In this document: positions 1 through 64,000 of the stretch, one piece after another
How positions within the stretch are numbered: position 1 is the first letter of the stretch
How the letters are laid out: each line of letters starts with the position of its first letter
Assembly (NCBI RefSeq): GCF_016107685.1
Contig: NZ_JABASY010000001.1
Coordinates: forward strand, 648,187-712,186
Length of the DNA stretch: 64,000 bases
From: Brevibacterium yomogidense
Lineage (GTDB): Bacteria; Actinomycetota; Actinomycetes; Actinomycetales; Brevibacteriaceae
Reading direction: 5' to 3'
Position numbers and translations under genes: made by a program
Notes under the pieces: generated by a model
The model's input: only the letters and a program-made list of their open reading frames with translations
Told to the model about the DNA's origin: nothing
The model's database searches: none

Positions 1-1245
1 GCGATGATCGGGGCTCTCACGATCAGCGGAATCACCCCCGGCGCGATCGGCGCCGATGCCCAGACGAACACGCCCATCGGGGACTTCACCGCGGCTCCGT
101 CACCGTCCCTCGACTTCACCGGCGCACCCTCGCCGTCACCGGACTACACGGGGGCGCCCTCACCGGACCCCGACTTCACGGGGGCGCCGTCGCCCACACC
201 CACGGACCCGGCGCCTACCTCGCCGGCTCCCGCCCCCACTTCACCTGCTCCCAGTCCGACCACCGACCCCACGCCGGACCCGGATCCGAGCGAACCCGAG
301 CCAGGCCCGAGCGAACCTGCGATGACCGCCTACGAGGCGCTCGTCGCCCTGGATGCGCGCAGCGAGACCTGGACGGGACCGGACGTCCTCACGACCCTCG
401 CCCGGGTGCGCGTCGACTCCGACGCCGCACACGCCGTGGACACGACCGTCGCGACCGCGCACGTCGTGCTCCCGGCAGATGCGCAGGGCACCGTCGAGGT
501 GTCGCGCGGCGGACGCGACCTCACCGTCACCCTGCCCCACCCGACGACGGGGGACGCAGCGGAGGAAGCGGCCGTCGGCGTGGTGGAGTACCGCAACAGC
601 GAAGGGTTCAGCTCGTTCCCGATCGTCCGCGACGACGCCTCGATCAGGCTCACCACCGTCGTCGTGGAACCCGACGCTCCGACCGACTACTCCTACACGA
701 TGGGCGGCGACGCCTCCCACGTCATGCCGACGTCCGACGGCTACGCCCTCTTCGACGACGGGACCGGCATCTACACCGGCGCGGTCGTGCCCAGCTGGGC
801 CTTCGACGCCGACGGCAACGCGGTGCCCAGCCACTACGAATCCCGCGGTGGAGTGCTCACCCACGTCATCGAGCACACCGGCGAGGGCGTCGTCTACCCC
901 GTCGTGGCCGACGCCCACATGGGTGAAGGGCTCATCAACCTGGTCGAGAGGACCACGGCGGAAGGCGCTCCCCGGTATAAAGTGCGCCCGTCCTCGTGGG
1001 GGATCGCGGTCGCCCGGGACTTCGGCGACGGAGTGCTCGACCGGCCGCTGCGCGGCTCCTACATGATGCGCACGGAGATGTGGGACGAGGCCGTCGCGAA
1101 GGGATCCGGCGACTCCGTCTCCCTCAAGCAGCAGTTCGACTGCCACGCGGTGTTCGCGCCCCTCAAGCACACGTGGAACCTCGAAGCGTTCCGGCCGCCC
1201 AACGACGACTGGTACGAGGAGAAGTCCGGCTGCAACTGGTGGTGA
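1..1245 (+). CDS. Exported DUF2599-like protein, 5' end outside window
   Basis: Probable cell-surface or secreted protein of unknown function. The frame is open from the first base, and the first visible Met (base 4) is followed by what looks like the tail of a signal peptide, so the true start probably lies upstream. Residues 27-66 hold four 10-residue repeats of the type D(F/Y)TGAPSPxP, followed by a Pro/Thr/Ser/Glu-rich linker to about residue 105. The C-terminal about 90 residues carry the pattern I associate with DUF2599: SSWGIAV, then W-x-E, then QQFDCH, KHTWNLEAFRP and a final SGCNWW. The two Cys could pair outside the cell. The family assignment is from memory of the motif; no enzymatic role is known to me. 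Confidence 0.7.
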   Translation, partial: AMIGALTISGITPGAIGADAQTNTPIGDFTAAPSPSLDFTGAPSPSPDYTGAPSPDPDFTGAPSPTPTDPAPTSPAPAPTSPAPSPTTDPTPDPDPSEPEPGPSEPAMTAYEALVALDARSETWTGPDVLTTLARVRVDSDAAHAVDTTVATAHVVLPADAQGTVEVSRGGRDLTVTLPHPTTGDAAEEAAVGVVEYRNSEGFSSFPIVRDDASIRLTTVVVEPDAPTDYSYTMGGDASHVMPTSDGYALFDDGTGIYTGAVVPSWAFDADGNAVPSHYESRGGVLTHVIEHTGEGVVYPVVADAHMGEGLINLVERTTAEGAPRYKVRPSSWGIAVARDFGDGVLDRPLRGSYMMRTEMWDEAVAKGSGDSVSLKQQFDCHAVFAPLKHTWNLEAFRPPNDDWYEEKSGCNWW

Positions 1246-1246
1246 G

Positions 1247-1278
1247 GACGACCGGACGACCGGACGACCGGACGTCCG
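1247..1278. repeat. Four 8-bp tandem units (GACGACCG)
   Basis: Three perfect copies of GACGACCG and one variant (GACGTCCG) lie directly after the stop codon of the DUF2599-like gene. Related GGACGA sequences continue to about base 1330. It looks like slippage-generated simple sequence; no function is evident. Confidence 0.8.
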
Positions 1279-1439
1279 CGGGGTCGACGGGGCGGTCGGA
1301 CGATCGGGCAGACAGCCGGTCGGACGACTGCGCGGTGGACAGGTCCACCAGTCTGCGCAATGGTGGGAAGCAGGTGGCCGCGCTGCGGGGTACCTTGCTC
1401 GACCACCCGTTCCGATCCATTCGACGATGAGGAGACGAC

Positions 1440-1862
1440 ATGAACACCCCGGAGAACATCGCTTACACGGCACGCGCAGAAGTCACGGGAGGTCGTGACG
1501 GGCACGGCGCCACGGACGACAAGACGCTCGAGGTCGACCTCCGCGCACCCAAGGAGATGGGCGGCGCGGGCGGCGGCACGAACCCGGAGCAGCTCTTCGC
1601 GATCGGCTACGGCGCCTGCTTCCAGGGAGCCCTGGGCCTGGCGGGCAAGGAGATGGGCGTCGACACGTCCGACTCCGTCGTCAACGCAGAGGTGGGCATC
1701 GGCAAGGAGGGCGAGAGCTTCGGTCTGAGCGTCAAGCTCTCCGTCAGCCTGCCGGGCGTCGACAAGGACCAGGCGCAGAAGCTCGTCGACCGCACTCACG
1801 AGCTGTGCCCCTACTCGAAGGCCACCCGCGGGAACATCCCCGTCGAGGTCGTCGCAGTCTGA
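1440..1862 (+). CDS. ohr: Organic hydroperoxide resistance protein (Ohr/OsmC family)
   Basis: Thiol peroxidase that reduces organic and fatty-acid hydroperoxides in the cytosol. At 140 residues it is full length for Ohr. Both catalytic cysteines are visible: Cys60 in NPEQLFAIGYGACFQGAL and Cys123 in ELCPYSKATRGN. The N-terminal AEVTGGRDGH pattern is the usual Ohr beginning. The start ATG is preceded by GAGGAG. Many actinobacterial ohr genes sit beside a MarR-type OhrR, but none is next to this one. It is followed by a strong hairpin and faces the convergent ABC transporter operon. Confidence 0.95.
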   Translation: MNTPENIAYTARAEVTGGRDGHGATDDKTLEVDLRAPKEMGGAGGGTNPEQLFAIGYGACFQGALGLAGKEMGVDTSDSVVNAEVGIGKEGESFGLSVKLSVSLPGVDKDQAQKLVDRTHELCPYSKATRGNIPVEVVAV

Positions 1863-1876
1863 GCCGTGCGACACGT

Positions 1877-1907
1877 GGTCCCCGGTCGAATGCTTCGACC
1901 GGGGACC
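1877..1907. terminator. Bidirectional terminator between ohr and ABC operon
   Basis: A perfect 14-bp stem (GGTCCCCGGTCGAA / TTCGACCGGGGACC) with a 3-base loop lies 14 bases after the ohr stop codon and 28 bases after the stop of the convergent ATPase gene. It is followed by a short T-containing tract on the plus strand. Confidence 0.85.
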
Positions 1908-1935
1908 TTCTTGTGGGGCCGCGAGCGCCGCTTGC

Positions 1936-4014
1936 TCAGATCGCCAGCGTCTGGAGGTCCAGCACCTGCGTGTCGAGCGGACGGGGGATCGCTGCGAGCA
2001 GCCGCTTCGTGTACGGGTCCTCCGGCCGCGCGAACACCTGGTCCACCGGCCCGGACTCCACCTGCCGCCCCCGCGACATGACGGTGACGGAATGCGCGAT
2101 CTGCCGCACCACCGCCAGGTCGTGCGAGATGAACAGGTACGTGAGCCCCAGCTCCTCCTGCAGCCCCTGGATGAGGTCGAGGATCTGCGACTGCACCGTC
2201 ACGTCCAGCGCGGACACGGCCTCGTCGAACACGACCAGCCGCGGTTCGATGACCAGCGCGCGGGCGATCGCGATGCGCTGCAGCTGCCCGCCGGACAGCT
2301 CCCGCGGACGCCGCGACGCCAGCGCCGGATCCAGCGCGACCGTCTCCATCGCCTGCGCCACCCGGTCCGTACGCTCCGCCTTCGACCCGATCCGGAAGTT
2401 CCGCAGCGGCTCCGCGATCGACGCCCCCACCGCATGTGCAGGATCCAGCGCGCTCGCCGGGTTCTGATGCACCAGCTGCACCGTCTTCCGGAACTCCCGC
2501 AGCTGCTTCTTCGTGAGGGCCTCCGCCTGGTAGTCGCCTACCCGGATCGTGCCGGACTGCGGCGTGTAGAACCCCGCGAGCGCTCGCCCGATCGTCGACT
2601 TCCCCGACCCCGATTCGCCCACCAGGCCCAGGGTCGTCCCCTCCGGCACGGTGAAGCCCACGTCCTCGATGCCGATGATCGCGGACCCTGCGGCCTCGCC
2701 CTCGTGCACCTCGTCCGTCTCCTCCCGCGGCACCCGCGCGAACACCTGCGTGAGTCCGCGGACCTCGACGAGGTCGGCAGCGGGAGATGAGGGCACCTCG
2801 GCGGTGGTGCCGGTCGAGGTCGGGGCGGCACCTGCGGCGCCGGGCACTGCCGGCCCGGCACCTGCGGAACCGGACACTGCGGGCCCGGCACCCGTCGACG
2901 GTCCTGCTGTGGCGGCCTCGCCGGCCCCGGGCGCACTCCGCACCGCCCCGCGCAGCGTCTGCATCGACGGCGCGTCGGCCAGGAGCCGGCGCGTGTAGTC
3001 GCTCTCCGGCCTGCCCAGCAGGCGGCGCGCAGGGCCGCGCTCCTCGACGATCCCGTTGCGCACGACGACCAGGTCGTTCGCCCGCTCCGCCGCGACCGCC
3101 AGGTCATGGGTGATGAAGAGGATGCCGGTGCCGGCGTCGCGGCGCAGATCGTCCAGCAGGTCGAGGATCCGCTTCTGCACCGTCACGTCCAGTGCGGACG
3201 TCGGCTCGTCGGCGATGAGCAGCTGCGGGTCCAGGCTGATCGCCGCCGCGATGAGTGCGCGCTGCCGCATGCCGCCGGACAGCTCGTGCGGGTACTGCTC
3301 CGCCCGCATCTGCGGCCGGTCGATCCCCACCCGGTCCAGCAGCTCGTGGACGCGGGCCCGCCGAGCATCCGCCCCCAGCCCGGTGTGCAGCCGCAGCGAC
3401 TCCGCGACGTTCGCCCCCACCGTCTTGAGCGGGTTGAGGGACGTGCCCGGGTCCTGAGGGATGTATCCGATCCGTGCCCCGCGCACCCGCTGCCACTGGG
3501 TGGGTGACAGTGTCCGCAGATCCAGCTCCGGGTCGTCACCGTGGGCCCCCAGCTGGATGTCACCGCTGGTGACCTGCGCGTTCGCCGCGAGCAGCCCGAT
3601 GACCGCACCCGCCGTCGTCGACTTCCCCGACCCGGATTCGCCCACGACCGCGGTCACGGCGCCGGCCCGGATGTCCAGGTCAATGTCCCTGATCGCCGCG
3701 GTCGGCTCCCCGGACCGCGTCGCATACGACACTCCCAGCCCGCGGACAGTGAGCACGGAGGCCGCGCCCGAGGCCCCGGTCGCCTCCGCGAACGACTCCG
3801 GGTACTCGATGGAGTAGTCGATGCCGATCCGGCTCTGGTACTTGGCGGGCGTGCCGGTGCCGATGCCGCGGGAACCGGGTTTGACGGGTGGGAGGTGGGG
3901 GGAGGGCTGCGGGAGGTGGGAAGACTGCGGGGAGTGGGGAGAAGACCGAGGGGGGTGGGACCTCGACTGCGGGGGGTGGGACGAGTTCGGCTGCTCGGGG
4001 AGGTCGCTGCTCAT
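1936..4014 (-). CDS. Oligopeptide/nickel-type ABC transporter, fused double ATPase
   Basis: ATP-hydrolysing subunit that combines the DppD and DppF roles in one 692-residue chain. An unusual Ser/Pro/His-rich N-terminal leader (about residues 1-50) precedes the first ABC domain, with Walker A GESGSGKST near 125, signature LSGGMRQR near 245 and Walker B LLIADEPTSALD near 265. A Gly/Ala/Pro linker leads to the second domain (Walker A GESGSGKST, signature LSGGQLQR, Walker B LVVFDEAVSALD). Its ATG overlaps the stop of the upstream permease (ATGA at 4011-4014), which fixes the start. It is the last gene of a four-gene operon with two permeases and a lipoprotein. The substrate cannot be read from the ATPase. 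Confidence 0.9.
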   Translation of the reverse strand: MSSDLPEQPNSSHPPQSRSHPPRSSPHSPQSSHLPQPSPHLPPVKPGSRGIGTGTPAKYQSRIGIDYSIEYPESFAEATGASGAASVLTVRGLGVSYATRSGEPTAAIRDIDLDIRAGAVTAVVGESGSGKSTTAGAVIGLLAANAQVTSGDIQLGAHGDDPELDLRTLSPTQWQRVRGARIGYIPQDPGTSLNPLKTVGANVAESLRLHTGLGADARRARVHELLDRVGIDRPQMRAEQYPHELSGGMRQRALIAAAISLDPQLLIADEPTSALDVTVQKRILDLLDDLRRDAGTGILFITHDLAVAAERANDLVVVRNGIVEERGPARRLLGRPESDYTRRLLADAPSMQTLRGAVRSAPGAGEAATAGPSTGAGPAVSGSAGAGPAVPGAAGAAPTSTGTTAEVPSSPAADLVEVRGLTQVFARVPREETDEVHEGEAAGSAIIGIEDVGFTVPEGTTLGLVGESGSGKSTIGRALAGFYTPQSGTIRVGDYQAEALTKKQLREFRKTVQLVHQNPASALDPAHAVGASIAEPLRNFRIGSKAERTDRVAQAMETVALDPALASRRPRELSGGQLQRIAIARALVIEPRLVVFDEAVSALDVTVQSQILDLIQGLQEELGLTYLFISHDLAVVRQIAHSVTVMSRGRQVESGPVDQVFARPEDPYTKRLLAAIPRPLDTQVLDLQTLAI

Positions 4015-4931
4015 TCGGCTGCCTTTCTCAGTGCGGTGCCCAGGCGGTGCGTGGAGACCACGACGGCCATGACGATGAGGCCCGGGAGGACGGTGAGCCA
4101 CCAGGCGGTGGCGACGAAGTTGCGGCCTTCCGCGATGATGAGGCCCCATTCGGGGGTGGGAGCGGGTGCGCCGTAGCCCAGGAAGCCCAGGGTGGAGATC
4201 TGGAGGATCGCGCTGCCGACCTGCAGGACTGCAAGAGCGAGCACCGACGACACCGCGTTCGGCACGACGTGGCGCAGCAGCACCGACCAGTAGGTGCCGC
4301 CGGATCCGTAGGCGGCCTGCACGTAGTCCGCCTGCATGATCGTGACGGCCTGCGACCGGGACAGGCGGGCGAACTGGGCGATGGCTGTGATGCCCACCGC
4401 GATGGCGACGTTGACGATGCCGAAGCCCAGCACGATGACGATCGTGAGGCTCAGCAGCAGTGCGGGGATCGACAGGAGCACGTCGACGATCCGCATGAGC
4501 ACTTCGCCGACCCAGCCGCCGCGCGAACCGGCGATGAGTCCGATCGCGGAGCCCACGACGAGCCCCACCCCCACCGCGATGAGCGCGGCGAGCAGCGAGC
4601 GGGACGCCCCGTGGACGACGCGCGAGTAGACGTCGCGGCCGATCTGATCGGTGCCGAACCAGTGCTCCGCCGACGGGCCGAGCAGTGCAGCGGTGTCCCC
4701 GCCGTCCACCGGATCGTGGCCGGTGAAGAGGCCGGGGACCAGTGCCCAGATGATCGTGACGCCCAGGATGACCGCGGCGATGATTGTGCCCGGCGTGAAG
4801 AAGCTGCGCACGGTGGAGGGGCGGCCGCTGCGTCCCCGGCCCCGGCCCAGGCGCCCCGGACCGCTCTGATCGGTCGATGTCTGTGCGGTGGTGGAGCGGG
4901 CATCGGCGCCCGCGAGTTCGACGGTGCTCAT
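4011..4931 (-). CDS. Peptide-type ABC transporter permease (DppC-like)
   Basis: Inner-membrane channel subunit, 306 residues. It has a hydrophilic N-terminal tail of about 45 residues, a first membrane segment (GTIIAAVILGVTIIWALVPG) and then the DppC hallmark HWFGTDQIGRDVYSRVVHG. The BPD_transp_1 domain follows, with an EAA-like loop near AAYGSGGTYWSVLLRHVVPNAVS. It overlaps the neighbouring permease stop by 4 bases (ATGA), so the three membrane and ATPase genes are translationally coupled. Confidence 0.9.
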   Translation of the reverse strand: MSTVELAGADARSTTAQTSTDQSGPGRLGRGRGRSGRPSTVRSFFTPGTIIAAVILGVTIIWALVPGLFTGHDPVDGGDTAALLGPSAEHWFGTDQIGRDVYSRVVHGASRSLLAALIAVGVGLVVGSAIGLIAGSRGGWVGEVLMRIVDVLLSIPALLLSLTIVIVLGFGIVNVAIAVGITAIAQFARLSRSQAVTIMQADYVQAAYGSGGTYWSVLLRHVVPNAVSSVLALAVLQVGSAILQISTLGFLGYGAPAPTPEWGLIIAEGRNFVATAWWLTVLPGLIVMAVVVSTHRLGTALRKAAE

Positions 4932-5914
4932 GACGTGGCTCCCTTCAGCTGTCTGCGTGCCGCCTTCCCCACCCGACCGCGGTGGCGCAGGCGCGGGTCG
5001 ATGAGCGGGTAGAGCAGGTCGACGACGAGGTTGACGATCACGAACCCGACCGTCGCGATGACGACGATCGCCAGCAGCACCGGGTTGTCCCGGTTCGCGA
5101 CGGCCTGCGCGGTGAGGCTGCCCAGGCCGTTGCGGCCGAACACCGTCTCCGTGACGACGGCACCGGCGACCAGCTCACCGAACAGCAGACCCGCGATCGT
5201 GAGGGCCGGCAGCGTCGCGTTGCGGATGACCGCGTTGACCAGCAGCCATCCCTCGGAGGCCCCCTTCGCGCGGGTGACGTGGACGAAGGACTGGGCCCGC
5301 ACCTCGGCGACGGCCCGGATGAGCACCTGCGCCAGCGGTGCCGACAGCGGGATCGCAAGGGTGAGCGTCGGCAGGATGAGTGCCTCGACGGGCCCCGGGT
5401 CGACGACGTTCACCCAGCCCAGCTGGAAGCTGAGCACCTGGATGATGACGATGCCCAGCCAGAACACCGGCACGGACACGAAGAGGCTGGGAGCGGAGTC
5501 GATCGCGGTCGCAAGCCACGCCGGCTTGCCGTAGGAGGCGAGCACCGTGACGATCAGCGCCAGCAGGACCGCGGCGACGAACCCGCACAGTGCGAGCACC
5601 GCGGTGGACGGCAGGGCTGCGGCGATGAGTGTGGCGACCGCGGCACCCGAATTCACGGAGAAGCCGAAATCGCCCCGCAGGAACCCGGTGAACGACTGCC
5701 AGTACTGGATGTACCAGGGGGCATCCGCACCGTAGGAGTCGCGGATCGCCTCGACCTGATCCGCGGACAGTCCCAGGGCGGGGTTCGCGAACCGGGCGAG
5801 CACGCCGTCGCCGGGCAGGATCATGAGCAGCAGGGCGGCGAGCGTGTACGCGAGGAACAGGACGAGCACGGCCTGCCCCAGGCGGGACGCCACATAGCGG
5901 AGTGTGGGGGACAA
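4928..5914 (-). CDS. Peptide-type ABC transporter permease (DppB-like)
   Basis: Inner-membrane channel subunit, 328 residues. The N-terminus is typical of DppB (YVASRLGQAVLVLFLAYTLAA), followed by a periplasmic loop with PWYIQYW and LRGDFGFSV and the permease domain with FARVTRAKGASEG-like coupling residues (HVTRAKGASEGWLLVNAVIRNATLPA). The start follows the lipoprotein stop by two bases, with no separate promoter visible. It pairs with the DppC-like gene downstream to form the transport channel. Confidence 0.9.
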   Translation of the reverse strand: MSPTLRYVASRLGQAVLVLFLAYTLAALLLMILPGDGVLARFANPALGLSADQVEAIRDSYGADAPWYIQYWQSFTGFLRGDFGFSVNSGAAVATLIAAALPSTAVLALCGFVAAVLLALIVTVLASYGKPAWLATAIDSAPSLFVSVPVFWLGIVIIQVLSFQLGWVNVVDPGPVEALILPTLTLAIPLSAPLAQVLIRAVAEVRAQSFVHVTRAKGASEGWLLVNAVIRNATLPALTIAGLLFGELVAGAVVTETVFGRNGLGSLTAQAVANRDNPVLLAIVVIATVGFVIVNLVVDLLYPLIDPRLRHRGRVGKAARRQLKGATS

Positions 5915-5916
5915 GA

Positions 5917-7695
5917 TCAGGCGCTCCTCTCCTGGTCCGCGAGCCAGACGGAGTAGAACCGGGGGCGGCCCACCGGCTCCGTCGCGAAGCCCTGCACGGC
6001 GCGGCGGAAGCCGAACACCTGCGGCTCCTCGAACAGCGGCACCACCTGGGCCTGGTCGACGAAGTGGTCCTGGAGCTCCGCGACGGCGGCCTCACGGTCC
6101 TCTGCGCGGGCGGAGCCGGTGACCTTCGCGAGGATCCGCTCGACCTCCTCATCACCCCACTCGCCGGTCTCCGCGTCCTCGTTGAGGAACGCGTTGCGGT
6201 TGTCGACCGACCACTGGCTGGCGACCACGTCGTAGTCCGCGCGCGCCACCATCGAGTGGTAGATCTGCACGCGGTCCAGGTTGGCGGAGTCGATCGTCTG
6301 CTGCGCCTGGTCGCCCTCGTTGATGAGGAGCCGCACGCCCACGCGGCGGAAGTCCTCCTGGACGAGGCTCTGCACCTCCCGCGACCGCGGCTGGGGCAGG
6401 GCGATGTTCACCCGCACGCTCAGCATGGTGCCGTCCTTCACGCGGTAGCCGCCGTCCGCGGGTCGCTGCCAGCCGGCCTCGTCGAGCAGCGCGTTCGCCG
6501 CCTCCGGGTCGTACGCCCACGCTCCGGGCGCTTCGACGTAGCCTGCCGCACCGCGGGCCAGGATGCCGGTGGCGACGGGGTAGTTGTCGGTGAAGAGTTT
6601 GCTGACGATGCGCTCCCGGTCGATCGCGGCGGTGAGCGCTCGGCGCACCCGGAGGTCGGACAGGACCGGGTCGCGCTGGCGGAGCGTCATGCAGTTGTTG
6701 ATGCCGTTGGTGGGCTGCGCGAACAGCTGGATGCCCTTCTCCACGATGCGGGCCTCGTCCGGCGCCTGGACGTCGCGCACACCGTCGGCCTGTCCGGACA
6801 CCAGCGCGCCGATCCGCACGGAGTACTCCGCGTTCACCAGGTAGTCGAGCCCGTCGAGGTACGCGCGGCCCTGGTGCTCGAAGTGGGGCGGGGCCCAGTC
6901 GTAGTCCTCGCGGACGCGGATGGACAGGCGGGTGCCGACGACCTCCTCCGCGATGTAGAACGGGCCGGACGTCGCGACCCCGGTCGCCCGCCCGGGGCCG
7001 AACCCCTCCGAGTCGAGGTCGAGAGTCGCGGATGACAGGAGCCCCTGATTCATCGTCGACGTGGCCTGCGGGAAGCCGGGCGACGGCGCGTCGAACCGGA
7101 AGACGACGGTGCGGTCGTCGAGGACGTCGCTGCCCGCGTAGTTCGTGATCTGCTCCGAGATCGGCAGCCCGCGCGCGTTGTCGCCCAGCCCGAACAGGTC
7201 GAAGTTCTGCGCGACGTTCTCCGCGTCCAGCGGGGACCCATCGGAGTAGGTGACCCCCTCGCGGATGCGGAAGGTGAACTCCGTGGCGTCGTCGTTGACC
7301 TCCGGCAGCTCCTCCGCGATCCACGGGTGCAGCTCGAGGGTCTCCTCGTCCTGGTACAGCAGCCGGTCGGTGATGTTGTTGACGATGCCGCCGTTCGGGT
7401 AGAACCCGGCCTGCGGCGGGAACAGCGTCGTCCACGTGAGCGGCTCGAAGTACCGCAGGACGCCACCCGGCACCGGTTCCCCCGTCACGTCGAGAGGCGA
7501 CGTGTCCGTGGGCGTGCAGGCGGCCAGCGTGAGCAGGGCGCCGAGGCCCAGGCCGCCTCCCAGCACCGCTCGCCGGGAAACGGGCTGGGCGGGAGTGGAA
7601 AGGGCGGGAGCGGAAAGGGCGGAGCCGGGACGAGCGGGGATGAAGCGGGCGGGGGTGGATCGGGCTGGGATGGAGCGGTGGTTCAGAGGAGGCAC
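5917..7695 (-). CDS. Family 5 extracellular solute-binding lipoprotein
   Basis: Substrate-binding protein of the ABC operon (SBP_bac_5; DppA/NikA/OppA type). The export signal combines a twin-arginine-like SRRAVLGGG, a hydrophobic stretch and the lipobox LTLAAC. The family signature region (FRIREGVTYSDGSPLDAENV) is clear. The start is uncertain: I use the GTG at 7695, but the frame stays open to a GTG at 7794 and neither has a good ribosome binding site. The pre-signal region is a repetitive Pro/Ala/Ser stretch encoded by purine-rich tandem sequence. The long leader before it contains a small Cys-ended ORF (7850-7927), which suggests a sulfur-containing ligand; that is inference. Confidence 0.85.
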   Translation of the reverse strand: MPPLNHRSIPARSTPARFIPARPGSALSAPALSTPAQPVSRRAVLGGGLGLGALLTLAACTPTDTSPLDVTGEPVPGGVLRYFEPLTWTTLFPPQAGFYPNGGIVNNITDRLLYQDEETLELHPWIAEELPEVNDDATEFTFRIREGVTYSDGSPLDAENVAQNFDLFGLGDNARGLPISEQITNYAGSDVLDDRTVVFRFDAPSPGFPQATSTMNQGLLSSATLDLDSEGFGPGRATGVATSGPFYIAEEVVGTRLSIRVREDYDWAPPHFEHQGRAYLDGLDYLVNAEYSVRIGALVSGQADGVRDVQAPDEARIVEKGIQLFAQPTNGINNCMTLRQRDPVLSDLRVRRALTAAIDRERIVSKLFTDNYPVATGILARGAAGYVEAPGAWAYDPEAANALLDEAGWQRPADGGYRVKDGTMLSVRVNIALPQPRSREVQSLVQEDFRRVGVRLLINEGDQAQQTIDSANLDRVQIYHSMVARADYDVVASQWSVDNRNAFLNEDAETGEWGDEEVERILAKVTGSARAEDREAAVAELQDHFVDQAQVVPLFEEPQVFGFRRAVQGFATEPVGRPRFYSVWLADQERSA

Positions 7696-7849
7696 GGAGG
7701 TCTTTTCGTCCGAAGAGCGCGGGAAGCCCAAGCGTGGTGAGCACGCGAAGGTACAGGAGTCACGCGAGGTGCGGTCGCACGCGGGCAGGGGCACAGGAGG
7801 CCGGATGCGGGTGCGTGAGGGGGCTGACGGCCGGGGCCGGCAGGTCAGC

Positions 7850-7927
7850 TCAACAAGACGACGTGGTGACGACCATGTTGTCGATGTGCCGGCGGCGCCA
7901 GCACAGCAGGGTGTCGAGTCGTGTCAT
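7850..7927 (-). CDS. Putative cysteine-responsive leader peptide (uORF)
   Basis: A 25-codon ORF in the leader of the peptide-type ABC operon. Its second half, RRRHIDNMVVTTSSC, ends in Cys immediately before TGA and fits the RRH(V/I)D...(S/A)xC pattern of short actinobacterial peptides often annotated as 'putative leader peptide' ahead of transporter or sulfur genes. A codon-1 alternative GTG lies directly upstream (7930). The candidate promoter at 7938-7966 would start transcription about at this GTG/ATG, so translation may be leaderless. In mycobacteria, Cys-rich leaderless uORFs attenuate downstream genes in response to cysteine supply; the same role here is inferred. The substrate of the downstream transporter may therefore contain sulfur. 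Confidence 0.6.
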   Translation of the reverse strand: MTRLDTLLCWRRRHIDNMVVTTSSC

Positions 7928-7937
7928 CACGTAGGAG

Positions 7938-7966
7938 ATCACACCACCGATCGCTTGAAGTGTCAA
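7938..7966 (-). promoter_or_regulatory. Candidate promoter of ABC operon and its leader ORF
   Basis: On the minus strand TTGACA (7966-7961) is followed after 17 bases by TGTGAT (7943-7938). The -35 is consensus, the -10 matches four of six. The predicted start, near 7930-7932, coincides with the GTG/ATG of the small leader ORF. About 230 bases of leader then separate it from the lipoprotein gene. Confidence 0.45.
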
Positions 7967-8075
7967 CTGATCGCTGACCTGTCACTTCTCCTGTGCGTTC
8001 TGCCGAATCTGTGGCCACCCGCCACTTCCCGCGATAAAATCAGGGGAGCTTGCATCTTCAATGAAGGAGGCCAGC

Positions 8076-8552
8076 GTGACCGACGGATCAAGCACACGAG
8101 GCGGAGTCGGCGGAACCGGGCATCCGGGCCGCCCCGGCGATGTGGAGGACCTCAACGGGTACGACGGCATGACGGCCGACCACAACAAGCAGCGGATCGA
8201 GGAGGCGGACGAGAAAGTGGCACCCGCACCAGACGAATCCAGCGGTGTCGAGTCGATCGACAAACTGAACGAAGGGGTGCGCCAGGTCTTGGGCGACGCC
8301 CAAGTCGACTACAGCGAAGCCGAGCTCTACATGGAGTCGGACGAGGCAGCGATCGACGCCGCCGCCGCAGTGCATGGCGACCGCGTCGAACGGTTGCCCG
8401 ACGGCACACACGAAGTGCAGTCCGTCGCGAAGGGCCCCGCCGACGACCCAGCGGGCGGCTGGGCCGACAAGCCCGTCGGGCGCAAGGGAGACCGGGTGTT
8501 CAAACAGAATGCTGACGAAGCGGACGAGCAGAGAAGCCACTGGGGCGAATGA
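8076..8552 (+). CDS. Small acidic hydrophilic protein of unknown function
   Basis: I do not recognise this 158-residue protein. It is rich in Asp, Glu and Gly, has no membrane segment or signal peptide, and contains a mixed central part (VESIDKLNEGVRQVLGDAQVDYSEAELYMESDEAA). The start is set by GAAGGAGG five bases before GTG at 8076. An in-frame ATG at 8061 overlaps that ribosome binding site and is less likely. A TAAAAT -10 candidate lies at 8035-8040. It is monocistronic: a hairpin-rich region with a clear terminator follows, and the ABC operon on the other side is divergent. Confidence 0.75.
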   Translation: MTDGSSTRGGVGGTGHPGRPGDVEDLNGYDGMTADHNKQRIEEADEKVAPAPDESSGVESIDKLNEGVRQVLGDAQVDYSEAELYMESDEAAIDAAAAVHGDRVERLPDGTHEVQSVAKGPADDPAGGWADKPVGRKGDRVFKQNADEADEQRSHWGE

Positions 8553-8553
8553 C

Positions 8554-8659
8554 GCTGAACCCGGGTGGGCAATGCCGGACCGGGGTTCAGCGGCGCTGAA
8601 CCGGGACGGTAGAAGCTGAACCGGGAGAAGGGGCCGAGTGCGCAAGCGCTCGGCCCCTT
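8554..8659 (+). terminator. Two hairpins after the acidic protein gene
   Basis: An imperfect hairpin (CTGAACCCGG / CCGGGGTTCAG, 8555-8593) is followed by two GCTGAACCGGGA repeats and a strong stem AAGGGGCCGAG / CTCGGCCCCTT (8628-8638 and 8649-8659). The loop of the strong stem closes further as a GCAA tetraloop. The second hairpin is followed by TTCTC and is the likely intrinsic terminator. Confidence 0.75.
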
Positions 8660-8831
8660 CTCGTGCCCCGCGTCGCTGTGCTGGCGCCGTGCCGCCGTGC
8701 GCCGCGCCATACGCGATGCTCTTTGACTTGCGCACATGGTGAGTTGTGCGGGCCAAACACCTGGAATACCGTCGGAGGAAATCAAGCGGTGGGCGTGCCC
8801 CACCGCGGTCTCGGAGCGGTGGAGGTGCGTG

Positions 8832-9791
8832 ATGGCGGTTTCGCCTCGGCGGAATGCGTGGAAGACGGTGAGTGCGGCAGCTGGTGCGGCGACGCTGCTG
8901 GCGCTCACCGGGTGTGCGGGCGACGCGGCAGGCCAGGGCTCCGATGGTGGTGACCCCGCCGGTGAGGGCCTGCCGGTCGTGCTCACGACCTTCACGGTGC
9001 TCGCGGACATCGCGCAGAACGTCGCGGGGGAGCAGCTGGAGGTCGTCTCCCTCACGAAGCCGGGCGCGGAGATCCACGGCTACGAGCCCACCCCGGCGGA
9101 TCTGCGCCGCGCGCAGGACGCGGACCTCGTTATCGACAACGGCATGGGTCTGGAGGCATGGTTCGACCGGTTCTTCGCGGACGTCGACGCCCCGCGCGTG
9201 GTGGCCTCCGACGGCATCGACCCCCTCGACATCGCGGAAGACGCATACGCGGGCGCACCCAACCCCCACGCGTGGATGAGCCCCCTGAACGTCCAGACCT
9301 ACGTCGACAACATGGAGGACGCCTTCGCGGAGCTGGCCCCGGAATCAGCCGACGAGTTCGCAGCGAACGCGGAGGCCTACAAGAGCAGCCTGCAGGACGT
9401 CCACGACGAACTCATGAGCGACCTGGAGGAGGTTCCCGCCGGTCAGCGGGCGCTCGTCACCTGTGAAGGGGCCTTCAGCTACCTCGCGCAGGACGCGGGG
9501 CTCGACGAGGCGTATCTCTGGGCAGTGAACGCGGAGGGCGAGGGCACTCCGCAGCAGGTCCGCGACGTCATCGAGTACGTCGACGGGAACAGCATCCCGG
9601 CGGTGTTCTGCGAATCGACCGTGTCGGACGCCGGCATGCAGCAGGTGGTTGCCGCGACGGACGCGGAATTCGGCGGGACGCTCTACGTCGACTCCCTCTC
9701 CGAACCCGGTGGCGAGGTCCCCACCTACCTCGACCTCATCCGCTACGACGCGGAGACCATCACCGCCGCTCTCACCGGAGGCGCCCAGTGA
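8832..9791 (+). CDS. Mn/Zn ABC transporter metal-binding lipoprotein
   Basis: Cluster A-I (ZnuA/MntA/TroA-type) metal-binding protein, 319 residues. It has a signal peptide with lipobox ALTGC and the expected metal ligands: His in GAEIHGYEPTP, His in PNPHAWMSP, Glu in CEGAFSYLAQDAG, and Asp in YVDSLSEPGG. The short acidic rather than His-rich loop and the Glu third ligand fit manganese-type members better than zinc-type. The start at 8832 is chosen because GGAGG lies six bases before it and a typical signal peptide follows. GTGA overlap couples it to the ATPase gene. An MntR-like regulator sits 4 kb downstream. Confidence 0.9.
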   Translation: MAVSPRRNAWKTVSAAAGAATLLALTGCAGDAAGQGSDGGDPAGEGLPVVLTTFTVLADIAQNVAGEQLEVVSLTKPGAEIHGYEPTPADLRRAQDADLVIDNGMGLEAWFDRFFADVDAPRVVASDGIDPLDIAEDAYAGAPNPHAWMSPLNVQTYVDNMEDAFAELAPESADEFAANAEAYKSSLQDVHDELMSDLEEVPAGQRALVTCEGAFSYLAQDAGLDEAYLWAVNAEGEGTPQQVRDVIEYVDGNSIPAVFCESTVSDAGMQQVVAATDAEFGGTLYVDSLSEPGGEVPTYLDLIRYDAETITAALTGGAQ

Positions 9792-10636
9792 CCGCGCGGC
9801 GACCGGCAGGCACCCCGGAGCCCGCGACCACCCGGGAACCCGCGACCACGCCGGAGTCGGCCCCACCGGAGTCGGCCCTGCCGGAGTCGGCGCCACCGGT
9901 GCCCGCGCCGGGCCTCGAAGTGGTCGACGCCACCGTGCGGTACGGCAGCCTCCTGGCGCTCGACGACGTGAGCCTGCGGGTGGACTTCGGTCGGGTCTGC
10001 GGCCTCATCGGGGTCAACGGGTCCGGGAAGTCGACGCTGTTCAAGACGATCATGGGGCTCGTCGCCGCGGACGCCGGCAGCGTGCGTATCGCGGGGGAGT
10101 CGATCGCGCGTGCCCGCACCAGGGCGACCGTGTCCTACGTCCCGCAGCACGAGGACGTGGACTGGGGCTTTCCCGTCTCCGTCCGCGACGTCGTCATGAT
10201 GGGCCGCTACCCGCATCAGGGCTTCACGCGGCGACCGCGCGCCGCGGACCGTGCGGCGGTCGCCGACGCGATCGAGCGGGTCGGCCTGTCCGACCTCGCA
10301 GGTCGGCAGATCGGGCGACTGTCCGGCGGGCAGAAGCGGCGGGTGTTCGTCGCCCGCGGCATCGCCCAGGGGGCGCGGGTGCTCCTCCTCGACGAGCCGT
10401 TCGCCGGCGTCGACACGACCTCCCAGTCCCTCATCACGGACCTCCTGCGGGAGCTCGCCGCAGACGGCGCGGCGGTGCTCGTGTCCACGCACGACCTCAC
10501 GACGCTGCCGGACCTCGCGGACGAGGCGGCACTGCTCCTGCGCCGGCTCGTCGCCCAAGGACCACCCGCGGACGTCCTCAGGCCGGACGTGCTCTCCCAG
10601 GCCTTCGGCCTCTCGATCCAGGACGGTACCCCGTGA
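9788..10636 (+). CDS. Mn/Zn ABC transporter ATP-binding protein
   Basis: Cytoplasmic ATPase of the metal uptake system, 282 residues. It has a Pro/Thr/Glu-rich N-terminal extension of about 35 residues with PPESALPES-type repeats, then an ABC domain with Walker A GVNGSGKSTLFKT, the Q-loop VPQHEDVDW typical of metal-type ATPases, signature LSGGQKRRVFVARG and Walker B VLLLDEPFAGVD. Its GTG start overlaps the stop of the binding-protein gene (GTGA), and its own stop overlaps the permease GTG. Confidence 0.92.
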   Translation: MTARRPAGTPEPATTREPATTPESAPPESALPESAPPVPAPGLEVVDATVRYGSLLALDDVSLRVDFGRVCGLIGVNGSGKSTLFKTIMGLVAADAGSVRIAGESIARARTRATVSYVPQHEDVDWGFPVSVRDVVMMGRYPHQGFTRRPRAADRAAVADAIERVGLSDLAGRQIGRLSGGQKRRVFVARGIAQGARVLLLDEPFAGVDTTSQSLITDLLRELAADGAAVLVSTHDLTTLPDLADEAALLLRRLVAQGPPADVLRPDVLSQAFGLSIQDGTP

Positions 10637-11595
10637 TCCCCGCTCTCCTCACCACGACCATGACCCCTCTCGCCACCCTCACGGCCCCTCTCACCACCAC
10701 CTCTCCCGCAGCCGTCACCACCGTCCTCAGCACGGTGACGACCTGGCTGACGGAGCCCCTCACGTACGACTTCATGCTGCGGGCGATGGCGATCACGGCG
10801 GTGGCGGCGTTCGTCTGCGCACTGCTGTCGTGCTGGCTGATCCTCATCGGCTGGTCGCTCATGGGCGATGCCGTGTCGCACGCCGTGCTGCCCGGTGTGG
10901 TCCTCGCCTACATCGTGGACCTGCCGTTCGCGGTGGGTGCGGTGGCGTTCGGCCTCATCGCGGTCCTGCTCATCGGCATCGTGCGGGACACCAGTCGGAT
11001 CAAGGAGGACGCCGTCATCGGCATCGTCTTCACCGCGCTCTTCGCGCTGGGCATCGTCCTCGTGTCCGTCACTCCCAGCCACGTCGATCTGGGGCACATC
11101 GTGTTCGGCAACCTCCTGGGGGTGTCGCCCTCCGTGCTCGTCCAGGTCGCTCTGCTGGCGGGGATCGTGTCCACGGTCCTTCTCCTCAAGCGCCGGGACC
11201 TCATGCTCATGGCGTTCGACCCGGTCCACGCCCACGCGATCGGTCTGAGCCCCCGTGTGCTGAGCGGCCTTCTGCTCGTGATGCTGGCGCTCACCTCGGT
11301 GGCGGCGCTGCAGGCGGTGGGGGTCGTGCTCGTCGTCGCGATGCTCATCATCCCCGGCGCCACCGCGCACCTGCTCACGGACCGATTCAGTCGGATGCTC
11401 GTCATCGCGGCGACGGTCGCGGTCGTCTCCTCGCTGGCAGGTGCGTACCTGAGCTACTGGTGGGACACCTCGGCGGGAGGGATGGTCGTGCTCGCGCAGG
11501 CGGCCGTGTTCGCGCTCGTCTACCTCTTCGCACCCCGCGAAGGTGTGGTGACCGGGCGGATCCGTGCGCGTCGCAGAGCCGCCGCGCCCGCATGA
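10633..11595 (+). CDS. Mn/Zn ABC transporter permease
   Basis: ABC-3 family membrane permease, 320 residues, with about eight hydrophobic segments beginning at MLRAMAITAVAAFVCALLSCWLILIGWSLMGDAVSHAVLPG, the conserved signature of this family. The start is the GTG overlapping the ATPase stop (GTGA at 10633-10636). An N-terminal Thr-rich stretch of about 40 residues precedes the first helix, and an Arg/Ala-rich tail ends the protein. The family usually dimerises to form the channel for the binding protein and ATPase encoded upstream. Confidence 0.9.
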   Translation: MIPALLTTTMTPLATLTAPLTTTSPAAVTTVLSTVTTWLTEPLTYDFMLRAMAITAVAAFVCALLSCWLILIGWSLMGDAVSHAVLPGVVLAYIVDLPFAVGAVAFGLIAVLLIGIVRDTSRIKEDAVIGIVFTALFALGIVLVSVTPSHVDLGHIVFGNLLGVSPSVLVQVALLAGIVSTVLLLKRRDLMLMAFDPVHAHAIGLSPRVLSGLLLVMLALTSVAALQAVGVVLVVAMLIIPGATAHLLTDRFSRMLVIAATVAVVSSLAGAYLSYWWDTSAGGMVVLAQAAVFALVYLFAPREGVVTGRIRARRRAAAPA

Positions 11596-11704
11596 TGTGT
11601 CAGCATGGCGGGTGGACAGACGCACCCCTGTGAGTTCGGGTGCGGCCTCCGCGGATCGATGTCGCGGGCCGCACTCCACTTCCCCACGAACAGAGGTTCA
11701 CTAC

Positions 11705-13819
11705 ATGCATTCGCGACCCCTGGGCGCGCTGGTCGGCGGAACGACCGCGCTCCTCTCCCTGCTCACGCTCTCCGCCGGACCCTCGCTCGCCGCGATCGAC
11801 GAGCAGCCGGAGACCTCCGAATCGGACCTCCTGGGCGTCGACGAGGAAGGCCTGGGGCTGCCCGGCGCCCGCTCCTCGTCGACCGCGACCTCCGCCGCCA
11901 CCCGGACCCTCACAACGAACCTGCCGTCCCTGCTGCGGGCACCCGCCGCACAGACACAGGCGTCGGCGGCGTTCACCCAGGCGATCGCCCACCACGTGCG
12001 AAATTCCGGTGCCGCAAGTGCCGCAAGTGCCGCAAGTGCCGCGGGTGATCGAGGGCCGGCGCCGGCTGCTGCGGTCGGTGGTGCTGCTGCGGGCGGTGCG
12101 CACGCGGCGCCCACCGGGGGTGCGACCGGTGGTGGGAGCGCGGTCGGTGGTGCGCAAGCGGCGCCCGCCGGGGCATCCCCGAGTGAGTTCGAATCGTCCC
12201 CAAATCTGTCATCCACGGACGAATTGCACTCACTCGGTGGTGGTGCGGCGGCGACGACCGCCTCGGACACGGCGATCGAATCGGCCGAGCCCCAGCCGTA
12301 CGGCTCGGTCGCCGAGACGACGGAGGACGGCATCGCGATCGCCGCGCTGTCGCAGGAGATGGTGCTGCCGGACGATGCGCCGGCGGTCGTCGGCCTCGTC
12401 TACGACGAGCAGTCCGACGTCGAATTCGAGGTCCGCACCCAGCAGGACGGTGAGTGGTCCGACTGGAACCACATCCACGTCGAGGATGCGGACGACGGCA
12501 ATCCGGGCACGGACCCCTACTACGTGGTCGGGGCGGAGAGTCTGCAGGTGAGGATCCTCGGCGACGACTGGGACCCCAGCGGCACCCGGATCCTCCTCGT
12601 CGACCCCAAGACGAAGGAATCCGACGCCGAGGCGGTCCGCGACAACCAGCCCATCGCCCCTCCCACGGAGGTGCCCGCTGAAGCTCCCACTGAGGCTCCC
12701 ACTGAGCCGCCCACAGAGGTGCCCGTCGAGGACGGGACGCAGGCGGAGCAGGCGGCGGCGCACCCCGGCCACAGGACGAACGGCGCCGCGTGCACTGGCG
12801 CAGGCTGCTCCTGCCCGCAGTGCGCGGGGGCCGCCGTGGCGAACGCGGGGATGACGGTCAACGCGGGACTGGCCGTGGAGACCGGGCACACGGCCGGGCG
12901 CTCAATGACAGCCAAGAACTCTGAGACGGCCGGAAGCACTGCGACAGCCGGGACCACCGCGCAAACCGGAAGCACTGCGACAGCCGGGACCACCGCGCAA
13001 GCCGGGACCGCCGCACGTGTTGTGAACACCTCGGCGTCCGTGAAGAAGGTCGACAAGCCGACGGTCCGCAGCCGGAAGGACTGGGGTGCGGACGAGAAGC
13101 TCGGCAGCACGGACCCGGCGATCGCCTCGGAGGCGACCGCCGCGGTCGTCCATCACACCGACGGGCAGAACGACTACGACGCAGAGGACGTGCCCGCGAT
13201 CCTGCGCGGCATCCACACCTTCCACGTGGACGGCCGCGGCTGGGACGACGTGGGCTACAACATGTTCGCGGACTCCTACGGGCGGCTGTGGGAGGGCCGG
13301 GCCGGTGGCCTGGACAAGGCGGTCGTGGGCGCGCACGCGGCCGGCTACAACACAGGCACCTTCGGGATCTCCGTCCTGGGCTCCTACGGGTCGAAGGCCC
13401 CGCCGCAGAAGACGCTCGACGCCGTGAGCGGTGCGATCGCCTGGAAGCTGTCGCTCAGCGGGACGTCCGCGGACGCGAAGACGACCGTGTCCGGCGACAC
13501 GATCCGCACCGTCGTGGGCCACCGCGACGTGGGAGAGACGAGCTGCCCGGGCGGGGCGTTCTACGAGAAGCTCGGCGGCGTGCGGTCCACGGCCGTGGAG
13601 ATCCAGGAGGGGAAGCGCAGCGTCGACCCCCAGGACGACAAGGCCGAAGACAAGAAGGCCGACGACAAGAAGAAGGACGAGAAGGCCAAGGACGAGAAGT
13701 CCGGCGAGGCCGGGGACGACAAGGCGAAGGCCGAAGACAAGAAGGGCGGGGACGGGTCGGGTGACGACGACCTCGGCGGTGGGGTCCAGGACCTCATGCC
13801 GGGCGTCGAAGAGGACTGA
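11705..13819 (+). CDS. Secreted PGRP-type N-acetylmuramoyl-L-alanine amidase
   Basis: Predicted zinc amidase that cleaves the amide bond between muramic acid and the stem peptide outside the cell; 704 residues. Signal peptide (GALVGGTTALLSLLTLSAGPSLAA), then a long low-complexity Ala/Gly part with AAS repeats, then a conserved actinobacterial module (about residues 205-300; VVGLVYDEQSDVEFEVRTQQDGEW). Next come PTE repeats and two 12-residue repeats, then the Amidase_2/PGRP domain (about 455-630). Zinc ligands are visible in VVHHTDG and GHRDVGETSCPGG, with GYNMFADSYGRLWEGRAGG between. The tail is a Lys/Asp/Glu repeat of about 55 residues. The start at 11705 follows an AGAGG; the upstream open frame lacks a signal peptide. 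Confidence 0.88.
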   Translation: MHSRPLGALVGGTTALLSLLTLSAGPSLAAIDEQPETSESDLLGVDEEGLGLPGARSSSTATSAATRTLTTNLPSLLRAPAAQTQASAAFTQAIAHHVRNSGAASAASAASAAGDRGPAPAAAVGGAAAGGAHAAPTGGATGGGSAVGGAQAAPAGASPSEFESSPNLSSTDELHSLGGGAAATTASDTAIESAEPQPYGSVAETTEDGIAIAALSQEMVLPDDAPAVVGLVYDEQSDVEFEVRTQQDGEWSDWNHIHVEDADDGNPGTDPYYVVGAESLQVRILGDDWDPSGTRILLVDPKTKESDAEAVRDNQPIAPPTEVPAEAPTEAPTEPPTEVPVEDGTQAEQAAAHPGHRTNGAACTGAGCSCPQCAGAAVANAGMTVNAGLAVETGHTAGRSMTAKNSETAGSTATAGTTAQTGSTATAGTTAQAGTAARVVNTSASVKKVDKPTVRSRKDWGADEKLGSTDPAIASEATAAVVHHTDGQNDYDAEDVPAILRGIHTFHVDGRGWDDVGYNMFADSYGRLWEGRAGGLDKAVVGAHAAGYNTGTFGISVLGSYGSKAPPQKTLDAVSGAIAWKLSLSGTSADAKTTVSGDTIRTVVGHRDVGETSCPGGAFYEKLGGVRSTAVEIQEGKRSVDPQDDKAEDKKADDKKKDEKAKDEKSGEAGDDKAKAEDKKGGDGSGDDDLGGGVQDLMPGVEED
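12932..13003 (+). repeat. Two 36-bp direct repeats inside the amidase gene
   Basis: Adjacent copies at 12932-12967 and 12968-13003 encode the 12-residue unit GSTATAGTTAQ(T/A). Shorter 9-bp repeats (GTGCCGCAA, about 12009-12044) occur earlier in the same gene. Both keep the frame, so repeat-number change would vary linker length without breaking the protein. Confidence 0.85.
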
Positions 13820-13853
13820 GGGGCCGCCCGATCCCGGCGGATAGGCTGAGGCC

Positions 13854-14663
13854 ATGTCCGTCTCCCAGCTGTCGATCAGCACGCAGAACTACCTCAAGGT
13901 GATCTGGAGCCTGCAGGAATGGTCGGACGCACCCGCGTCGCCCGGGCGGATCGCGGAGAAGACGGGGCTGCACCTGTCGACGGTGTCCGGGGCGATGCCC
14001 AAGCTCGCGGAGCAGGGACTCGTCGAGCACGTGCCGTACAGCGGGGTGAGGCTCACCGACGCCGGTCGCGCGATCGCCGTCGCGATGGTGCGGAGGCACC
14101 GGCTCATCGAGACGTTCCTCGTCCGCACGCTGGGGTACGGCTGGGAGCAGGTGCACGACGAGGCCGAACACCTGGAGCACGCGGTGTCCGACTTCATGAT
14201 CGACCGGATCGACGCCGTGCTGGGCCACCCCGCGCGGGACCCCCACGGCGACCCGATCCCCGCGGCGGACGGGACGGTGGACCGGCCGGAGGCGACACCC
14301 CTGTCCGAGGTCGCCGCGCGCCTCACCGATGCGGCCGAGCGGGCGCGGGTGCGGGTGGAGCGGATCTCCGACGAGGATTCGGGCCTCCTGCTGCACCTGG
14401 CCTCCCGCGGCATCACCGTGGGCGCGAGCCTGGAAGTGGGAGGCGGGGACCCGTACTCGGGAACTCTCCTCGTCGAGGTCGTCGCATCGGCAGGCACTGC
14501 GGAGGGAGGCGCCCAGGTGGACGCTGCCGGCGACGGGGGCCCGATGGATGTTGAGGACGGTGCGTCGCAGGCGACCCCCTCGGGCGTGGTGCCGGCCACG
14601 GTCGCGGAGCCGACGAGCCTGAGCGTCGACGCCGCCTCGCACGTCTACGTCTCACCCCTATAG
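13854..14663 (+). CDS. DtxR/MntR-family metal-dependent repressor
   Basis: One-component regulator, 269 residues: winged helix at residues 8-70 (GRIAEKTGLHLSTVSGAMPKLAEQGLV), dimerisation and metal-binding domain to about 150, then a C-terminal FeoA/SH3-like part. The key metal position reads HDEAEHLEH: where iron-sensing DtxR has Cys in its EACRWEH segment, this protein has Glu105, as in manganese-sensing MntR. His82 in the MVRRHRLIETFL helix is also present. It is therefore more likely a Mn sensor, fitting the metal ABC transporter 2 kb upstream on the same strand. The long C-terminal extension (after about 225) is not typical and has no recognised motif. Confidence 0.88.
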   Translation: MSVSQLSISTQNYLKVIWSLQEWSDAPASPGRIAEKTGLHLSTVSGAMPKLAEQGLVEHVPYSGVRLTDAGRAIAVAMVRRHRLIETFLVRTLGYGWEQVHDEAEHLEHAVSDFMIDRIDAVLGHPARDPHGDPIPAADGTVDRPEATPLSEVAARLTDAAERARVRVERISDEDSGLLLHLASRGITVGASLEVGGGDPYSGTLLVEVVASAGTAEGGAQVDAAGDGGPMDVEDGASQATPSGVVPATVAEPTSLSVDAASHVYVSPL

Positions 14664-14687
14664 GGCTCAGCCTTCCCTCCTCTCTGG

Positions 14688-14746
14688 TCCCACCCCTGTG
14701 AACACGCGCTCTTCCCACGCCTCACCAGCCCTTCCCACCCCTGTGA
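14688..14746. repeat. 14-bp direct repeats between mntR-like and VOC genes
   Basis: TCCCACCCCTGTGA occurs exactly at 14688-14701 and 14733-14746, with a degenerate third copy (TCCCACGCCTCACC) between them. The pair lies in the 150-base gap upstream of the VOC pair. It could be a regulator site or a slippage product; nothing distinguishes these. Confidence 0.7.
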
Positions 14747-14816
14747 GCGTGCAACGTTCCCTGCGGATGTGACGTCAGCACCACCACACGGCGCCGAGGG
14801 TCGGTAGGGTCGCACC

Positions 14817-15479
14817 ATGGCGATCACGACAGCATTCGACCACCTCGTCTACGTCGTCCCGGATCTAGCGGCGGGAGTCGAGCAGTTCGCGCAGACCACC
14901 GGGGTGCAGCCCGTCTACGGCGGTGCGCACGTGGGGAAGGGGACGGCCAACTACCTGGTGCGCCTGCAGCCCGCCGGGTGGGAGGAGACTCCGCGGCCGC
15001 TCACCTACCTCGAGATCCTCGGGCCGGACCCGGAGCAGGACCTCGACGACGGTGTCGAGCGTCCGCTGGGTGTCGACGACGTCGACGCGCCGCGGCTGCA
15101 GACGTGGGCGATCCACCCGGACGGGTTCGACGCCGTGCTCCAGCGTGCGGAGGCGGAAGGCGTGGACTTCGGCGAAGCGCGCGACATGTCACGTCGGACC
15201 CCCGAGGGCGACCTCCTGGAGTGGCGCCTCACGACCCGGGGTGCCCTGCCGTTCCACGGACTCCAGCCGTTCCTCATCGACTGGGGCGACTCCCCGCACC
15301 CGGCCTCACGCGACCTGCCCGTCCTCACCCTCGAATCGCTCACCCTCACCCATCCGGACGCCACCGGGCTGCGGCCCCACCTGGGTGTCCTGGGTGCGAG
15401 CGGCACCGAGGTCGAAGAAGGCCCCGCACCCGCGATGCACGCCCGGCTGGGGACCCCGAACGGCACGGTGACGATCTGA
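14817..15479 (+). CDS. Glyoxalase-like (VOC) protein
   Basis: 220-residue protein of the Glyoxalase-like (PF13468-type) group: it begins FDHLVYVVPDLAAGVEQF, then GGAHVGKGTANYLVRL, then TYLEILGPDP, then DMSRRTPEGDLLEWRL and PFLIDWGDSPHPA. These proteins are cytoplasmic and mostly of unknown substrate. His in FDHLV and Glu in YLEILG are candidate metal or active-site residues by analogy to VOC enzymes. Directly abutting it (TGA followed at once by ATG) is a paralogue, so the two are an operon and a tandem duplication. Confidence 0.8.
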   Translation: MAITTAFDHLVYVVPDLAAGVEQFAQTTGVQPVYGGAHVGKGTANYLVRLQPAGWEETPRPLTYLEILGPDPEQDLDDGVERPLGVDDVDAPRLQTWAIHPDGFDAVLQRAEAEGVDFGEARDMSRRTPEGDLLEWRLTTRGALPFHGLQPFLIDWGDSPHPASRDLPVLTLESLTLTHPDATGLRPHLGVLGASGTEVEEGPAPAMHARLGTPNGTVTI

Positions 15480-16382
15480 ATGGCCAGTGACGCCGCGCGT
15501 CCGCCAGTGGATGATTCTGGTCCGGCAGCCGGTTCCGCTCCAGTTGACAGTTCTGGTCCGGCCTCCGGAGAACCTCCGGGGTCCGGTTCCCCCACGGCAC
15601 CCGGCGTCGTCCGCACCTTCGATCACCTGGTCGTCGCGGTGCCGGACCTCGCCGCGGGTGTCCGCGAGTTCGAGCTGCTCACCGGGGCCCGCACCGTCCC
15701 CGGCGGCAGCCATCCCGGCCGCGGCACCGCGAACCACCTCGTGCCGCTCATCCCGCGTGGCTGGGAGGGCGCGCCGCTCACCTACCTCGAGATCCTCGGC
15801 CCCGATCCCGCGCAGGACCCCGCGCTCGCCGCTCGCTCCCTGCCGGGCGTGACGGGACTGTGCGCGCAGCGGTGGGCCGCCCACCCCACCGGCTTCGACG
15901 CGGCCGTCGCCCGCGCGGACCAGGCCGGGGTCGACTACGGCGACGTGTTCGACATGAGCAGGCACACCCCGGACGGCGGCCTGCTCGCGTGGCGGCTCAC
16001 CCGCCGGACACCCCTGGCGCACGGCGGCGCGCAGCCGTTCCTCATCGACTGGGGCAGTTCGCCGCACCCGGCGCACGGACTGCGCCCGCAGCCCACCTCG
16101 TCACAGTTCACGACTGCAGACCCCGCCGCCTCCGACCCCGCCGCCTCCGACCCCGCCGCCTCTGACCCCGCCGCCCCCGCTCCTGCCGCCGAGGCGCCGG
16201 TCACCCTCCTCCTCGAGCGTCTCGAGTTCTTCGGTCCGGATCCGGAGCGGCTGTCCGACGCGATCCGCGTGCTCACGGAGGAGCAGGTCAGCGTCGAAGC
16301 TGCCGCGGAGTCGGGGTTCCGCGCGACCATCAGTGGACCGCGAGGGGAGCTGACGCTCACGAGTGTGGGCGTCCACCCCTGA
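15480..16382 (+). CDS. Glyoxalase-like (VOC) protein, tandem paralogue
   Basis: 300-residue paralogue of the upstream gene with the same landmarks (FDHLVVAVPDLAAGVREF, GGSHPGRGTANHLVPL, TYLEILGPDP, DMSRHTPDGGLLAWRL, PFLIDWGSSPHPA). It differs by a 40-residue N-terminal Pro/Ser extension and by a spacer of about four SDPAA repeats (15-bp units, about 16125-16185) before its last beta-rich segment. Start and upstream stop abut, implying co-translation. The repeats sit between two otherwise conserved parts and are probably a flexible linker. Substrate unknown. Confidence 0.78.
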   Translation: MASDAARPPVDDSGPAAGSAPVDSSGPASGEPPGSGSPTAPGVVRTFDHLVVAVPDLAAGVREFELLTGARTVPGGSHPGRGTANHLVPLIPRGWEGAPLTYLEILGPDPAQDPALAARSLPGVTGLCAQRWAAHPTGFDAAVARADQAGVDYGDVFDMSRHTPDGGLLAWRLTRRTPLAHGGAQPFLIDWGSSPHPAHGLRPQPTSSQFTTADPAASDPAASDPAASDPAAPAPAAEAPVTLLLERLEFFGPDPERLSDAIRVLTEEQVSVEAAAESGFRATISGPRGELTLTSVGVHP

Positions 16383-16469
16383 GAGAGGTGTTCGTCAGTC
16401 CTCCGGGAGGCAGCCCTCCGGAAGGAGGCCCCCGGTGGCGCCAGGCCACCGGTGTGTCCGGGAACGCGG

Positions 16470-16504
16470 AGGCCCGCCGCTCCCCACAGGGGAGCAGCGG
16501 GCCT
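16470..16504. terminator. Terminator after the VOC pair
   Basis: AGGCCCGC-C-GCTCCCC, loop ACA, GGGGAGC-A-GCGGGCCT: a 15-pair stem with a single C/A mismatch. It lies about 90 bases after the VOC stop and can serve the convergent ABM gene as well. Confidence 0.75.
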
Positions 16505-16535
16505 GCGTGACACGAGTGCGGCGGAAGCGCCGCCT

Positions 16536-16625
16536 GCATCAGTCGGGGCCGGCCGGGGTCAGTCGGAGCTGGCCCGCATCGGTCGGAGCCGGTCGGCGTC
16601 AGTGGGAGCCGCCCGGGATCAGTCG
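16536..16625. repeat. Degenerate ~20-bp tandem repeats
   Basis: About four units built on (C/T)ATCAGTCGGAGCCGG lie between the terminator and the ABM stop codon; the last unit runs into the end of the ABM gene. Unit length drifts between 18 and 23 bases. No coding role on either strand is convincing. Confidence 0.6.
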
Positions 16626-16939
16626 AGCTTGAGTTCGCCCATCTCGTCCCAGCCGTTGCCGTCGACCTGACGGGAGATGATGCGGGGCGTCTTCGTGAGG
16701 TGGGGCCGGATCGCCTCGAGCCCCTTCTTGAAGTGGTCGCTGTTCACGTGGGGGCCTGCGCCCTCATCGGTGAAGCCTTCGACGAGGATGAACTCCTGGT
16801 CGTTCTCCAGGCTCTTCGACCAGTCGAAGAAGAGGTTGCCCTCCTCCGCACGCGTGGCCTCGGTGAACTCGCGGACCGCTTCCGGGAATTCGGCGACGCT
16901 CTCCGGCTTGACCTCGAAGCGGACGACGATGAAGTACAC
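16619..16939 (-). CDS. Antibiotic biosynthesis monooxygenase (ABM) domain protein
   Basis: Small cytoplasmic protein of the ABM/dimeric alpha-beta barrel family, 106 residues: YFIVVRFEVKPESVAEFPEAVREFTEATRAEEGNLFFDWSKSLEN, then FILVEGFTDEGAGPHVNSDHFKKG. The FxDWxxS and HVNSDHF segments match the usual ABM pattern (single-domain quinol-oxygenase or YgiN-like). The start is the GTG at 16939 because AGGAGG lies four bases ahead; the open frame upstream is not protein-like. It lies in the same direction as, and 200 bases downstream of, the methyltransferase-ArsR gene. Confidence 0.8.
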   Translation of the reverse strand: MYFIVVRFEVKPESVAEFPEAVREFTEATRAEEGNLFFDWSKSLENDQEFILVEGFTDEGAGPHVNSDHFKKGLEAIRPHLTKTPRIISRQVDGNGWDEMGELKLD

Positions 16940-17140
16940 GATTCCTCCTGGGGTGTCGGCTGTCTGAGTGTTCCGGACCAGCTGATCATGGATCGCCGGG
17001 TCCGTCACCGCCATCCTCTCACTGGCTGAGAAGCCGACGCACGGCACGGCGTGCTGAGAGCCCACACGCCCCGTGCGGTGCGTGTCCGGACCGGGCAGTG
17101 CCGGTCAGACGCGGTCAGGCCCGGTCGGGCCGGTCCCGCC

Positions 17141-18232
17141 TCACGCGTGTTCGGGGTGCAGCGGGGAGTGCGGTGCCGACACGTGGTGGAGCAGCGCGTG
17201 CACGGTCGCATCCGTGAGCCGCCACCGCCGGTGCCTGCCGTCCCGGCGGGGGACAGCGATCTCCAGGTCCTCCAGCTTCCGCAGGGCCTGCGTGACGGCG
17301 TTCGGGCTGACGCCCACCGCATGCGCCAGGTCGGACACGGACGCCTCCGGTGCTGCATGCAGGGCGACGAGCAGCTTCAGCCGTGTGGGGTGGGCGCACA
17401 CGGTGAACGCACGCTCCCATTGCCCCAGCTGCGGCTCGAGGCTCGTGACCGCCTCGACCGCGATGTCGCGGTGCTGATCGGAGCCCTCCGTCACCGGCGC
17501 CTTGACGCCCGTGATGACGTGCTGGAGCTGGACGTGATGGCCCGGCACCGCTCCGCGGGCCGTATCGATCTCCAGGATCTCCGTGAGCGGAGTCGCCGTC
17601 ACGTGCAGGAATCCGGCCTGCCGCACGACCGCCACCGTGTCCTCGATGCTGGAGGACTCCGCCAGCGGCAGCTCGCGCGCAACGCCCGCGCTGTAGTGTT
17701 CGGCGAACCTCTCCGTCTGGTTCGCCTCGATGCCGTACGGGAACCACGGTGCGTCGACGACCGCGATCGTCCCTCCCGGCCGCAGCAGCCGCTTCCAGTT
17801 CGTGAGCGCCGCCAGCGGATCCCGGAGGGTCCACATGACGTAGCGGTTCACGATCGCGTCGAAGCTGCCGGGCGCGAACGACGGTTCGACGGCGTCGTCC
17901 TGACGGAAGTCCGGAGCCGGACGCCCCTCGCCTGCGCGATCCGCAGCCCTTGCCCGGGCGATGTCGAGCATGCTCTCCGACAGGTCTGTGCCGACGACCC
18001 GCTTCCCGAGGTCCGCGAGGAGGAACGCGAGGTACCCGGAACCGGTGCCGACGTCGAGCACGTCGACCGCGGCCTCGGGCAGCGCCTCCGTGAAGCCCCG
18101 CCCCCACGCGGCGTGGTCCACACGGAGGCGGTCACGACTCTGCTGGTGTGCGTCGTACTCCCGGGCACGACCGTCCCAGTAGTGGGTGAGGGTCGGCTGG
18201 ACGGTGCGGTCCGTGCTGACAGGGCGGGTCAT
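17141..18232 (-). CDS. SAM-dependent methyltransferase fused to ArsR-type HTH
   Basis: 363-residue two-domain protein. Residues about 15-255 form a class I methyltransferase (motif [10 protein letters not shown] at 58-66, then [50 protein letters not shown]). Residues about 280-350 are a winged helix of ArsR type ([51 protein letters not shown]). No Cys metal site is obvious in the HTH. The start at 18232 is set by GGAAGGAG five bases ahead. The reading frame upstream stays open into ureB. Fusions of this kind act either as regulators sensing SAM or substrate, or as enzymes that control their own synthesis; which applies here is unknown. Confidence 0.82.
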
Positions 18233-18877
18233 GGGACTCCTTCCGCGGGTGCTCACGGCACGTGCGCAGTGAGAGGGGAGAACAGCAGATTGGGTGTGCC
18301 GTGGACGTCGACGCGTAGACGTGCCGGATGAGCTCCGGCTCAAGGCCCTCCTGCGGCGTGCCTGCTGGTCCTCGTCCGCCATGAACTCCTCATCGGTGGC
18401 CGACGAGTTCTTCACGGGGGACACGGTCTCCGTCTGCTCGCCCTCGATCTTCTGGGAGGGTGCCGCCTTCTGACGGTAATCCTCGTGGCGCTCCGCCAGA
18501 TCCGGGTCGCGGGCGATGTCGTAGCCGGCGCTGCCGCCGATCGCCTCCGTGGAGAACATGGAGACGGTGGAGCCCACTGGCCCGTTCACCTCGTCGCGGA
18601 GGCCGTACACCTCACGCGCACCGCCCAGCTCCACGAGGTGGACGCTGCGGGCGTCGCCCGGTTCGAAGCGCACGGCGGTGCCGGCGGGGGAGTCCAGGCG
18701 CATCCCGCGGGCTGCGAGGCGGTCGAACTGTAGCTGAGGGTTCGCTTCGGAGAAATGGTAGTGGGAACCCACCTGGATCGGCCTGTCGCCGCGATTGACG
18801 ACATTGATGATCCGGGTCTTCTCGTCCGCGTTGCAGGTGATGGGTTCTTTGCTCAGGATGTATTCGCCGGGAATCAC
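18233..18877 (-). CDS. ureB: Urease subunit beta with abnormal open-ended 3' end
   Basis: Residues 1 to about 110 are a normal urease beta subunit ([70 protein letters not shown]). GTG start with GGAGG five bases ahead, 12 bases after ureA. The C-terminal part is odd. After an acidic stretch ending [11 protein letters not shown] the codon use turns poor (Arg/Ser-rich), and no stop occurs before the ATG of the methyltransferase, so the frame is continuous with it for 578 codons in all. The alternative frame after about 18362 looks more coding-like ([13 protein letters not shown]), suggesting a frameshift or deletion junction. No ureC, ureEFG or ureD is present, so this urease cannot be functional from this locus alone. 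Confidence 0.85.
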
Positions 18878-18889
18878 GACAGCCTCCGC

Positions 18890-19192
18890 TCAGCGTATGG
18901 GTTTGTGGACGGTGACGAGCTTCGTGCCGTCGGGGAACGTGGCCTCCACCTGGACGTCCGGGATCATCTCCGCCACCCCGTCCATGACGTCCTCGCGGGA
19001 CAGGAGCGTGGTGCCCCAGTTCATGAGATCGGAGACGGTGCGGCCGTCGCGAGCGCCTTCCAACAGCTCCGCGGTGATGAGCGCCACCGCCTCCGGGTGG
19101 TTGAGCCTCAGGCCGCGTTCACGTCGCCTCCGGGCCAGATCAGCTGCGACGACGATGAGCAGCTTCTCCTGTTCGCGCGGTGTGAGGTGCAT
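18890..19192 (-). CDS. ureA: Urease subunit gamma
   Basis: Complete 100-residue urease gamma subunit: [47 protein letters not shown], then [43 protein letters not shown]. It has an AAGGAG ribosome binding site before the ATG. In functional loci ureA and ureB are followed by ureC, which holds the nickel site, and by accessory genes for nickel insertion; these are absent here. The gene itself shows no internal damage, so the loss of ureC may be recent or the catalytic genes may lie elsewhere. Confidence 0.93.
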
Positions 19193-19521
19193 GCCACTCC
19201 TTCAGTTCAGGCTGCAGCTGAAGGGCCGTCCCCCGGGCGGTGGTGCCACCCGCTCCGGGTGACAGGAACCTTGCCGCGAAGAGTCTGCGGGGCAGGCCGG
19301 CTCCTCCAGCGATCACAACTCCTTCGACAGTAGCGAACCGATCGGCGAAAAGATGTTCGGGAACCTTCCGGGAATACTCCGAACAATGCGGGGACCAGCA
19401 TGGGCGCGTGCTTTCAGGGAAAAGCCCGGTAGTCCATGTTTCGAAAAGAGGAATCGCTTCCTTCGTTAGGTGAGGCGCGACTGCGCAGGATGTTTCCCCC
19501 TCCCTGTGTGAGAATCGGTGC
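19193..19521. other. Intergenic region between ureA and IclR gene
   Basis: 329 bases between divergent genes. It must hold both promoters, but I see no strong -35/-10 pair. The clearest structure is an inverted repeat GTTCGG...CCGAAC at 19355-19384 with an internal TTCCGGGAA. This could be an operator for the adjacent IclR-type regulator. AT content is higher than in neighbours around 19320-19450. Confidence 0.45.
19355..19384. promoter_or_regulatory. Inverted repeat, possible IclR operator
   Basis: GTTCGG (19355-19360) and CCGAAC (19379-19384) flank an 18-base centre that contains TTCCGGGAA. It lies 138 bases upstream of the IclR start and 163 bases upstream of ureA. IclR-family regulators often bind palindromes in their own divergent promoter regions; the link is by position only. 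Confidence 0.35.
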
Positions 19522-20358
19522 ATGTCGCAGTCAGGCGTGGTGTCCGGCGGAGACCCGAACGCGGAGCGGGGGCCGGACGGCTTCGGACCTCCTCCGCGGG
19601 ACCCCAAGCCCGGTCCCCTCAAGCGGGCGGTCGCGGTGATTGACGCGATCGCCGCTCACGGCAGCTCCACTGCGAAGGAGCTCTCCGAGCACACAGGCCT
19701 GCCGCTGCCCACGGTCTACCGCATCGCGAACGAGCTCTGCGGCGTCGACTACCTCGTCCACCTCCGCAGCGAGAAGCGGTTCGCGCTGGGCTATGCCCTC
19801 CACGACCTGGCTGTCCGCCTCCATGATGACTTGGGGGTCGTCCCCCAGGTGCGGCGTGAGATCGCGGCACTCCAGCAGACTACGGGCATGGCCACCTATC
19901 TCGCGATCCATCGCGGCATGGACTTCGTCATCGTCCACGTCGTCGACTCACCCGCCTGTCGCCGTCTCCGTCCCATGACCTTCGGCTTCCGCGAGAACCC
20001 TCACGCAACGGCGTTCGGGAAGCTGGGTCTGTCTGACCTCGATCCGGCTGCCCGCCGTGAGCTGCTGGGCGACGGCCCATTCCCCGCCCTCACCCCGCAC
20101 ACCCTCACGGACCCGGACGAGCTGGCCGCGGAACTCGACTCGATCGGGGCAGATGGTGTCGCATGGGAGACGGAGGAATTCACCGTCGGCACCCGCTGTG
20201 CGGCTGTCCCGCTGCGCACGGAGCTGGGGACCCTCATCGGCTCCGTCGCGCTGTCCGCCCCGGTTGCGGCCTATGCGGGCCGAACCACGCACGTCGAACA
20301 CCTCCTGCGCGCCACCGCCGCCCGCGTGAGCCGGTTCTACCGGCTGGGCACCCCCTGA
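19522..20358 (+). CDS. IclR-family transcriptional regulator
   Basis: 278 residues. Winged helix at about 33-90 (LKRAVAVIDAIAAHGSSTAKELSEHTGLPLPTVYRIANELCGVDYLVHL), then the IclR effector domain (TGMATYLAIHRGMDFVIVHVVDS, HATAFGKLGLSD, DGVAWETEEFTVGTRCAAVPLRTELGTLIGSVALSAP). The GTRCAAVPL segment is the usual ligand pocket region. It has a Pro/Gly-rich N-terminal tail of about 30 residues. It lies directly upstream, in the same direction, of the dehydrogenase pair, so that pair is the most likely target; the ureA promoter is the alternative. Confidence 0.88.
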   Translation: MSQSGVVSGGDPNAERGPDGFGPPPRDPKPGPLKRAVAVIDAIAAHGSSTAKELSEHTGLPLPTVYRIANELCGVDYLVHLRSEKRFALGYALHDLAVRLHDDLGVVPQVRREIAALQQTTGMATYLAIHRGMDFVIVHVVDSPACRRLRPMTFGFRENPHATAFGKLGLSDLDPAARRELLGDGPFPALTPHTLTDPDELAAELDSIGADGVAWETEEFTVGTRCAAVPLRTELGTLIGSVALSAPVAAYAGRTTHVEHLLRATAARVSRFYRLGTP

Positions 20359-20412
20359 GCCTCCTGTCGAACCGCTGCTGGAGCGTGATTCTCATCCAGC
20401 GATATAAGCCCC

Positions 20413-20448
20413 TTCTGCGGCGTGAGGCACGCGCCTAGCCTGACGTCA
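20413..20448 (+). promoter_or_regulatory. Candidate promoter with TGACGTCA at its -10
   Basis: TTCTGC (20413-20418), 17 bases, TAGCCT (20436-20441). The palindrome TGACGTCA begins at the last T of the -10 (20441-20448). The same arrangement, TAGC-G-TGACGTCA, occurs at the potA promoter near 30891. It lies 65-100 bases upstream of the dehydrogenase small-subunit gene. Confidence 0.4.
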
Positions 20449-20513
20449 GCACGCAGGCACCATGCCGGCACGCCGGATCGCTCCGGCCCGTCAACGACGA
20501 CGAAGGAGACACC

Positions 20514-21203
20514 ATGGCCTTCCCCGGCCCGTACCCCTCGAAGTATCCGCAGCTCAACGAGATGGCGTTTACGGACGAAGCACGCGGTGTGCTCGTCCAC
20601 ATCATCCGCGCCGCCTTTCCGCATGAGGCGATCCCGCTGGGTCCCTACGAGCGCATGGCCGACCGCATCATCGAGATGGCCGACGAGTCGACCTGGTTCC
20701 GCATCAAGCTCCTCCAAGGGGTCCAGACCCTCAACGACCTGGCGGGCGGCGCGTTCGCCCAGTTGGGCCTCGAGGACGCGGGCAAGGTGCTCCTCCACGT
20801 CGAGAAGACCGACTTCTTCGGGTTCATCCGCCGCTCCACGGTCCTCGAGATGTACGAGGACGAAGAGGTGTGGGAGGTGCTCGGCTACGAAGGCCCTTCC
20901 TTCGACCAGGGCGGCTACCTGCACCGCGGGTTCGACGACCTCGACTGGCTGCCCGACCCGCGGATCGACGAATACGACGGCGAACCCCTTGTCGAGGTGC
21001 CGGCCGGCCCCGCCGCGGCACTCGCCTCCGCGACCCCACCGGTGGGCGACGGGGGAGGCGGCGGCGACGGCGACCTCGGGCGCGGTGACGACCCCGGCCG
21101 CAGCCGGGACCTGAGTGACATTGGAACGGACAGCGGCGTCGAGACGGCGGCGAACACGGCAGGGACCCAGGTGGAGCCCGGCCGCACGACGGAAGGTGCG
21201 TGA
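20514..21203 (+). CDS. Gluconate 2-dehydrogenase subunit 3-like protein
   Basis: 229-residue partner of the GMC oxidoreductase encoded next. Family features: FTDEARGVLVHIIRAAFPHEAIPLGPYERMADRIIEMA, then FRIKLLQGVQTLNDLAGGAFAQL and FGFIRRSTVLEMYEDEEVWEVLGYEGPSFDQGGYLHRGFDDLDWLPDPRI. No signal peptide or Tat motif is present, although the classical small subunit is exported with its partner. A Gly/Asp-rich tail of about 70 residues follows the conserved part. AAGGAG precedes the ATG. Its stop overlaps the GTG of the next gene (GTGA). Confidence 0.85.
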   Translation: MAFPGPYPSKYPQLNEMAFTDEARGVLVHIIRAAFPHEAIPLGPYERMADRIIEMADESTWFRIKLLQGVQTLNDLAGGAFAQLGLEDAGKVLLHVEKTDFFGFIRRSTVLEMYEDEEVWEVLGYEGPSFDQGGYLHRGFDDLDWLPDPRIDEYDGEPLVEVPAGPAAALASATPPVGDGGGGGDGDLGRGDDPGRSRDLSDIGTDSGVETAANTAGTQVEPGRTTEGA

Positions 21204-22774
21204 GAGCAGTGGCGCGAATCGATCACAACGACGAGGCGATCGTCATCATCGGATCCGGTGCCGGCGGCGGCACCCTCGCCTACGAGCTCACGGCGAAGGG
21301 ACTGCCCGTCGTCGTGCTCGAGGCCGGGCCGTACCTGCGCAACGAGGACTATGTGAACCTCGAATGGGAGGCGTTCAACCAGATGGCGTGGCTCGACCCG
21401 CGCACCACGTCCGGGTCCTGGCGCGTCTCCCGCGACTTCCCCAACCTGCCAGCGTGGATCGTCAAGGCGGTCGGCGGGACGACGACGCACTGGTCCGGGG
21501 CGACCCCGCGGTTCAAGGCCCACGAATTCAAGGCCCGCAGCACGTACGGCCGGGTGGACGGCGCGAACCTGCTGGACTGGCCGCTCACGCTCGAAGACCT
21601 CGCACCGTACTACGACCGCGCGGAGAAGGCGATGGGCTCGACCCACCGCCACGGCCGCCCCGCCCTGCCGGCGAATAACAACTACAAGGTCTTCGCGGGA
21701 GGCGCGGAGCGCGCCGGCTACAGGCACTACGCGACGGGCCCCTACGCGACGAACGCGGAACCGTACGACGGGCGCCCCGCCTCCGTCCAGGACGGCTTCA
21801 ACTTCCAGGGCGACAAGAACGGTTCCAAGTGGTCGACGATGGTGCGGGAGATTCCGCGGGCGGAGAAGACGGGTCTGCTCGACCTGCGACCGGAATCGCA
21901 GGCGGTGCAGATCACCCACGACTCGAACGGGCGCGCGGACGCCGTCGTCTACCTCGACGCGGACGGCAACCTGCACCGGCAGGCGGCGAAGGTCGTCTGC
22001 GTCGCGGGCAACTCGATCGAGACGCCGCGGCTGCTGCTCATGAGCGCGAGCGCGCAGTACCCTGACGGGCTCGCGAACTCGTCCGGGCAGGTGGGCCGCA
22101 ACTACATGCGCCACCTCACCGGCAGCGTGTACGGGCAGTTCGAGAAGCCCGTGCGCATGTATCGAGGCGAGACGATGGCCGGGCTCATCGCGGACGAATC
22201 GGTCCACGACCCGTCCCGCGGGTTCGTCGGAGGCTTCTACATGGAGACGATCTCCCTGGGCCCCGCGTTCCTCGCGAGCTTCATCGACCCCGGCGCGTGG
22301 GGGAAGGAATTCGCACAGAGGATCGATGCCTACGCGAGGACGGCGGGCATGTGGATCGTCGGCGAGGACATGCCGCAGGAGTCCAACCGCGTCACCCTCA
22401 ATACGTCCGTGGAGGACGCGTTCGGGCTGCCCGTGCCGAACGTCCACGTGGACGACCACGCAAACGACGAGGCGATGCGGGAGTACGCGTATGCCGCCGG
22501 TGAGCGTGTGTACCGGGAAGTGGGCGCGGTCGGCACACACCGGACACCGCCGTATCCGTCCACGCACAACCTTGGCACTTGCCGCATGAGCGAACGGCCC
22601 GAGGACGGCGTCGTCGACCGCTGGGGACGCGCCCACGACGTGCCGAACCTCTTCGTGTCTGACGGATCGCAGTTCACGACCGGCGCGGCCGCCAACCCGA
22701 CGCTCACGATCGTGGCGCTTGCGATCCGCCAGGCGGAGTACCTGGCCGACCAGCTCGCGACCGGCGGTGTGTGA
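21200..22774 (+). CDS. GMC-family FAD oxidoreductase
   Basis: 524 residues, similar to the large subunit of gluconate/2-keto-gluconate dehydrogenases. FAD site IIGSGAGGGTLAYELTAKGLPVVVLEAGP at about 15-43, GGTTTHWSGATPRF, a central substrate domain, and the GMC C-terminus with the expected His region in THNLGTCRMSERPEDGVVDRWGRAHDVPNLFVSDGSQFTTGAAANPTLTI. Likely oxidises a sugar, sugar acid or polyol. No gene for the membrane cytochrome c subunit of three-part gluconate dehydrogenases is nearby, and no export signal is seen, so the electron acceptor is unknown. Translationally coupled to the small subunit. Confidence 0.88.
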   Translation: MRAVARIDHNDEAIVIIGSGAGGGTLAYELTAKGLPVVVLEAGPYLRNEDYVNLEWEAFNQMAWLDPRTTSGSWRVSRDFPNLPAWIVKAVGGTTTHWSGATPRFKAHEFKARSTYGRVDGANLLDWPLTLEDLAPYYDRAEKAMGSTHRHGRPALPANNNYKVFAGGAERAGYRHYATGPYATNAEPYDGRPASVQDGFNFQGDKNGSKWSTMVREIPRAEKTGLLDLRPESQAVQITHDSNGRADAVVYLDADGNLHRQAAKVVCVAGNSIETPRLLLMSASAQYPDGLANSSGQVGRNYMRHLTGSVYGQFEKPVRMYRGETMAGLIADESVHDPSRGFVGGFYMETISLGPAFLASFIDPGAWGKEFAQRIDAYARTAGMWIVGEDMPQESNRVTLNTSVEDAFGLPVPNVHVDDHANDEAMREYAYAAGERVYREVGAVGTHRTPPYPSTHNLGTCRMSERPEDGVVDRWGRAHDVPNLFVSDGSQFTTGAAANPTLTIVALAIRQAEYLADQLATGGV

Positions 22775-22844
22775 GGCGCGGGTCGTGGAGTCCCGTACGG
22801 GATGAGCCGGGCGTAGGCGGGGCGGGAGCGTGAGGTGGGCCGGG

Positions 22845-24371
22845 TCAGGTGCCGGCGGCCTCGGCGGAAGACCGCGACTGGGCGTGGAGCGTGATCGCGA
22901 CGGCGAGTGCGGCGCGTTCGTGCCCGTCGTCCAGGTCGACGGCCAGCAGCTCCTCGATGCGGGTGCGCAGCGTCTGCATCGTGTTCCTGTGCACGCCCAT
23001 GCGGGCGGAGGCGGCCGTGACGGACACGGTGGCCACGAGCGCCTCGAGCGCCGTGACCAGCTTCGCCGCGTCAGGAGCCGTGAGCAGCGGGTCCAGGATC
23101 GCCGAGGTGACGGCGTTCTGCAGACCCATGGGAATGAGGTTGACGATGTCGGTGAGGTCCGGCGAGTTCGCGTATCGGAGGCCGACGGGCGGTTCGGCCC
23201 GGACGAGGAGGGCGGTGGACAGCGCCGCCCGGTCCTCGCCGGACAGGGGTTCGCCGATGAGGATCCCGTCGCGCGTGCCGGGCGCCAGGGCGCCGCGCAG
23301 TTCGGCATCCGCCGGCAGTTCCGCAGTGCGGCCGTCGTCCAGCGGGGACACGGACGCGAGGATGATCGTCCGGCCCTCGACGTTGAGCGTGAGGGTGTGG
23401 AAGGCGTCGCCGATGAGGGCCGCGAACCGGCGGGCGAGCAGCTGCTGACGCAGCGGTGTCCGCGCACTCACCCGGATGGGCTGGATGAAGCCGGACGGGG
23501 GGACCCCGCTGGCACCCACCTCCGCCTTGACCTTCTCCGACGCGCCGAAAGGATCGGACAGCAGCTGGGCCAGATCGATGCCGAGCGAGGCGCCGACCGT
23601 CGTGAGATGCCGGGCGAGCACCATCGCGATGACCGTCGCGGCGGGGGACAGGAGCAGCCTGGCCTCCACCGGGTGCTGCACCCGGGCCCGCAGGGTCCAC
23701 GTCGCCTCGCCCGCCAGCGCGAGAGGGATCTCCAGGAGGGTCGTGTCAGGGTCCGGCGGCTCCGCAGCGGTGGGTTCGGCCACGTGCGGGTCGTCCAGGA
23801 GGTGGAGGTCCGCAGCGCGGGTGCGCGCGGTGACGAACTCCTCCCCGACGTCGTCGACGATCGTGAGGTCGATCCCCGTGTGCGCGCGGATGATCTCGAG
23901 CAGACCCTGCACGTCGTCGTCGATCGCCGCCTGCCGCGTGCACTGCTCCGCGATCTCCCACGCCCTGCGTGTGTTGCGGTAGCGGGCTTCGGCGATCGTC
24001 TGCATGACCGTCTGCTGCATGCGGAGGAAGGGGAGGTCCTCGGGCACGACGAGGACGGGCAGCCCCCGCACGTTCGCCGCGTTGCGCAGGGCGGGCGGCA
24101 CGCGCATGTGGTGGCGGCTCACACCGAACGCCAGTGCTGCGGCGCGGGCGCTCACGAGTCCGTCGACGTACAGCTCCAGCGCCCATTCGTCCGAGGCCTC
24201 GAACGCCATGCCGGTCGTGAGGACGAGTGTGTCCGGTTCCAGGTACGCGGCCGGTGCGAGGGATTCGGTGGCGACGACTGCGCGGACGGGCCGGTCCAGC
24301 ATCTCCGGTGACGACGGAGTCAGGAGTTCCACGTCCAGGGACGTGTCGATGATGAGATCTCGAATCTTCAT
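22845..24371 (-). CDS. PucR-family transcriptional regulator
   Basis: 508 residues. N-terminal PucR domain (IRDLIIDTSLDVELLTPS, LVLTTGMAFEASDEWALELYVDGLVSARAAALAFG), a central region of about 250 residues with a GGDEF-like fold in other members, and the C-terminal helix-turn-helix of this family (TAASARMGVHRNTMQTLRTRIEELLAVDLDDGHERAALAVAI). Start at 24371 with AAGGA upstream. PucR proteins usually activate catabolic or transport genes for purines, amines or amino acids near them. The divergent neighbour is an unknown gene and the putrescine module lies just beyond it. Confidence 0.88.
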   Translation of the reverse strand: MKIRDLIIDTSLDVELLTPSSPEMLDRPVRAVVATESLAPAAYLEPDTLVLTTGMAFEASDEWALELYVDGLVSARAAALAFGVSRHHMRVPPALRNAANVRGLPVLVVPEDLPFLRMQQTVMQTIAEARYRNTRRAWEIAEQCTRQAAIDDDVQGLLEIIRAHTGIDLTIVDDVGEEFVTARTRAADLHLLDDPHVAEPTAAEPPDPDTTLLEIPLALAGEATWTLRARVQHPVEARLLLSPAATVIAMVLARHLTTVGASLGIDLAQLLSDPFGASEKVKAEVGASGVPPSGFIQPIRVSARTPLRQQLLARRFAALIGDAFHTLTLNVEGRTIILASVSPLDDGRTAELPADAELRGALAPGTRDGILIGEPLSGEDRAALSTALLVRAEPPVGLRYANSPDLTDIVNLIPMGLQNAVTSAILDPLLTAPDAAKLVTALEALVATVSVTAASARMGVHRNTMQTLRTRIEELLAVDLDDGHERAALAVAITLHAQSRSSAEAAGT

Positions 24372-24563
24372 CGTTCTGCCGTCCTTCTGCTGGCGGGGAC
24401 CCGCGAACGGCGGTGGGTGCGGCATCGGTCGCGGAGCGTGACCTCCATTGTGCACTACGCACTGGTAACAGGCGGAAGTTCAGCATTCTGTCCAAAGTCC
24501 ACGGCCTCGTGGGTCCTAGGCTCAGGGACACCACGGAGGCGCCGAGCGAACGGAGGGAACGCA

Positions 24564-25154
24564 ATGCAGATCGTGAGTGACGCGGCGCATGCTGCGAGGA
24601 ATCCGTCCGAACCGGCGCTCACACCGCTCTGGATGGCGGACGGACCCCCGGTGTGCACGACGATCGACGGCGAGCACTTCCCGTTCGTCACCCCCGTCCG
24701 GGACGGATGGTCCCACCTGCTGCTGCCCGTGCGCCGGTCCTACCGCGCGCAGCTGGAGATCGAGCAGGCGCACGTGGTGCTCTGCCACCTCCTGCCGGGC
24801 GTGGACTCCGTGGGGCTCGCCTTCTGGCCGGACCTGGCGCGGAAGCGCGCTTCCGCGTTCACACTGGACAGGCGCGACGGCGACGGCGTCGTCGACCCCC
24901 ACGATCCCGGACTGGTGACCGTCCGCGACGACCGGTACCTCGTGGACACGTTCACGGGCAACGGCGCGGACCTGCTGCTGCGGCTGGACGACGGTGCGGG
25001 CGGCTTCGAATGGCCGGGCCTCATCTGGAACCGCGACCGCACGTGGGTCGTGGATTCGGGGCCGGGGCGCGCCTTCTCCCTGCTGTCCGCGCCTCCTCGG
25101 ATCTGCGAGGAGATCGCATCGGATCCCAGGTCCGGAGGAGTCTCCTCCCTCTGA
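24564..25154 (+). CDS. Conserved-looking protein of unknown function
   Basis: I do not recognise this 196-residue protein. It has no signal peptide or membrane segment and good coding character throughout. Notable segments are IDGEHFPFVTPVRDGWSHLLLPVRRSYRAQLEIEQAHVVLC, WPDLARKRASAFTLDRRDGDGVVDPHDPG and GFEWPGLIWNRDRTWVVDSGPGRAFSLLSAP. The start at 24564 follows GGAGGG by six bases. It is divergent from the PucR-type regulator (190-base shared promoter region with a TAGGCT -10 candidate) and may be its target. Confidence 0.7.
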   Translation: MQIVSDAAHAARNPSEPALTPLWMADGPPVCTTIDGEHFPFVTPVRDGWSHLLLPVRRSYRAQLEIEQAHVVLCHLLPGVDSVGLAFWPDLARKRASAFTLDRRDGDGVVDPHDPGLVTVRDDRYLVDTFTGNGADLLLRLDDGAGGFEWPGLIWNRDRTWVVDSGPGRAFSLLSAPPRICEEIASDPRSGGVSSL

Positions 25155-25215
25155 CACGCAGCCGGGCCGGAACCGGGTCCTCAGAAGCCCGTGTGGAACC
25201 TGTCCCTGACGACGC

Positions 25216-25264
25216 GCAGCCGGGCCGCGCCCCGGTCGTGACGACCCGGTTGCAGCCCGGCTGC
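25216..25264. terminator. Terminator between convergent unknown gene and oxidase
   Basis: Outer stem GCAGCCGGGC / GCCCGGCTGC (25216-25225, 25255-25264) encloses a second stem CCGGTCG / CGACCCGG. The element sits between two convergent genes, 61 and 10 bases from their stops. Confidence 0.7.
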
Positions 25265-25274
25265 TGCCCTGTTC

Positions 25275-26657
25275 CTACGAGTCGAAGCCCATTCCGACCG
25301 CGTCGAGGAGCTTGAGCAGGGGCCCCCGCTTGCCGCCGTTCTCGTCGGAGCGGATCATCGCCTTCGTCGTGAGTGTCACCCCGGCCCACGCGAATGGCTC
25401 CGGTGGGAAGGGTAGGGGCATCTTCCGCACCATCTCCAGCTGTGTCAGCTCCGTCTCCTCACCGGAGAGCAGGTCGAGCATGACGCGACCGCCGAACCGG
25501 GACGCGCCCACCCCCAGCCCGGTGTACCCGGCGGAGTAGGCGACCCTGCCGCCGTGCGCGGTCGTGAAGAACGGGAAGAACCGCGAACACGTGTCGATCG
25601 CCCCGCCCCACTTGTGGGTGAAGCCCAGTCCCTCCAGCTGCGGGAACGTCTCGAAGAAGTGGCGGGCGAGGGTGTCGAACGTCTCCGGCCGCTGGTCGTA
25701 CTTCCAGCTCACCTGCTTGCCGTAGTGGTAGACGGCGTCCCACCCGCCCCACAGGATGCGGTTGTCCGCGGTGAGCCGGAAGTAGTGGAAGCGGTTGGCG
25801 GCGTCCGACAGCCCCTCACGGTGCTTCCAGCCGATCGCCTCCATCTGCGCGTCGCTGAGCGGCTCCGTCATGAGCGCGTAGTCGTAGACGGGCACGGTGT
25901 GCAGCCGGGTCCGCTTGAGCAGCGACGGGAAGACGTTCGTGCCCAGGGCCACGTGGTCCGCGGTGACACTCCCGTCGTCGGTCGTGAGGAGGATGCGGGA
26001 CCCGTCGCGGTCCAGCGACCGGACGATCGAGTTCTCGTACACCTCGACGCCCAGGTCCTGTATGACCCGCTGCAGACCCCAGCACAGCTTCGCGGGGTCG
26101 ATGATCGACGCCGTCCGCGTCTCCCGCAGCCCGCCCAGGTACTGCGGGGAGCGGATGTGGTCGCGCAGGGCCTCCGCGTCCAGCCAGTACCGGCCGCCTG
26201 CGGGATCGTGGTCCGGCGCCATCGCATCCACCTGGTACTGCTCGGTGGCGACGTTGATGATGCCGGTGCGCTCGAAGTCGCAGTCGATGCCGTAGCGGTG
26301 GACCGCCTCTTCGATCGCGTCGAGGTTCTCGATGCCCAGCTCGATGAGGCGGTCGTTCTCCCTCGGCAGGTGCTGCTTCCCGTTGTCCGGGCCGTGCGTG
26401 AGGCTCGACTCGCAGAACCCGCCGTTGCGCCCGGACGCGGCCCAGCCGATCCGGCCGCCCTCCAGCAGGATCACGCGCCTGCCGGGGTCCGCCTCCTTCG
26501 CGAGGAGTGCGGTCCACAGCCCCACGAAGCCGCCGCCCACCACGGCCAGGTCGGTCGACCTCGGGCCCGTGAGCGCGGGCAGGCGAGCGGGACGGTCCGG
26601 GGTGTCCAGCCAGTACGGGATGGTCGAGGCGGAAGCCAGCGATGCAGTCGGTTCCAT
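25275..26657 (-). CDS. FAD-dependent amine oxidase, PuuB-like
   Basis: DAO-family flavoprotein, 460 residues. FAD motif DLAVVGGGFVGLWTALLAKEADPGRRVILLEGG near 37-70, then IGWAASGRNGGFC, which is typical of gamma-glutamylputrescine oxidase and related amine oxidases, and C-terminal GRVAYSAGYTGLGVGASRFGGRVMLDLLSG. Predicted to oxidise a polyamine-type amine, giving aldehyde, ammonia and peroxide. It ends the pot operon, 20 bases after potC, with its own GGAAGGA ribosome binding site. Exact substrate (putrescine or a gamma-glutamylated form) cannot be decided; no gamma-glutamylputrescine synthetase is in the window. Confidence 0.85.
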   Translation of the reverse strand: MEPTASLASASTIPYWLDTPDRPARLPALTGPRSTDLAVVGGGFVGLWTALLAKEADPGRRVILLEGGRIGWAASGRNGGFCESSLTHGPDNGKQHLPRENDRLIELGIENLDAIEEAVHRYGIDCDFERTGIINVATEQYQVDAMAPDHDPAGGRYWLDAEALRDHIRSPQYLGGLRETRTASIIDPAKLCWGLQRVIQDLGVEVYENSIVRSLDRDGSRILLTTDDGSVTADHVALGTNVFPSLLKRTRLHTVPVYDYALMTEPLSDAQMEAIGWKHREGLSDAANRFHYFRLTADNRILWGGWDAVYHYGKQVSWKYDQRPETFDTLARHFFETFPQLEGLGFTHKWGGAIDTCSRFFPFFTTAHGGRVAYSAGYTGLGVGASRFGGRVMLDLLSGEETELTQLEMVRKMPLPFPPEPFAWAGVTLTTKAMIRSDENGGKRGPLLKLLDAVGMGFDS

Positions 26658-26677
26658 GGTGTCCTTCCGGCGGGGGA

Positions 26678-27568
26678 TCACCCCGCCATGGTCTTGATGA
26701 TCTCTGTGGACGACGATCCGGAGCGCCGCAGCACGTACCCGACGACACCCAGGGCGAACAGGGTGAGCAGGAGCATGATCGTCGACATCGCCGCGACCTC
26801 CGGCCGCAGTGCGACGCGGACGGACGCGAAGATGTAGACCGGCCACGGGGTGTAGCCGGGCTGCTGGACGAAGCTGGACAGGATCGTGTTGTCGAGGCTG
26901 AGTGTGAACGACATGAGTGCTCCGGCGAGCACCCCGGGTGCGGCGATCGGCAGGGTCACGTCGCGGAACGCCTGCCAGGGGCTCGCCCCCAGGTCACCGG
27001 CGGCCTCCTCGAGGGACGTGTCCACGCCCGCCATCCGCGCACGGACGATGAACGTGACGATCGCCATCGAGAACATCGCGTGCGACACGACGAGCCGGAC
27101 CATGCCGTTGCTGAACGGGGTGAGGCCCGCGTCGACCCCCAGGGTGACGAACCAGGGGAGGAACGCGATGCCGTCGACGATCTCCGGGGTGACGAGCGTG
27201 AAGACGAGGACCCCGGTGAGGCCCAGCGCCCACCACGCGCCGCCGCGTGCCCGGGCCAGCGCGATGCCGCCCACGGTGCCGAGGATCGTCGACAGGAGCG
27301 CCGCCCCCACCGCCGCCTGCAGCGACGTGACGACGGAGGACACGATGATGTCGTTGTTGACCGCGTTGACGTACGCGCCGAACCCGAATCCGGACCAGCG
27401 GGCCAGGACTCGTCCGCTGTTGAACGAATAGGCGACGATGACCGCGATGGGGGTGAAGAGGAAGACGAAGACGATCGCTCCCCACACCGCGAACAGGGTG
27501 TTGCGCAGCCGTGCGCGCTTCTGGCCTCCGTAGGAGCGGGTCCGCCCGCCCGTGTGCGTCGTGCTCAT
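26678..27568 (-). CDS. potC: Spermidine/putrescine ABC transporter permease PotC
   Basis: Membrane permease, 296 residues, six hydrophobic segments, with the PotC-type EAA loop EEAAGDLGASPWQAFRDVTLPIAAPGVLAGALMSFTLSLDN. The TLSLDN motif after the loop is characteristic of PotC. ATGA overlap with potB fixes the start at 27568. Pairs with PotB to form the channel for putrescine or spermidine uptake. Confidence 0.88.
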   Translation of the reverse strand: MSTTHTGGRTRSYGGQKRARLRNTLFAVWGAIVFVFLFTPIAVIVAYSFNSGRVLARWSGFGFGAYVNAVNNDIIVSSVVTSLQAAVGAALLSTILGTVGGIALARARGGAWWALGLTGVLVFTLVTPEIVDGIAFLPWFVTLGVDAGLTPFSNGMVRLVVSHAMFSMAIVTFIVRARMAGVDTSLEEAAGDLGASPWQAFRDVTLPIAAPGVLAGALMSFTLSLDNTILSSFVQQPGYTPWPVYIFASVRVALRPEVAAMSTIMLLLTLFALGVVGYVLRRSGSSSTEIIKTMAG

Positions 27569-28470
27569 GCCGGCACTCCTTCCAGCTGGACGCGGGTGAG
27601 TCGGTGGAACAGGGCGCGGCCGGCCCACAGCAGCAGTCCTGCCACGGCGACCACCAGGAGGGTGACGGCCATGAGGGAGACCGCCATCGCGGAGCCCAGC
27701 GCCCAGTTCTGGGCCGTGTTGAACTGGTTCGCGATGATCTGGCCGATCATCGAGCCGCTCGCACCGCCCAGGACGGACGCGGTGATGTAGTCACCGGTGA
27801 GCGGGACGAACACCAGCACGCAGCCGCTGATGACGCCGGGCATCGCCAGCGGCATCGTCACGCGGAAGAACGTGGAGATGCGGCCTGCGCCCAGGTCGTA
27901 GCTGGCCTCCCGCAGCCTGACCCCCGCGGTGTCCATCGCGACGAACAGCGGGAGGATCATGAGCGGCAGGTAGTTGTAGACGACGCCGATCTGGACGGCG
28001 GAGCGCGTGTAGAGGATGTCCAGCGGTGCGGCGAGGACGCCCAGCGCCTGCATCCAGTCGGACAGGAACCCGTCGGGCGACAGCATGATCTGCCAGCCCA
28101 GGGTGCGGACGAGGAAGTTCGTCCAGAACGGCACCATGACGAGCGCGAGCATGAGGCCCCGCCGCTCCGGTGACACCTTCGTCGCCAGCCAGTAGGTGAA
28201 GGGGATGGAGATGGCCAGGCACAGGAGCGTGCCGACGATCGAGATCCGCAGGCTGGCGAGCAGCGTGGAGAGGACCGCCCCGGAGAACACCTCCCCGTAC
28301 CGGTCGAAGCTCAGCTGGTCGGTGGCGACCGTCGTGTACTCGTCCGGCTTGTGGCCGAAGCTGTAGAAGAGGACGAGCGACACGGGGACGACGAAGAAGA
28401 ACACGACGTACGCCCATGTAGGGAAGGCCAGTGCTCCCGGCCCCAGGACTCTTGCAGCCAGTCGTCTCAT
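27565..28470 (-). CDS. potB: Spermidine/putrescine ABC transporter permease PotB
   Basis: Membrane permease, 301 residues, six hydrophobic segments beginning AFPTWAYVVFFFVVPVSLVLFYSFGH. The EAA loop REASYDLGAGRISTFFRVTMPLAMPGVISGCVLVFVPLTGDYITASVLGG has the PotB-type GDYITASVLGG ending. Start at 28470 overlaps the potD stop (ATGA). Middle gene of the operon potA-potD-potB-potC-oxidase. Confidence 0.88.
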   Translation of the reverse strand: MRRLAARVLGPGALAFPTWAYVVFFFVVPVSLVLFYSFGHKPDEYTTVATDQLSFDRYGEVFSGAVLSTLLASLRISIVGTLLCLAISIPFTYWLATKVSPERRGLMLALVMVPFWTNFLVRTLGWQIMLSPDGFLSDWMQALGVLAAPLDILYTRSAVQIGVVYNYLPLMILPLFVAMDTAGVRLREASYDLGAGRISTFFRVTMPLAMPGVISGCVLVFVPLTGDYITASVLGGASGSMIGQIIANQFNTAQNWALGSAMAVSLMAVTLLVVAVAGLLLWAGRALFHRLTRVQLEGVPA

Positions 28471-29651
28471 GCTCCGCTCCTCGCCTGGGCGTCGGTGAAG
28501 ATCTCCACGCGACGCTGCTGTCCGCTGTTGAATTCGCTCGCGACCAGCCGGTCGAGCACCTCCTGCGGTGGGAAGACGATCTCCGGGTAGTCGAACTCGT
28601 CCTCGACCGCCGGGTCGGCGAGCACGCTCGATCCCGTGTGGTAGCCGATGTAGTCGACCTGTGCCAGGGCCTGGTCCGGTCCGATGATGTAGTCGATGAA
28701 CGCGTGTGCCGCGTCCGGGTTGGGCGCCCCGGTGGCCAGGCACCAGTTGTCCATCCAGAGGTTGGCGGTCGGGGTGGGGAACACGAACTTCCAGCGGTCG
28801 GGGTCCTCGGCCTCCATGATCCCCTGGCGGGCGTCGCCGTTGTACGCCTGCATGAGGACGAACCCGCCCTGCGCCATCGCCGTGTTCGCGTTGCCCAGGT
28901 AGGCGCGTGCGGTGGGCGCCAGCTGCTCGACGACGATCTCCGCGGCTTCGTCGAGCTCCTTCTCGTCGACCGTGTTGAGGTCGTAGCCGAGGGCCCCCAG
29001 CGCGATCGAGACGAGCTCCCACGGGTCCTCCAGCAGCATCGTCGTGCCGTCGGCCTCCGCCTGTGCGACGTCGATGAAGTCCTGCCAGCTGGTGAGCTCC
29101 CGGTCGACGACGGTCGTGTCGTAGACGAACCCGGTCGTGCCCCACGCCTTGCAGACGGAGTAGTCGTTGTGGGGGTCGAAGTCCTGCCCCAGGAAGTTCG
29201 GGTCCATGTGCTCGATGTTGGGGATGAGGGACAGGTCGAGCTTCTGGATGAGTCCGTGCTCCGCCATGTCCGGGACCCGCAGCCCGGTCGGGACGACGAC
29301 GTCGTAGCCGGAGGTGCCGCGTGCGGCGGCGAGCTTCGCGATGAGCTCTTCGTTGGAGCCGTACGCGTCGACCTGCAGCTTCACGCCATGCGCGCCGGAC
29401 CACGCGTCGAGCACGTCCGGGTCGTCGTAGTCGCCCCACGAGTACACGTTGAGCATCGATTCGAGCCGTCCGTCCGCCTGCGGGCTGGTCGCGACGCGGT
29501 CGCCCGTCTGGCAGCCGGCCAGCAGTCCCAGCCCCGCGGCACCCGCTCCCGCGAGCAGTCCGCGTCGACTGAAACCGCCGCCGAGGCCGCCGCCGGCTCC
29601 CAGCCTGCGGATCACCTGCCGTGGTGCCAGGATCGACATGCGCTCACTCAT
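28467..29651 (-). CDS. potD: Spermidine/putrescine-binding lipoprotein PotD
   Basis: 394-residue extracellular binding protein. Twin-arginine-like [21 protein letters not shown] combines Tat features with a lipobox Cys. Then the PotD/PotF start [18 protein letters not shown], and [54 protein letters not shown], which contains the conserved Trp and Asp residues of the polyamine site. Its ATG lies inside the end of potA (8-base overlap), so translation is coupled. Confidence 0.88.
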
Positions 29652-30798
29652 CGCGGAACACCTGCACTGCCTCGGGCGCCCAGCTCAGCTGCGCGCGATC
29701 GCCTTCGTGGACCCCCGCCGTCGTCGTGAAGGGGACGCGGGCCAGCACCTCCGGGCCGTGGTCCAGCCGGACGAGGTACTGGACGACGTCGCCCAGGAAG
29801 GATTCTCCGACCACCACGCCGGAGGACGTGTTCGGAGCCGTCGCCGCCCCCGCGAAGGGGACCACGCTGATGGATTCGGGACGGATGGCAGCGCGAACGC
29901 GCGTGCCGGACGCCATCCCGGCCACGGCCTCGGCGGTGGTCTCCAGGGGAGTGTGGTCCGTGGTGAGGGGGACGGCCCGCCCGTCTGCGGCCGGGCTGCC
30001 CACCTGCGCGTCGACGAAGTTCTGCTTGCCGATGAAGCCCGCGACGAACGAGTTGGCGGGGCGCTGGTAGATCTCCTCCGCACCGCCCACCTGCTGGATC
30101 TCCCCGTCGCTCATGACGACGATGCGGTCGCTCATCGCGAGCGCCTCCTCCTGGTCGTGCGTGACGAACACGAAGGTGAGGCCCAGATCCGTGTGGAGAC
30201 GGATGAGCTCCAGCTGCGTCTCCTCCCGCAGCTTCCGGTCGAGCGCGGACATCGGCTCGTCGAGCAGGAGGACGCGCGGCCTGTTCACCAGGGCGCGGGC
30301 CAGCGCGACACGCTGCTGCTGACCGCCGGACATCATGGTGGGCTTCCGCTCCGCGAACCCGCGCATGCGGACCATCTCCAGCGCCTCCGCCACGCGGGTC
30401 GCGATGTCCGCCTTCGGCACCTTCGCCCGCTTGAGGCCGTACGCCACGTTCTCCGCCACCGTGAGGTGAGGGAAGAGCGCGTACGACTGGAAGACCGTGT
30501 TGACGGGGCGGCGGAACGGCGGCAGCGCCGTGAGGTCCTCGCCGTCCAGCTCGATCTCCCCGTCCGTGGGGTGCTCGAAGCCCGCGATCATGCGCAGGAG
30601 CGTCGTCTTCCCGCAGCCGGACGGGCCCAGGAGCGAGAGGAACTCGCCGGCCCGGACCTCGAGGTCGACGCTGCGGATCGCGGTGTGCTCGCCGAACTGC
30701 TTCCGCACTCCGCGCAGCGAGAGCGCTCCGCCTGTGGGCGATGCTGCTCTGTCGGTGTGGGTGAGTGCCCTGTCGGCACTGGCCTCATGTGTCGTCAC
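29644..30798 (-). CDS. potA: Spermidine/putrescine ABC transporter ATPase PotA
   Basis: 384-residue ATPase: Walker [15 protein letters not shown]-loop [20 protein letters not shown], signature [15 protein letters not shown], Walker [13 protein letters not shown], and the C-terminal TOBE domain ([38 protein letters not shown]). [12 protein letters not shown] and the TOBE domain are PotA/CUT1-like. The GTG at 30798 is chosen because GGAAGGA lies seven bases ahead; the frame before it has no ribosome binding site. First gene of the operon, with a good promoter 93-121 bases upstream. Confidence 0.9.
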
Positions 30799-30849
30799 TG
30801 TCGTGTCCTTCCGGGGAAGCGTGCTCCGGTGGTCGAGTGGCGGCTCGCA

Positions 30850-30869
30850 GTCACACAGCTCCGTGTGAC
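30850..30869. promoter_or_regulatory. Inverted repeat in the potA leader
   Basis: GTCACAC (30850-30856), six bases, GTGTGAC (30863-30869): a perfect 7-bp inverted repeat about 20-35 bases downstream of the predicted potA transcription start. It is a candidate operator for the neighbouring Lrp or PucR regulator, but either is a guess from position. Confidence 0.5.
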
Positions 30870-30882
30870 CCACGCCATGTCG

Positions 30883-30919
30883 GTGACGTCACGCTAGCAT
30901 GTCCCGGCCGAGCGGACAA
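30883..30919 (-). promoter_or_regulatory. potA promoter with TGACGTCA palindrome
   Basis: On the minus strand TTGTCC (30919-30914), 17 bases, TAGCGT (30896-30891). GTGACGTCAC (30892-30883) overlaps the last two -10 bases and the likely start site. The layout equals that at 20436-20448. Confidence 0.5.
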
Positions 30920-31021
30920 CGGTTTGCGTTTCGATAACTGTTCTTGGAAGCGGGATCCGTCGTGGTCTGGGGGTTGCAAGGACGGAATCCGTGAGCGATA
31001 GTGTGTGGAGGGAGGTGCGCA

Positions 31022-31579
31022 GTGAGCGACAACGGACAGGGCGCGGGCGGACGTCCCGGCGGACCCGCAGAGTTGCGGGCGGCGGGGTCACCCGTCCGGG
31101 CAGTGGGATCGGACCGGCATGCGCGGTTCGGCGATGTCGACCTCGACGAGAAGTCGAAGGCGATCATCGAGGTCCTGCAGCATGACGGCCGCAGACCCTA
31201 TGCGGAGATCGGCAGAGAGGTCGGGCTGTCGGAGACGGCGGTCCGCCAGCGGGTCGCGCGGCTCGTGGAGAACGGGACGATGCAGATCGTCGCCGTGACG
31301 AACCCGCTCCAGCTGGGATTCCAGCGTCAGGCGATGATCGGCGTGACCGCGACCGGCGATCTGAGGGAGACCGCGCGAGCACTGGAGGAGCTGCCGCAGG
31401 TCGACTACATCGTCCTCACCGCGGGCCGTCACGACCTCCTCGTCGAAGTCGTGTGCGCCGACGACGACGAACTGCTCGACGTGCTGGGGAGCGTCCGCGC
31501 CCTGCCGCACGTCCAGCGCACGGAGACGATGACCTACCTCAAGGTCTGGGACCAGATCTACAACTGGGGGACACGATGA
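31022..31579 (+). CDS. Lrp/AsnC-family transcriptional regulator
   Basis: 185 residues. Gly-rich N-terminal tail, then the Lrp helix-turn-helix (DLDEKSKAIIEVLQHDGRRPYAEIGREVGLSETAVRQRVARLVENGTMQIVAV) and the RAM effector domain (VDYIVLTAGRHDLLVEVVCADDDELLDVLGSVRALPHVQRTETMTYLKVWDQIYNWG). Start GTG at 31022, with GGAGG six bases ahead. It shares a 220-base divergent control region with potA and is translationally coupled (ATGA) to the aminotransferase, so it probably controls both halves of the putrescine module. Confidence 0.9.
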   Translation: MSDNGQGAGGRPGGPAELRAAGSPVRAVGSDRHARFGDVDLDEKSKAIIEVLQHDGRRPYAEIGREVGLSETAVRQRVARLVENGTMQIVAVTNPLQLGFQRQAMIGVTATGDLRETARALEELPQVDYIVLTAGRHDLLVEVVCADDDELLDVLGSVRALPHVQRTETMTYLKVWDQIYNWGTR

Positions 31580-31635
31580 GTACGGACACGATGAGAACGG
31601 GCACGATGAGAACGGGCACGATGAGTACAGACATG
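31576..31635 (+). repeat. Four 15-bp tandem units containing repeated start codons
   Basis: Units at 31576, 31591, 31606 and 31621 follow ATGAG-(T/A)AC-(G/A)G(G/A)-CA(C/T)G; the second and third are identical. Each offers an in-frame ATG for the aminotransferase, and a fifth ATG follows at 31633. Only the first overlaps the Lrp stop. Confidence 0.95.
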
Positions 31636-32988
31636 CAGGCCGGCATCCGCGATCACCTGTGGATGCACATGGCCAATCAGAAGCACCTCTACGAGGGCGG
31701 GCGCACCCCCGTCATGACGCACGGAGAGGGCGTGTACCTCTTCGACGACGAGGGGAACCGCGTCCTCGACGGACTCGCGGGGCTGTTCACCGTCCAGGTG
31801 GGCCACGGCCGTGAGGAGATCGCGCAGGCGGCGTACGAGCAGACGAAGAAGCTCGCCTTCATGCCGCTGTGGTCGTACGCGCACGAACCGGCGATCGAGT
31901 TGGCGGAGCGGCTGGCACGGTACGCGCCGGGAGACCTCAACCGCGTCTTCTTCACCTCCGGCGGCGGAGATTCCGTCGAATCCGCTCTCAAGCTCGCGAA
32001 GAACTACTTCCAGCTGCAGGGGAAGGCCGGCAAGCACAAGGTGATCTCGCGGGCCACCGCCTACCACGGCACTCCGCACGGCGCGCTGTCCGTCACGAGC
32101 CTGCCGGGGCTGCGCAACCAGTTCGCGCCGCTGGTGCCGGGTGCCCACAAGGTGCCCAACACGAACTTCTACCGCGCGGACGACCGGTTCGCGGGCGACG
32201 AGAAGGCGTTCGGCCGCTGGGCGGCGGACCGGATCGCAGAGGCGATCGAATTCGAGGGCGCGGATTCCGTCGCCGCGGTGTTCGTCGAGCCCGTCCAGAA
32301 CTCCGGCGGATGCTTCCCGCCGCCGCCCGGCTACTTCGAGCGGGTGCGGGAGATCTGCGACGAGTACGACGTTCTGCTCGTGTCGGACGAGACGATCTGT
32401 GCGTTCGGGCGGGTCGGTTCGATGTTCGCGTGCGACGACTTCGACTACGTCCCGGACATCATCACGTGCGCGAAGGGGATCACGAGCGGGTATGCGCCGC
32501 TGGGCGCGATGATCGCCTCCGACCGACTGTTCGAGCCTTTCGGCCGCGGCGGGGAGACCTTCTACCACGGCTACACGTTCGGCGGACACCCCGTCGCCTG
32601 CGCCGTGGCGATGGCGAACCTCGACATCTTCGAGAAGGAGGGGCTGAACGCCCGGGTCCACGAGAAGGCGGGCGCGTTCCGCACGACGCTGGAGAAGCTG
32701 CACGACCTCCCGATCGTGGGCGACGTGCGCGGAGCCGGCTACTTCTACGGCATCGAGCTCGTGAAGGACAAGGACACGAAGGAGACGTTCACGGAGGAGG
32801 AGTCGGAACGGATCCTCAAGGGCTTCGTGTCGCAGGCGCTCTACGAGGGCGGGCTGTACTGCCGTGCGGACGACCGGGGCGACCCGGTCATCCAGCTGTC
32901 GCCGCCGCTCACGTGCGGTGAAGAGGAGTTCGACGAGATGGAGCGGATCCTCCGGTCCGTCCTCACGCAGGCGTGGGACAGGATCTGA
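31576..32988 (+). CDS. Class III aminotransferase, putrescine/polyamine type
   Basis: PLP enzyme of 470 residues, similar to SpuC and omega-amino acid:pyruvate aminotransferases. Cofactor Lys300 in CAKGITSGYAPLGA, Asp271 in LLVSDETICAFGR, the phosphate-binding TSGGGDSVESALKLA, and YHGYTFGGHPVACA near the C-terminus. Predicted to transfer the amino group of putrescine (or a product of it) to pyruvate or oxoglutarate, giving an aldehyde for the next gene. The first 20 residues come from four near-identical 15-bp units, each beginning with ATGAG, so several in-frame starts exist. The start given is the one overlapping the Lrp stop. Confidence 0.88.
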   Translation: MSTDTMRTGTMRTGTMSTDMQAGIRDHLWMHMANQKHLYEGGRTPVMTHGEGVYLFDDEGNRVLDGLAGLFTVQVGHGREEIAQAAYEQTKKLAFMPLWSYAHEPAIELAERLARYAPGDLNRVFFTSGGGDSVESALKLAKNYFQLQGKAGKHKVISRATAYHGTPHGALSVTSLPGLRNQFAPLVPGAHKVPNTNFYRADDRFAGDEKAFGRWAADRIAEAIEFEGADSVAAVFVEPVQNSGGCFPPPPGYFERVREICDEYDVLLVSDETICAFGRVGSMFACDDFDYVPDIITCAKGITSGYAPLGAMIASDRLFEPFGRGGETFYHGYTFGGHPVACAVAMANLDIFEKEGLNARVHEKAGAFRTTLEKLHDLPIVGDVRGAGYFYGIELVKDKDTKETFTEEESERILKGFVSQALYEGGLYCRADDRGDPVIQLSPPLTCGEEEFDEMERILRSVLTQAWDRI

Positions 32989-33034
32989 GGATGCCGACGG
33001 CCCGAGTTGTGACGGTACGAGGAGGGATCATTCG

Positions 33035-34408
33035 ATGAGCCAGGGATATCGCGTACAGGATCCGACGACCGGGGAGGTCGTCGAGGAGTTCGACACGATC
33101 GCGGATGCGCAGCTCGACACGGTGCTCGCGACCGCCGTCGACGCTCAGACGGAATGGGCGGCGAAGACGATCGAGGAGCGTGCGGAGGTGGTCCGCGCGA
33201 TCGCGGACCTCTTCGAGGAGCGCAAGGACCGGCTCGCCGCGATCATCGGCGAGGAGATGGGCAAGCGGGCGTCGGAGGGCGTCGAGGAGGCGGAGTTCTC
33301 CGCGGAGATCTTCCGCTACTACGCGGACAACGCGGCGACGCTCGCGGCGGAGCAGCCGATCGAGACGCCCAGCGGTTCCGCTGTGCTGCAGCGGCTGCCC
33401 GTGGGCGTGCTGCTGGGGATCATGCCGTGGAACTTCCCCTACTACCAGGTGGCACGGTTCGCGGCGCCCAACCTCATGCTGGGCAACGGGATCATCCTCA
33501 AGCACGCGGAGATCTGCCCGCGGTCCGCTGCCGCGGTGCAGGACATCCTCACGACCGCGGGGGTGCCGGAAGGCGTCTACACGACGGTCTACGCGAGCCA
33601 CGACCAGGTGTCCACGCTCATCGCGGACCCGCGGATCGCCGGCGTCTCGCTCACCGGTTCGGAGCGGGCAGGTGCGCAGGTTGCCGCGCAGGCGGGACAG
33701 CACCTCAAGAAGGCCGTGCTGGAGCTGGGCGGGTCCGATCCGTACGTCGTGCTCGACACGGACGACGTGGCGGAAGCGGCGGCCACGGCGTGGGGCACCC
33801 GCATGTACAACACGGGGCAGGCCTGCAACTCGAACAAGCGGATGATCGTCATGGACGACATCTACGACGACTTCGTCGCTGAGCTCACGAAGCTCGCGGA
33901 GCGGATGCGTCCGGGCACGTGGAAGGAGGACGACGAGGACGTCTACCAGCCTCTGTCGTCCCGGCCCGCGGCAGAGAAGCTCGCCGAGCAGCTGGAGCGG
34001 GCGAAGGCCGCAGGTGCGCAGGTGCGCACCGGTGGTGAGCTGTCCGCGGACGGCGCGTACGTGTCGCCTGCCGTGCTCACGGACGTGCCGCGCGGTACGG
34101 AGATCTACTACGAGGAGCTGTTCGGCCCGGTCGCGACGGTGTTCCGGGTGGCCAGCGACGAGGAGGCACTCCAGCTCGCCAACGATTCCCAGTTCGGTCT
34201 GGGAGGGGCGGTCTTCTCCACGGATGAGGCACGTGCGAAGCGTGTGGCATCCGGGTTGGAGGTCGGCATGGCGAACGTCAACACCCCGGCGGGTGAGGGC
34301 GCGGAGCTCCCGTTCGGTGGGGTGAAGCGGTCCGGCTACGGCCGCGAGCTGGGCCCCGTCGGCATGGACGAGTTCGTCAACAAGCGCCTGTACTACGTGG
34401 AGGGGTGA
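33035..34408 (+). CDS. NAD(P)-dependent aldehyde dehydrogenase
   Basis: 457 residues, ALDH superfamily, closest in feel to succinate-semialdehyde/aminobutyraldehyde dehydrogenases of the short GabD type. Catalytic Cys264 (NTGQACNSNKR), Glu230 (VLELGGSDPYVV) and Asn133 (MPWNFPYYQ) are all present. Predicted to oxidise 4-aminobutanal or succinate semialdehyde produced by the aminotransferase or the flavin oxidase. Start ATG with GAGGAGGG nine bases ahead, 46 bases after the aminotransferase stop. Confidence 0.9.
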   Translation: MSQGYRVQDPTTGEVVEEFDTIADAQLDTVLATAVDAQTEWAAKTIEERAEVVRAIADLFEERKDRLAAIIGEEMGKRASEGVEEAEFSAEIFRYYADNAATLAAEQPIETPSGSAVLQRLPVGVLLGIMPWNFPYYQVARFAAPNLMLGNGIILKHAEICPRSAAAVQDILTTAGVPEGVYTTVYASHDQVSTLIADPRIAGVSLTGSERAGAQVAAQAGQHLKKAVLELGGSDPYVVLDTDDVAEAAATAWGTRMYNTGQACNSNKRMIVMDDIYDDFVAELTKLAERMRPGTWKEDDEDVYQPLSSRPAAEKLAEQLERAKAAGAQVRTGGELSADGAYVSPAVLTDVPRGTEIYYEELFGPVATVFRVASDEEALQLANDSQFGLGGAVFSTDEARAKRVASGLEVGMANVNTPAGEGAELPFGGVKRSGYGRELGPVGMDEFVNKRLYYVEG

Positions 34409-34455
34409 GCTCGTCCGGCGTCGTGGGGTGACCCTGTAGGTACCGGAGGGGTGAC

Positions 34456-34486
34456 GGCGGGAGGGCTGCGGGTCAGCCCTCCCGCC
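34456..34486. terminator. Terminator after aldehyde dehydrogenase
   Basis: Perfect 12-bp stem GGCGGGAGGGCT / AGCCCTCCCGCC with a 7-base loop. It overlaps the stop codon (34473-34475) of the short minus-strand frame described next. Confidence 0.85.
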
Positions 34487-34765
34487 CGATCGTCTCCGCG
34501 ATCCATGCGGGCGCGTAGGGCGACGTGCAGCTCGGGGGAGTGGGGTAGTCCTCGAGAACCTCCTGCTGCCCGACAACGCGGGCAGGTCCAAGCCTTCCGG
34601 GTCCTTCACGACACGGTTCGCCGTGAACGCCCACGCAGCGCTCTCCACATCGGGATCCGTATCGCGGTGCCATGCCAGGCGCAGAGGCTCCGCGTGCCTG
34701 CTCTTCTGCACGACGTAGCTCACGAACCAGTCGTGCGCCTTGGGAGTGCGGGTCTGCCGGATCAT
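34473..34765 (-). pseudogene. Short unknown gene with an apparent frameshift
   Basis: A protein-like minus-strand reading starts at ATG 34765 (TPKAHDWFVSYVVQKSRHAE, then LAWHRDTDPDVESAAWAFTANRVVKDPEGLDLPALSG) and then loses coding character. The neighbouring frame continues naturally (QQEVLEDYPTPPSCTSPYAP, then AWIAETIGREG and TGA at 34475-34473). Joining the two near base 34567, by one base in a CCC run, gives an uninterrupted protein of about 97 residues. Family not recognised. It is either a real one-base frameshift or a sequence error. It lies just before the transketolase operon end, on the same strand. Confidence 0.6.
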
Positions 34766-34819
34766 GGCGGGAGGGTGACCCGGCCCCGCAGGCCCGCACG
34801 AGGCGCAGCGGGAACCGGC

Positions 34820-35803
34820 TCAGAGGAGTGCGCGTACTCGCTGCACGATGCTGCGACTGCTGACTCCGTAGCGCTCCTGCAGCGTGGGCAGCGCCCCTGC
34901 GTCGAGGAACTCGTCCGGAAGTGCGACAGGAGTGACCTTCTTGAACGTTCCACTGAGAGCCAGTTCGTGTGCGACCGCGTCGAAGAGCCCTCCGATCACC
35001 GTATGGTTCTCCGCAGTGAGTACGAGCCTGTCCTTCGCGATCTCCGCGAGGACCGTGTCCGTATCGAAGGGTTTGAGAGTGGGGGAGTGGAGGACGGCGA
35101 CCTCGACTCCGTCGACCTCGAGCTGCTTCGCCGCCTCGAGCGCGTTCTCCGTCATCAGTCCGGTCGAGATGATGAGGACGTCGTTCCCGTCCCGCAGGAG
35201 CTTTGCCTTCCCGAGCTCGAATTCGTAGTCGTACTCGTCGAGAACAGTGGGAACCCTGCCCCGGAGGATCCGCGTGTAGGTCGGTCCGGGGTGCGCGGCG
35301 AGCTGCGGCACTGCTTGCCGGATGTCGACGGAGTCGCACGGGTCGACGATGGTCAACCCGGGGATCGACCGGAGGAGCGAGACGTCTTCCGTGGCCTGGT
35401 GTGAGGGGCCGTAACCGGTCGTGAGCCCCGGCAGCGCGCACACCATGTTCACGTTGAGCCCGGGTTCAGCGATGTCGAGGAGCAGGAAGTCGTACGCCCG
35501 GCGGGTCGCGAAGACGGAGTAGGTCGACGCGAATGGCGTGAATCCCTCCATCGCCAGGCCGGCCGCGGCTCCGAGCAGGGCCTGTTCCGCCATGCCCACC
35601 TGGTAGAAGCGATCAGGCATCTCATCACGGAAGATGTGGAGGTCCGTGTATTTCGCGAGGTCCGCGGAGAGGCCGACGATGCTGTCGTCCGTCCGGGCGA
35701 GGTCGATGAGGGCGTGGCCGAGCGGAGCGCTGTCCGTGCGCTGCCCCTCCTTCGCAATCGAGGCGTCCATGGCGCCGGACGTGAGCTTTGTGGTTGCGCT
35801 CAT
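34820..35803 (-). CDS. Transketolase C-terminal subunit (split transketolase)
   Basis: 327 residues carrying the pyrimidine-binding and C-terminal domains of transketolase (LIDLARTDDSIVGLSADLAKYTDLHIFRDEMPDRFYQVGMAEQALLGAAAGLAMEGFTPFASTYSVF, then GLTTGYGPSHQATEDVSLLRSIPGLTIVDPCDS). The Glu in VGMAEQ is the thiamine-activating residue. Acts with the N-terminal subunit encoded directly upstream (ATGA overlap). Split transketolases are often specialised enzymes of sugar or sulfosugar breakdown rather than the housekeeping pentose-phosphate enzyme. Confidence 0.9.
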   Translation of the reverse strand: MSATTKLTSGAMDASIAKEGQRTDSAPLGHALIDLARTDDSIVGLSADLAKYTDLHIFRDEMPDRFYQVGMAEQALLGAAAGLAMEGFTPFASTYSVFATRRAYDFLLLDIAEPGLNVNMVCALPGLTTGYGPSHQATEDVSLLRSIPGLTIVDPCDSVDIRQAVPQLAAHPGPTYTRILRGRVPTVLDEYDYEFELGKAKLLRDGNDVLIISTGLMTENALEAAKQLEVDGVEVAVLHSPTLKPFDTDTVLAEIAKDRLVLTAENHTVIGGLFDAVAHELALSGTFKKVTPVALPDEFLDAGALPTLQERYGVSSRSIVQRVRALL

Positions 35804-36663
35804 GCTTCGAAGTCCTCCTTGAGCTGTACGCGTGCCAGGTCCCATTCGTCGGCCGACACCTTCATGAAATGGAGCTTCTCCCTCTGTTCGAGGAACTTCA
35901 CGCCGCGACCCAGTTGGGTGTCCGCGATGAGGACACGGGGGCGCGGCGCATCGAGAGAGCGCAGCTCCTCGAGGTGGGTGAGCACCTCCGCGACAGAGTT
36001 GCCGTCGCAGCGGCGAACCTCCCATCCGAACGCCGTGAACTTGTCGGTGACGGATTCCATCGACAGCATGTCGGTGCTCTTCCCGTCGGCCTGCTGGTCG
36101 TTGAAGTCGACGATCGCGATGAGGTTGTCGAGGCGGTGGTGAGTGGCGACTGCGGCGGCCTCCCAGGTAGACCCCTCACCGAGCTCCCCGTCGGACAGCA
36201 GGTTGTAGACGAAGGAGCCCGATCGCTTGCGCTTGAGGCCCAGGGCCACCCCATTGGCGATGACGAGTCCGTGGCCGAGGGACCCTCCGGAGATCTCCAC
36301 GCCCGGGGTGTACGTCCGCATCGACGACATCGGGAACCGCGAATCGTCGGCGGCGTAAGTCTCGAGCTCTTCCTGAGGGAAGAACTTGGCCTCGACGAGC
36401 GCAGCGTACAGCGCGATGGCGTAATGACCGATCGACAGCAGGAACCGGTCGCGTCCCTCCCACTCCGGGTGCTGTGGGTCGAGGGTCAGCTGATCGGAGT
36501 AGAGCACGGCGAGGACATCCGCGATGTCGAGCGCCTGGCCGATGTACCCCTGTCCCTGGACTTCCGCCTGGGTCAGAGCGTTCTGCCTGATCCGATAAGC
36601 GGCCTCCCTGATGCGGGTGACGCGCTCCTCCGCGATCGGCGTGGCGTCGTGCTGTGCTGTCAT
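35800..36663 (-). CDS. Transketolase N-terminal subunit (split transketolase)
   Basis: 287 residues carrying the thiamine pyrophosphate domain: SDGELGEGSTWEAAAVATHHRLDNLIAIVDFNDQQADG is the GDG...N cofactor motif, and GHGLVIANGVALGLKRK and IGHYAIALYAALVEAKFF are family segments. Starts at 36663. It is downstream of the GntP-type permease (82-base gap) and coupled to the C-terminal subunit. Both halves together equal one transketolase. Confidence 0.92.
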   Translation of the reverse strand: MTAQHDATPIAEERVTRIREAAYRIRQNALTQAEVQGQGYIGQALDIADVLAVLYSDQLTLDPQHPEWEGRDRFLLSIGHYAIALYAALVEAKFFPQEELETYAADDSRFPMSSMRTYTPGVEISGGSLGHGLVIANGVALGLKRKRSGSFVYNLLSDGELGEGSTWEAAAVATHHRLDNLIAIVDFNDQQADGKSTDMLSMESVTDKFTAFGWEVRRCDGNSVAEVLTHLEELRSLDAPRPRVLIADTQLGRGVKFLEQREKLHFMKVSADEWDLARVQLKEDFEA

Positions 36664-36745
36664 CGGTGTCCTCTCTGAGAATGAGTGCGGTGGAAGAGGG
36701 CTTGCAGGTGTCCCGGTGTTCTTGCACGACACGCGGTACGTGCTC

Positions 36746-38179
36746 TCACGCGAAGATCCAGGCGACACCCACGACGAGTCCTCCTGCGACGCCGAGTGCG
36801 GTGACGAGAACCGACCACGTGCGGAGGCCATCGAGAACGGACAGGCCGAGGTAGCGGGTGACGATCCAGAACCCGGAGTCGTTGATGTGGGACAGGGTGA
36901 TGGCGCCGCAGCCGATCGCCAGATTCAACAGCGCGACCTGGTAGCTCGAGTAGTCTCCGGCTGCGATGGGAGCTGCGAGCAGGCCAGCTGTCGTGATCGC
37001 GGAGACGGTCGCTGATCCTTGCGCGGCACGGAGGACCGCCGCGAGGACGAAAGCGAGGAGGATGAGGGGGAAGCCGAGGGCCGTGAACAGGTCGGCCACA
37101 GCCTCGCCGATGCCGGTTTCGTTGAGCACCGCGGCGAAGACTCCTCCGGCGCCGGTCACGAAGACGACGATGGCGGCGGGGCCGAGCGCGCCGTCCATGA
37201 GCTCACCCATGCGCGAGACGCTGTAGCCACTCGGGATCGCGAGGACGATGAGCCCCACGAGCGCGGAGACGAGGAGTGCGAAGGCCGGCGCGCCGATGAG
37301 TGACAGCATGGCTGCCGCAGTCGTTCCCTCGTCGACGAACGAATTCCCGATGGTGCCCGTTCCGATCATGAGGACGGGGAGGACGATCACGAAGAGCACG
37401 GCAGCGGCCGAAGGCTTCCTGGTCTGCTCGCGTGCGCGGGTGCGGACGAAGTCCCCGTCCTCGGGCCCGTGCAGATGATTCGCGGCCGATACGGCGGCTC
37501 CCTCCGCGCCGGCGCCTTCCGTTCCGAAGGTGTCGTAATTGTGCTTGGTGTCCGGGAGCATCTCGAAGTCGTGCGCCGTCAGCCTGCGTGAGACGAGATA
37601 CCCGACGATCCCCACGGGGACGCACAGTGCAAGACCGAGCAGGGTGATGAGACCCATGTCTCCGTTCGTGATCTGCGCGCTGCCGACGATGCCGGGGTGC
37701 GGCGGCACCGTGACGTGGACGAAGAGCATGAGGGCGAGCGGCAGGCCGAACGCCAGAGGCGACTTCATCCCTGCGGCGCGCGCGAAGCTGTAGACGATCG
37801 GCACCAGGATGATGAACGCGACGTCGAAGAAGATCGGAATCGAGATGATGCAGCTCGCGATGGTCAGTGCGGGTGCGACGCGAGTGGGTCCCAATGCGCG
37901 TGTGAAGGTGCGTGCGAGGACTTCGGCTCCGCCGGTCTTCTCGACGATCGCGCCGAGCATCGCGCCGAGGCCGACGAGGAGCGCGACATTGCCGAGAGTG
38001 CTCCCCAGGCCTTCCATGACGAGGGGGATGACATCCGCAGGGCCGATCCCGGCCACGAGTGCGGTCGCGATGGACACGATGAGCAGCGAGAGGAACGCCG
38101 GCAGCTGCACCCGGATGACCATGACGAGCAGGAGCAGCACGGCGACGACGGCCGTGACGATGAGGAACAGCGGTGACAT
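36746..38179 (-). CDS. GntP-family gluconate/sugar-acid permease
   Basis: 477-residue membrane protein with about 12-14 hydrophobic segments: MSPLFLIVTAVVAVLLLLVMVIRVQLPAFLSLLI, then GNVALLVGLGAMLGAIVEKTGGAEVLA and SIPIFFDVAFIILVPIVYSFAR, then VPPHPGIVGSAQ. These are GntP hallmarks, including the conserved FFDV and PPHPG. Family members are proton symporters for gluconate, other aldonates or glycerate. The start at 38179 follows the dehydrogenase stop by five bases, with the ribosome binding site (GAGGAG) inside that gene. Confidence 0.92.
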   Translation of the reverse strand: MSPLFLIVTAVVAVLLLLVMVIRVQLPAFLSLLIVSIATALVAGIGPADVIPLVMEGLGSTLGNVALLVGLGAMLGAIVEKTGGAEVLARTFTRALGPTRVAPALTIASCIISIPIFFDVAFIILVPIVYSFARAAGMKSPLAFGLPLALMLFVHVTVPPHPGIVGSAQITNGDMGLITLLGLALCVPVGIVGYLVSRRLTAHDFEMLPDTKHNYDTFGTEGAGAEGAAVSAANHLHGPEDGDFVRTRAREQTRKPSAAAVLFVIVLPVLMIGTGTIGNSFVDEGTTAAAMLSLIGAPAFALLVSALVGLIVLAIPSGYSVSRMGELMDGALGPAAIVVFVTGAGGVFAAVLNETGIGEAVADLFTALGFPLILLAFVLAAVLRAAQGSATVSAITTAGLLAAPIAAGDYSSYQVALLNLAIGCGAITLSHINDSGFWIVTRYLGLSVLDGLRTWSVLVTALGVAGGLVVGVAWIFA

Positions 38180-38184
38180 GGGGC

Positions 38185-39069
38185 TCACTCCTCGTCGAGG
38201 TAGGTGCGGATGACCTGGGAGTCGTCCCTCGCGGTGAGCCCGGCGTCGGCGGCCCTCACGAAGCGGTCCCGGGCTGCGCGCACGAGGGACGCGTCGAAAT
38301 CGAGTGACTCCGCGATGTCCGCCACAAGGCCGGAATCCTTCACGAAGATGCTGACCGCGCTCGTGACTTCTGCGTCGAGCCCTTCGAGCATGCGGGGTCC
38401 GCGGTCGCCGAGCATCCACGAGCCGCCCGCCCCGGTCTGCACAGCGTCGAGGGCGGCGTGGGGGTCGAGGCCGAGCTTCTCGGCGAATGCGAGCGCTTCT
38501 GCGGCAGCTGCGAGGTGCACCGAGCAGAGCAGCTGGTTGACGGCCTTGAAGGACTGGCCGTCACCGATCCGAGTTCCTGCGGATACGACACGGCCGAAGG
38601 CGGACAGGAGCTCTTCGTGCTCGGCGATGAGGTCAGCAGGTCCCGACGCGAAGAGTGTGAGTGCGCTGCGCTTGGCGCCCGCAACGCCACCTGTGACCGG
38701 CACGTCGAGGATGCGAACAGCGGCCTTCTCGGCGATCCCGGCCGTGGCGACGACGGCTTCGGGTCCCACCGTGCTCATCACGATGAGGGTTGACCCCGGG
38801 CGCATCCGGGCGATCAGCCCGGAGTCGCCTTCGACTGCGGTGCGCAGCTGTTCCGGCGTCGCGACCATGACGACGACGACGTCCGCCTCCGCAGCGGATG
38901 TCGGGGTGGCTTCGACGTCGAGTCCCGCAGCGGATGCGCGTTCGCGGGACGCCTCGAACGGATCGACACCGGTCACTGAGGCGCCGAAGGATTTCAGCTG
39001 GAGCGCCATCGGCAGTCCGATCGCGCCGATACCGACGAAGGACACTCGCGGGGGAGTGCTGAACGACAT
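38185..39069 (-). CDS. NAD(P)-dependent 3-hydroxyacid dehydrogenase (HIBADH family)
   Basis: 294 residues. Rossmann motif VSFVGIGAIGLPMALQLKSFG, substrate-binding DVPVTGGVAGAKRSALTLFASG, catalytic Lys in SFKAVNQLL. The family includes tartronate-semialdehyde reductase, 3-hydroxyisobutyrate dehydrogenase and L-threonate dehydrogenase; with GntP next door a sugar-acid substrate is favoured. First gene of the operon, AGGAGG five bases before the ATG, and two GntR/FadR-type operators 47-71 bases upstream. Confidence 0.88.
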   Translation of the reverse strand: MSFSTPPRVSFVGIGAIGLPMALQLKSFGASVTGVDPFEASRERASAAGLDVEATPTSAAEADVVVVMVATPEQLRTAVEGDSGLIARMRPGSTLIVMSTVGPEAVVATAGIAEKAAVRILDVPVTGGVAGAKRSALTLFASGPADLIAEHEELLSAFGRVVSAGTRIGDGQSFKAVNQLLCSVHLAAAAEALAFAEKLGLDPHAALDAVQTGAGGSWMLGDRGPRMLEGLDAEVTSAVSIFVKDSGLVADIAESLDFDASLVRAARDRFVRAADAGLTARDDSQVIRTYLDEE

Positions 39070-39115
39070 TGTTCCTCCTGGGGTTCGCGTCCACCCGCAA
39101 GGCGAAGCGGGATCG

Positions 39116-39140
39116 TGGTCAGACCATATTGGTCTGACCA
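39116..39140. promoter_or_regulatory. Two FadR-type operators upstream of the 3-hydroxyacid dehydrogenase
   Basis: TGGTCAGACCA (39116-39126) and TGGTCTGACCA (39130-39140) both match the TGGT-NNN-ACCA operator of FadR-like GntR regulators; the second extends to ATTGGTC-T-GACCAAT. The two are mirror images and so form a larger inverted repeat. A FadR-type regulator is encoded immediately upstream. Confidence 0.75.
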
Positions 39141-39212
39141 ATCAGGATCAGTAAAGCACTTCGTGAGAATGAGCGCAATGATCGATTCCGGCGGGGAGGG
39201 TGTCCGTGATGA

Positions 39213-39923
39213 TCAGGCGAGGAGGCCGCGATGGACGTCGAAGTGAAGGCGGATCGCCGCCGAGATCGCGGTCGGGTGGCCGGATTCGAGAGCGGTGACG
39301 ATCTCTTCGTGCACGCTGTCGGTCCGGAATACTTCGGGTTTCGAGCCGCCGTTCGCGGCCGTTTCCGCGGCAAGCGCGTGTCTGCGACGGTCGAGGATGT
39401 CGGAGCGCAGCGCGCCGTCGAGGCTGTCGATGACGAAGGTGAGGAGAGCGTTGTCCGCCTGCCGGAGGAGGAGGCGGTGGAACGCGAGATCGGCCTCGCA
39501 CCCAGCGGCCGCGTCTCCGTTCGCGGAGGCGGCGTGCATGTCGTCGATGAGTGCTCGCAGCTGTGCGGCGATGCCCTCTTCCAGGGGGGTGCTCAGCTGA
39601 GGGAGGACCCCGATCTCCAGCATCTCGCGGAATCTCTCGATGTCGTCGATCGGCAGCTGGCCCGACTTCTCCATGAGTGTGAAGACGTTGGACTTCTCGT
39701 CGGCGTCCGGCACGCGGAGGACTGTGCCGGAGCCCTGGACGCGCGAGAGGAGGCCGACGGTCTGCAGGCCGGCCAGATACTCGCGCACCCGGGGTCGGCT
39801 GAGATTGGTGAGCGCTGCGATCTCCCGTTCGGTGGCGACGCGAATGCCGTCCTCCGTGGGGCGTCCCGTGGCCGCGAGCACTTCGACGAAGTCCGCTGCG
39901 GACTCGATCTGCCTGGGTTCCAT
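39213..39923 (-). CDS. FadR-type GntR transcriptional regulator
   Basis: 236 residues. Winged helix (VATEREIAALTNLSRPRVREYLAGLQTVGLLSRVQGSGTVL, about 29-70) and an FCD-type helical effector domain (IDDIERFREMLEIGVLPQLS, DLAFHRLLLRQADNALLTFVIDSL, VHEEIVTALESGHPTAISAAIRLHFDVH). The His and Asp residues fit the metal-containing effector pocket of FCD domains. Start at 39923 with GGAAGGA ahead. It lies between the dehydrogenase operon and the SDR gene, all on the same strand, and the paired operators at 39116-39140 make it the likely local repressor. Confidence 0.9.
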   Translation of the reverse strand: MEPRQIESAADFVEVLAATGRPTEDGIRVATEREIAALTNLSRPRVREYLAGLQTVGLLSRVQGSGTVLRVPDADEKSNVFTLMEKSGQLPIDDIERFREMLEIGVLPQLSTPLEEGIAAQLRALIDDMHAASANGDAAAGCEADLAFHRLLLRQADNALLTFVIDSLDGALRSDILDRRRHALAAETAANGGSKPEVFRTDSVHEEIVTALESGHPTAISAAIRLHFDVHRGLLA

Positions 39924-40047
39924 CGTCCTTCCGTTCGTCTGGGCGCGGAAGCGGCAGAGCGGAGCCCGGTCGGCGTTCCCGTCCTGCGGCATCCGAGCCG
40001 GTGCCAAGGTCGACCAATGGTCTCATGCGGGTGAGCCGACCGCGGCT

Positions 40048-40818
40048 TCACGTCATGTGCAGCCCGCCGTTGATGTGCACGGTCTGACCGGTGATGAGCG
40101 CGGCCTCCTCGCTCACGAGGTGGCGGATCGTGGCGGCGACGTCCTGCGGCGTCGCGATCGCGTCGAGCACGGAATCCGCGGCCATGCCCTCCTTGCGCTC
40201 GGGTGTGAGCGTCCCTCCCATGAGGTCCGTGTCGACCGGGCCGGGGGCGATCGCATTCGCGGTGACGCCGCGGCGTCCGAGCTCGCGAGCGATTCCGCGC
40301 ATGAGGGCTTCGACGGCCGCTTTGGAGGCGGAGTACGGGGTCTTCGAGTACGTCCCGCCCCCACGATGCGATGAGACCGAGGACAGTGAGACGATCCTTC
40401 CGACCCCGTTGTCCGTGAGCGTGCGTGCGACGCGTTGGGTGACCCAGTGGACGGCGTCGAGGTTGGCGGTGAGCACGTGCCGCCACTCTTCCGGCTCGAC
40501 TTCGAGGTACGGGGTCGGGGACGAGACGCCCGCGCAATTCACCAGTGCGACGATCTGTGGTGCGGAGGCTTCGATCGTGTCGATCGCCCTGCTCGCTTCG
40601 GCGCGATTCGCGAGGTCCGCGCCGGCTCCGACCGCTCGGACCGCGTGCGCTGCTGAGATCTCCGCCGCGAGCCGCTCGGCCTGGTCTGCGTGACGGGCGA
40701 TGAGCCCGAGGTTCCACCCTGCCTGTGCGAGCACCCACGCGGTGCGGCGTCCTATGCCGCGTTCGGACCCCACTCCCGTGATGATGGCGGTTCGTCGGGC
40801 GGGGAAAGCGGACGGCAT
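40048..40818 (-). CDS. Short-chain dehydrogenase/reductase (SDR)
   Basis: 256 residues, classical SDR: cofactor loop IITGVGSERGIGRRTAWVLAQ, NCAGVSS, active-site Ser in IVSLSSVSS and YSASK (Tyr-x-x-x-Lys), and C-terminal VRHLVSE-like plus GQTVHINGGLHM. Cofactor preference is not clear. Likely oxidises a polyol or sugar-acid hydroxyl in the same pathway as the permease, transketolase and dehydrogenase. GAGGAG precedes the ATG at 40818. A GACCA-A-TGGTC element at 40012-40022 lies between its stop and the FadR-type gene. Confidence 0.88.
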   Translation of the reverse strand: MPSAFPARRTAIITGVGSERGIGRRTAWVLAQAGWNLGLIARHADQAERLAAEISAAHAVRAVGAGADLANRAEASRAIDTIEASAPQIVALVNCAGVSSPTPYLEVEPEEWRHVLTANLDAVHWVTQRVARTLTDNGVGRIVSLSSVSSHRGGGTYSKTPYSASKAAVEALMRGIARELGRRGVTANAIAPGPVDTDLMGGTLTPERKEGMAADSVLDAIATPQDVAATIRHLVSEEAALITGQTVHINGGLHMT

Positions 40819-40916
40819 GGCGGTCTCCTCGGGGTTGGTGGGCAGCACAGTGGACGGAAGCGACAGTACATCTCAGCGTCCGCAGGGCACGAGCGACCGG
40901 GGGCGCCGCCGTGCTC

Positions 40917-40953
40917 ATGTTTGCAAGACATGCAAGATCATGTGAATGCATCC
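40917..40953 (+). promoter_or_regulatory. 37-bp repeated element, copy 1
   Basis: Shares 32 of 37 bases with the copy at 41645-41681. The core is the inverted repeat ACATG-N6-CATGT (40928-40943) followed by GAATG. It lies about 100 bases upstream of the SDR start and in the same orientation as copy 2. Likely a regulator site that was duplicated or carried with the intervening DNA. Confidence 0.6.
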
Positions 40954-41002
40954 GCCCTGTGCTCGCGTCTCCTCAGTGTTTCATCACAGGGTTCCCATTG
41001 CT

Positions 41003-41291
41003 GTGACCGAAAACAGGCGTGACTCCAGTTCCAAGGGCTGCATCATGAAGGGTCAAGACATGGCCATCTCGCACCTGTGATGCTGAAGAGGGGGCGCGTG
41101 TTCCCACTGAGGGCGGAATCACCGAGGAGGCACTCGACAGCATTGCCTTCACTGCAGAGGGGCCGGTGTCGGTCTTCACGAGGGTCCCCTGTGACCGTGA
41201 TCATCTGGGGAGTCTGCTTGATCGCTCCGACCAAGAAATGCCCGAACTGGTATCGCGAGAAGGACAAATCCGATCATCAGTAATACGTTGA
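41003..41291 (+). pseudogene. Possible decayed gene (two joined frames)
   Basis: A plus-strand reading begins GTG 41003 (VTENRRDSSSKGCIMKGQDM) and stops at 41080. The neighbouring frame then continues with protein-like composition (CDAEEGARVPTEGGITEEAL, DSIAFTAEGPVSVFTR, SLLDRSDQEMPELVSREGQI) to TGA at 41291. A one-base shift near 41075 would join them into about 96 residues. Family unknown. It overlaps the minus-strand membrane-protein candidate, so only one of the two is likely to be real. Confidence 0.3.
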
Positions 41292-41379
41292 ACGGGCTGT
41301 CGAAATAGAAGAATACCGATGCGGACAGGGCGAACGCCAGGGGGAACGAGCAGAGAAACAATATGATCTTCTTGTTCAT
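41176..41379 (-). CDS. Small two-helix membrane protein, unknown
   Basis: 67 residues: MNKKIILFLCSFPLAFALSA opens the first of two hydrophobic helices, then FDSPFN, a second helix (VLLMIGFVLLAIPVRAFLG) and a charged tail. ATG preceded by GGAGG at nine bases. Codon use (ATA, TTA, TTT, CTT, GTA) is unlike the rest of the window and suggests recent transfer or relaxed selection. Not recognised. The tail overlaps a further possible frame (40973-41179, GTGA overlap) that I do not consider reliable. Confidence 0.45.
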   Translation of the reverse strand: MNKKIILFLCSFPLAFALSASVFFYFDSPFNVLLMIGFVLLAIPVRAFLGRSDQADSPDDHGHRGPS

Positions 41380-41644
41380 TGCGGGCGACCTCCATTCTCG
41401 ACTCGACGCTACGCCTGGCGCGCCCCGCGCGTCGACGGGCGCATTCGCCTATTCGGGTGAATGCAGGTAGATCCGCCACGGCACCACTCGATCATGCTCT
41501 GGCTCAGCGTCACCGTTGAGGGCCCCACCAGGGCTGAGCCGCATCGCGCAGAGGCAGGCACAGCAGCTGACCCTGCCGCATCGCAACGAAAACCCCACGA
41601 CCATCCCACTCTGCAAGAAGGCCTTCACGCCGCGCACTCAGAAG

Positions 41645-41681
41645 ATGTATACAAAACATGCACGATCATGTGAATGTATCC
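41645..41681 (+). promoter_or_regulatory. 37-bp repeated element, copy 2, with TGTATACA
   Basis: Second copy of the 37-bp element, here 23 bases upstream of the peptide-binding lipoprotein start. It contains ACATG-N6-CATGT (41656-41671) and, at its left end, the palindrome TGTATACA (41646-41653), which also occurs at 50478-50485. A GntR regulator is encoded at the end of the downstream operon and may bind here. Confidence 0.55.
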
Positions 41682-41703
41682 AATCCACTCGAGTGAGGAC
41701 CGC

Positions 41704-43353
41704 ATGGGCGACCGAACACGTCGCAGGATCCGGTGGCGCGCGCTGCTGCCGACCGCAGGGATGACGGCCGTGGCCGTGGCGCTGTCCGCCTGCGTGCCGC
41801 TGCAGGAACTGGGCGAGCCGCCCCAGCGGGAGGACGTCCTCTCCGTCGACTTCGGCGATCGTGCGCCGCAGGACGGCGGCACGCTCGTCATGGCGCTGTC
41901 GTCGGAGCCGGACCGGCTCGACCCGACCACCTCGACCTCGCTCTACACGCGCTACGTCATGCAGACGATGTGCGAGAAGCTCTACGACATCGACGAGGAC
42001 GGCGACGTCGTGCCGATGCTCGCCTCCGACCTGCCGCGGATCTCCGACGACGGCCTCACGGTCGACATCCCGCTGCGCGACGACGAGGTGCTCTTCGCGG
42101 ACGGCACGGACTTCGACGCGGACGCGGTCGTCACGACGCTCACCCGGAACGTGTTCGACGAGGACTCGATGCGGACGTCGGAGATGGGCCCGGTCGACGA
42201 CATCACGGCGCTCGACGAGGACACGGTCCGCGTCACCTTCGAGACCCCCTTCGCCCCCTTCACCGCCGCGCTCGCGGACCGTGCGGGCATGATCATGTCG
42301 CCCACGGCGCTCGAGGAGAAGGGCGACGGGTTCGGCGACGCACCCGTCTGCGTGGGCGCGTTCGCCTTCGAGGAGCGCATCCCGCAGACGTCCATCAGCG
42401 TCGTGGCGGACCCCCACTACTACGCGCGGGAGGACGTCCACCTGGACCGCATCGAGTACCGGATCATGACGGACGCGAACATCCGCGCCGCGAACATCCG
42501 GTCCGGCGACGTGCACATCGCGGACAAGATCTCCCCGCAGGACTTCGACGCGCTCGAGCAGGAAGCGGACATCGGCACACTGCAGGTCCCCTCGCTGGGC
42601 TACCAGGGACTCACGATCAACCTCGAGAACCAGAACGAGGGCGTCGAGCCCACACCGCTGGCAGAAGAGAGCGAGATCCGCCGAGCGCTGTCGATGGCGG
42701 TCGACCGGGAGGCCCTCGTCAACACGGTCTTCAACGGCTGGTACCTCCCCGCCTGCTCGGGGGTCCCCGACACGTCCCCGTACACGTCCGAGGCCAGCCA
42801 GGCCTGCCCGGAGTACGACCCGGAGCAGGCGCAGCAGATCCTCGAGGACCTAGGTGTGGAGACGCCCTTCCCGATCAGCATGAAGGTGACGAACACGCAG
42901 GACTCACTCCGCTACGCGCAGGCGCTGCAGGCGCAGCTCGCGGAATCCGGCTTCTCCCTGTCGATCACCCCCGTCGAGTACACCGCGATCCTCGACGCGC
43001 AGGACCGCGGCGACTTCGAGGCGATCCAGCTGGGCTGGTCGGGTCGCGTCGACCCCCACGGCAACCTCTACTCGTTCCTCTACACGGGTGGCGGCAACAA
43101 CTACACCGGTCTGGACGACGAGGAGATGAACGGCCTGCTCGACGAGGCCGCGGAGCTCACGGACACGGACGACCGCGCGCAGGCGTACGGGGAGGTCGCC
43201 CGTCGCTCCCACGAGACGAACTCGATCATCTACCTGTACCGCGAGCGGTATCTCACCGCGTACACGGAGGACCTCGCCGGCGTGCAGGTGTACGCGGACG
43301 GTGTCGTCCACCTGTCCCATGCCGGGTTCGTCGCAGAGGAGGACGACCGATGA
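41704..43353 (+). CDS. Family 5 peptide-type solute-binding lipoprotein
   Basis: 549-residue extracellular binding protein (SBP_bac_5). Arg-rich N-terminus, hydrophobic segment and lipobox ALSAC. QDGGTLVMALSSEPDRLDPTTSTSLYTRYVMQTMCEKLYDI is the usual mature start, and IRRALSMAVDREALVNTVFNGWYLPA the family signature. Start at 41704 because GTGAGGA lies four bases ahead; an in-frame ATG at 41674 overlaps the 37-bp element. The operon context with a gamma-glutamyltransferase suggests a gamma-glutamyl peptide such as glutathione as ligand (inference). ATGA overlap with the next gene. Confidence 0.9.
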   Translation: MGDRTRRRIRWRALLPTAGMTAVAVALSACVPLQELGEPPQREDVLSVDFGDRAPQDGGTLVMALSSEPDRLDPTTSTSLYTRYVMQTMCEKLYDIDEDGDVVPMLASDLPRISDDGLTVDIPLRDDEVLFADGTDFDADAVVTTLTRNVFDEDSMRTSEMGPVDDITALDEDTVRVTFETPFAPFTAALADRAGMIMSPTALEEKGDGFGDAPVCVGAFAFEERIPQTSISVVADPHYYAREDVHLDRIEYRIMTDANIRAANIRSGDVHIADKISPQDFDALEQEADIGTLQVPSLGYQGLTINLENQNEGVEPTPLAEESEIRRALSMAVDREALVNTVFNGWYLPACSGVPDTSPYTSEASQACPEYDPEQAQQILEDLGVETPFPISMKVTNTQDSLRYAQALQAQLAESGFSLSITPVEYTAILDAQDRGDFEAIQLGWSGRVDPHGNLYSFLYTGGGNNYTGLDDEEMNGLLDEAAELTDTDDRAQAYGEVARRSHETNSIIYLYRERYLTAYTEDLAGVQVYADGVVHLSHAGFVAEEDDR

Positions 43354-44306
43354 TCCGCTTCACGGCCGTGAAGATCGGCGAGGCGCTCATCACGTTCTTC
43401 CTCGCGTCGATCGTGATCTTCGTGGGTGTCCGCTCCCTGCCGGGCGATCCCGCGCTCGCGATGGCGGGGGAGGAAGCCACCCCGGAGAAGGTCGCGCAGA
43501 TCCGCGCTGACCTGGGCCTCGACGAACCGCTCATCGTCCAGTTCTTCCGCTTCCTCACGAGCCTCGTCACCGGGGATCTGGGCGAGTCGACGCGGACGGG
43601 GCAGGCGGTGACGGAGATGATCGCGTCGACGCTGCCGGTCACCCTGTGGCTGTCCGTCTACGCGATCGTCGTCGCGGTCGTCGCCGGCATCGTGCTGGGC
43701 ATGCTCGCGGAGAGGTTCCGGGGGCGCCTGCCGGAGGCGTTCGCGAACGCGGTCGCGCTCATCGGCCTGTCCGTCCCGAACTTCTGGCTGGGGCTGCTCG
43801 CGATCCTGTTCCTCGCGGTGGGGCTGGGCTGGTTCCCGGCGTCCGGCTACGTGGACGTGCTGTCCGATCCGCTGCGCGGGATGTACTACCTCACGCTGCC
43901 GGCCGTCATCCTGGGCACCAGCCTCGCTGCGGTCATCACGCGGCAGACGCGAGCGTCGATGATCGAGACGATGGGCACCGACTACGTGCGGACCGCCCGG
44001 GCGAAGGGCCTGTCCCGTCCCCGGATCCTCGTCCGCTACGGACTGCGGAACTCCCTCATCGTGCTCGTCACGATCATCGGTCTGCAGCTGGGCGGACTCA
44101 TTTCCGGCGCGGTCGTGACGGAGCGGATCTTCGCGCTGCCGGGTCTGGGCAAGCTCACCCTGGACGCGGTGTTCGCCCGCGACTACCCGGTGATCCAGGC
44201 GGTCGTCCTCGTCATCACTGTGGCGTACATCGTCATCAACCTGGCCGTCGACCTCCTCTACTCGGTCATCAACCCGACGATCCGGACAGGAGCACAGACC
44301 TCATGA
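43350..44306 (+). CDS. Peptide-type ABC transporter permease (DppB/GsiC-like)
   Basis: 318 residues with six hydrophobic segments: ALITFFLASIVIFVGVRSLPGDPALAMAGEEATPEKVAQIRADLGLDEPLIVQFFRFL is the DppB-type N-terminus, followed by LGESTRTGQAVTEMIASTLPVTLWLS and the coupling loop YVRTARAKGLSRPRILVRYGLRNSLI. Overlaps the lipoprotein stop and the next permease start by 4 bases each. Confidence 0.92.
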   Translation: MIRFTAVKIGEALITFFLASIVIFVGVRSLPGDPALAMAGEEATPEKVAQIRADLGLDEPLIVQFFRFLTSLVTGDLGESTRTGQAVTEMIASTLPVTLWLSVYAIVVAVVAGIVLGMLAERFRGRLPEAFANAVALIGLSVPNFWLGLLAILFLAVGLGWFPASGYVDVLSDPLRGMYYLTLPAVILGTSLAAVITRQTRASMIETMGTDYVRTARAKGLSRPRILVRYGLRNSLIVLVTIIGLQLGGLISGAVVTERIFALPGLGKLTLDAVFARDYPVIQAVVLVITVAYIVINLAVDLLYSVINPTIRTGAQTS

Positions 44307-45391
44307 CTGCGCCCATCGTCACCGCCGAAGCCGGCACACGGTCCGCTGCGCGGTCCCGCCGCCGAGGCGCCCTCGCCTCCGTCGTCCGCACTCCCCTGGG
44401 GCTGGTGGGCACCGTCCTCCTCGTCCTCACGGTCGTCGTCGCGGTCTTCGCGCCCCTGCTGGCGCCATCCGGCTTCTCCGAGACGCGGTTCGCGTACCCG
44501 TACCAGGTCCCCGGCACCGTCGGTCACCTGCTGGGCACCGACGATCTGGGCCGTGACGTGCTGTCGAGGCTCCTCTTCGGCATCCGCGCCTCCATGCAGG
44601 TGGGGCTGCTGGCGGTGGGCCTCGCCGTCGTGGTCGGCACTCCGCTGGGACTGCTGGCCGGCTACTGGAAGGCGTGCGACCGGGTCATCTCCCGGCTCAC
44701 GGACGTGGCTCTCGCGTTCCCGTTCCTCATCCTCGCGGTGGGCTTCGTCGCGATCGCCGGCGCCAGCCTCACGAGTGCGGCGATGGCGCTGGGGATCGCG
44801 CAGATCCCCACGATGATCCGCGTGGTCCGGGGCGAGACGATGCGGCTGAAGAGCGCCGACTTCGTCAAGGCCGCGATCGCGATGGACTCGAGCGTGCCCC
44901 AGATCCTCGTGACGCACATCCTGCCGAACGCGGTGAGCGCGATCATCGTCCAGGCGACCGTCATCATGCCGACGGCGGTGATCGGCGAATCGATGCTGTC
45001 GTTCCTGGGGCTGGGCATCCAGCCGCCCAACCCCAGCCTGGGCATCATGCTGTCCGACGCGCAGCAGTACATCTACCGGGCACCCGCGGCCGCCGTGTTC
45101 CCCGGCCTCGCGATCCTCGTCATCTGCCTCGCGTTCAACCTGTTCGGCGACGCGCTGCGGGACGCGCTGGATCCCGGCTCCGCCCGGACCCGCACGGGCA
45201 GGCGGAAGCGGAAGAGGGCTGCCGCTGCGGGAACGGCGGTGGTGTCCCACACTGGAAGCACAGCAGCAGCGCCGCGCACGAGCCCGGACACCGCGCCCGC
45301 ACACACGACCCGGGACGCAGTCACGGGTGCAGACACGGATCACTCCGCAGACCACTCCACGGACCACGACACAGAGGGAGACCACCGATGA
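44303..45391 (+). CDS. Peptide-type ABC transporter permease (DppC/GsiD-like)
   Basis: 362 residues. DppC hallmark HLLGTDDLGRDVLSRLLFGIRASMQVGL, coupling loop DFVKAAIAMDSSVPQILVTHILPNAVSAIIVQATV, and GESMLSFLGLGIQPPNPSLGIMLSDAQQYI. After the last membrane segment comes an unusual hydrophilic tail of about 75 residues: a basic RTRTGRRKRKRAAAAG, then a Thr/Ser/Ala stretch, then a His/Asp-rich end (DTDHSADHSTDHDTEGDHR). The tail could bind metal or be a disordered linker; its function is not known to me. Confidence 0.9.
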   Translation: MTAPIVTAEAGTRSAARSRRRGALASVVRTPLGLVGTVLLVLTVVVAVFAPLLAPSGFSETRFAYPYQVPGTVGHLLGTDDLGRDVLSRLLFGIRASMQVGLLAVGLAVVVGTPLGLLAGYWKACDRVISRLTDVALAFPFLILAVGFVAIAGASLTSAAMALGIAQIPTMIRVVRGETMRLKSADFVKAAIAMDSSVPQILVTHILPNAVSAIIVQATVIMPTAVIGESMLSFLGLGIQPPNPSLGIMLSDAQQYIYRAPAAAVFPGLAILVICLAFNLFGDALRDALDPGSARTRTGRRKRKRAAAAGTAVVSHTGSTAAAPRTSPDTAPAHTTRDAVTGADTDHSADHSTDHDTEGDHR

Positions 45392-47295
45392 CGGCATTCG
45401 TCACACCCGATGAGTTCACCACCCGACCGACCCTCGAGGGCACCTTCGGGATGTCCGCCTCGACCCACTGGATCGCGACAGCGGCGTCGCAGGCGGTGCT
45501 GGAGCGCGGCGGCAACGCGTTCGACGCGGCGACCGCCGCCGCGTTCGTGCTGCACGTGGTGGAACCCCACCTCAACGGACCGGCCGGCGACATGACCGGC
45601 CTCTTCGCGACAGCGGAGGACCCCGGCACGCCCGTCGTCATGATGGGCCAGGGTTCCGCCCCCGCCGGCGCGACGATCGAGCACTACACGTCCCTGGGCC
45701 TCGAGCTGGTGCCCGGTGCCGGTGCGCTCGCCTCCGCGATCCCGGCCGCCGTCGACGCGTGGCTGCTGCTCCTCCAGGAGCACGGCACGTGGGAGCTGGC
45801 CGACGTCCTGGAATTCGCAATCGCGTACGCGGACGAGGGTCACCCGGTCCTCGCCCGCACGTGCGGCCAGATCGCCGCGGTGAAGGACCTCTTCACGGAG
45901 CACTGGCCCACGAGCGCGGCGCTCTGGATGCCGGAGGGGCGCGTGCCGGAGCCGGGCGAGATCATCCGCAACCCCGAATACGCCCAGGTGCTGCGCGACC
46001 TGCTGGCGGCCGGGGACGGTCGCGACAGCCGGGAGGACCGGATCGCCGCCGCGCGCGAGGAGTGGCGCACCGGACGGGTCGCGCGCCTCGCATCCGAGTT
46101 CGTCCGCACACCCCACCGGCACTCGGACGGCGGGGACTACGCGGGCGTCCTCACGGAGGAGGACTTCGCCGGGTCGTCCGCACGCTTCGACGAGGCCGCG
46201 ACGATCGAGTTCCGCGGGTACACGATCGCGAAGGTCGGCACGTGGAGCCAGGGACCGGTCCTCCTCGAGGCCCTGCGCATCCTCGACGGGTTCGAGGACG
46301 AGCGCCTGGACCCGTCGACGGAGATCGGCGCCCACACGATCATCGAGGCGCTCAAGCTGGCGCTGTCGGACCGCGACGTGCACTTCGGGGACAACGACCT
46401 CGACCTCGCGGAGCTGCTGTCCGAGGAGTACATCGCGCAGCGGCGTGCGCTCATCGGCGACACCGCCTCGGCCGAATTCCGGCCCGGCACACCCGGTGGT
46501 CGCGAGGGCCACCTGCCTCCGCTCGTCACCGCAGACGAATTCGCCGCGCGGTTCGGCGGTGACACGACCGCAGCGGGCGGCGGCGAGCCCACCGTGCCCG
46601 GAGCCTCCGGCGGCGCATCCGCCGTGGCGAAGGCGTTCGCCGGCGGTTCGGGACACATGTTCGCCGTCACGGAGGCGGAGCCGGGTGCCGACGGCAGCGG
46701 CGCGGTCCGCGGCGACACGTGCCACATCGACGTCGTCGACCGCTGGGGCAACATGATCTCCGCGACGCCGTCCGGCGGCTGGCTGCAGTCCTCCCCGGCG
46801 GTCCCCGGACTGGGCTTCTGCCTGGGCACCCGCCTGCAGATGACGTGGCTCGACGAGGATTCGGCGCAGCCGCTCACACCGGGCCGCCGCCCCCGCACCA
46901 CCCTGTCGCCCACCCTCATCCTCAAGGACGGGAAGCCGGTCATCGCGCTGGGCACCCCCGGCGGTGACCAGCAGGACCAGTGGCAGCTGCTGCTCGTCCT
47001 CCGCCTGATCGTGGGCGGGTACGCACCGCAGGAGGCGATCGACGCTCCCGCACTCCACACGACGTCGATGGCCGGGTCCTTCTGGCCGCGCACGTGGACG
47101 CCGGGCGGAGTGGTCGTCGAGGACCGGCTGGGCGACGACGTCATCGCGGGCCTCGAGAAGCGCGGCCACGTGGTGACCCGCGCGGGCGACTGGGCGCTGG
47201 GCCGCCTGTCGTGCGTGACGCGTGATCCGGAGACGGGACTCATGACGGCCGGAGCGAACCCCCGCGGCGCCCAGGGCTACGCGGTGGGACGGTGA
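45388..47295 (+). CDS. ggt: Gamma-glutamyltransferase family hydrolase
   Basis: 635-residue Ntn-hydrolase proenzyme: self-cleavage before Thr444 in GDTCHIDVVDRWGNMISATPSGGW would give large and small subunits. Family landmarks include ATAASQAVLERGGNAFDAATAAAFVLHVVEPHLNGPAGDM near the N-terminus and PGRRPRTTLSPTLILKDGKPVIALGTPGGDQQDQW near the C-terminus. No signal peptide, so it should act in the cytosol, unlike classical periplasmic GGT. Encoded inside a peptide-type ABC operon (ATGA before, GTGA after), suggesting that imported gamma-glutamyl compounds are hydrolysed inside the cell. Sequence differences around the glycine loop suggest it may favour hydrolysis or a different acyl group. Confidence 0.88.
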   Translation: MTAFVTPDEFTTRPTLEGTFGMSASTHWIATAASQAVLERGGNAFDAATAAAFVLHVVEPHLNGPAGDMTGLFATAEDPGTPVVMMGQGSAPAGATIEHYTSLGLELVPGAGALASAIPAAVDAWLLLLQEHGTWELADVLEFAIAYADEGHPVLARTCGQIAAVKDLFTEHWPTSAALWMPEGRVPEPGEIIRNPEYAQVLRDLLAAGDGRDSREDRIAAAREEWRTGRVARLASEFVRTPHRHSDGGDYAGVLTEEDFAGSSARFDEAATIEFRGYTIAKVGTWSQGPVLLEALRILDGFEDERLDPSTEIGAHTIIEALKLALSDRDVHFGDNDLDLAELLSEEYIAQRRALIGDTASAEFRPGTPGGREGHLPPLVTADEFAARFGGDTTAAGGGEPTVPGASGGASAVAKAFAGGSGHMFAVTEAEPGADGSGAVRGDTCHIDVVDRWGNMISATPSGGWLQSSPAVPGLGFCLGTRLQMTWLDEDSAQPLTPGRRPRTTLSPTLILKDGKPVIALGTPGGDQQDQWQLLLVLRLIVGGYAPQEAIDAPALHTTSMAGSFWPRTWTPGGVVVEDRLGDDVIAGLEKRGHVVTRAGDWALGRLSCVTRDPETGLMTAGANPRGAQGYAVGR

Positions 47296-49052
47296 CACCG
47301 GTGAGCGGTGACTCGGTGCCCGCCGGTGAGCAGGGCCCCGGCGACGGCCCAGGGGATGGTGGCCGGGGCCTCGGCGGTTCCCGACACGTCGATGGTGACC
47401 GGGACCTCGGCGGCGGTGAGCCCGTGCTGGACGTCCGCGGGCTCACGGTCGCATACGGGCGGACGGAGGTGCTGCGGGACGTGTCGTTCCGCCTCGCGGC
47501 GGGGGAACGGATCGGGATCGTCGGGCAGTCCGGGTCCGGCAAGTCGACGACCGTCGGCGCGGTGCTGGGGCTGCTCCCCGGCATGGGGCGCGTGACGCGC
47601 GGGACGATCGCCTACCGCGGTGAGGACATCACGGACGCGTCGGAATCCCGGATGCGGCAGCTGCGGGGCAGATCCATCGCGCTCGTGCCGCAGGACCCCA
47701 TGACCAACCTCAACCCGTCGATGCGGGTGGGCGATCAGATCGCGGACGCGCTGCGGACCTACGGTGTCCGCGGCGCGGAGGTCACCGCCTCCGTCGTCCG
47801 CCTCATGGAGGAAGCGGGGATCGGCGACGCGGAACGGCGGCGCAAGCAGTTCCCCCACGAGTTCTCCGGCGGCATGCGGCAGCGCGTCCTCATCGCGATC
47901 GCGCTGGCCGGGGACCCGGACCTCATCATCGCGGACGAACCGACCTCCGCGCTGGACGTCACCGTCCAGAAGCAGATCCTCGACCACCTGCAGCGGCTGG
48001 TCGACGACCGGGGGATGTCGCTCCTCTTCATCACCCACGACCTGGGGGTCGCCTCCGACCGCACGGACCGGATCCTCGTCATGCACGACGGCGAGGTCGT
48101 CGAGGACGGCCCGCCCGCCCAGGTGCTGTTCCACCCGCAGGACGACTACACGGCCCGCCTCATCGCGGCCTCGCTCACCCTCGCGGTCCCGCCGCAGGAC
48201 GAGGGCGCGGCGGTGACCGGGGCCTCGGGCGCGGGAGGCGGAGACGGGGCCTCGGGAGCGGTACCGGACGATGCGGTGCTCGTCGTAAGCGACCTCACGA
48301 AGCTCTACCGGATCCGGGGACGCAAGGAGGACCTGCGGGCGCTGGACGGGGTGAGCTTCACCGCCGCGCGGGGGAAGACCACCGCGATCATCGGCGAATC
48401 CGGGTCCGGGAAATCGACGACGGCGAAGATCGTGCTGGGGCTGGAGACGGCGACGTCCGGCACCGTCGTGCTCGACGGGACGGCCGCGGACAGCGGGTCG
48501 CGAGCGGACCGCTCCCGGCTGCGCCGCTTCACGCAGCCCGTCTTCCAGGACCCCTACTCGTCGCTCAACCCCACGAAGACGATCGAGCGCATCGTCGCGG
48601 AACCGCTGGACGTGTTCCGGATCGGGACGCGGGCGCAGCGGCGCGGGCGGGTGAGCGAGCTGCTCGACCAGGTCGCCCTGCCGCAGTCCGCACTGCAGGC
48701 GAAGCCGGGCGAACTGTCCGGCGGCCAGAGGCAGCGGGTCGCGATCGCCCGGGCCATCGCGAGCAGCCCCGAACTGCTCGTGTGCGACGAGGCGGTGTCC
48801 GCCCTGGACGTGCTCGTGCAGGAGCAGATCCTCGACCTCCTGCGCTCCCTGCAGGCCGACCTGGGCCTGTCCTGCCTGTTCATCACCCACGACCTGGCGG
48901 TCGTCGCGGACTTCGCGCACGACGTCGTCGTCATGCGGGCCGGGCAGGTCGTGGAGCGCGGGGACGTGCGGACGGTCATCGAGGAACCGGCGCACGAGTA
49001 CACTCAGAGCCTCATCGCCGCCGTCCCAGGAGAGCAGCTCACCCGTGTCTGA
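47292..49052 (+). CDS. Peptide-type ABC transporter, fused double ATPase
   Basis: 586 residues. Gly/Asp-rich leader, then ABC domain 1 (Walker A GQSGSGKSTTVGAVLG, FSGGMRQRVLIAIAL, LIIADEPTSALD), a Gly/Ala linker, and ABC domain 2 (Walker A GESGSGKSTTAKIVLG, QDPYSSLNP, LSGGQRQRVAIARAI, LVCDEAVSALD). This is the GsiA-type layout. GTG start overlaps the GGT stop. It powers the two permeases encoded upstream. Confidence 0.92.
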   Translation: MTPVSGDSVPAGEQGPGDGPGDGGRGLGGSRHVDGDRDLGGGEPVLDVRGLTVAYGRTEVLRDVSFRLAAGERIGIVGQSGSGKSTTVGAVLGLLPGMGRVTRGTIAYRGEDITDASESRMRQLRGRSIALVPQDPMTNLNPSMRVGDQIADALRTYGVRGAEVTASVVRLMEEAGIGDAERRRKQFPHEFSGGMRQRVLIAIALAGDPDLIIADEPTSALDVTVQKQILDHLQRLVDDRGMSLLFITHDLGVASDRTDRILVMHDGEVVEDGPPAQVLFHPQDDYTARLIAASLTLAVPPQDEGAAVTGASGAGGGDGASGAVPDDAVLVVSDLTKLYRIRGRKEDLRALDGVSFTAARGKTTAIIGESGSGKSTTAKIVLGLETATSGTVVLDGTAADSGSRADRSRLRRFTQPVFQDPYSSLNPTKTIERIVAEPLDVFRIGTRAQRRGRVSELLDQVALPQSALQAKPGELSGGQRQRVAIARAIASSPELLVCDEAVSALDVLVQEQILDLLRSLQADLGLSCLFITHDLAVVADFAHDVVVMRAGQVVERGDVRTVIEEPAHEYTQSLIAAVPGEQLTRV

Positions 49053-49719
49053 TCCCGTCGCCGTCCGTGTCACCCAGCGGGTGCGTGCGGACATCATCTT
49101 CGGGGTCATCCCGCCCGGCACTCGGCTGACGGAGAAGCTGCTGTCCGAGCAGTACGAGGTGTCGCGGGTGCCCGTGCGGGAATGCCTGCGCGCACTCGAG
49201 GCGGAGGGTCTCATCGACGTCCGCCCCTACGCAGGTGCGACGGTCGTCGAACCGCAGCCGCAGGACCTCGACGCGCTGTTCGACGTGCGGCTCACGCTCG
49301 AGGGCGAGATGGTGCGCCGCACCGCGCGGCGCGCGAAGGCGCAGCTGGAGCAGAACGGGCCGGACGAGGAGTGGTGGGCGCTGCGGCGGGAGATCGGGCG
49401 CGTCCTCGACGAGGGCGACGCCGTCCTGCGGGACGGCCGCCCCGACGAGCTGCCCGGACTCAACCAGCGCTTCCACTCGCTGCTGGCGGACATGAGCGCC
49501 TCCCCGTCCCTGTCGGGGATCCTCCGCCAGGTGTCGGGGAAGATCGAGCGACTCTTCGCCGCGACCCGGACCTACCGCGGCGATTCCGCGTGGAGCGAGC
49601 ACAAGGAGATCCTGGCGGCGGTCGACGCGGGCCGTGACGAGGAGGCGGGAGAGCTCATGACCGCGCACCTCGAACGGTCCCGGACCGGGCTGCGCAGGGG
49701 TGTGCCGCAGCCGGAGTGA
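49045..49719 (+). CDS. GntR-family regulator (FCD-type)
   Basis: 224 residues. Winged helix (VTQRVRADIIFGVIPPGTRLTEKLLSEQYEVSRVPVRECLRALEAEGLIDVRPYAGATV) and FCD domain (LFDVRLTLEGEMVRRTARRA, LNQRFHSLLADMSASPSLSGILRQ, SEHKEILAAVDAGRDEEAGELMTAHLERS). The GTG start lies inside the ATPase gene end (8-base overlap), making it the sixth gene of the operon. A TGTATACA palindrome in the operon's promoter region and another just beyond the operon are candidate binding sites. Confidence 0.9.
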   Translation: MSDPVAVRVTQRVRADIIFGVIPPGTRLTEKLLSEQYEVSRVPVRECLRALEAEGLIDVRPYAGATVVEPQPQDLDALFDVRLTLEGEMVRRTARRAKAQLEQNGPDEEWWALRREIGRVLDEGDAVLRDGRPDELPGLNQRFHSLLADMSASPSLSGILRQVSGKIERLFAATRTYRGDSAWSEHKEILAAVDAGRDEEAGELMTAHLERSRTGLRRGVPQPE

Positions 49720-49803
49720 GGTTCAGTCCAGGTGGCGTCACCCAGGCGAGTGGTCGGCGCCGGGACGAGGGCCCGGGGCAGTGACGACCGCATCGGGCGC
49801 GGG

Positions 49804-50469
49804 TCAGTCGAGGTGGCGGGTGCGGTGACCGATCACGGCGACCGCCAGGATGATGACGGCGGTGACGAGGACTCCCAGCCAGAGGTTCGCCTGGAGCGTG
49901 ACAGCACCCACGAGCGCTCCCACGAGGATGCCCGCGACAGCGAGGAGGCGGCGGGGCCACTTGTCGCCCGTACCGCCGGCGAGCCGCGACTCCGACGCCA
50001 GCCCCACCATGGTCGAGGTGACGACGACGGTCGTGACGTCCGTGACGCCGATCTTCCGGGCCGCCGCCGCCTGCATGCCCATGACGAGCGCGAGGACGGA
50101 CGTCGTGATCGTGCCGATGACGTGGTTCACTTCCGGGTCCCCCACGAGGACGAGGCCCGTGAGCGCGAAGCAGCCGATCGCCACGGCGACCATGACACCG
50201 GTCGTGCGGGTGGTCCACTCGCCCTTGGGGGAGGGTACGAGGATCCGGCCCGCGATGACCGCGCCGATGAGGAACGCGAAGAACGCGAGCGCGGGGCGCA
50301 GGACGGGGATGCCCGGAGCACCCGCCAGACCCATGCCGAGGATGACGACGTTGCCGGTCATGTTCCCGGTGAACACCTTGTCGTAGCCCAGATAGCCCAC
50401 CGCATCGACGATTCCCGTCGAGAACGTGAGGGTGAGCATGAGGATGAGGTGCATGCGCGACTTCGTCAT
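49804..50469 (-). CDS. DUF1275 (YoaK) family membrane protein
   Basis: 221 residues, six hydrophobic segments. DUF1275 landmarks are LTFSTGIVDAVGYLGYDKVFTGNMTGNVVILGMGLAG near the start and MGMQAAAARKIGVTDVTTVVVTSTMVGLA in the middle. Function of the family is unknown; an export or transport role is often assumed. The ATG at 50469 has no Shine-Dalgarno sequence; TACAAT ends six bases upstream, so the message may be leaderless. A TTG 21 bases earlier is less likely. Confidence 0.85.
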   Translation of the reverse strand: MTKSRMHLILMLTLTFSTGIVDAVGYLGYDKVFTGNMTGNVVILGMGLAGAPGIPVLRPALAFFAFLIGAVIAGRILVPSPKGEWTTRTTGVMVAVAIGCFALTGLVLVGDPEVNHVIGTITTSVLALVMGMQAAAARKIGVTDVTTVVVTSTMVGLASESRLAGGTGDKWPRRLLAVAGILVGALVGAVTLQANLWLGVLVTAVIILAVAVIGHRTRHLD

Positions 50470-50476
50470 GCGGGAA

Positions 50477-50486
50477 TTGTATACAA
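50477..50486. promoter_or_regulatory. TTGTATACAA palindrome at DUF1275 promoter
   Basis: Perfect 10-bp palindrome overlapping the presumed -10 of the DUF1275 gene. The inner TGTATACA is shared with 41646-41653. A GT...AC palindrome of this kind suits GntR-family regulators, and one is encoded 750 bases away. Confidence 0.55.
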
Positions 50487-50553
50487 ACAAGTCTTGCTGT
50501 CTGTGGGGCTGTCCGCATGCTGGTGAGGCGGGGTGGAAGGGAGCCTCGGTGGA

Positions 50554-50582
50554 CGTATGGGGTAATGCTCATTGCGTATGGG
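50554..50582 (+). promoter_or_regulatory. CGTATGGG direct repeats 21 bp apart
   Basis: CGTATGGG at 50554-50561 and 50575-50582, spaced by two helical turns, about 95-120 bases upstream of the dehydratase start. Such phased direct repeats are typical of activator sites; a LysR-type regulator at 53300 is a candidate. Confidence 0.45.
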
Positions 50583-50675
50583 ACGGGTAGTCGTCGCTGG
50601 TTAGGCTCAGCGCAGTGACAGCGATTCTTCAGCCCCGCATGGACGGCGAAACCCTCCCAGCAAGACAGGTGTGCA

Positions 50676-52394
50676 ATGGCATTCGACCAATCAGAACTGA
50701 GAAGCGCGAGATGGTTCGACCGGGGGGATCTGAAGACGTTCGGCCACGTGTCGCGACTCAAGCAGATGGGGTACGACGAGGAGGACTTCCGTGGTCGACC
50801 GATCATCGCGATCCTCAACACGTGGAGTGACATCAACCCGTGCCACTCACACTTCCGAGACCGGACCGAACACATCAAGCGAGGAGTCGTCCAGGCGGGA
50901 GGATTCCCCCTCGAGCTGCCCGCGATCGCACTCGCGGAGAACTTCCAGAAGCCGACGACGATGATGTACCGGAACATGCTCGCGATGGAGGCCGAAGAGC
51001 TCCTCCGCTCGTACCCCGTGGACGGCGCGGTGCTCATGGGCGGTTGTGACAAGACGACGCCCGGTCTGCTCATGGGTGCCATCAGCATGGACCTGCCGGC
51101 GGTCTTCTTCCCCGCAGGCCCCATGATGAAGGGCTGCTGGAAAGGCGAAGCCCTCGGCAGCGGATCCGACGCGTGGAAGTTCTGGGACGAGTACCGCGCG
51201 GGGAACATCGGCGAATGCGACCTGCGCGGCGTCGAGTCGGGGATCGCCCGCACGCCCGGACACTGCATGACGATGGGCACCGCATCGACGATGACCTCGA
51301 TCGCAGAAGCCCTGGGCTTCTCGCTCCCCGGGGCGGCGTCGATCCCCGCAGTCATGGCCGACCATTCGCGTATGGCGACCCAGTGCGGACGCGCGGCAGT
51401 GGATGCTGTCACCGCGAACCGGCGACCCTCGGACATCCTCACCGACGACTCCGTCCACAACGCCGCGATCACCGCACTCGCGCTGGGCGGTTCGACGAAC
51501 GTCGTCATCCACCTCATCGCGATCGCACGACGGGCGGGCCTGAACACCAGCACGGAACTGTTCGACGCGCTCGCGGCACAGGTGCCGCTGCTTGCGAACA
51601 TTCGACCCGCAGGAGCGCACCTGATGGAGGACTTCTACGACGCGGGAGGCCTCACCGCGCTCCTGGAATCCCTGCGCGACCTGCTCCGGCCACACGCCCT
51701 CACCGTCAACGGGAAGACGCTGGGGGAGAACATCGCAGGTGCCGAGGTCCACGCACCCGACGTGATCCGCGACCGGACGAACCCCGTGTCGACGACTCCG
51801 GCGCTCAGGGTCCTCACCGGCAACCTGTGCCCTGACGGTGCACTCATCAAGCCCTCCGCGATGGACCCGGACAAGATGCACCACGTGGGGCCGGCACTGG
51901 TCTTCGACGACTACGCGGAGCTCAAGGAGCGCATCGAGGACCCGACGATCGAGATCACCGAGGACACCGTCCTCGTCCTGCGGGGCGCGGGACCGGTGGG
52001 TGGGCCCGGAATGCCCGAATGGGGGATGCTGCCGCTGCCCACACGACTGCTGGAGCAGGGGATCAGAGATCTCGTGCGGATCTCCGACGCGCGGATGTCG
52101 GGGACCAGCTACGGGACGTGCGTCCTCCACGTCACGCCGGAATCCGCCGTGGGTGGTCCCCTCGCCGCTCTGCGAACCGGGGACCAGGTCCGGCTCGACG
52201 TGACCGCCGGCACGCTTGACGCACTCGTGACGGACGACGAGTGGGAGAAGAGACTCGCCGCGGTGGCCCCCGGCGTCTTCGACGGGGACCGTGGATATCT
52301 GCGCCTCTACCGCGCACACGTCGGACAGGCCGACGCCGGATGCGACTTCGACTTCCTCGCGGGTGTGGGGAACCCGGAACCCGACATCCACTGA
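50676..52394 (+). CDS. IlvD/Edd-family sugar-acid dehydratase
   Basis: 572-residue Fe-S dehydratase. Three cluster cysteines are visible: Cys56 in NTWSDINPCHSHFR, Cys124 in MGGCDKTTPG, Cys197 in ARTPGHCMTMGTASTM. The C-terminal DARMSGTSYGTCVLHVTPESAVGGPLA is also conserved. NTWSDINPCHSHFRDRTEHIKRGV resembles the L-arabonate/D-xylonate dehydratase branch rather than branched-chain amino acid IlvD, so conversion of an aldonate to 2-keto-3-deoxyaldonate is expected. The neighbouring HpcH/HpaI aldolase could cleave that product. ATG at 50676, weak ribosome binding site. Confidence 0.9.
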   Translation: MAFDQSELRSARWFDRGDLKTFGHVSRLKQMGYDEEDFRGRPIIAILNTWSDINPCHSHFRDRTEHIKRGVVQAGGFPLELPAIALAENFQKPTTMMYRNMLAMEAEELLRSYPVDGAVLMGGCDKTTPGLLMGAISMDLPAVFFPAGPMMKGCWKGEALGSGSDAWKFWDEYRAGNIGECDLRGVESGIARTPGHCMTMGTASTMTSIAEALGFSLPGAASIPAVMADHSRMATQCGRAAVDAVTANRRPSDILTDDSVHNAAITALALGGSTNVVIHLIAIARRAGLNTSTELFDALAAQVPLLANIRPAGAHLMEDFYDAGGLTALLESLRDLLRPHALTVNGKTLGENIAGAEVHAPDVIRDRTNPVSTTPALRVLTGNLCPDGALIKPSAMDPDKMHHVGPALVFDDYAELKERIEDPTIEITEDTVLVLRGAGPVGGPGMPEWGMLPLPTRLLEQGIRDLVRISDARMSGTSYGTCVLHVTPESAVGGPLAALRTGDQVRLDVTAGTLDALVTDDEWEKRLAAVAPGVFDGDRGYLRLYRAHVGQADAGCDFDFLAGVGNPEPDIH

Positions 52395-52429
52395 CGCGGG
52401 TGGTCCGAGTGCGGCGTGGCCAGGCAGAA

Positions 52430-53206
52430 TCAGGTGCCGCTCGGGCCTCCCGCATCGCCCCGTGAGACCGCGAGATGATGCGCGGCAGCCGCGCACAGGT
52501 GGTTCAGATCGTTGGCGATCGTCACATGGCGGAATCCGACTGCCCGTCGGGCCCGGGCGACCTCCCCGCCGGCGGTGTGGATGACGACAGTGATGCCGGC
52601 GGCATCCGCGGCGTGCAGGATCCTCTGCAGCGCCGCATCGAACTCCTCGGCGATCGCAGGGTCTCCCAGGCCGTAGCCACCGAGTCCGATCGAGAGGTCG
52701 TTCGGCCCGATGTAGAGCCCGTCGAGTCCGGGAGTGGATGCGATCGACTCAACCTCCTCGAGACCGTGGCGGGTCTCGATCATGCAGAGGACGACGGTGC
52801 TCTCGTTGATCTCCTCGAGTGTCCCCGTGAGGAACTCCGAGGTGCGAGCGACACCGCGTGACCGCAGACCCAGGGGAGGGTACTTCGACGCGGCCACAGC
52901 GGCCTCGGCCTCGGTCCTCTCGTTGACCAGCGGAACGATCACGCCCGCTGCACCCGTGTCCAGCGCGCGACCGATCTCCCCGATCGTGCAGTCGGAGACC
53001 CGCACGAACGCGGGGATTCCGCCGACTTCCACAGCCCGCACGGAATCGGCGAGGTCGTGGGCGCTGTAGGAGCCGTGCTGCGCGTCGAGGACGACGTAGT
53101 CGTATCCGAGACCTGCGAGGCGTTCCAGCTGCAACGTTCCGGCGGCCATGGCGAAGTAACCGGTGGTCGGATCTGTCGACGTGAGGCGGCTGATGAGGGT
53201 GTGCAT
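52430..53206 (-). CDS. HpcH/HpaI-family class II aldolase
   Basis: 258 residues. DYVVLDAQHGSYSAHDLADSVRAVEVGGIPAFVRV, metal-binding Glu in VVLCMIETRHGLEEVESI, and LDGLYIGPNDLSIGLGGYGLGD with the second metal-binding Asp. Family members cleave 2-keto-3-deoxy sugar acids or related 4-hydroxy-2-ketoacids to pyruvate and an aldehyde. It converges with the dehydratase gene and is divergent from a LysR regulator. AAGGAG precedes the ATG at 53206. Confidence 0.9.
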   Translation of the reverse strand: MHTLISRLTSTDPTTGYFAMAAGTLQLERLAGLGYDYVVLDAQHGSYSAHDLADSVRAVEVGGIPAFVRVSDCTIGEIGRALDTGAAGVIVPLVNERTEAEAAVAASKYPPLGLRSRGVARTSEFLTGTLEEINESTVVLCMIETRHGLEEVESIASTPGLDGLYIGPNDLSIGLGGYGLGDPAIAEEFDAALQRILHAADAAGITVVIHTAGGEVARARRAVGFRHVTIANDLNHLCAAAAHHLAVSRGDAGGPSGT

Positions 53207-53247
53207 GTGTCTCCTTCGTAGACTTCACTGTAGGGGGTGGCGTGGGA

Positions 53248-53267
53248 CCGCGTTCTCCTGGACGCGG
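53248..53267. promoter_or_regulatory. Inverted repeat between aldolase and LysR genes
   Basis: CCGCGT (53248-53253), eight bases, ACGCGG (53262-53267): a perfect 6-bp inverted repeat in the 93-base divergent promoter region. Its size and place fit a LysR-type binding site, though it lacks the T-N11-A core. Confidence 0.45.
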
Positions 53268-53299
53268 AATGCGCGACGACGAGGAAGGGAAGGTGTTCG

Positions 53300-54232
53300 G
53301 TGGGTCTTTCGACGGATCAGATCGAATGCTTCATCGCGGTCGCGGAAGAGGGCAACGTGGGGCGGGCGGCACGCAGGCTCTCGATGACACAGCCTCCGCT
53401 CAGCCGGAAGATCCAGAGGCTCGAACGTGAGCTGGGGGTGAGCCTGTTCCGACGGGACGCCACCGGGATGAGCCTGACCCCGGCCGGCACTCAGTTCCTC
53501 GACGACGCCTACAGGATCACGTCGCTCGTGTCCGCGTCGTTCGACCGGGTCCGCATGGAAGGTCAGGACGTGTATGGGACCGTGGGGGTCGGATTCACCG
53601 CGATCTCCACCTACAACATCCTCCCGAAGCTGTTGAAGCTCACGTCGGCCTACCTGCCGAACGTCACCGTGAAGATCTCCGAACGGCTGTCCCCCGTGCA
53701 GGTGGAGATGGTGAGCCGCGGACGCCTGGACGTCGGATTCATCCGCCCACAGGAGCTTCCGTCGAATGTGTGCCACAGGGTGGTCGACAGCACACCGCTC
53801 GTCGCGCTGGTCCCTGAACGCAGCGCACTCGCGAAGCAGGCTGCGCCGCTGACCCCGGACGACCTCGCCACGCTGCCACTCATCCGCTACGAGCACGACG
53901 GCTCTCCGTACCTGGCACGTATGCACGATGAGATCTTCGCTTCTCACGCCGATGCGGGTTCGATCGAAGTGTCGCAAGTGCTGTCCGGCGCCGCTGTCGT
54001 CGCAGAGGGGATCGGGGCGATGATCGCGCCGGCGGCCGTCGCGAAGCTGGCCCTGCCGGGGTTGGCGGTTCGTGCCGTCGCGTTGCCGACCTCTGATGTC
54101 GAGGTCCCGACCTGGGCCGTGTATTCGCAGGACGCACGGTCTCCGTTGGCTGAGCGGCTGCTGGGATACTTCGACGAGCTCACCACTCACCTCCTGCGTG
54201 AGAACAATCGGATTCTGCGGTCCTTGGACTGA
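53300..54232 (+). CDS. LysR-family transcriptional regulator
   Basis: 310 residues. HTH (STDQIECFIAVAEEGNVGRAARRLSMTQPPLSRKIQRLERELGVSLFRR) and the effector domain (GTVGVGFTAISTYNILPKLLKLTSAYLPNVTVKISE..., RGRLDVGFIRP, PLVALVPERSALAK). GTG at 53300 chosen because the HTH begins at once; GGAAGG lies ahead. Divergent from the aldolase gene, its most likely target, with the dehydratase and the TctA system as further candidates. Confidence 0.88.
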   Translation: MGLSTDQIECFIAVAEEGNVGRAARRLSMTQPPLSRKIQRLERELGVSLFRRDATGMSLTPAGTQFLDDAYRITSLVSASFDRVRMEGQDVYGTVGVGFTAISTYNILPKLLKLTSAYLPNVTVKISERLSPVQVEMVSRGRLDVGFIRPQELPSNVCHRVVDSTPLVALVPERSALAKQAAPLTPDDLATLPLIRYEHDGSPYLARMHDEIFASHADAGSIEVSQVLSGAAVVAEGIGAMIAPAAVAKLALPGLAVRAVALPTSDVEVPTWAVYSQDARSPLAERLLGYFDELTTHLLRENNRILRSLD

Positions 54233-54233
54233 A

Positions 54234-54282
54234 CGCCGCTGCGTCTCGACCGGGGCCCCGCGTGGACGGGCGAGACGCGGCG
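54234..54282. terminator. Terminator between LysR and TctA genes
   Basis: CGCCGC-TGC-GTCTCG (54234-54248) pairs with CGAGACGCGGCG (54271-54282), leaving a 3-base bulge; the loop holds a further palindrome CGGGGCCCCG. Lies between convergent genes. Confidence 0.6.
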
Positions 54283-54286
54283 ATTC

Positions 54287-55909
54287 TCACTCAGGGCGTG
54301 ACGGAGGTTTCTGCCCCGTTCCGGTGGACTCCTCGCCCCCGCTGCCGTGTGACCCCTCGGCGCTTTCGGGGGCGGCGGACTGCGCGGCGCTGACCGGCGG
54401 TGCCACGGCGATGGCGGGCGGCAGGCCCTTCCCCGGGCGGCGGAAGGACGCAACCAAGGACAGGACGACGAACAGCGTCACGGTCAACAGGATTCCGAGC
54501 GCGACGGGGCGGTCGAAGAAGATCGAGAGGCTGCCGTCGGACAGGGTCATGGTCCGACGGAACTCCACTTCCATGATCGGTCCCAGGACGAAGGCGAGAA
54601 TGAAGGGCGCCATGTCGAATTGGAGCTTCTTCAGCAGGTAGCCGATGATGCCGAAGACGATGCAGACGACCACGTCGAACATCGAGCTGTTCACCGCGTA
54701 GACGCCGAGGAAAGCGACCGTCACGATGATGGGGTTGAGGATCGACGCGGGGATCTTGAGGATCAGGACGAAGACCCTGATGAGCGGGAGGTTCAACAGG
54801 AGCAGCAGCGCATTGCCTATGTACATCGAGGCGATGACGCCGAAGAACACCTCGGGGTGCGTGTTGATGAGCTGCGGGCCGGGTGTCACATTCTGCATGA
54901 GCAGGGCACCGAACAGCAGGGCCATCACCGCGTTCGGCGGAACACCCAGAGTGAGGAGCGGGATGAAAGCCGAATTCGACGACGCGTTGTCCGCCGTCTC
55001 CGTCGCGGCGAGCCCCTCCAATGCGCCCTTACCGAACTTTTCGGGGTGCTTCGAGATCCTCTTCTCCACCCCGTAGGACAGGACGGACGATATCGCCCCG
55101 CCGCCGCCCGGAAGGATTCCGACGAAGAACCCCAAGACGGACGCACGGAGGATCGCCCACCGGGTCTGCAGCCATTCGGCACGATTGGGGAGGATCCGTC
55201 GGATCGGTTGCGCAGTGGTCGTGGCGGCCCTCTTCTTCTCCATCGTGTAGAAGATCTCCCCCAGACCGAACAGTCCGACCGCGACCGGCACGATGTCGAT
55301 GCCGGCGGAGAGATCGACACTGCCGAACGTGAGACGAGGGGTGCCCGCCATCGGATCGGTGCCGATCGCGGCGACCAGCAGACCGAGGCCCGCGAGCGAC
55401 ATCGATTTGAGTCGGGACCCCGACCCCACGAACCCGATCATGATGATGCCGAAGAGTGTGAGGGCGAACAGCTCGGGGGCGCCCACTTTCGCCGCGTACT
55501 TCGCGAGCAGCGGGGCGAGGAAGGTGAGGCCGATGATCGCGATCGTCCCGCCGATGAAGGATCCGATGGCGGTGATCCCCAGTGCCACACCGGCCTTGCC
55601 CTGGCGCGCGAGGGGATAGCCGTCGAGGGTCGTGATGACGGACGAGGCATCGCCGGGGAGCCGGAGGAGGATGGAAGGTACACGGCCGCCGTACATGCTC
55701 CCGTAGTAGATGCCGGCCAGCATGATGATGGCTGTGGCGGGTTCCAGGCTGAAGGTCAGCGGCAGCAGGATCGCGATTGCTGCGGTGGCGCCCAGGCCGG
55801 GCAGCAGACCGATGACCGTCCCGATCAGCACACCGAGGGTGACGTAGATCAGGTTCATCGGACTGAACGCGACGGCGAAACCGTCGCCGAGGTTGGTCAG
55901 CAGCTCCAT
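54287..55909 (-). CDS. Tripartite tricarboxylate transporter large subunit TctA (system 1)
   Basis: 540-residue membrane protein with about 12 hydrophobic segments: YVTLGVLIGTVIGLLPGLGATAAIAILLPLTFSLEPATAIIMLAGIYYGSMYGG is the TctA signature, with a second in FFVGILPGGGGAISSVLSYGVEK and NSAFIPLLTLGVPPNAVMALLFGALL. A hydrophilic tail of about 45 residues follows. It forms the channel with the TctB protein encoded 50 bases upstream; the binding protein TctC begins the operon. Substrates of this family are citrate, other carboxylates or sugar acids. Confidence 0.92.
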   Translation of the reverse strand: MELLTNLGDGFAVAFSPMNLIYVTLGVLIGTVIGLLPGLGATAAIAILLPLTFSLEPATAIIMLAGIYYGSMYGGRVPSILLRLPGDASSVITTLDGYPLARQGKAGVALGITAIGSFIGGTIAIIGLTFLAPLLAKYAAKVGAPELFALTLFGIIMIGFVGSGSRLKSMSLAGLGLLVAAIGTDPMAGTPRLTFGSVDLSAGIDIVPVAVGLFGLGEIFYTMEKKRAATTTAQPIRRILPNRAEWLQTRWAILRASVLGFFVGILPGGGGAISSVLSYGVEKRISKHPEKFGKGALEGLAATETADNASSNSAFIPLLTLGVPPNAVMALLFGALLMQNVTPGPQLINTHPEVFFGVIASMYIGNALLLLLNLPLIRVFVLILKIPASILNPIIVTVAFLGVYAVNSSMFDVVVCIVFGIIGYLLKKLQFDMAPFILAFVLGPIMEVEFRRTMTLSDGSLSIFFDRPVALGILLTVTLFVVLSLVASFRRPGKGLPPAIAVAPPVSAAQSAAPESAEGSHGSGGEESTGTGQKPPSRPE

Positions 55910-55959
55910 ACGGGATCGTCCAGTTCTTGCTCGTCAGGCGCAGGGCGGGCCTGGGGCGG

Positions 55960-56478
55960 TCAGAAGGGGAGGGTGAAAGCGGGGAGGCGGACGCTGAGCA
56001 TGACACCGAAGAGGACGTACGCGATGAAACTCGTCGCGATCGCCACGATGCCCGATCGCAGCCACGACTCCCGGGAGAGCACCTTCATCATGAAGGTGAT
56101 GAGGAGAACCGACGGGAGGATGAATCCCACGTAGTCGAAGAGGAACGGAAAGAGCAGGAACGCGACGAGCAGGGCCACAGCGCGCCCGACCTCCGGCAGA
56201 TGGAACCTCTCCTCCTCCTTGTGGGGGAGGAGGGCGGACACGAGCGCCATCGATCCCGTGATCGTCGCGATCGCGATGGGCCATAGGCCGGGCCCGGGGC
56301 GTGATATCGACCCGAAGTCCAAGCGCGATCCGACCACCACGAACGCGATACTGATGCCGACCAACAGGAGGGGCCCCAGGCGGTGCGTGTGCTTGTCGTA
56401 CCATCTGGTCTCGCGGTCTGCGCCGTCGTCGATGTCATCGGTCGGCGTCCTGTCGAGTGCGGGGTCTTGTGCATTCAT
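55960..56478 (-). CDS. Tripartite tricarboxylate transporter small subunit TctB (system 1)
   Basis: 172 residues, four hydrophobic segments after a charged N-terminus: GPLLLVGISIAFVVVGSRLD, then SISRPGPGLWPIAIATI (the conserved GLWP stretch of TctB), VALLVAFLLFPFLFDYVGFILPSVLLITFMMKVL and a last helix. Middle gene of the tctC-tctB-tctA operon, 45 bases after tctC. Confidence 0.82.
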   Translation of the reverse strand: MNAQDPALDRTPTDDIDDGADRETRWYDKHTHRLGPLLLVGISIAFVVVGSRLDFGSISRPGPGLWPIAIATITGSMALVSALLPHKEEERFHLPEVGRAVALLVAFLLFPFLFDYVGFILPSVLLITFMMKVLSRESWLRSGIVAIATSFIAYVLFGVMLSVRLPAFTLPF

Positions 56479-56523
56479 GTCGACGAGTCGATTCGTCTGC
56501 GGACCATGACGCTGCCGCTGGCC

Positions 56524-57501
56524 TCAGCCATCGATCCGTTCGATTCCGAGATCCTCGAACGCCGTGACGAGGCGCTCCCGCTCCTCCGGAATGAATTCCT
56601 CGATGAACGCGGCGCCCTCGTACTCCGGTTCGAGGAGGTAGTTCTCCTCCATGAACTGCTGGTACGCGTCGCTTTCGTACGCTTCCTTCAGCAGCGGCTC
56701 GAGCTGGGCGACGACGTCGTCCGGTGTATCCGCCGGGATGGAGATCATGTTGCGCGAGAGGTACCCGGCTCCGTCGGGATACCCCGCTTCGACCAGTGAC
56801 ACGAGATCGGGGAACGCGGGGTGACGTTCCTCCGTGTTGATGGCGAGGCCGGTGACATCCCCGGACTCCAACTGCGGAACCGCGATGTTCATGTCGATGA
56901 TCCCGACGTCCACCTGCCCCGATGTGACGGCCTGCAGCGAATCAGTCGCCGAGTCGTAGGGGACGGGTTCCGCGTCGAGACCCATGTCGTCCAGCACGGT
57001 GCCGAGCGAGAGGTGGGTGACGTGCCCCTGCGCCAGGATCGTGTAGGTGATCCGTTCGGAGACCTGTTCCAGGTCTTCGAGGGACTGTATGTCGCTGTCC
57101 TTGTGAGAGACGATGATGTGTGGCTGGTCGTAGAGTGGGCCGACGCTGCGGAAGTCTTCCGGTGTATAGCTCACCTCCTGCACCAGCGGAACACTGGCGA
57201 ATGCAGAGTTGGGGGTGATGACCATGTTGTACCCGTCTGCGGGGGCTCTCATCGCTTCGGTGATCCCCACGGCGGCCCCGCCGCCGGGGCGGTTGACCAC
57301 GACCACCTGCTGTCCGGAGATCGACTCGAGTTCTGCGGCGAGCAGCCGACCTGCGGTGTCGTTGGACCCACCCGGGTTGTACGGAACGATGAGTTCGAAG
57401 CGGTCGGAGGGGAACTCCGCATCCCCCGCGTCGCATGCAGCGACACTGGTCAATGCCAGAACTGCTCCGATAGAGGCCATCATGCGTGTGCGCAGCTTCA
57501 T
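56524..57501 (-). CDS. Tripartite tricarboxylate transporter binding lipoprotein TctC (system 1)
   Basis: 325 residues. Signal peptide with lipobox LTSVAAC; then FELIVPYNPGGSNDTAGRLLAAELESISGQQVVVVNRPGGGAAVGITEAMRAPADGYNMVIT, the TctC/Bug signature. Start 57501 with AAGGAG ahead. Bug proteins bind carboxylates through the N- and C-lobe loops and deliver them to TctAB. Confidence 0.92.
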   Translation of the reverse strand: MKLRTRMMASIGAVLALTSVAACDAGDAEFPSDRFELIVPYNPGGSNDTAGRLLAAELESISGQQVVVVNRPGGGAAVGITEAMRAPADGYNMVITPNSAFASVPLVQEVSYTPEDFRSVGPLYDQPHIIVSHKDSDIQSLEDLEQVSERITYTILAQGHVTHLSLGTVLDDMGLDAEPVPYDSATDSLQAVTSGQVDVGIIDMNIAVPQLESGDVTGLAINTEERHPAFPDLVSLVEAGYPDGAGYLSRNMISIPADTPDDVVAQLEPLLKEAYESDAYQQFMEENYLLEPEYEGAAFIEEFIPEERERLVTAFEDLGIERIDG

Positions 57502-57721
57502 TGTTGCTCCTTGGTCAGAGGCCGAGGATTCTCTCGTGCCACGCATCGCTTTCAGCTGGGACGTTTCCACATCGAATCGGCCCGGGTTGATGCGCGATGC
57601 AGTGCTTCGATGCACTTGGTGACCAGTTCTACCACCGGCGGTATGCATGAAATGGACCGACTTGGTATTGAGGTATACGCATCATGCATCACCGGTGTCG
57701 ATCGGCCGGTCCGCGTCTGCC

Positions 57722-58594
57722 TCAGGACATCACGTCGAGGAGCGAGCGGACCGCGGGATTCCTGCTGCCCGGCCGCCAGAGCGCGTGGAGCTCGACGACG
57801 TCCTCATCGAAGTCGCGGAAGGTCAGGTACTCAACTCCCGGTACCCTGGTGCGCTGAGCCGATTCCGGGACGAACGCGATTCCGTGCCCGCCTGCGACGA
57901 GGCTGATCATCGTCATGATCTGGCCCAGTGTGTACCGCATCTGTTCAGGGGCGATATCGAAGTTCCCGACGATGATGTCGTAGAAGTAGCGAGCTTTGGA
58001 CGCAGAGTGCATGATGATCGCCTGATCGCGGATATCGGCCTTGGTGAGGGCAGAACCGCGCCGTGCCATCTCCGAATCCGCTGGGACGGCCAGCATGAGG
58101 CGCTCCTTCAGGAGCAGCCGCGACTCCAGGTTCGGGAGAGGCGTGTGCAGTCGTCCGATCGCCATGTCGATGCGCTCTTCGTCGAGAGCCTGCAGCTGCT
58201 CTGCAGTGACCATCTCCACCAGATCGATATCGAGTCCGGGCAGCTCGCGTTTGACCGTGCTGAGCAGACCGCTGAGGGGCCCGAACCCCGCAGCGGCGGT
58301 GAACCCCAGGCGGACGAGCCCGAGCTGGCCTGAGGCGACCCGTCGGGCACCTTCCGGCGCACGACCGGCGAGCCCCAGCAGTTTGCGGGATTCGGCGAGG
58401 AACAGCTGTCCGGCAGCGGTGAGCTCCACGCCGCGACCGCGCCGATCCAGAAGCTCGGCCCCCACATGACGCTCCAGCTTCTGGATCTGGCGGCTGAGCG
58501 GCGGCTGCGTCATGTTGAGCTCTGCAGCCGCCCGTCCGAAGTGGAGATGCTCAGCCACTGCGACGAAGCAGCGCACCTGATCCAACGTGAACAT
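57722..58594 (-). CDS. LysR-family transcriptional regulator
   Basis: 290 residues. HTH (FTLDQVRCFVAVAEHLHFGRAAAELNMTQPPLSRQIQKLERHVGAELLDRRGRGVEL) and a LysR effector domain. Start ATG 58594 with GGAG eight bases ahead (GTG at 58603 is an alternative). It sits between the two Tct operons on the same strand. The 220 bases to tctC1 hold GGTAT/ATGCAT-containing repeats that may be its site. Resembles regulators of the benzoate/citrate-type group (HLHFGRAA, TQPPLSRQIQ), but no closer assignment is justified. Confidence 0.88.
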   Translation of the reverse strand: MFTLDQVRCFVAVAEHLHFGRAAAELNMTQPPLSRQIQKLERHVGAELLDRRGRGVELTAAGQLFLAESRKLLGLAGRAPEGARRVASGQLGLVRLGFTAAAGFGPLSGLLSTVKRELPGLDIDLVEMVTAEQLQALDEERIDMAIGRLHTPLPNLESRLLLKERLMLAVPADSEMARRGSALTKADIRDQAIIMHSASKARYFYDIIVGNFDIAPEQMRYTLGQIMTMISLVAGGHGIAFVPESAQRTRVPGVEYLTFRDFDEDVVELHALWRPGSRNPAVRSLLDVMS

Positions 58595-58703
58595 GACCCA
58601 CACTCCAATGCTCTGAGAGCATCAAGCTAACAGATCGGTGAGTCTCCCGGGGATCGCATCAGGCGTGGTCACGTCCGCACTCGGGCCCGCCTCCTCGCCT
58701 GGT

Positions 58704-60242
58704 TCAGCGCTTCTCGGCCGGTTCGTGGTCGTTGCTCGGATCCATGAGAGCGACCACCGGGCTCTTCTTCCGGAGGATCAGCTTGAGCGCCAGCGGCGCG
58801 AGGAGCACCAGTGCGAAGAGGATCAGGATCGTCACGGCGATCGGGTGATTCGTCACCTGGGTGACATCGCCCTGGAACATCATGAGCGAGCGGCGGAAGC
58901 TGTCTTCGAGCAAGGAGCCGAGAACGAAGGCGAGCACCAGGGGCGCCGGGTCGAAGCCCATCTTCTTCATGAGGTAACCGATCACGCCGAACGCCACGAC
59001 GACCAGGACCTCGAAGAAGCGGTTGTTGATGGTGTACGCGCCGATGCAGACGATCATGAGGGTGATCGGGGCGAGGATGGTCGGAGGGACGTCGAGGATC
59101 TTCACGAACAGGCCGATCAGCGGTATCGACAGCACGATGAGGATGATGTTCCCCAGATACATCGAGTTGATGACGCCCCAGAACAGGCCGGGATCTTCAC
59201 TGACGAGCTGGGGTCCCGGGGTGATCCCCTGGATCATGAGCGCTCCGAACATCACGGCCATCGTGGCGTTGGCGGGGATGCCCAGGGTGAGCAGAGGGAT
59301 GAAGGAGGACGTGGCTGCCGCGTTGTTGCCCGTCTCCGGGCCGGCGACACCTTCGATCGCGCCCTTGCCGAAGCGGCTGGGGTCCTTCGCCAACCGCTTC
59401 TCTGTGCCGTAGGAGACCATCGCGGACACCGTGGCACCGCCGCCGGGGAGGAGCCCCAGGAAGAATCCGATGAAACCGCCGCGGATCATCGGAGCCGCGG
59501 ACTGCTTGAGGTCCGCCCGCGTGGGAAGGACCTTGTCCACCTTGATGCGAGGAGGCAGGGGCTGGTGGCGTCGTTCCAGGGCGTAGAGGATCTCTGTGAG
59601 GCCGAAGACGCCCATGGCGATCGGGACGAACTGCAGCCCGTCGGCGAGCTCGAGGCTGCCCGCGGTGTAGCGCATCTCCCCGGTGAACCCGTCGCGGCCG
59701 ATGACTGCCAGCAGCAGGCCGATCGTGGCCGCGATGAATGCCTTGACTCGCGCGCCGTTGGAGATCGTGGCGACGAGCAGGATGCCGAGCAGTGCGAGCG
59801 CCGCGTATTCGGGCGGCCCGAACCTCAGGGCCCATCCCGAAACGATGGGAGCGACGAACGTGAGAGCGACGATCGAGATCGTGCCGCCCAGGAAGGAGGC
59901 GATGGCGCCGATGCCCAGGGCTTTTCCGGCCTGTCCCTTCTTGCCCATGGGGTAGCCCTCGATCGCGGTGATCGCGGAGCTCGTCTCACCCGGAATGTTC
60001 AGCAGGACGGCGGTCACGGTCCCTCCGTAGATGCCGCCGTAGAAGATCCCCGCGAGCATGATGATCGCGGCGACAGGCTCCATGCCGTAGGTCAGCGGCA
60101 GGAGGATCGCGATGGTGGCCGCCTGGCCGAGCCCCGGCAGCACGCCGATGACCATGCCGACCAGGACGCCGATCAGACAGAAGAGGAGGTTCATCGGTTC
60201 GAGGACAACCGAGAAGCCCTCGATGACGGGGGCGAAATCCAT
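58704..60242 (-). CDS. Tripartite tricarboxylate transporter large subunit TctA (system 2)
   Basis: 512-residue membrane protein, paralogue of the system-1 TctA, with the same signatures (GVLVGMVIGVLPGLGQAATIAILLPLTYGMEPVAAIIMLAGIFYGGIYGG; FFLGLLPGGGATVSAMVSYGTEKRL; SSFIPLLTLGIPANATMAVMFGALMI). Shorter tail than system 1. Preceded by TctB2 (44-base gap) and TctC2. Confidence 0.92.
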   Translation of the reverse strand: MDFAPVIEGFSVVLEPMNLLFCLIGVLVGMVIGVLPGLGQAATIAILLPLTYGMEPVAAIIMLAGIFYGGIYGGTVTAVLLNIPGETSSAITAIEGYPMGKKGQAGKALGIGAIASFLGGTISIVALTFVAPIVSGWALRFGPPEYAALALLGILLVATISNGARVKAFIAATIGLLLAVIGRDGFTGEMRYTAGSLELADGLQFVPIAMGVFGLTEILYALERRHQPLPPRIKVDKVLPTRADLKQSAAPMIRGGFIGFFLGLLPGGGATVSAMVSYGTEKRLAKDPSRFGKGAIEGVAGPETGNNAAATSSFIPLLTLGIPANATMAVMFGALMIQGITPGPQLVSEDPGLFWGVINSMYLGNIILIVLSIPLIGLFVKILDVPPTILAPITLMIVCIGAYTINNRFFEVLVVVAFGVIGYLMKKMGFDPAPLVLAFVLGSLLEDSFRRSLMMFQGDVTQVTNHPIAVTILILFALVLLAPLALKLILRKKSPVVALMDPSNDHEPAEKR

Positions 60243-60286
60243 GGGAGGTCAGTGCCTTTCTCAGGTGCGTGGATCGATCGTCGCGA

Positions 60287-60820
60287 TCAGAAGAGGTGGG
60301 GGATCGAGATGCGCAGTCCGGTCACGAACACGAGGTACAGCGCGATCACCGTGACGACTGCGATGATGATCGACTTCAGCAGCTTCTCCCGGCCCAGCAC
60401 CTTCATCCAGAAGATCATGAGGAGCACGGCCGGGATCTCGAACCCGATGAGGGGCATGAGCTGCACCGCGGCGACGATGCTGATGGCTCCGACTCCCACG
60501 GCGGCCGCGTGACGGCTGATCTTCTCCGCGTCCGTGTAGGTCTTCGCGCGGACTGCGAGAGTGCTGCCGAAGACGATCAGGAGTGCGGAGAGGATCGCGG
60601 GCCATGTGCCGGCCCGTGGTTGTGTGAGGTTCCCGAAGCCCAGTTCGAGGGCCACTGCGAGTGAGCCGACGCCGAGCAGGGCCACTGCGACTCCGCTCAC
60701 CAGGTTGGCGACGGTGCCCGCAGGCTCCGCCTGCAGGTCGGTCGAGCCGGCGGGGCTCTCTTCCTCGTGCACCGGACTGCTCGTCACGGTCTCCTCGTGC
60801 TCGGTCTGCGTGTCGTCCAC
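60287..60820 (-). CDS. Tripartite tricarboxylate transporter small subunit TctB (system 2)
   Basis: 177 residues, four membrane segments after an acidic tail of about 35 residues. Contains the TctB landmark FGNLTQPRAGTWPAILSALLIVFG. GTG start with GGAGGAG six bases ahead, 18 bases after tctC2. Confidence 0.82.
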   Translation of the reverse strand: MDDTQTEHEETVTSSPVHEEESPAGSTDLQAEPAGTVANLVSGVAVALLGVGSLAVALELGFGNLTQPRAGTWPAILSALLIVFGSTLAVRAKTYTDAEKISRHAAAVGVGAISIVAAVQLMPLIGFEIPAVLLMIFWMKVLGREKLLKSIIIAVVTVIALYLVFVTGLRISIPHLF

Positions 60821-60838
60821 GACGTTCTCCTCCGGGTG

Positions 60839-61846
60839 TCAGTTCTGGGCGCCGCCGAGGTCGATGTCGTTCTCCTCGACGAGTGCGGCGTAGCGTTCGG
60901 CGAGGTCGGTCCACTGCTCGCGGACCTCGTCACCGGAGATCTCCGCGGGCGTGAGGAAGTTGTCCTCGTTGAACTGCTTGTAGGAGTCGGTCTGCGTGAT
61001 CTCCTCGACGCCGTCGCGGAGGGACGACAGGACCTCGTCGTCTGCGCCGGCGGGCATCGCCAGTGCACGGTACTGCGAGACGGGGACGTCGTAGCCCTCC
61101 TCCACTGCCGTGGGGACGTCGGGCAGGTAGTCGAGCCGCTCCTCCGAGAACACCACGATCGGTTTGATGGCGCCCGCGTCGATCTGCGGCATCGCTTCGC
61201 CCAGCTGGAGCGTGGCGACCTCGACCTGACCGCCCATCACGGCTGTGAGGGCTGGTGCGCCGCTGTCGAACGGCACCTCGTTGCCGTCGACGTCCGCCTC
61301 CTCCATCAGGAGCAGCTGTGCGAGCTGGCTGGCAGTGCCCACTCCGGTGGTCCCGTAGGAGACCGATTCGTCCGACTCGACCATGTCGTCGACGGTGTCG
61401 ATGTCGCTGTCCGCGTTGGCGACCATGATGTAGTCGTCCTGCGACAGGCCCATGACGATGTCGAGGTCGTCGAGGTCCACCGTCTCCTCTTCGGACGCGG
61501 TGAGTGAGGTGATGGTGATGAGGGAGGCGTTGAGGAGGACCAGGTCGTAGCCGTTGGCTGCGCGTCCGGCCACGTCCTTGGTGGCGATGGCGCCGTTGGC
61601 TCCCGGTTGGTTCTCCACGGTCATGGACACGCCGAACGCGTCCTGGGACCCGTCGGCCACGGCGCGAGCGATGAGGTCGGTGCTGCCGCCGGCCGCCTGT
61701 CCGACGGTCAAGGTGATGTTCTGCGAGGGGAAGTCACCGCCTCCTCCTCCGCCGGTGACGTTTCCGCACGCGGACAGTGCGAGTCCGACCGCGGCGGCGG
61801 TGGAGATGAGCATCAGTGGGCGGCGAGCGCGGGTGTTCCGGAACAT
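60839..61846 (-). CDS. Tripartite tricarboxylate transporter binding lipoprotein TctC (system 2)
   Basis: 335 residues. Signal peptide with lipobox LALSAC, Gly-rich linker, then NITLTVGQAAGGSTDLIARAVADGSQDAFGVSMTVENQPGANGAIATKDVAGRAANGYDLVL (TctC/Bug signature). AAGGAGG five bases before ATG. Only weakly similar to system-1 TctC in the binding loops, so the two systems probably take up different acids. A FadR-type regulator lies 244 bases upstream. Confidence 0.92.
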   Translation of the reverse strand: MFRNTRARRPLMLISTAAAVGLALSACGNVTGGGGGGDFPSQNITLTVGQAAGGSTDLIARAVADGSQDAFGVSMTVENQPGANGAIATKDVAGRAANGYDLVLLNASLITITSLTASEEETVDLDDLDIVMGLSQDDYIMVANADSDIDTVDDMVESDESVSYGTTGVGTASQLAQLLLMEEADVDGNEVPFDSGAPALTAVMGGQVEVATLQLGEAMPQIDAGAIKPIVVFSEERLDYLPDVPTAVEEGYDVPVSQYRALAMPAGADDEVLSSLRDGVEEITQTDSYKQFNEDNFLTPAEISGDEVREQWTDLAERYAALVEENDIDLGGAQN

Positions 61847-62089
61847 GGTGCCTCCTTGCAGGTAACTTCCGAACCGCGGACACAGGGTGAGTGGTGTCAC
61901 GGTTGTGAGATTCCTCCTGAGCTTAATGAGAGGCATCAATACCTGTCCAAGCCATTATGCGTATCGAAGAATGCACGGAAGGCATCAGTAATCGTACGAC
62001 CGATCGCGGAGCGCGAGGCGGGCTCGTGGCTGTCGCTGCCGAGGCGGCAGGCGAAACCGCTCGGTTGACGAGGGGCGGAGGAGTGCGGC

Positions 62090-62779
62090 TCAGGCCCTGT
62101 GTGTCCGTGCCAGGGAGTTGGAGAGGTGGGCGCGCATGCACGCGGCTGCGGCGAGGGGGTCTCCCGCGGCGATCGCGCGGAGCACGCTGGAGTGCTCCGC
62201 CTCGACTTCCGCAATGTGGTCCGAGGGGCCGCCCGCCGGGTGTGCCGCCAGACGGTGCGCAGGCATGACGATCATCGACGGTCCGAGCTCTGCCAGGGCG
62301 TGCGCGATGTGTGCGTTGCCGCTCGCCGCGGCCACCGCTCTGTGGAAGGCGAAGTCCGCCTCCAGTGCGGCGGCGGGGACGTGGGCCGCCGCCGTGAAAT
62401 CGGTGAGCGCCTGCCGCATGTCGTCCAGCGCGGAAGAGGAGCACCGTGCCGCCGCGAGGGCGGCCGCCTCGGACTCCAGCGCGATGCGGAACTCCAGGAG
62501 CTGCGTCCGCTGCTCTGCCGTGTCCGTGGGGAACGCGGGTCGCTGTGCGTCCGCGTGGTGGCCCGGGGGCGTGAGGGCGAAGCTGCCGCTGCCGCGCTGC
62601 GTGCGCACGAGTCCTTCCGCCCGCAGTCGTCCGATCGCTTCCCGCACCACGGTGCGGCTCACCCCGAACCGTTCGATGAGCATGCCCTCGCTGGGCAGTC
62701 GGTCACCGGGCCGGAGCGTGCCGGACGCGATCTCCGCGCGCAGTGCCGACGCGACCTGTGTGGTGAGGCTGGTGGACAT
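62090..62779 (-). CDS. FadR-type GntR transcriptional regulator
   Basis: 229 residues. Winged helix (LTTQVASALRAEIASGTLRPGDRLPSEGMLIERFGVSRTVVREAIGRLRAEGLVRTQRGSGSFAL) and FCD domain (LLEFRIALESEAAALAAARCS, DFAFHRAVAAASGNAHIAHALAELG, EHSSVLRAIAAGDPLAAAACMRAHLSNS). It is upstream of, and in the same direction as, the tctCBA-2 operon, its probable target; the sugar-acid ligand would be the transported compound or a metabolite. Confidence 0.9.
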   Translation of the reverse strand: MSTSLTTQVASALRAEIASGTLRPGDRLPSEGMLIERFGVSRTVVREAIGRLRAEGLVRTQRGSGSFALTPPGHHADAQRPAFPTDTAEQRTQLLEFRIALESEAAALAAARCSSSALDDMRQALTDFTAAAHVPAAALEADFAFHRAVAAASGNAHIAHALAELGPSMIVMPAHRLAAHPAGGPSDHIAEVEAEHSSVLRAIAAGDPLAAAACMRAHLSNSLARTHRA

Positions 62780-62811
62780 GGCTCTGATTGTGACAGGCGG
62801 GGCGGCCCGCG

Positions 62812-63813
62812 TCAGGCGCTCTCACGGCGGACGAGCTCTCCCGCGACCGATTCGACCCGTGGTTCGTCGTCCGCGAGCACGATCCGCGCAGCGGCGGCAC
62901 CCACGTCCTCCAACGGGAAGCGGATCGTCGTGAGGCCGGGGGCGAAGTCCCTGAGGTTCGGGATGTCGTCGAACCCCGCCACGCGCAGATCGTCCGGCAC
63001 GCGCAGTCCTGCGTGCCGGAGCGCAGCGATCGCGCCCAGTGCCATGACGTCGTTCGCCGCGACGAGAGTCGTTCCCGCGAGGTCTTCCGCTGAGGTCCGG
63101 GACAGCAGGTCGCGGACCGATTCATAGCCGCCTTCGCTGGTGAAGGCGTGCTCCATCTCGAGTTCCGGCTCGAGGCCCGCTTCCGCGAGGGCGCTGCGGA
63201 AGCCCGCACGGCGTTCGAGGGACGTCACGAGGTCGTCGGGTCCACCCAGGAACGCGAAGCGTGTCTGTCCGTCCTCGACGAGTGCGCGGACCAGCTGATG
63301 GCCTGCACCGCGGTTGTCGATCGTGACGGCCCGCGCTCCGTCCAGCCAGTCCTGGCCGATCGTGACGACCCGACCGCCGTTGCGCTGGTAGCGCTCGAGC
63401 TCCGACAGGAGGCGCGGGTCGATCTCCGTGCGTCGTGATCCCGCCATGATGATGGCGGCCGTCCGGTGGGACGCGAACGCGCTCACTGCGTCCAGCTGAT
63501 CTCCGCCGTTCGTGGCCGCGAGGAGGAGCTGGTGCCGGTCCTCCCGTGCCCGGTGCTGCACGCCCTTCGCGATGGAGGAGAAGTACGGGTCGGAGATGTC
63601 GTGGACCACCAGGCCGATGAGACCCGTGGTGGACCGCGCGAGGGCCTGCGCCTGCGCGTTCGCGACATAGCCCAACGTTTCGGCGGCCTCGCGGACTCTC
63701 TCCGCGATCGCCGGGGCGGGCTTCCGTGCGGAGTCGTTGAGGACCCTCGACGCGGTGGCGAGGGAGACCCCCGCCGCCGCAGCCACCTGTGACAGCGTCA
63801 CCGCTCTGGACAT
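62812..63813 (-). CDS. LacI-family transcriptional repressor
   Basis: 333 residues. LacI HTH and hinge (VTLSQVAAAAGVSLATASRVLNDSARKPAPAIAERVREAAETLGYVANAQAQALA) then a periplasmic-binding-protein-like effector domain (GLIGLVVHDISDPYFSSIAKGVQHRARE, AIIMAGSRR, VVTIGQDW, TLVAANDVMALGAIAALRHAGLRVPDDLRVAGFDDIPN). Start 63813 with GGAGG seven bases ahead. Divergent from a Gfo/Idh/MocA-type gene; two operators in the shared region fit it. Confidence 0.93.
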   Translation of the reverse strand: MSRAVTLSQVAAAAGVSLATASRVLNDSARKPAPAIAERVREAAETLGYVANAQAQALARSTTGLIGLVVHDISDPYFSSIAKGVQHRAREDRHQLLLAATNGGDQLDAVSAFASHRTAAIIMAGSRRTEIDPRLLSELERYQRNGGRVVTIGQDWLDGARAVTIDNRGAGHQLVRALVEDGQTRFAFLGGPDDLVTSLERRAGFRSALAEAGLEPELEMEHAFTSEGGYESVRDLLSRTSAEDLAGTTLVAANDVMALGAIAALRHAGLRVPDDLRVAGFDDIPNLRDFAPGLTTIRFPLEDVGAAAARIVLADDEPRVESVAGELVRRESA

Positions 63814-63856
63814 GACGACACCTCCGTTCTGCACATTCTGGACCCATTCGAGCACT

Positions 63857-63874
63857 TTGGAAAACGCTTGCCGG
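63857..63874. promoter_or_regulatory. LacI operator, imperfect copy
   Basis: TTGGAAAACGCTTGCCGG resembles the perfect palindrome at 63908-63925 (first seven bases identical, centre CGCTT shared). The two centres are 51 bases apart, a spacing compatible with looping or with separate control of the two divergent genes. Confidence 0.6.
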
Positions 63875-63880
63875 TATCCC

Positions 63881-63925
63881 TTGACACCCCGAGTGCACGG
63901 ACTTAGATTGGAAAGCGCTTTCCAA
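63881..63925 (+). promoter_or_regulatory. Canonical promoter overlapped by perfect LacI palindrome
   Basis: TTGACA (63881-63886), exactly 17 bases, TAGATT (63904-63909). The 18-bp perfect palindrome TTGGAAAGCGCTTTCCAA (63908-63925) starts in the -10 box and covers the transcription start. This is a textbook arrangement for repression, and the sequence is of the CcpA/LacI GCGC-centre type. Confidence 0.8.
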
Positions 63926-63956
63926 CTTACATGACTCACACGATGGAGTGGATCAG

Positions 63957-64000
63957 ATGGCTGACACACGGGTGCTCCGCATCGCAATGAATGGGATCAC
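63957..64000 (+). CDS. Gfo/Idh/MocA-type oxidoreductase, 3' end outside window
   Basis: Only the first 14 codons and part of the next are in the window: ATG with GGAG eight bases ahead, then a reading RVLRIAMNGIT. That start recalls a group of Gfo/Idh/MocA sugar dehydrogenases beginning LRIAMNG(V/I)TGRMG. Controlled by the LacI-operated promoter upstream. Identity rests on a very short sequence. Confidence 0.5.
   Translation, partial: MADTRVLRIAMNGI

Follow-up and report, generated by a model that had tools for sequence, protein, structure and literature searches.

A predicted leaderless, cysteine-terminated leader peptide upstream of a probable sulfur-compound ABC importer operon in Brevibacterium

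The window, meaning the whole 64,000-nt stretch of DNA that was analysed, carries an ABC transporter operon on its minus strand, preceded by a short upstream ORF (uORF) and a C-rich leader (Table 1). The best named orthologues were those of B. jeotgali, B. senegalense and B. yomogidense (86–89% identical). An Ohr/OsmC peroxiredoxin gene (1440–1862, plus strand) is convergent with the end of the operon. On the other side, the plus strand holds a metal ABC transporter with an AztC/EfaA-like binding protein (8736–14663); the same segment includes a peptidoglycan-recognition-like protein and a DtxR/MntR-like regulator, both named by eye only. A glyoxalase-like gene pair follows at 14817–16382 (plus strand), about 7 kb from the leader. 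A similar pair was found in the relative L055, where two glyoxalase-like genes (L055:12152–13509, plus strand) are divergent from the leader.

Table 1. Features of the leader and the ABC operon in the window, with related leaders found at MetQ/NlpA genes
Feature	Position	Strand	Remarks
-35 hexamer TTGACA	7961..7966	-	sequence and spacing kept in the genus
-10 hexamer TGTGAT (candidate)	7938..7943	-	placed by spacing; TTAGAT in sister species L051/L052
Leaderless uORF (predicted)	7850..7930	-	GTG start 7930-7928, 26 codons plus TGA: VMTRLDTLLCWRRRHIDNMVVTTSSC
Terminal Cys codon TGT and stop TGA	7850..7855	-	presumed cysteine-sensing point
C-rich, G-poor leader, uORF stop to first structural gene	7696..7849	-	154 nt; candidate Rho loading region
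Substrate-binding lipoprotein, TIGR04028 family	5917..7695	-	725 bits against a cut-off of 468.5; GTG start at 7695 predicted
ABC permease, Opp/Nik type	4928..5914	-	profile matches
ABC permease, Opp/Nik type	4011..4931	-	profile matches
Duplicated ABC ATPase	1936..4149	-	two ABC_tran matches; open frame, true start inside the range
26-codon leader before MetQ/NlpA	L134:1471-1551, L135:1471-1551, L139:1471-1551	+	three Brevibacterium genomes

The minus-strand ORF at 7850–7966 ends in RRRHIDNMVVTTSSC-stop, with the stop codon TGA at 7850–7852. The hexamers TTGACA (7966–7961) and TGTGAT (7943–7938) are separated by 17 nt, and GTGATGACACGACTC begins seven bases past TGTGAT on the minus strand. 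When the letters were checked on this strand, the Cys-ended ORF and the arrangement TTGACA-N17-TGTGAT were found as a preliminary description of this DNA had reported them. The length of 25 codons given there counts from the ATG at 7927–7925. The start is probably the GTG at 7930–7928, which gives 26 codons, because this GTG lies 36 nt after the first base of TTGAC, a distance conserved in the relatives. Such a distance is that expected of a leaderless mRNA. The leaderless geometry proposed earlier recurred in 41 other Brevibacterium orthologues, with 35–37 nt between TTGAC and the start. Besides its single terminal Cys, the window uORF has another Cys at codon 10, and no Cys codons are consecutive.

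Both strands of the 64 kb were searched for the same layout, that is, TTGAC 34–38 nt before a Cys-ended ORF of 8–59 codons starting with ATG or GTG. The window uORF was the single site on either strand. Markov-1 random sequence of the same dinucleotide make-up gave 0.17 sites in 64 kb, or 0.02 when the distance was fixed at 36 nt. An Rfam scan of the window gave nothing at the gathering score. A search of the window genome for the RRHxD...C pattern revealed no second leader among the 30 of 31 pattern loci that were read.

Conservation of the uORF and of its terminal Cys, which the preliminary description had named as a check, was examined in 46 Brevibacterium genomes, including that of the window, with a TIGR04028 protein over the cut-off; G057 was left out as it belongs to another genus. 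A Cys-terminated uORF (TGT-TGA) lay upstream of the operon in 43 of the 46 orthologues. In 42 of the 46, the distance from TTGAC to the uORF start was 35–37 nt, and 39 combined this distance with 26 codons. Two orthologues had a uORF of 8 codons (MRTNGADC) and one had 28 codons, with the same promoter spacing; one Cys-terminated uORF had no promoter because the contig ends there. The three exceptions were L018, with the same frame and no Cys, L042, frameshifted in a C run, and L053, ending in CCCH. The frameshift in L042, a draft genome, may be a sequencing error. The final codon was TGT in all 43 Cys-terminated orthologues, whereas genes prefer TGC (26 TGT to 75 TGC in the window). In L015 and L032, which have the 8-codon leader, the apparent start codon of the binding-protein gene is a TTG that overlaps the uORF end.

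Outside the genus, 51 orthologues (from Rothia, Microbacterium, Leucobacter, Corynebacterium and others) taken from a search of genome contigs were without such a uORF. Therefore, the uORF at the TIGR04028 operon is a feature of Brevibacterium, and a broader origin for the leader of this operon was rejected.

The window peptide has an RRxHxD core and a Cys close to the stop. It matched no NCBIfam or Pfam leader model and did not reach the cut-off of NF042934 (27 bits), so direct identification by HMM was abandoned. The orthologous leader of a relative, MQTQPEGRMLWRRLHIDLKRLTSSNC, scored 30.8 bits against NF042934; it also matched NF042936 (Ms4527A Cys-rich leader) weakly, below the cut-off. 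A genus search with NF042934 gave eight Brevibacterium genomes over the cut-off, all at the locus of the TIGR04028 operon. The earlier suggestion of likeness to actinobacterial RRHxD...C leaders is thus borne out by relatives that exceed the cut-off. Leaders of this type are widespread in Actinobacteria, with matches in 198 of the 297 genomes sampled from the class and in 0 of 14 controls. The genes behind the NF042934 members examined included sulfite/nitrite reductase, cysteine synthase, sulfatase, rhodanese and two luciferase-like monooxygenases. No explanation of the role of the conserved RRxHxD...C peptide was found in the literature searched.

In the tree of the binding protein, two deep clades carry the RRxHxD core, and L048 carries it as well. 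The core is missing from L010, L011/L013, L027 and a clade of 18 members, which corresponds to at least three losses on the tree. In the core-bearing clade, single-base codon differences were concentrated at third positions and 51% of them were synonymous (24% expected), a fraction that is descriptive since the sequence pairs are non-independent; the uORF of this clade is therefore likely to be translated. In the motif-less clade, 22% were synonymous (25% expected), to be read in the same descriptive way, and the excess at third positions was absent; the start, the length and ATTGTTGAACTATC around the stop were invariant or nearly so. Judged by eye, it is unlikely that the motif-less peptides were derived from the RRxHxD peptide by a simple frameshift.

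These patterns bear on whether the RRxHxD...C peptide could be an arrest peptide, one whose response to cysteine, or to a small molecule related to it, would arise within the ribosome tunnel and not from a stall at a codon. The coding constraint in the core-bearing clade and the occurrence of the motif throughout Actinobacteria would fit such a peptide. However, the motif was lost repeatedly while TGT-TGA was kept, one lineage retains only MRTNGADC-stop, and the constant element is the Cys codon and not the peptide, so that an arrest peptide is quite improbable. On the sequence comparison, the RRxHxD motif is dispensable over evolutionary time and the terminal UGU-UGA is not, which is the new part of the finding. 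It is proposed tentatively that the Brevibacterium attenuator is peptide-independent, its sensor being a UGU that immediately precedes the stop and stands at a constant distance (26 codons) from the 5' end of the mRNA. Several lineages would have replaced RRxHxD with unconstrained sequence, one would have shrunk the leader to eight codons, and one clade would have rebuilt it as a folded RNA possibly sequestering the ribosome-binding site. Brevibacterium offers a natural experiment, in which orthologous leaders with and without the motif end in the same Cys codon.

No intrinsic terminator (a G+C-rich hairpin followed by a T run) was found in the leader. The spacer between the uORF and the binding-protein gene has a C content of 0.47 and a G content of 0.25. 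In the 60 nt after the uORF stop of the window the C excess is 0.28, a value reached by only 0.6% of random windows. Nearly all orthologues had a C-rich, G-poor spacer behind the stop, with a mean C-G excess of 0.20 (versus 0.00 +/- 0.11). Because the stall point would lie directly at the stop and the spacer is C-rich, a block of Rho of the kind known from tnaC is the simplest reading. On base composition alone, Rho rather than another off-switch is given slightly less than an even chance.

RNA folding was used to consider translational attenuation, in which the uORF RNA would pair with the Shine-Dalgarno (SD) region of the binding-protein gene until a stalled ribosome frees it. A mechanism of this kind has been described for the cysteine genes of M. 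smegmatis (PMC13236596). An alignment of 14 sequences of the motif-less clade gave a consensus fold in which uORF nt 8–19 pair with CCCGAAGGA at the SD and which also includes a uORF hairpin (RNAalifold z = -3.45). Compensatory changes occurred in 5 of 23 pairs; for example, columns 34–63 are C-G in six sequences and U-A in five. However, changes on both sides that preserve pairing were found at only one pair of the SD-paired helix. Across the genus, the uORF-SD duplexes were no better than those of shuffled uORFs (mean z about 0). Masking the footprint of a stalled ribosome left the SD closed, and folding the downstream part alone changed little. SD sequestration was therefore rejected as a general mechanism, and translational attenuation is considered unlikely for the leader. 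Since the fold of the motif-less clade is convincing, has compensatory pairs and includes the SD in a helix, translational control may operate in that clade. In motif-less leaders (L014, L021, L024 and other members of alignment A1), nt 13–17 could alternatively pair with nt 26–30, an arrangement that could make a four-segment attenuator.

The genus search also yielded, below the NF042934 cut-off, VTTRLLDPLCWRRLHIDLMRVTTVIC in G011 and close variants in G030 and G008. These leaders have 26 codons, a GTG start, TTGAC 36 nt upstream and TGT-TGA at the end, and they stand about 500 nt ahead of a MetQ/NlpA lipoprotein gene. The TIGR04028 matches of the three genomes are under the family cut-off. 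The leader was absent from fifty other MetQ upstream regions examined, and the window genome has four MetQ genes, at none of which a leader was found.

The operon is longer in several species, where genes for a TIGR04027 luciferase-like monooxygenase and for a fused TIGR04029/TIGR04030 CMD-peroxidase protein extend it. MetQ and MetN-like genes were seen immediately past the operon in G015, which is sister to the window lineage. In G033, a PatB-family C-S lyase gene stands behind the ATPase gene (L060:8376–9626, minus strand), which suggests S-conjugates as substrates; G033 is also the one orthologue whose uORF is without Cys. A TIGR04028 protein over the cut-off was found in C. glutamicum. In that species, the cg2678-cg2674 operon comprises a binding protein, a permease, a duplicated ATPase and a carboxymuconolactone decarboxylase, belongs to the McbR regulon and depends on CysR (PMC2807442; PMC2580772). 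Judging by the matching gene order, the TIGR04028 protein of C. glutamicum would be cg2678. The monooxygenase, MetQN and PatB neighbours and the McbR/CysR target in C. glutamicum place the operon in a sulfur context, in line with the sulfur compound that the preliminary description had proposed as the import. The window lineage lacks the TIGR04027 monooxygenase, and the substrate assignment is therefore weaker there.

The C. glutamicum counterpart also raises promoter control by a transcription factor, as with McbR and CysR, the uORF then serving leaderless initiation or coupling only. The strong conservation of the promoter boxes in Brevibacterium would agree with this. However, a conserved upstream block present in most Brevibacterium resembles the start and -10 box of a divergent gene and is absent in the window lineage, and control at the promoter alone leaves the fixed 26-codon frame ending in TGT unexplained. 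Such control is therefore regarded as very improbable. In L055, the conserved block, with an ATG and a nearby -10-like box, suggests a leaderless divergent mRNA.

That the window uORF is a leaderless, Cys-ended leader peptide of the known actinobacterial kind, standing before a probable sulfur-compound importer, is well supported by the comparison of sequences. The preferred reading, to which we give a probability of roughly 70%, is that the 26-codon uORF acts in cis as a cysteine gauge for the ABC operon and that the operon imports an organosulfur compound. The GTG (7930) would mark the transcription start, and a 70S ribosome would initiate directly on the 5' end of the mRNA. When Cys-tRNA is plentiful, the ribosome would pass the final UGU, terminate at UGA and depart; the C-rich untranslated leader would then be open, most likely to Rho, and operon expression would be low. 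When cysteine is scarce, the ribosome would stall with UGU in its A site, covering the stop codon together with the first part of the spacer. Termination would thereby be blocked and the transporter made, which would import an organosulfur compound able to yield cysteine or sulfide. We infer ribosome stalling, the direction of the response and the class of substrate from the features described above. The leader would connect cysteine supply with the uncharacterised TIGR04027-04030 cluster and the transporter belonging to it.

One of the nearest known systems is NF042934 (cis_reg_atten, putative leader peptide, Actinobacteria), which shares the RRxHxD core, a Cys at or near the end and a place ahead of sulfur genes. 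The window peptide (RRRHIDNM) differs in falling below detection. In Brevibacterium the Cys is the very last codon and always TGT when terminal, whereas members elsewhere often have residues after it, and sister lineages in Brevibacterium have lost the motif. In E. coli tnaC, a tunnel-sensing peptide holds the ribosome at the stop, and the ribosome covers the spacer and blocks Rho. The geometry proposed here is the same, with a ribosome that is retained at the uORF end, covers the spacer and blocks Rho; the cause differs, as the stall would come from Cys-tRNA shortage at the last sense codon.

Leaderless short ORFs with polycysteine tracts have been described in mycobacteria (Shell 2015, PMC4633059; Canestrari 2020, as cited in PMC9031893 and PMC13236596). 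The Brevibacterium leader shares with them a uORF that is leaderless (predicted here), a Cys codon at its 3' end and a position before the first gene of a sulfur operon. Unlike the mycobacterial attenuators, the window uORF has a single terminal Cys and not a tract (a tract, CCC, occurs only in L053), SD sequestration was not observed across Brevibacterium as a whole, and the operon is different. A 2005 survey of Actinobacteria reported Cys leader peptides preceding the cys operon and cbs (PMC1262725). Those leaders likewise consist of a short ORF with Cys near the stop, without a terminator hairpin and with a pyrimidine-rich spacer, and Rho was proposed for them; the Brevibacterium leader differs in preceding a probable organosulfur ABC importer.
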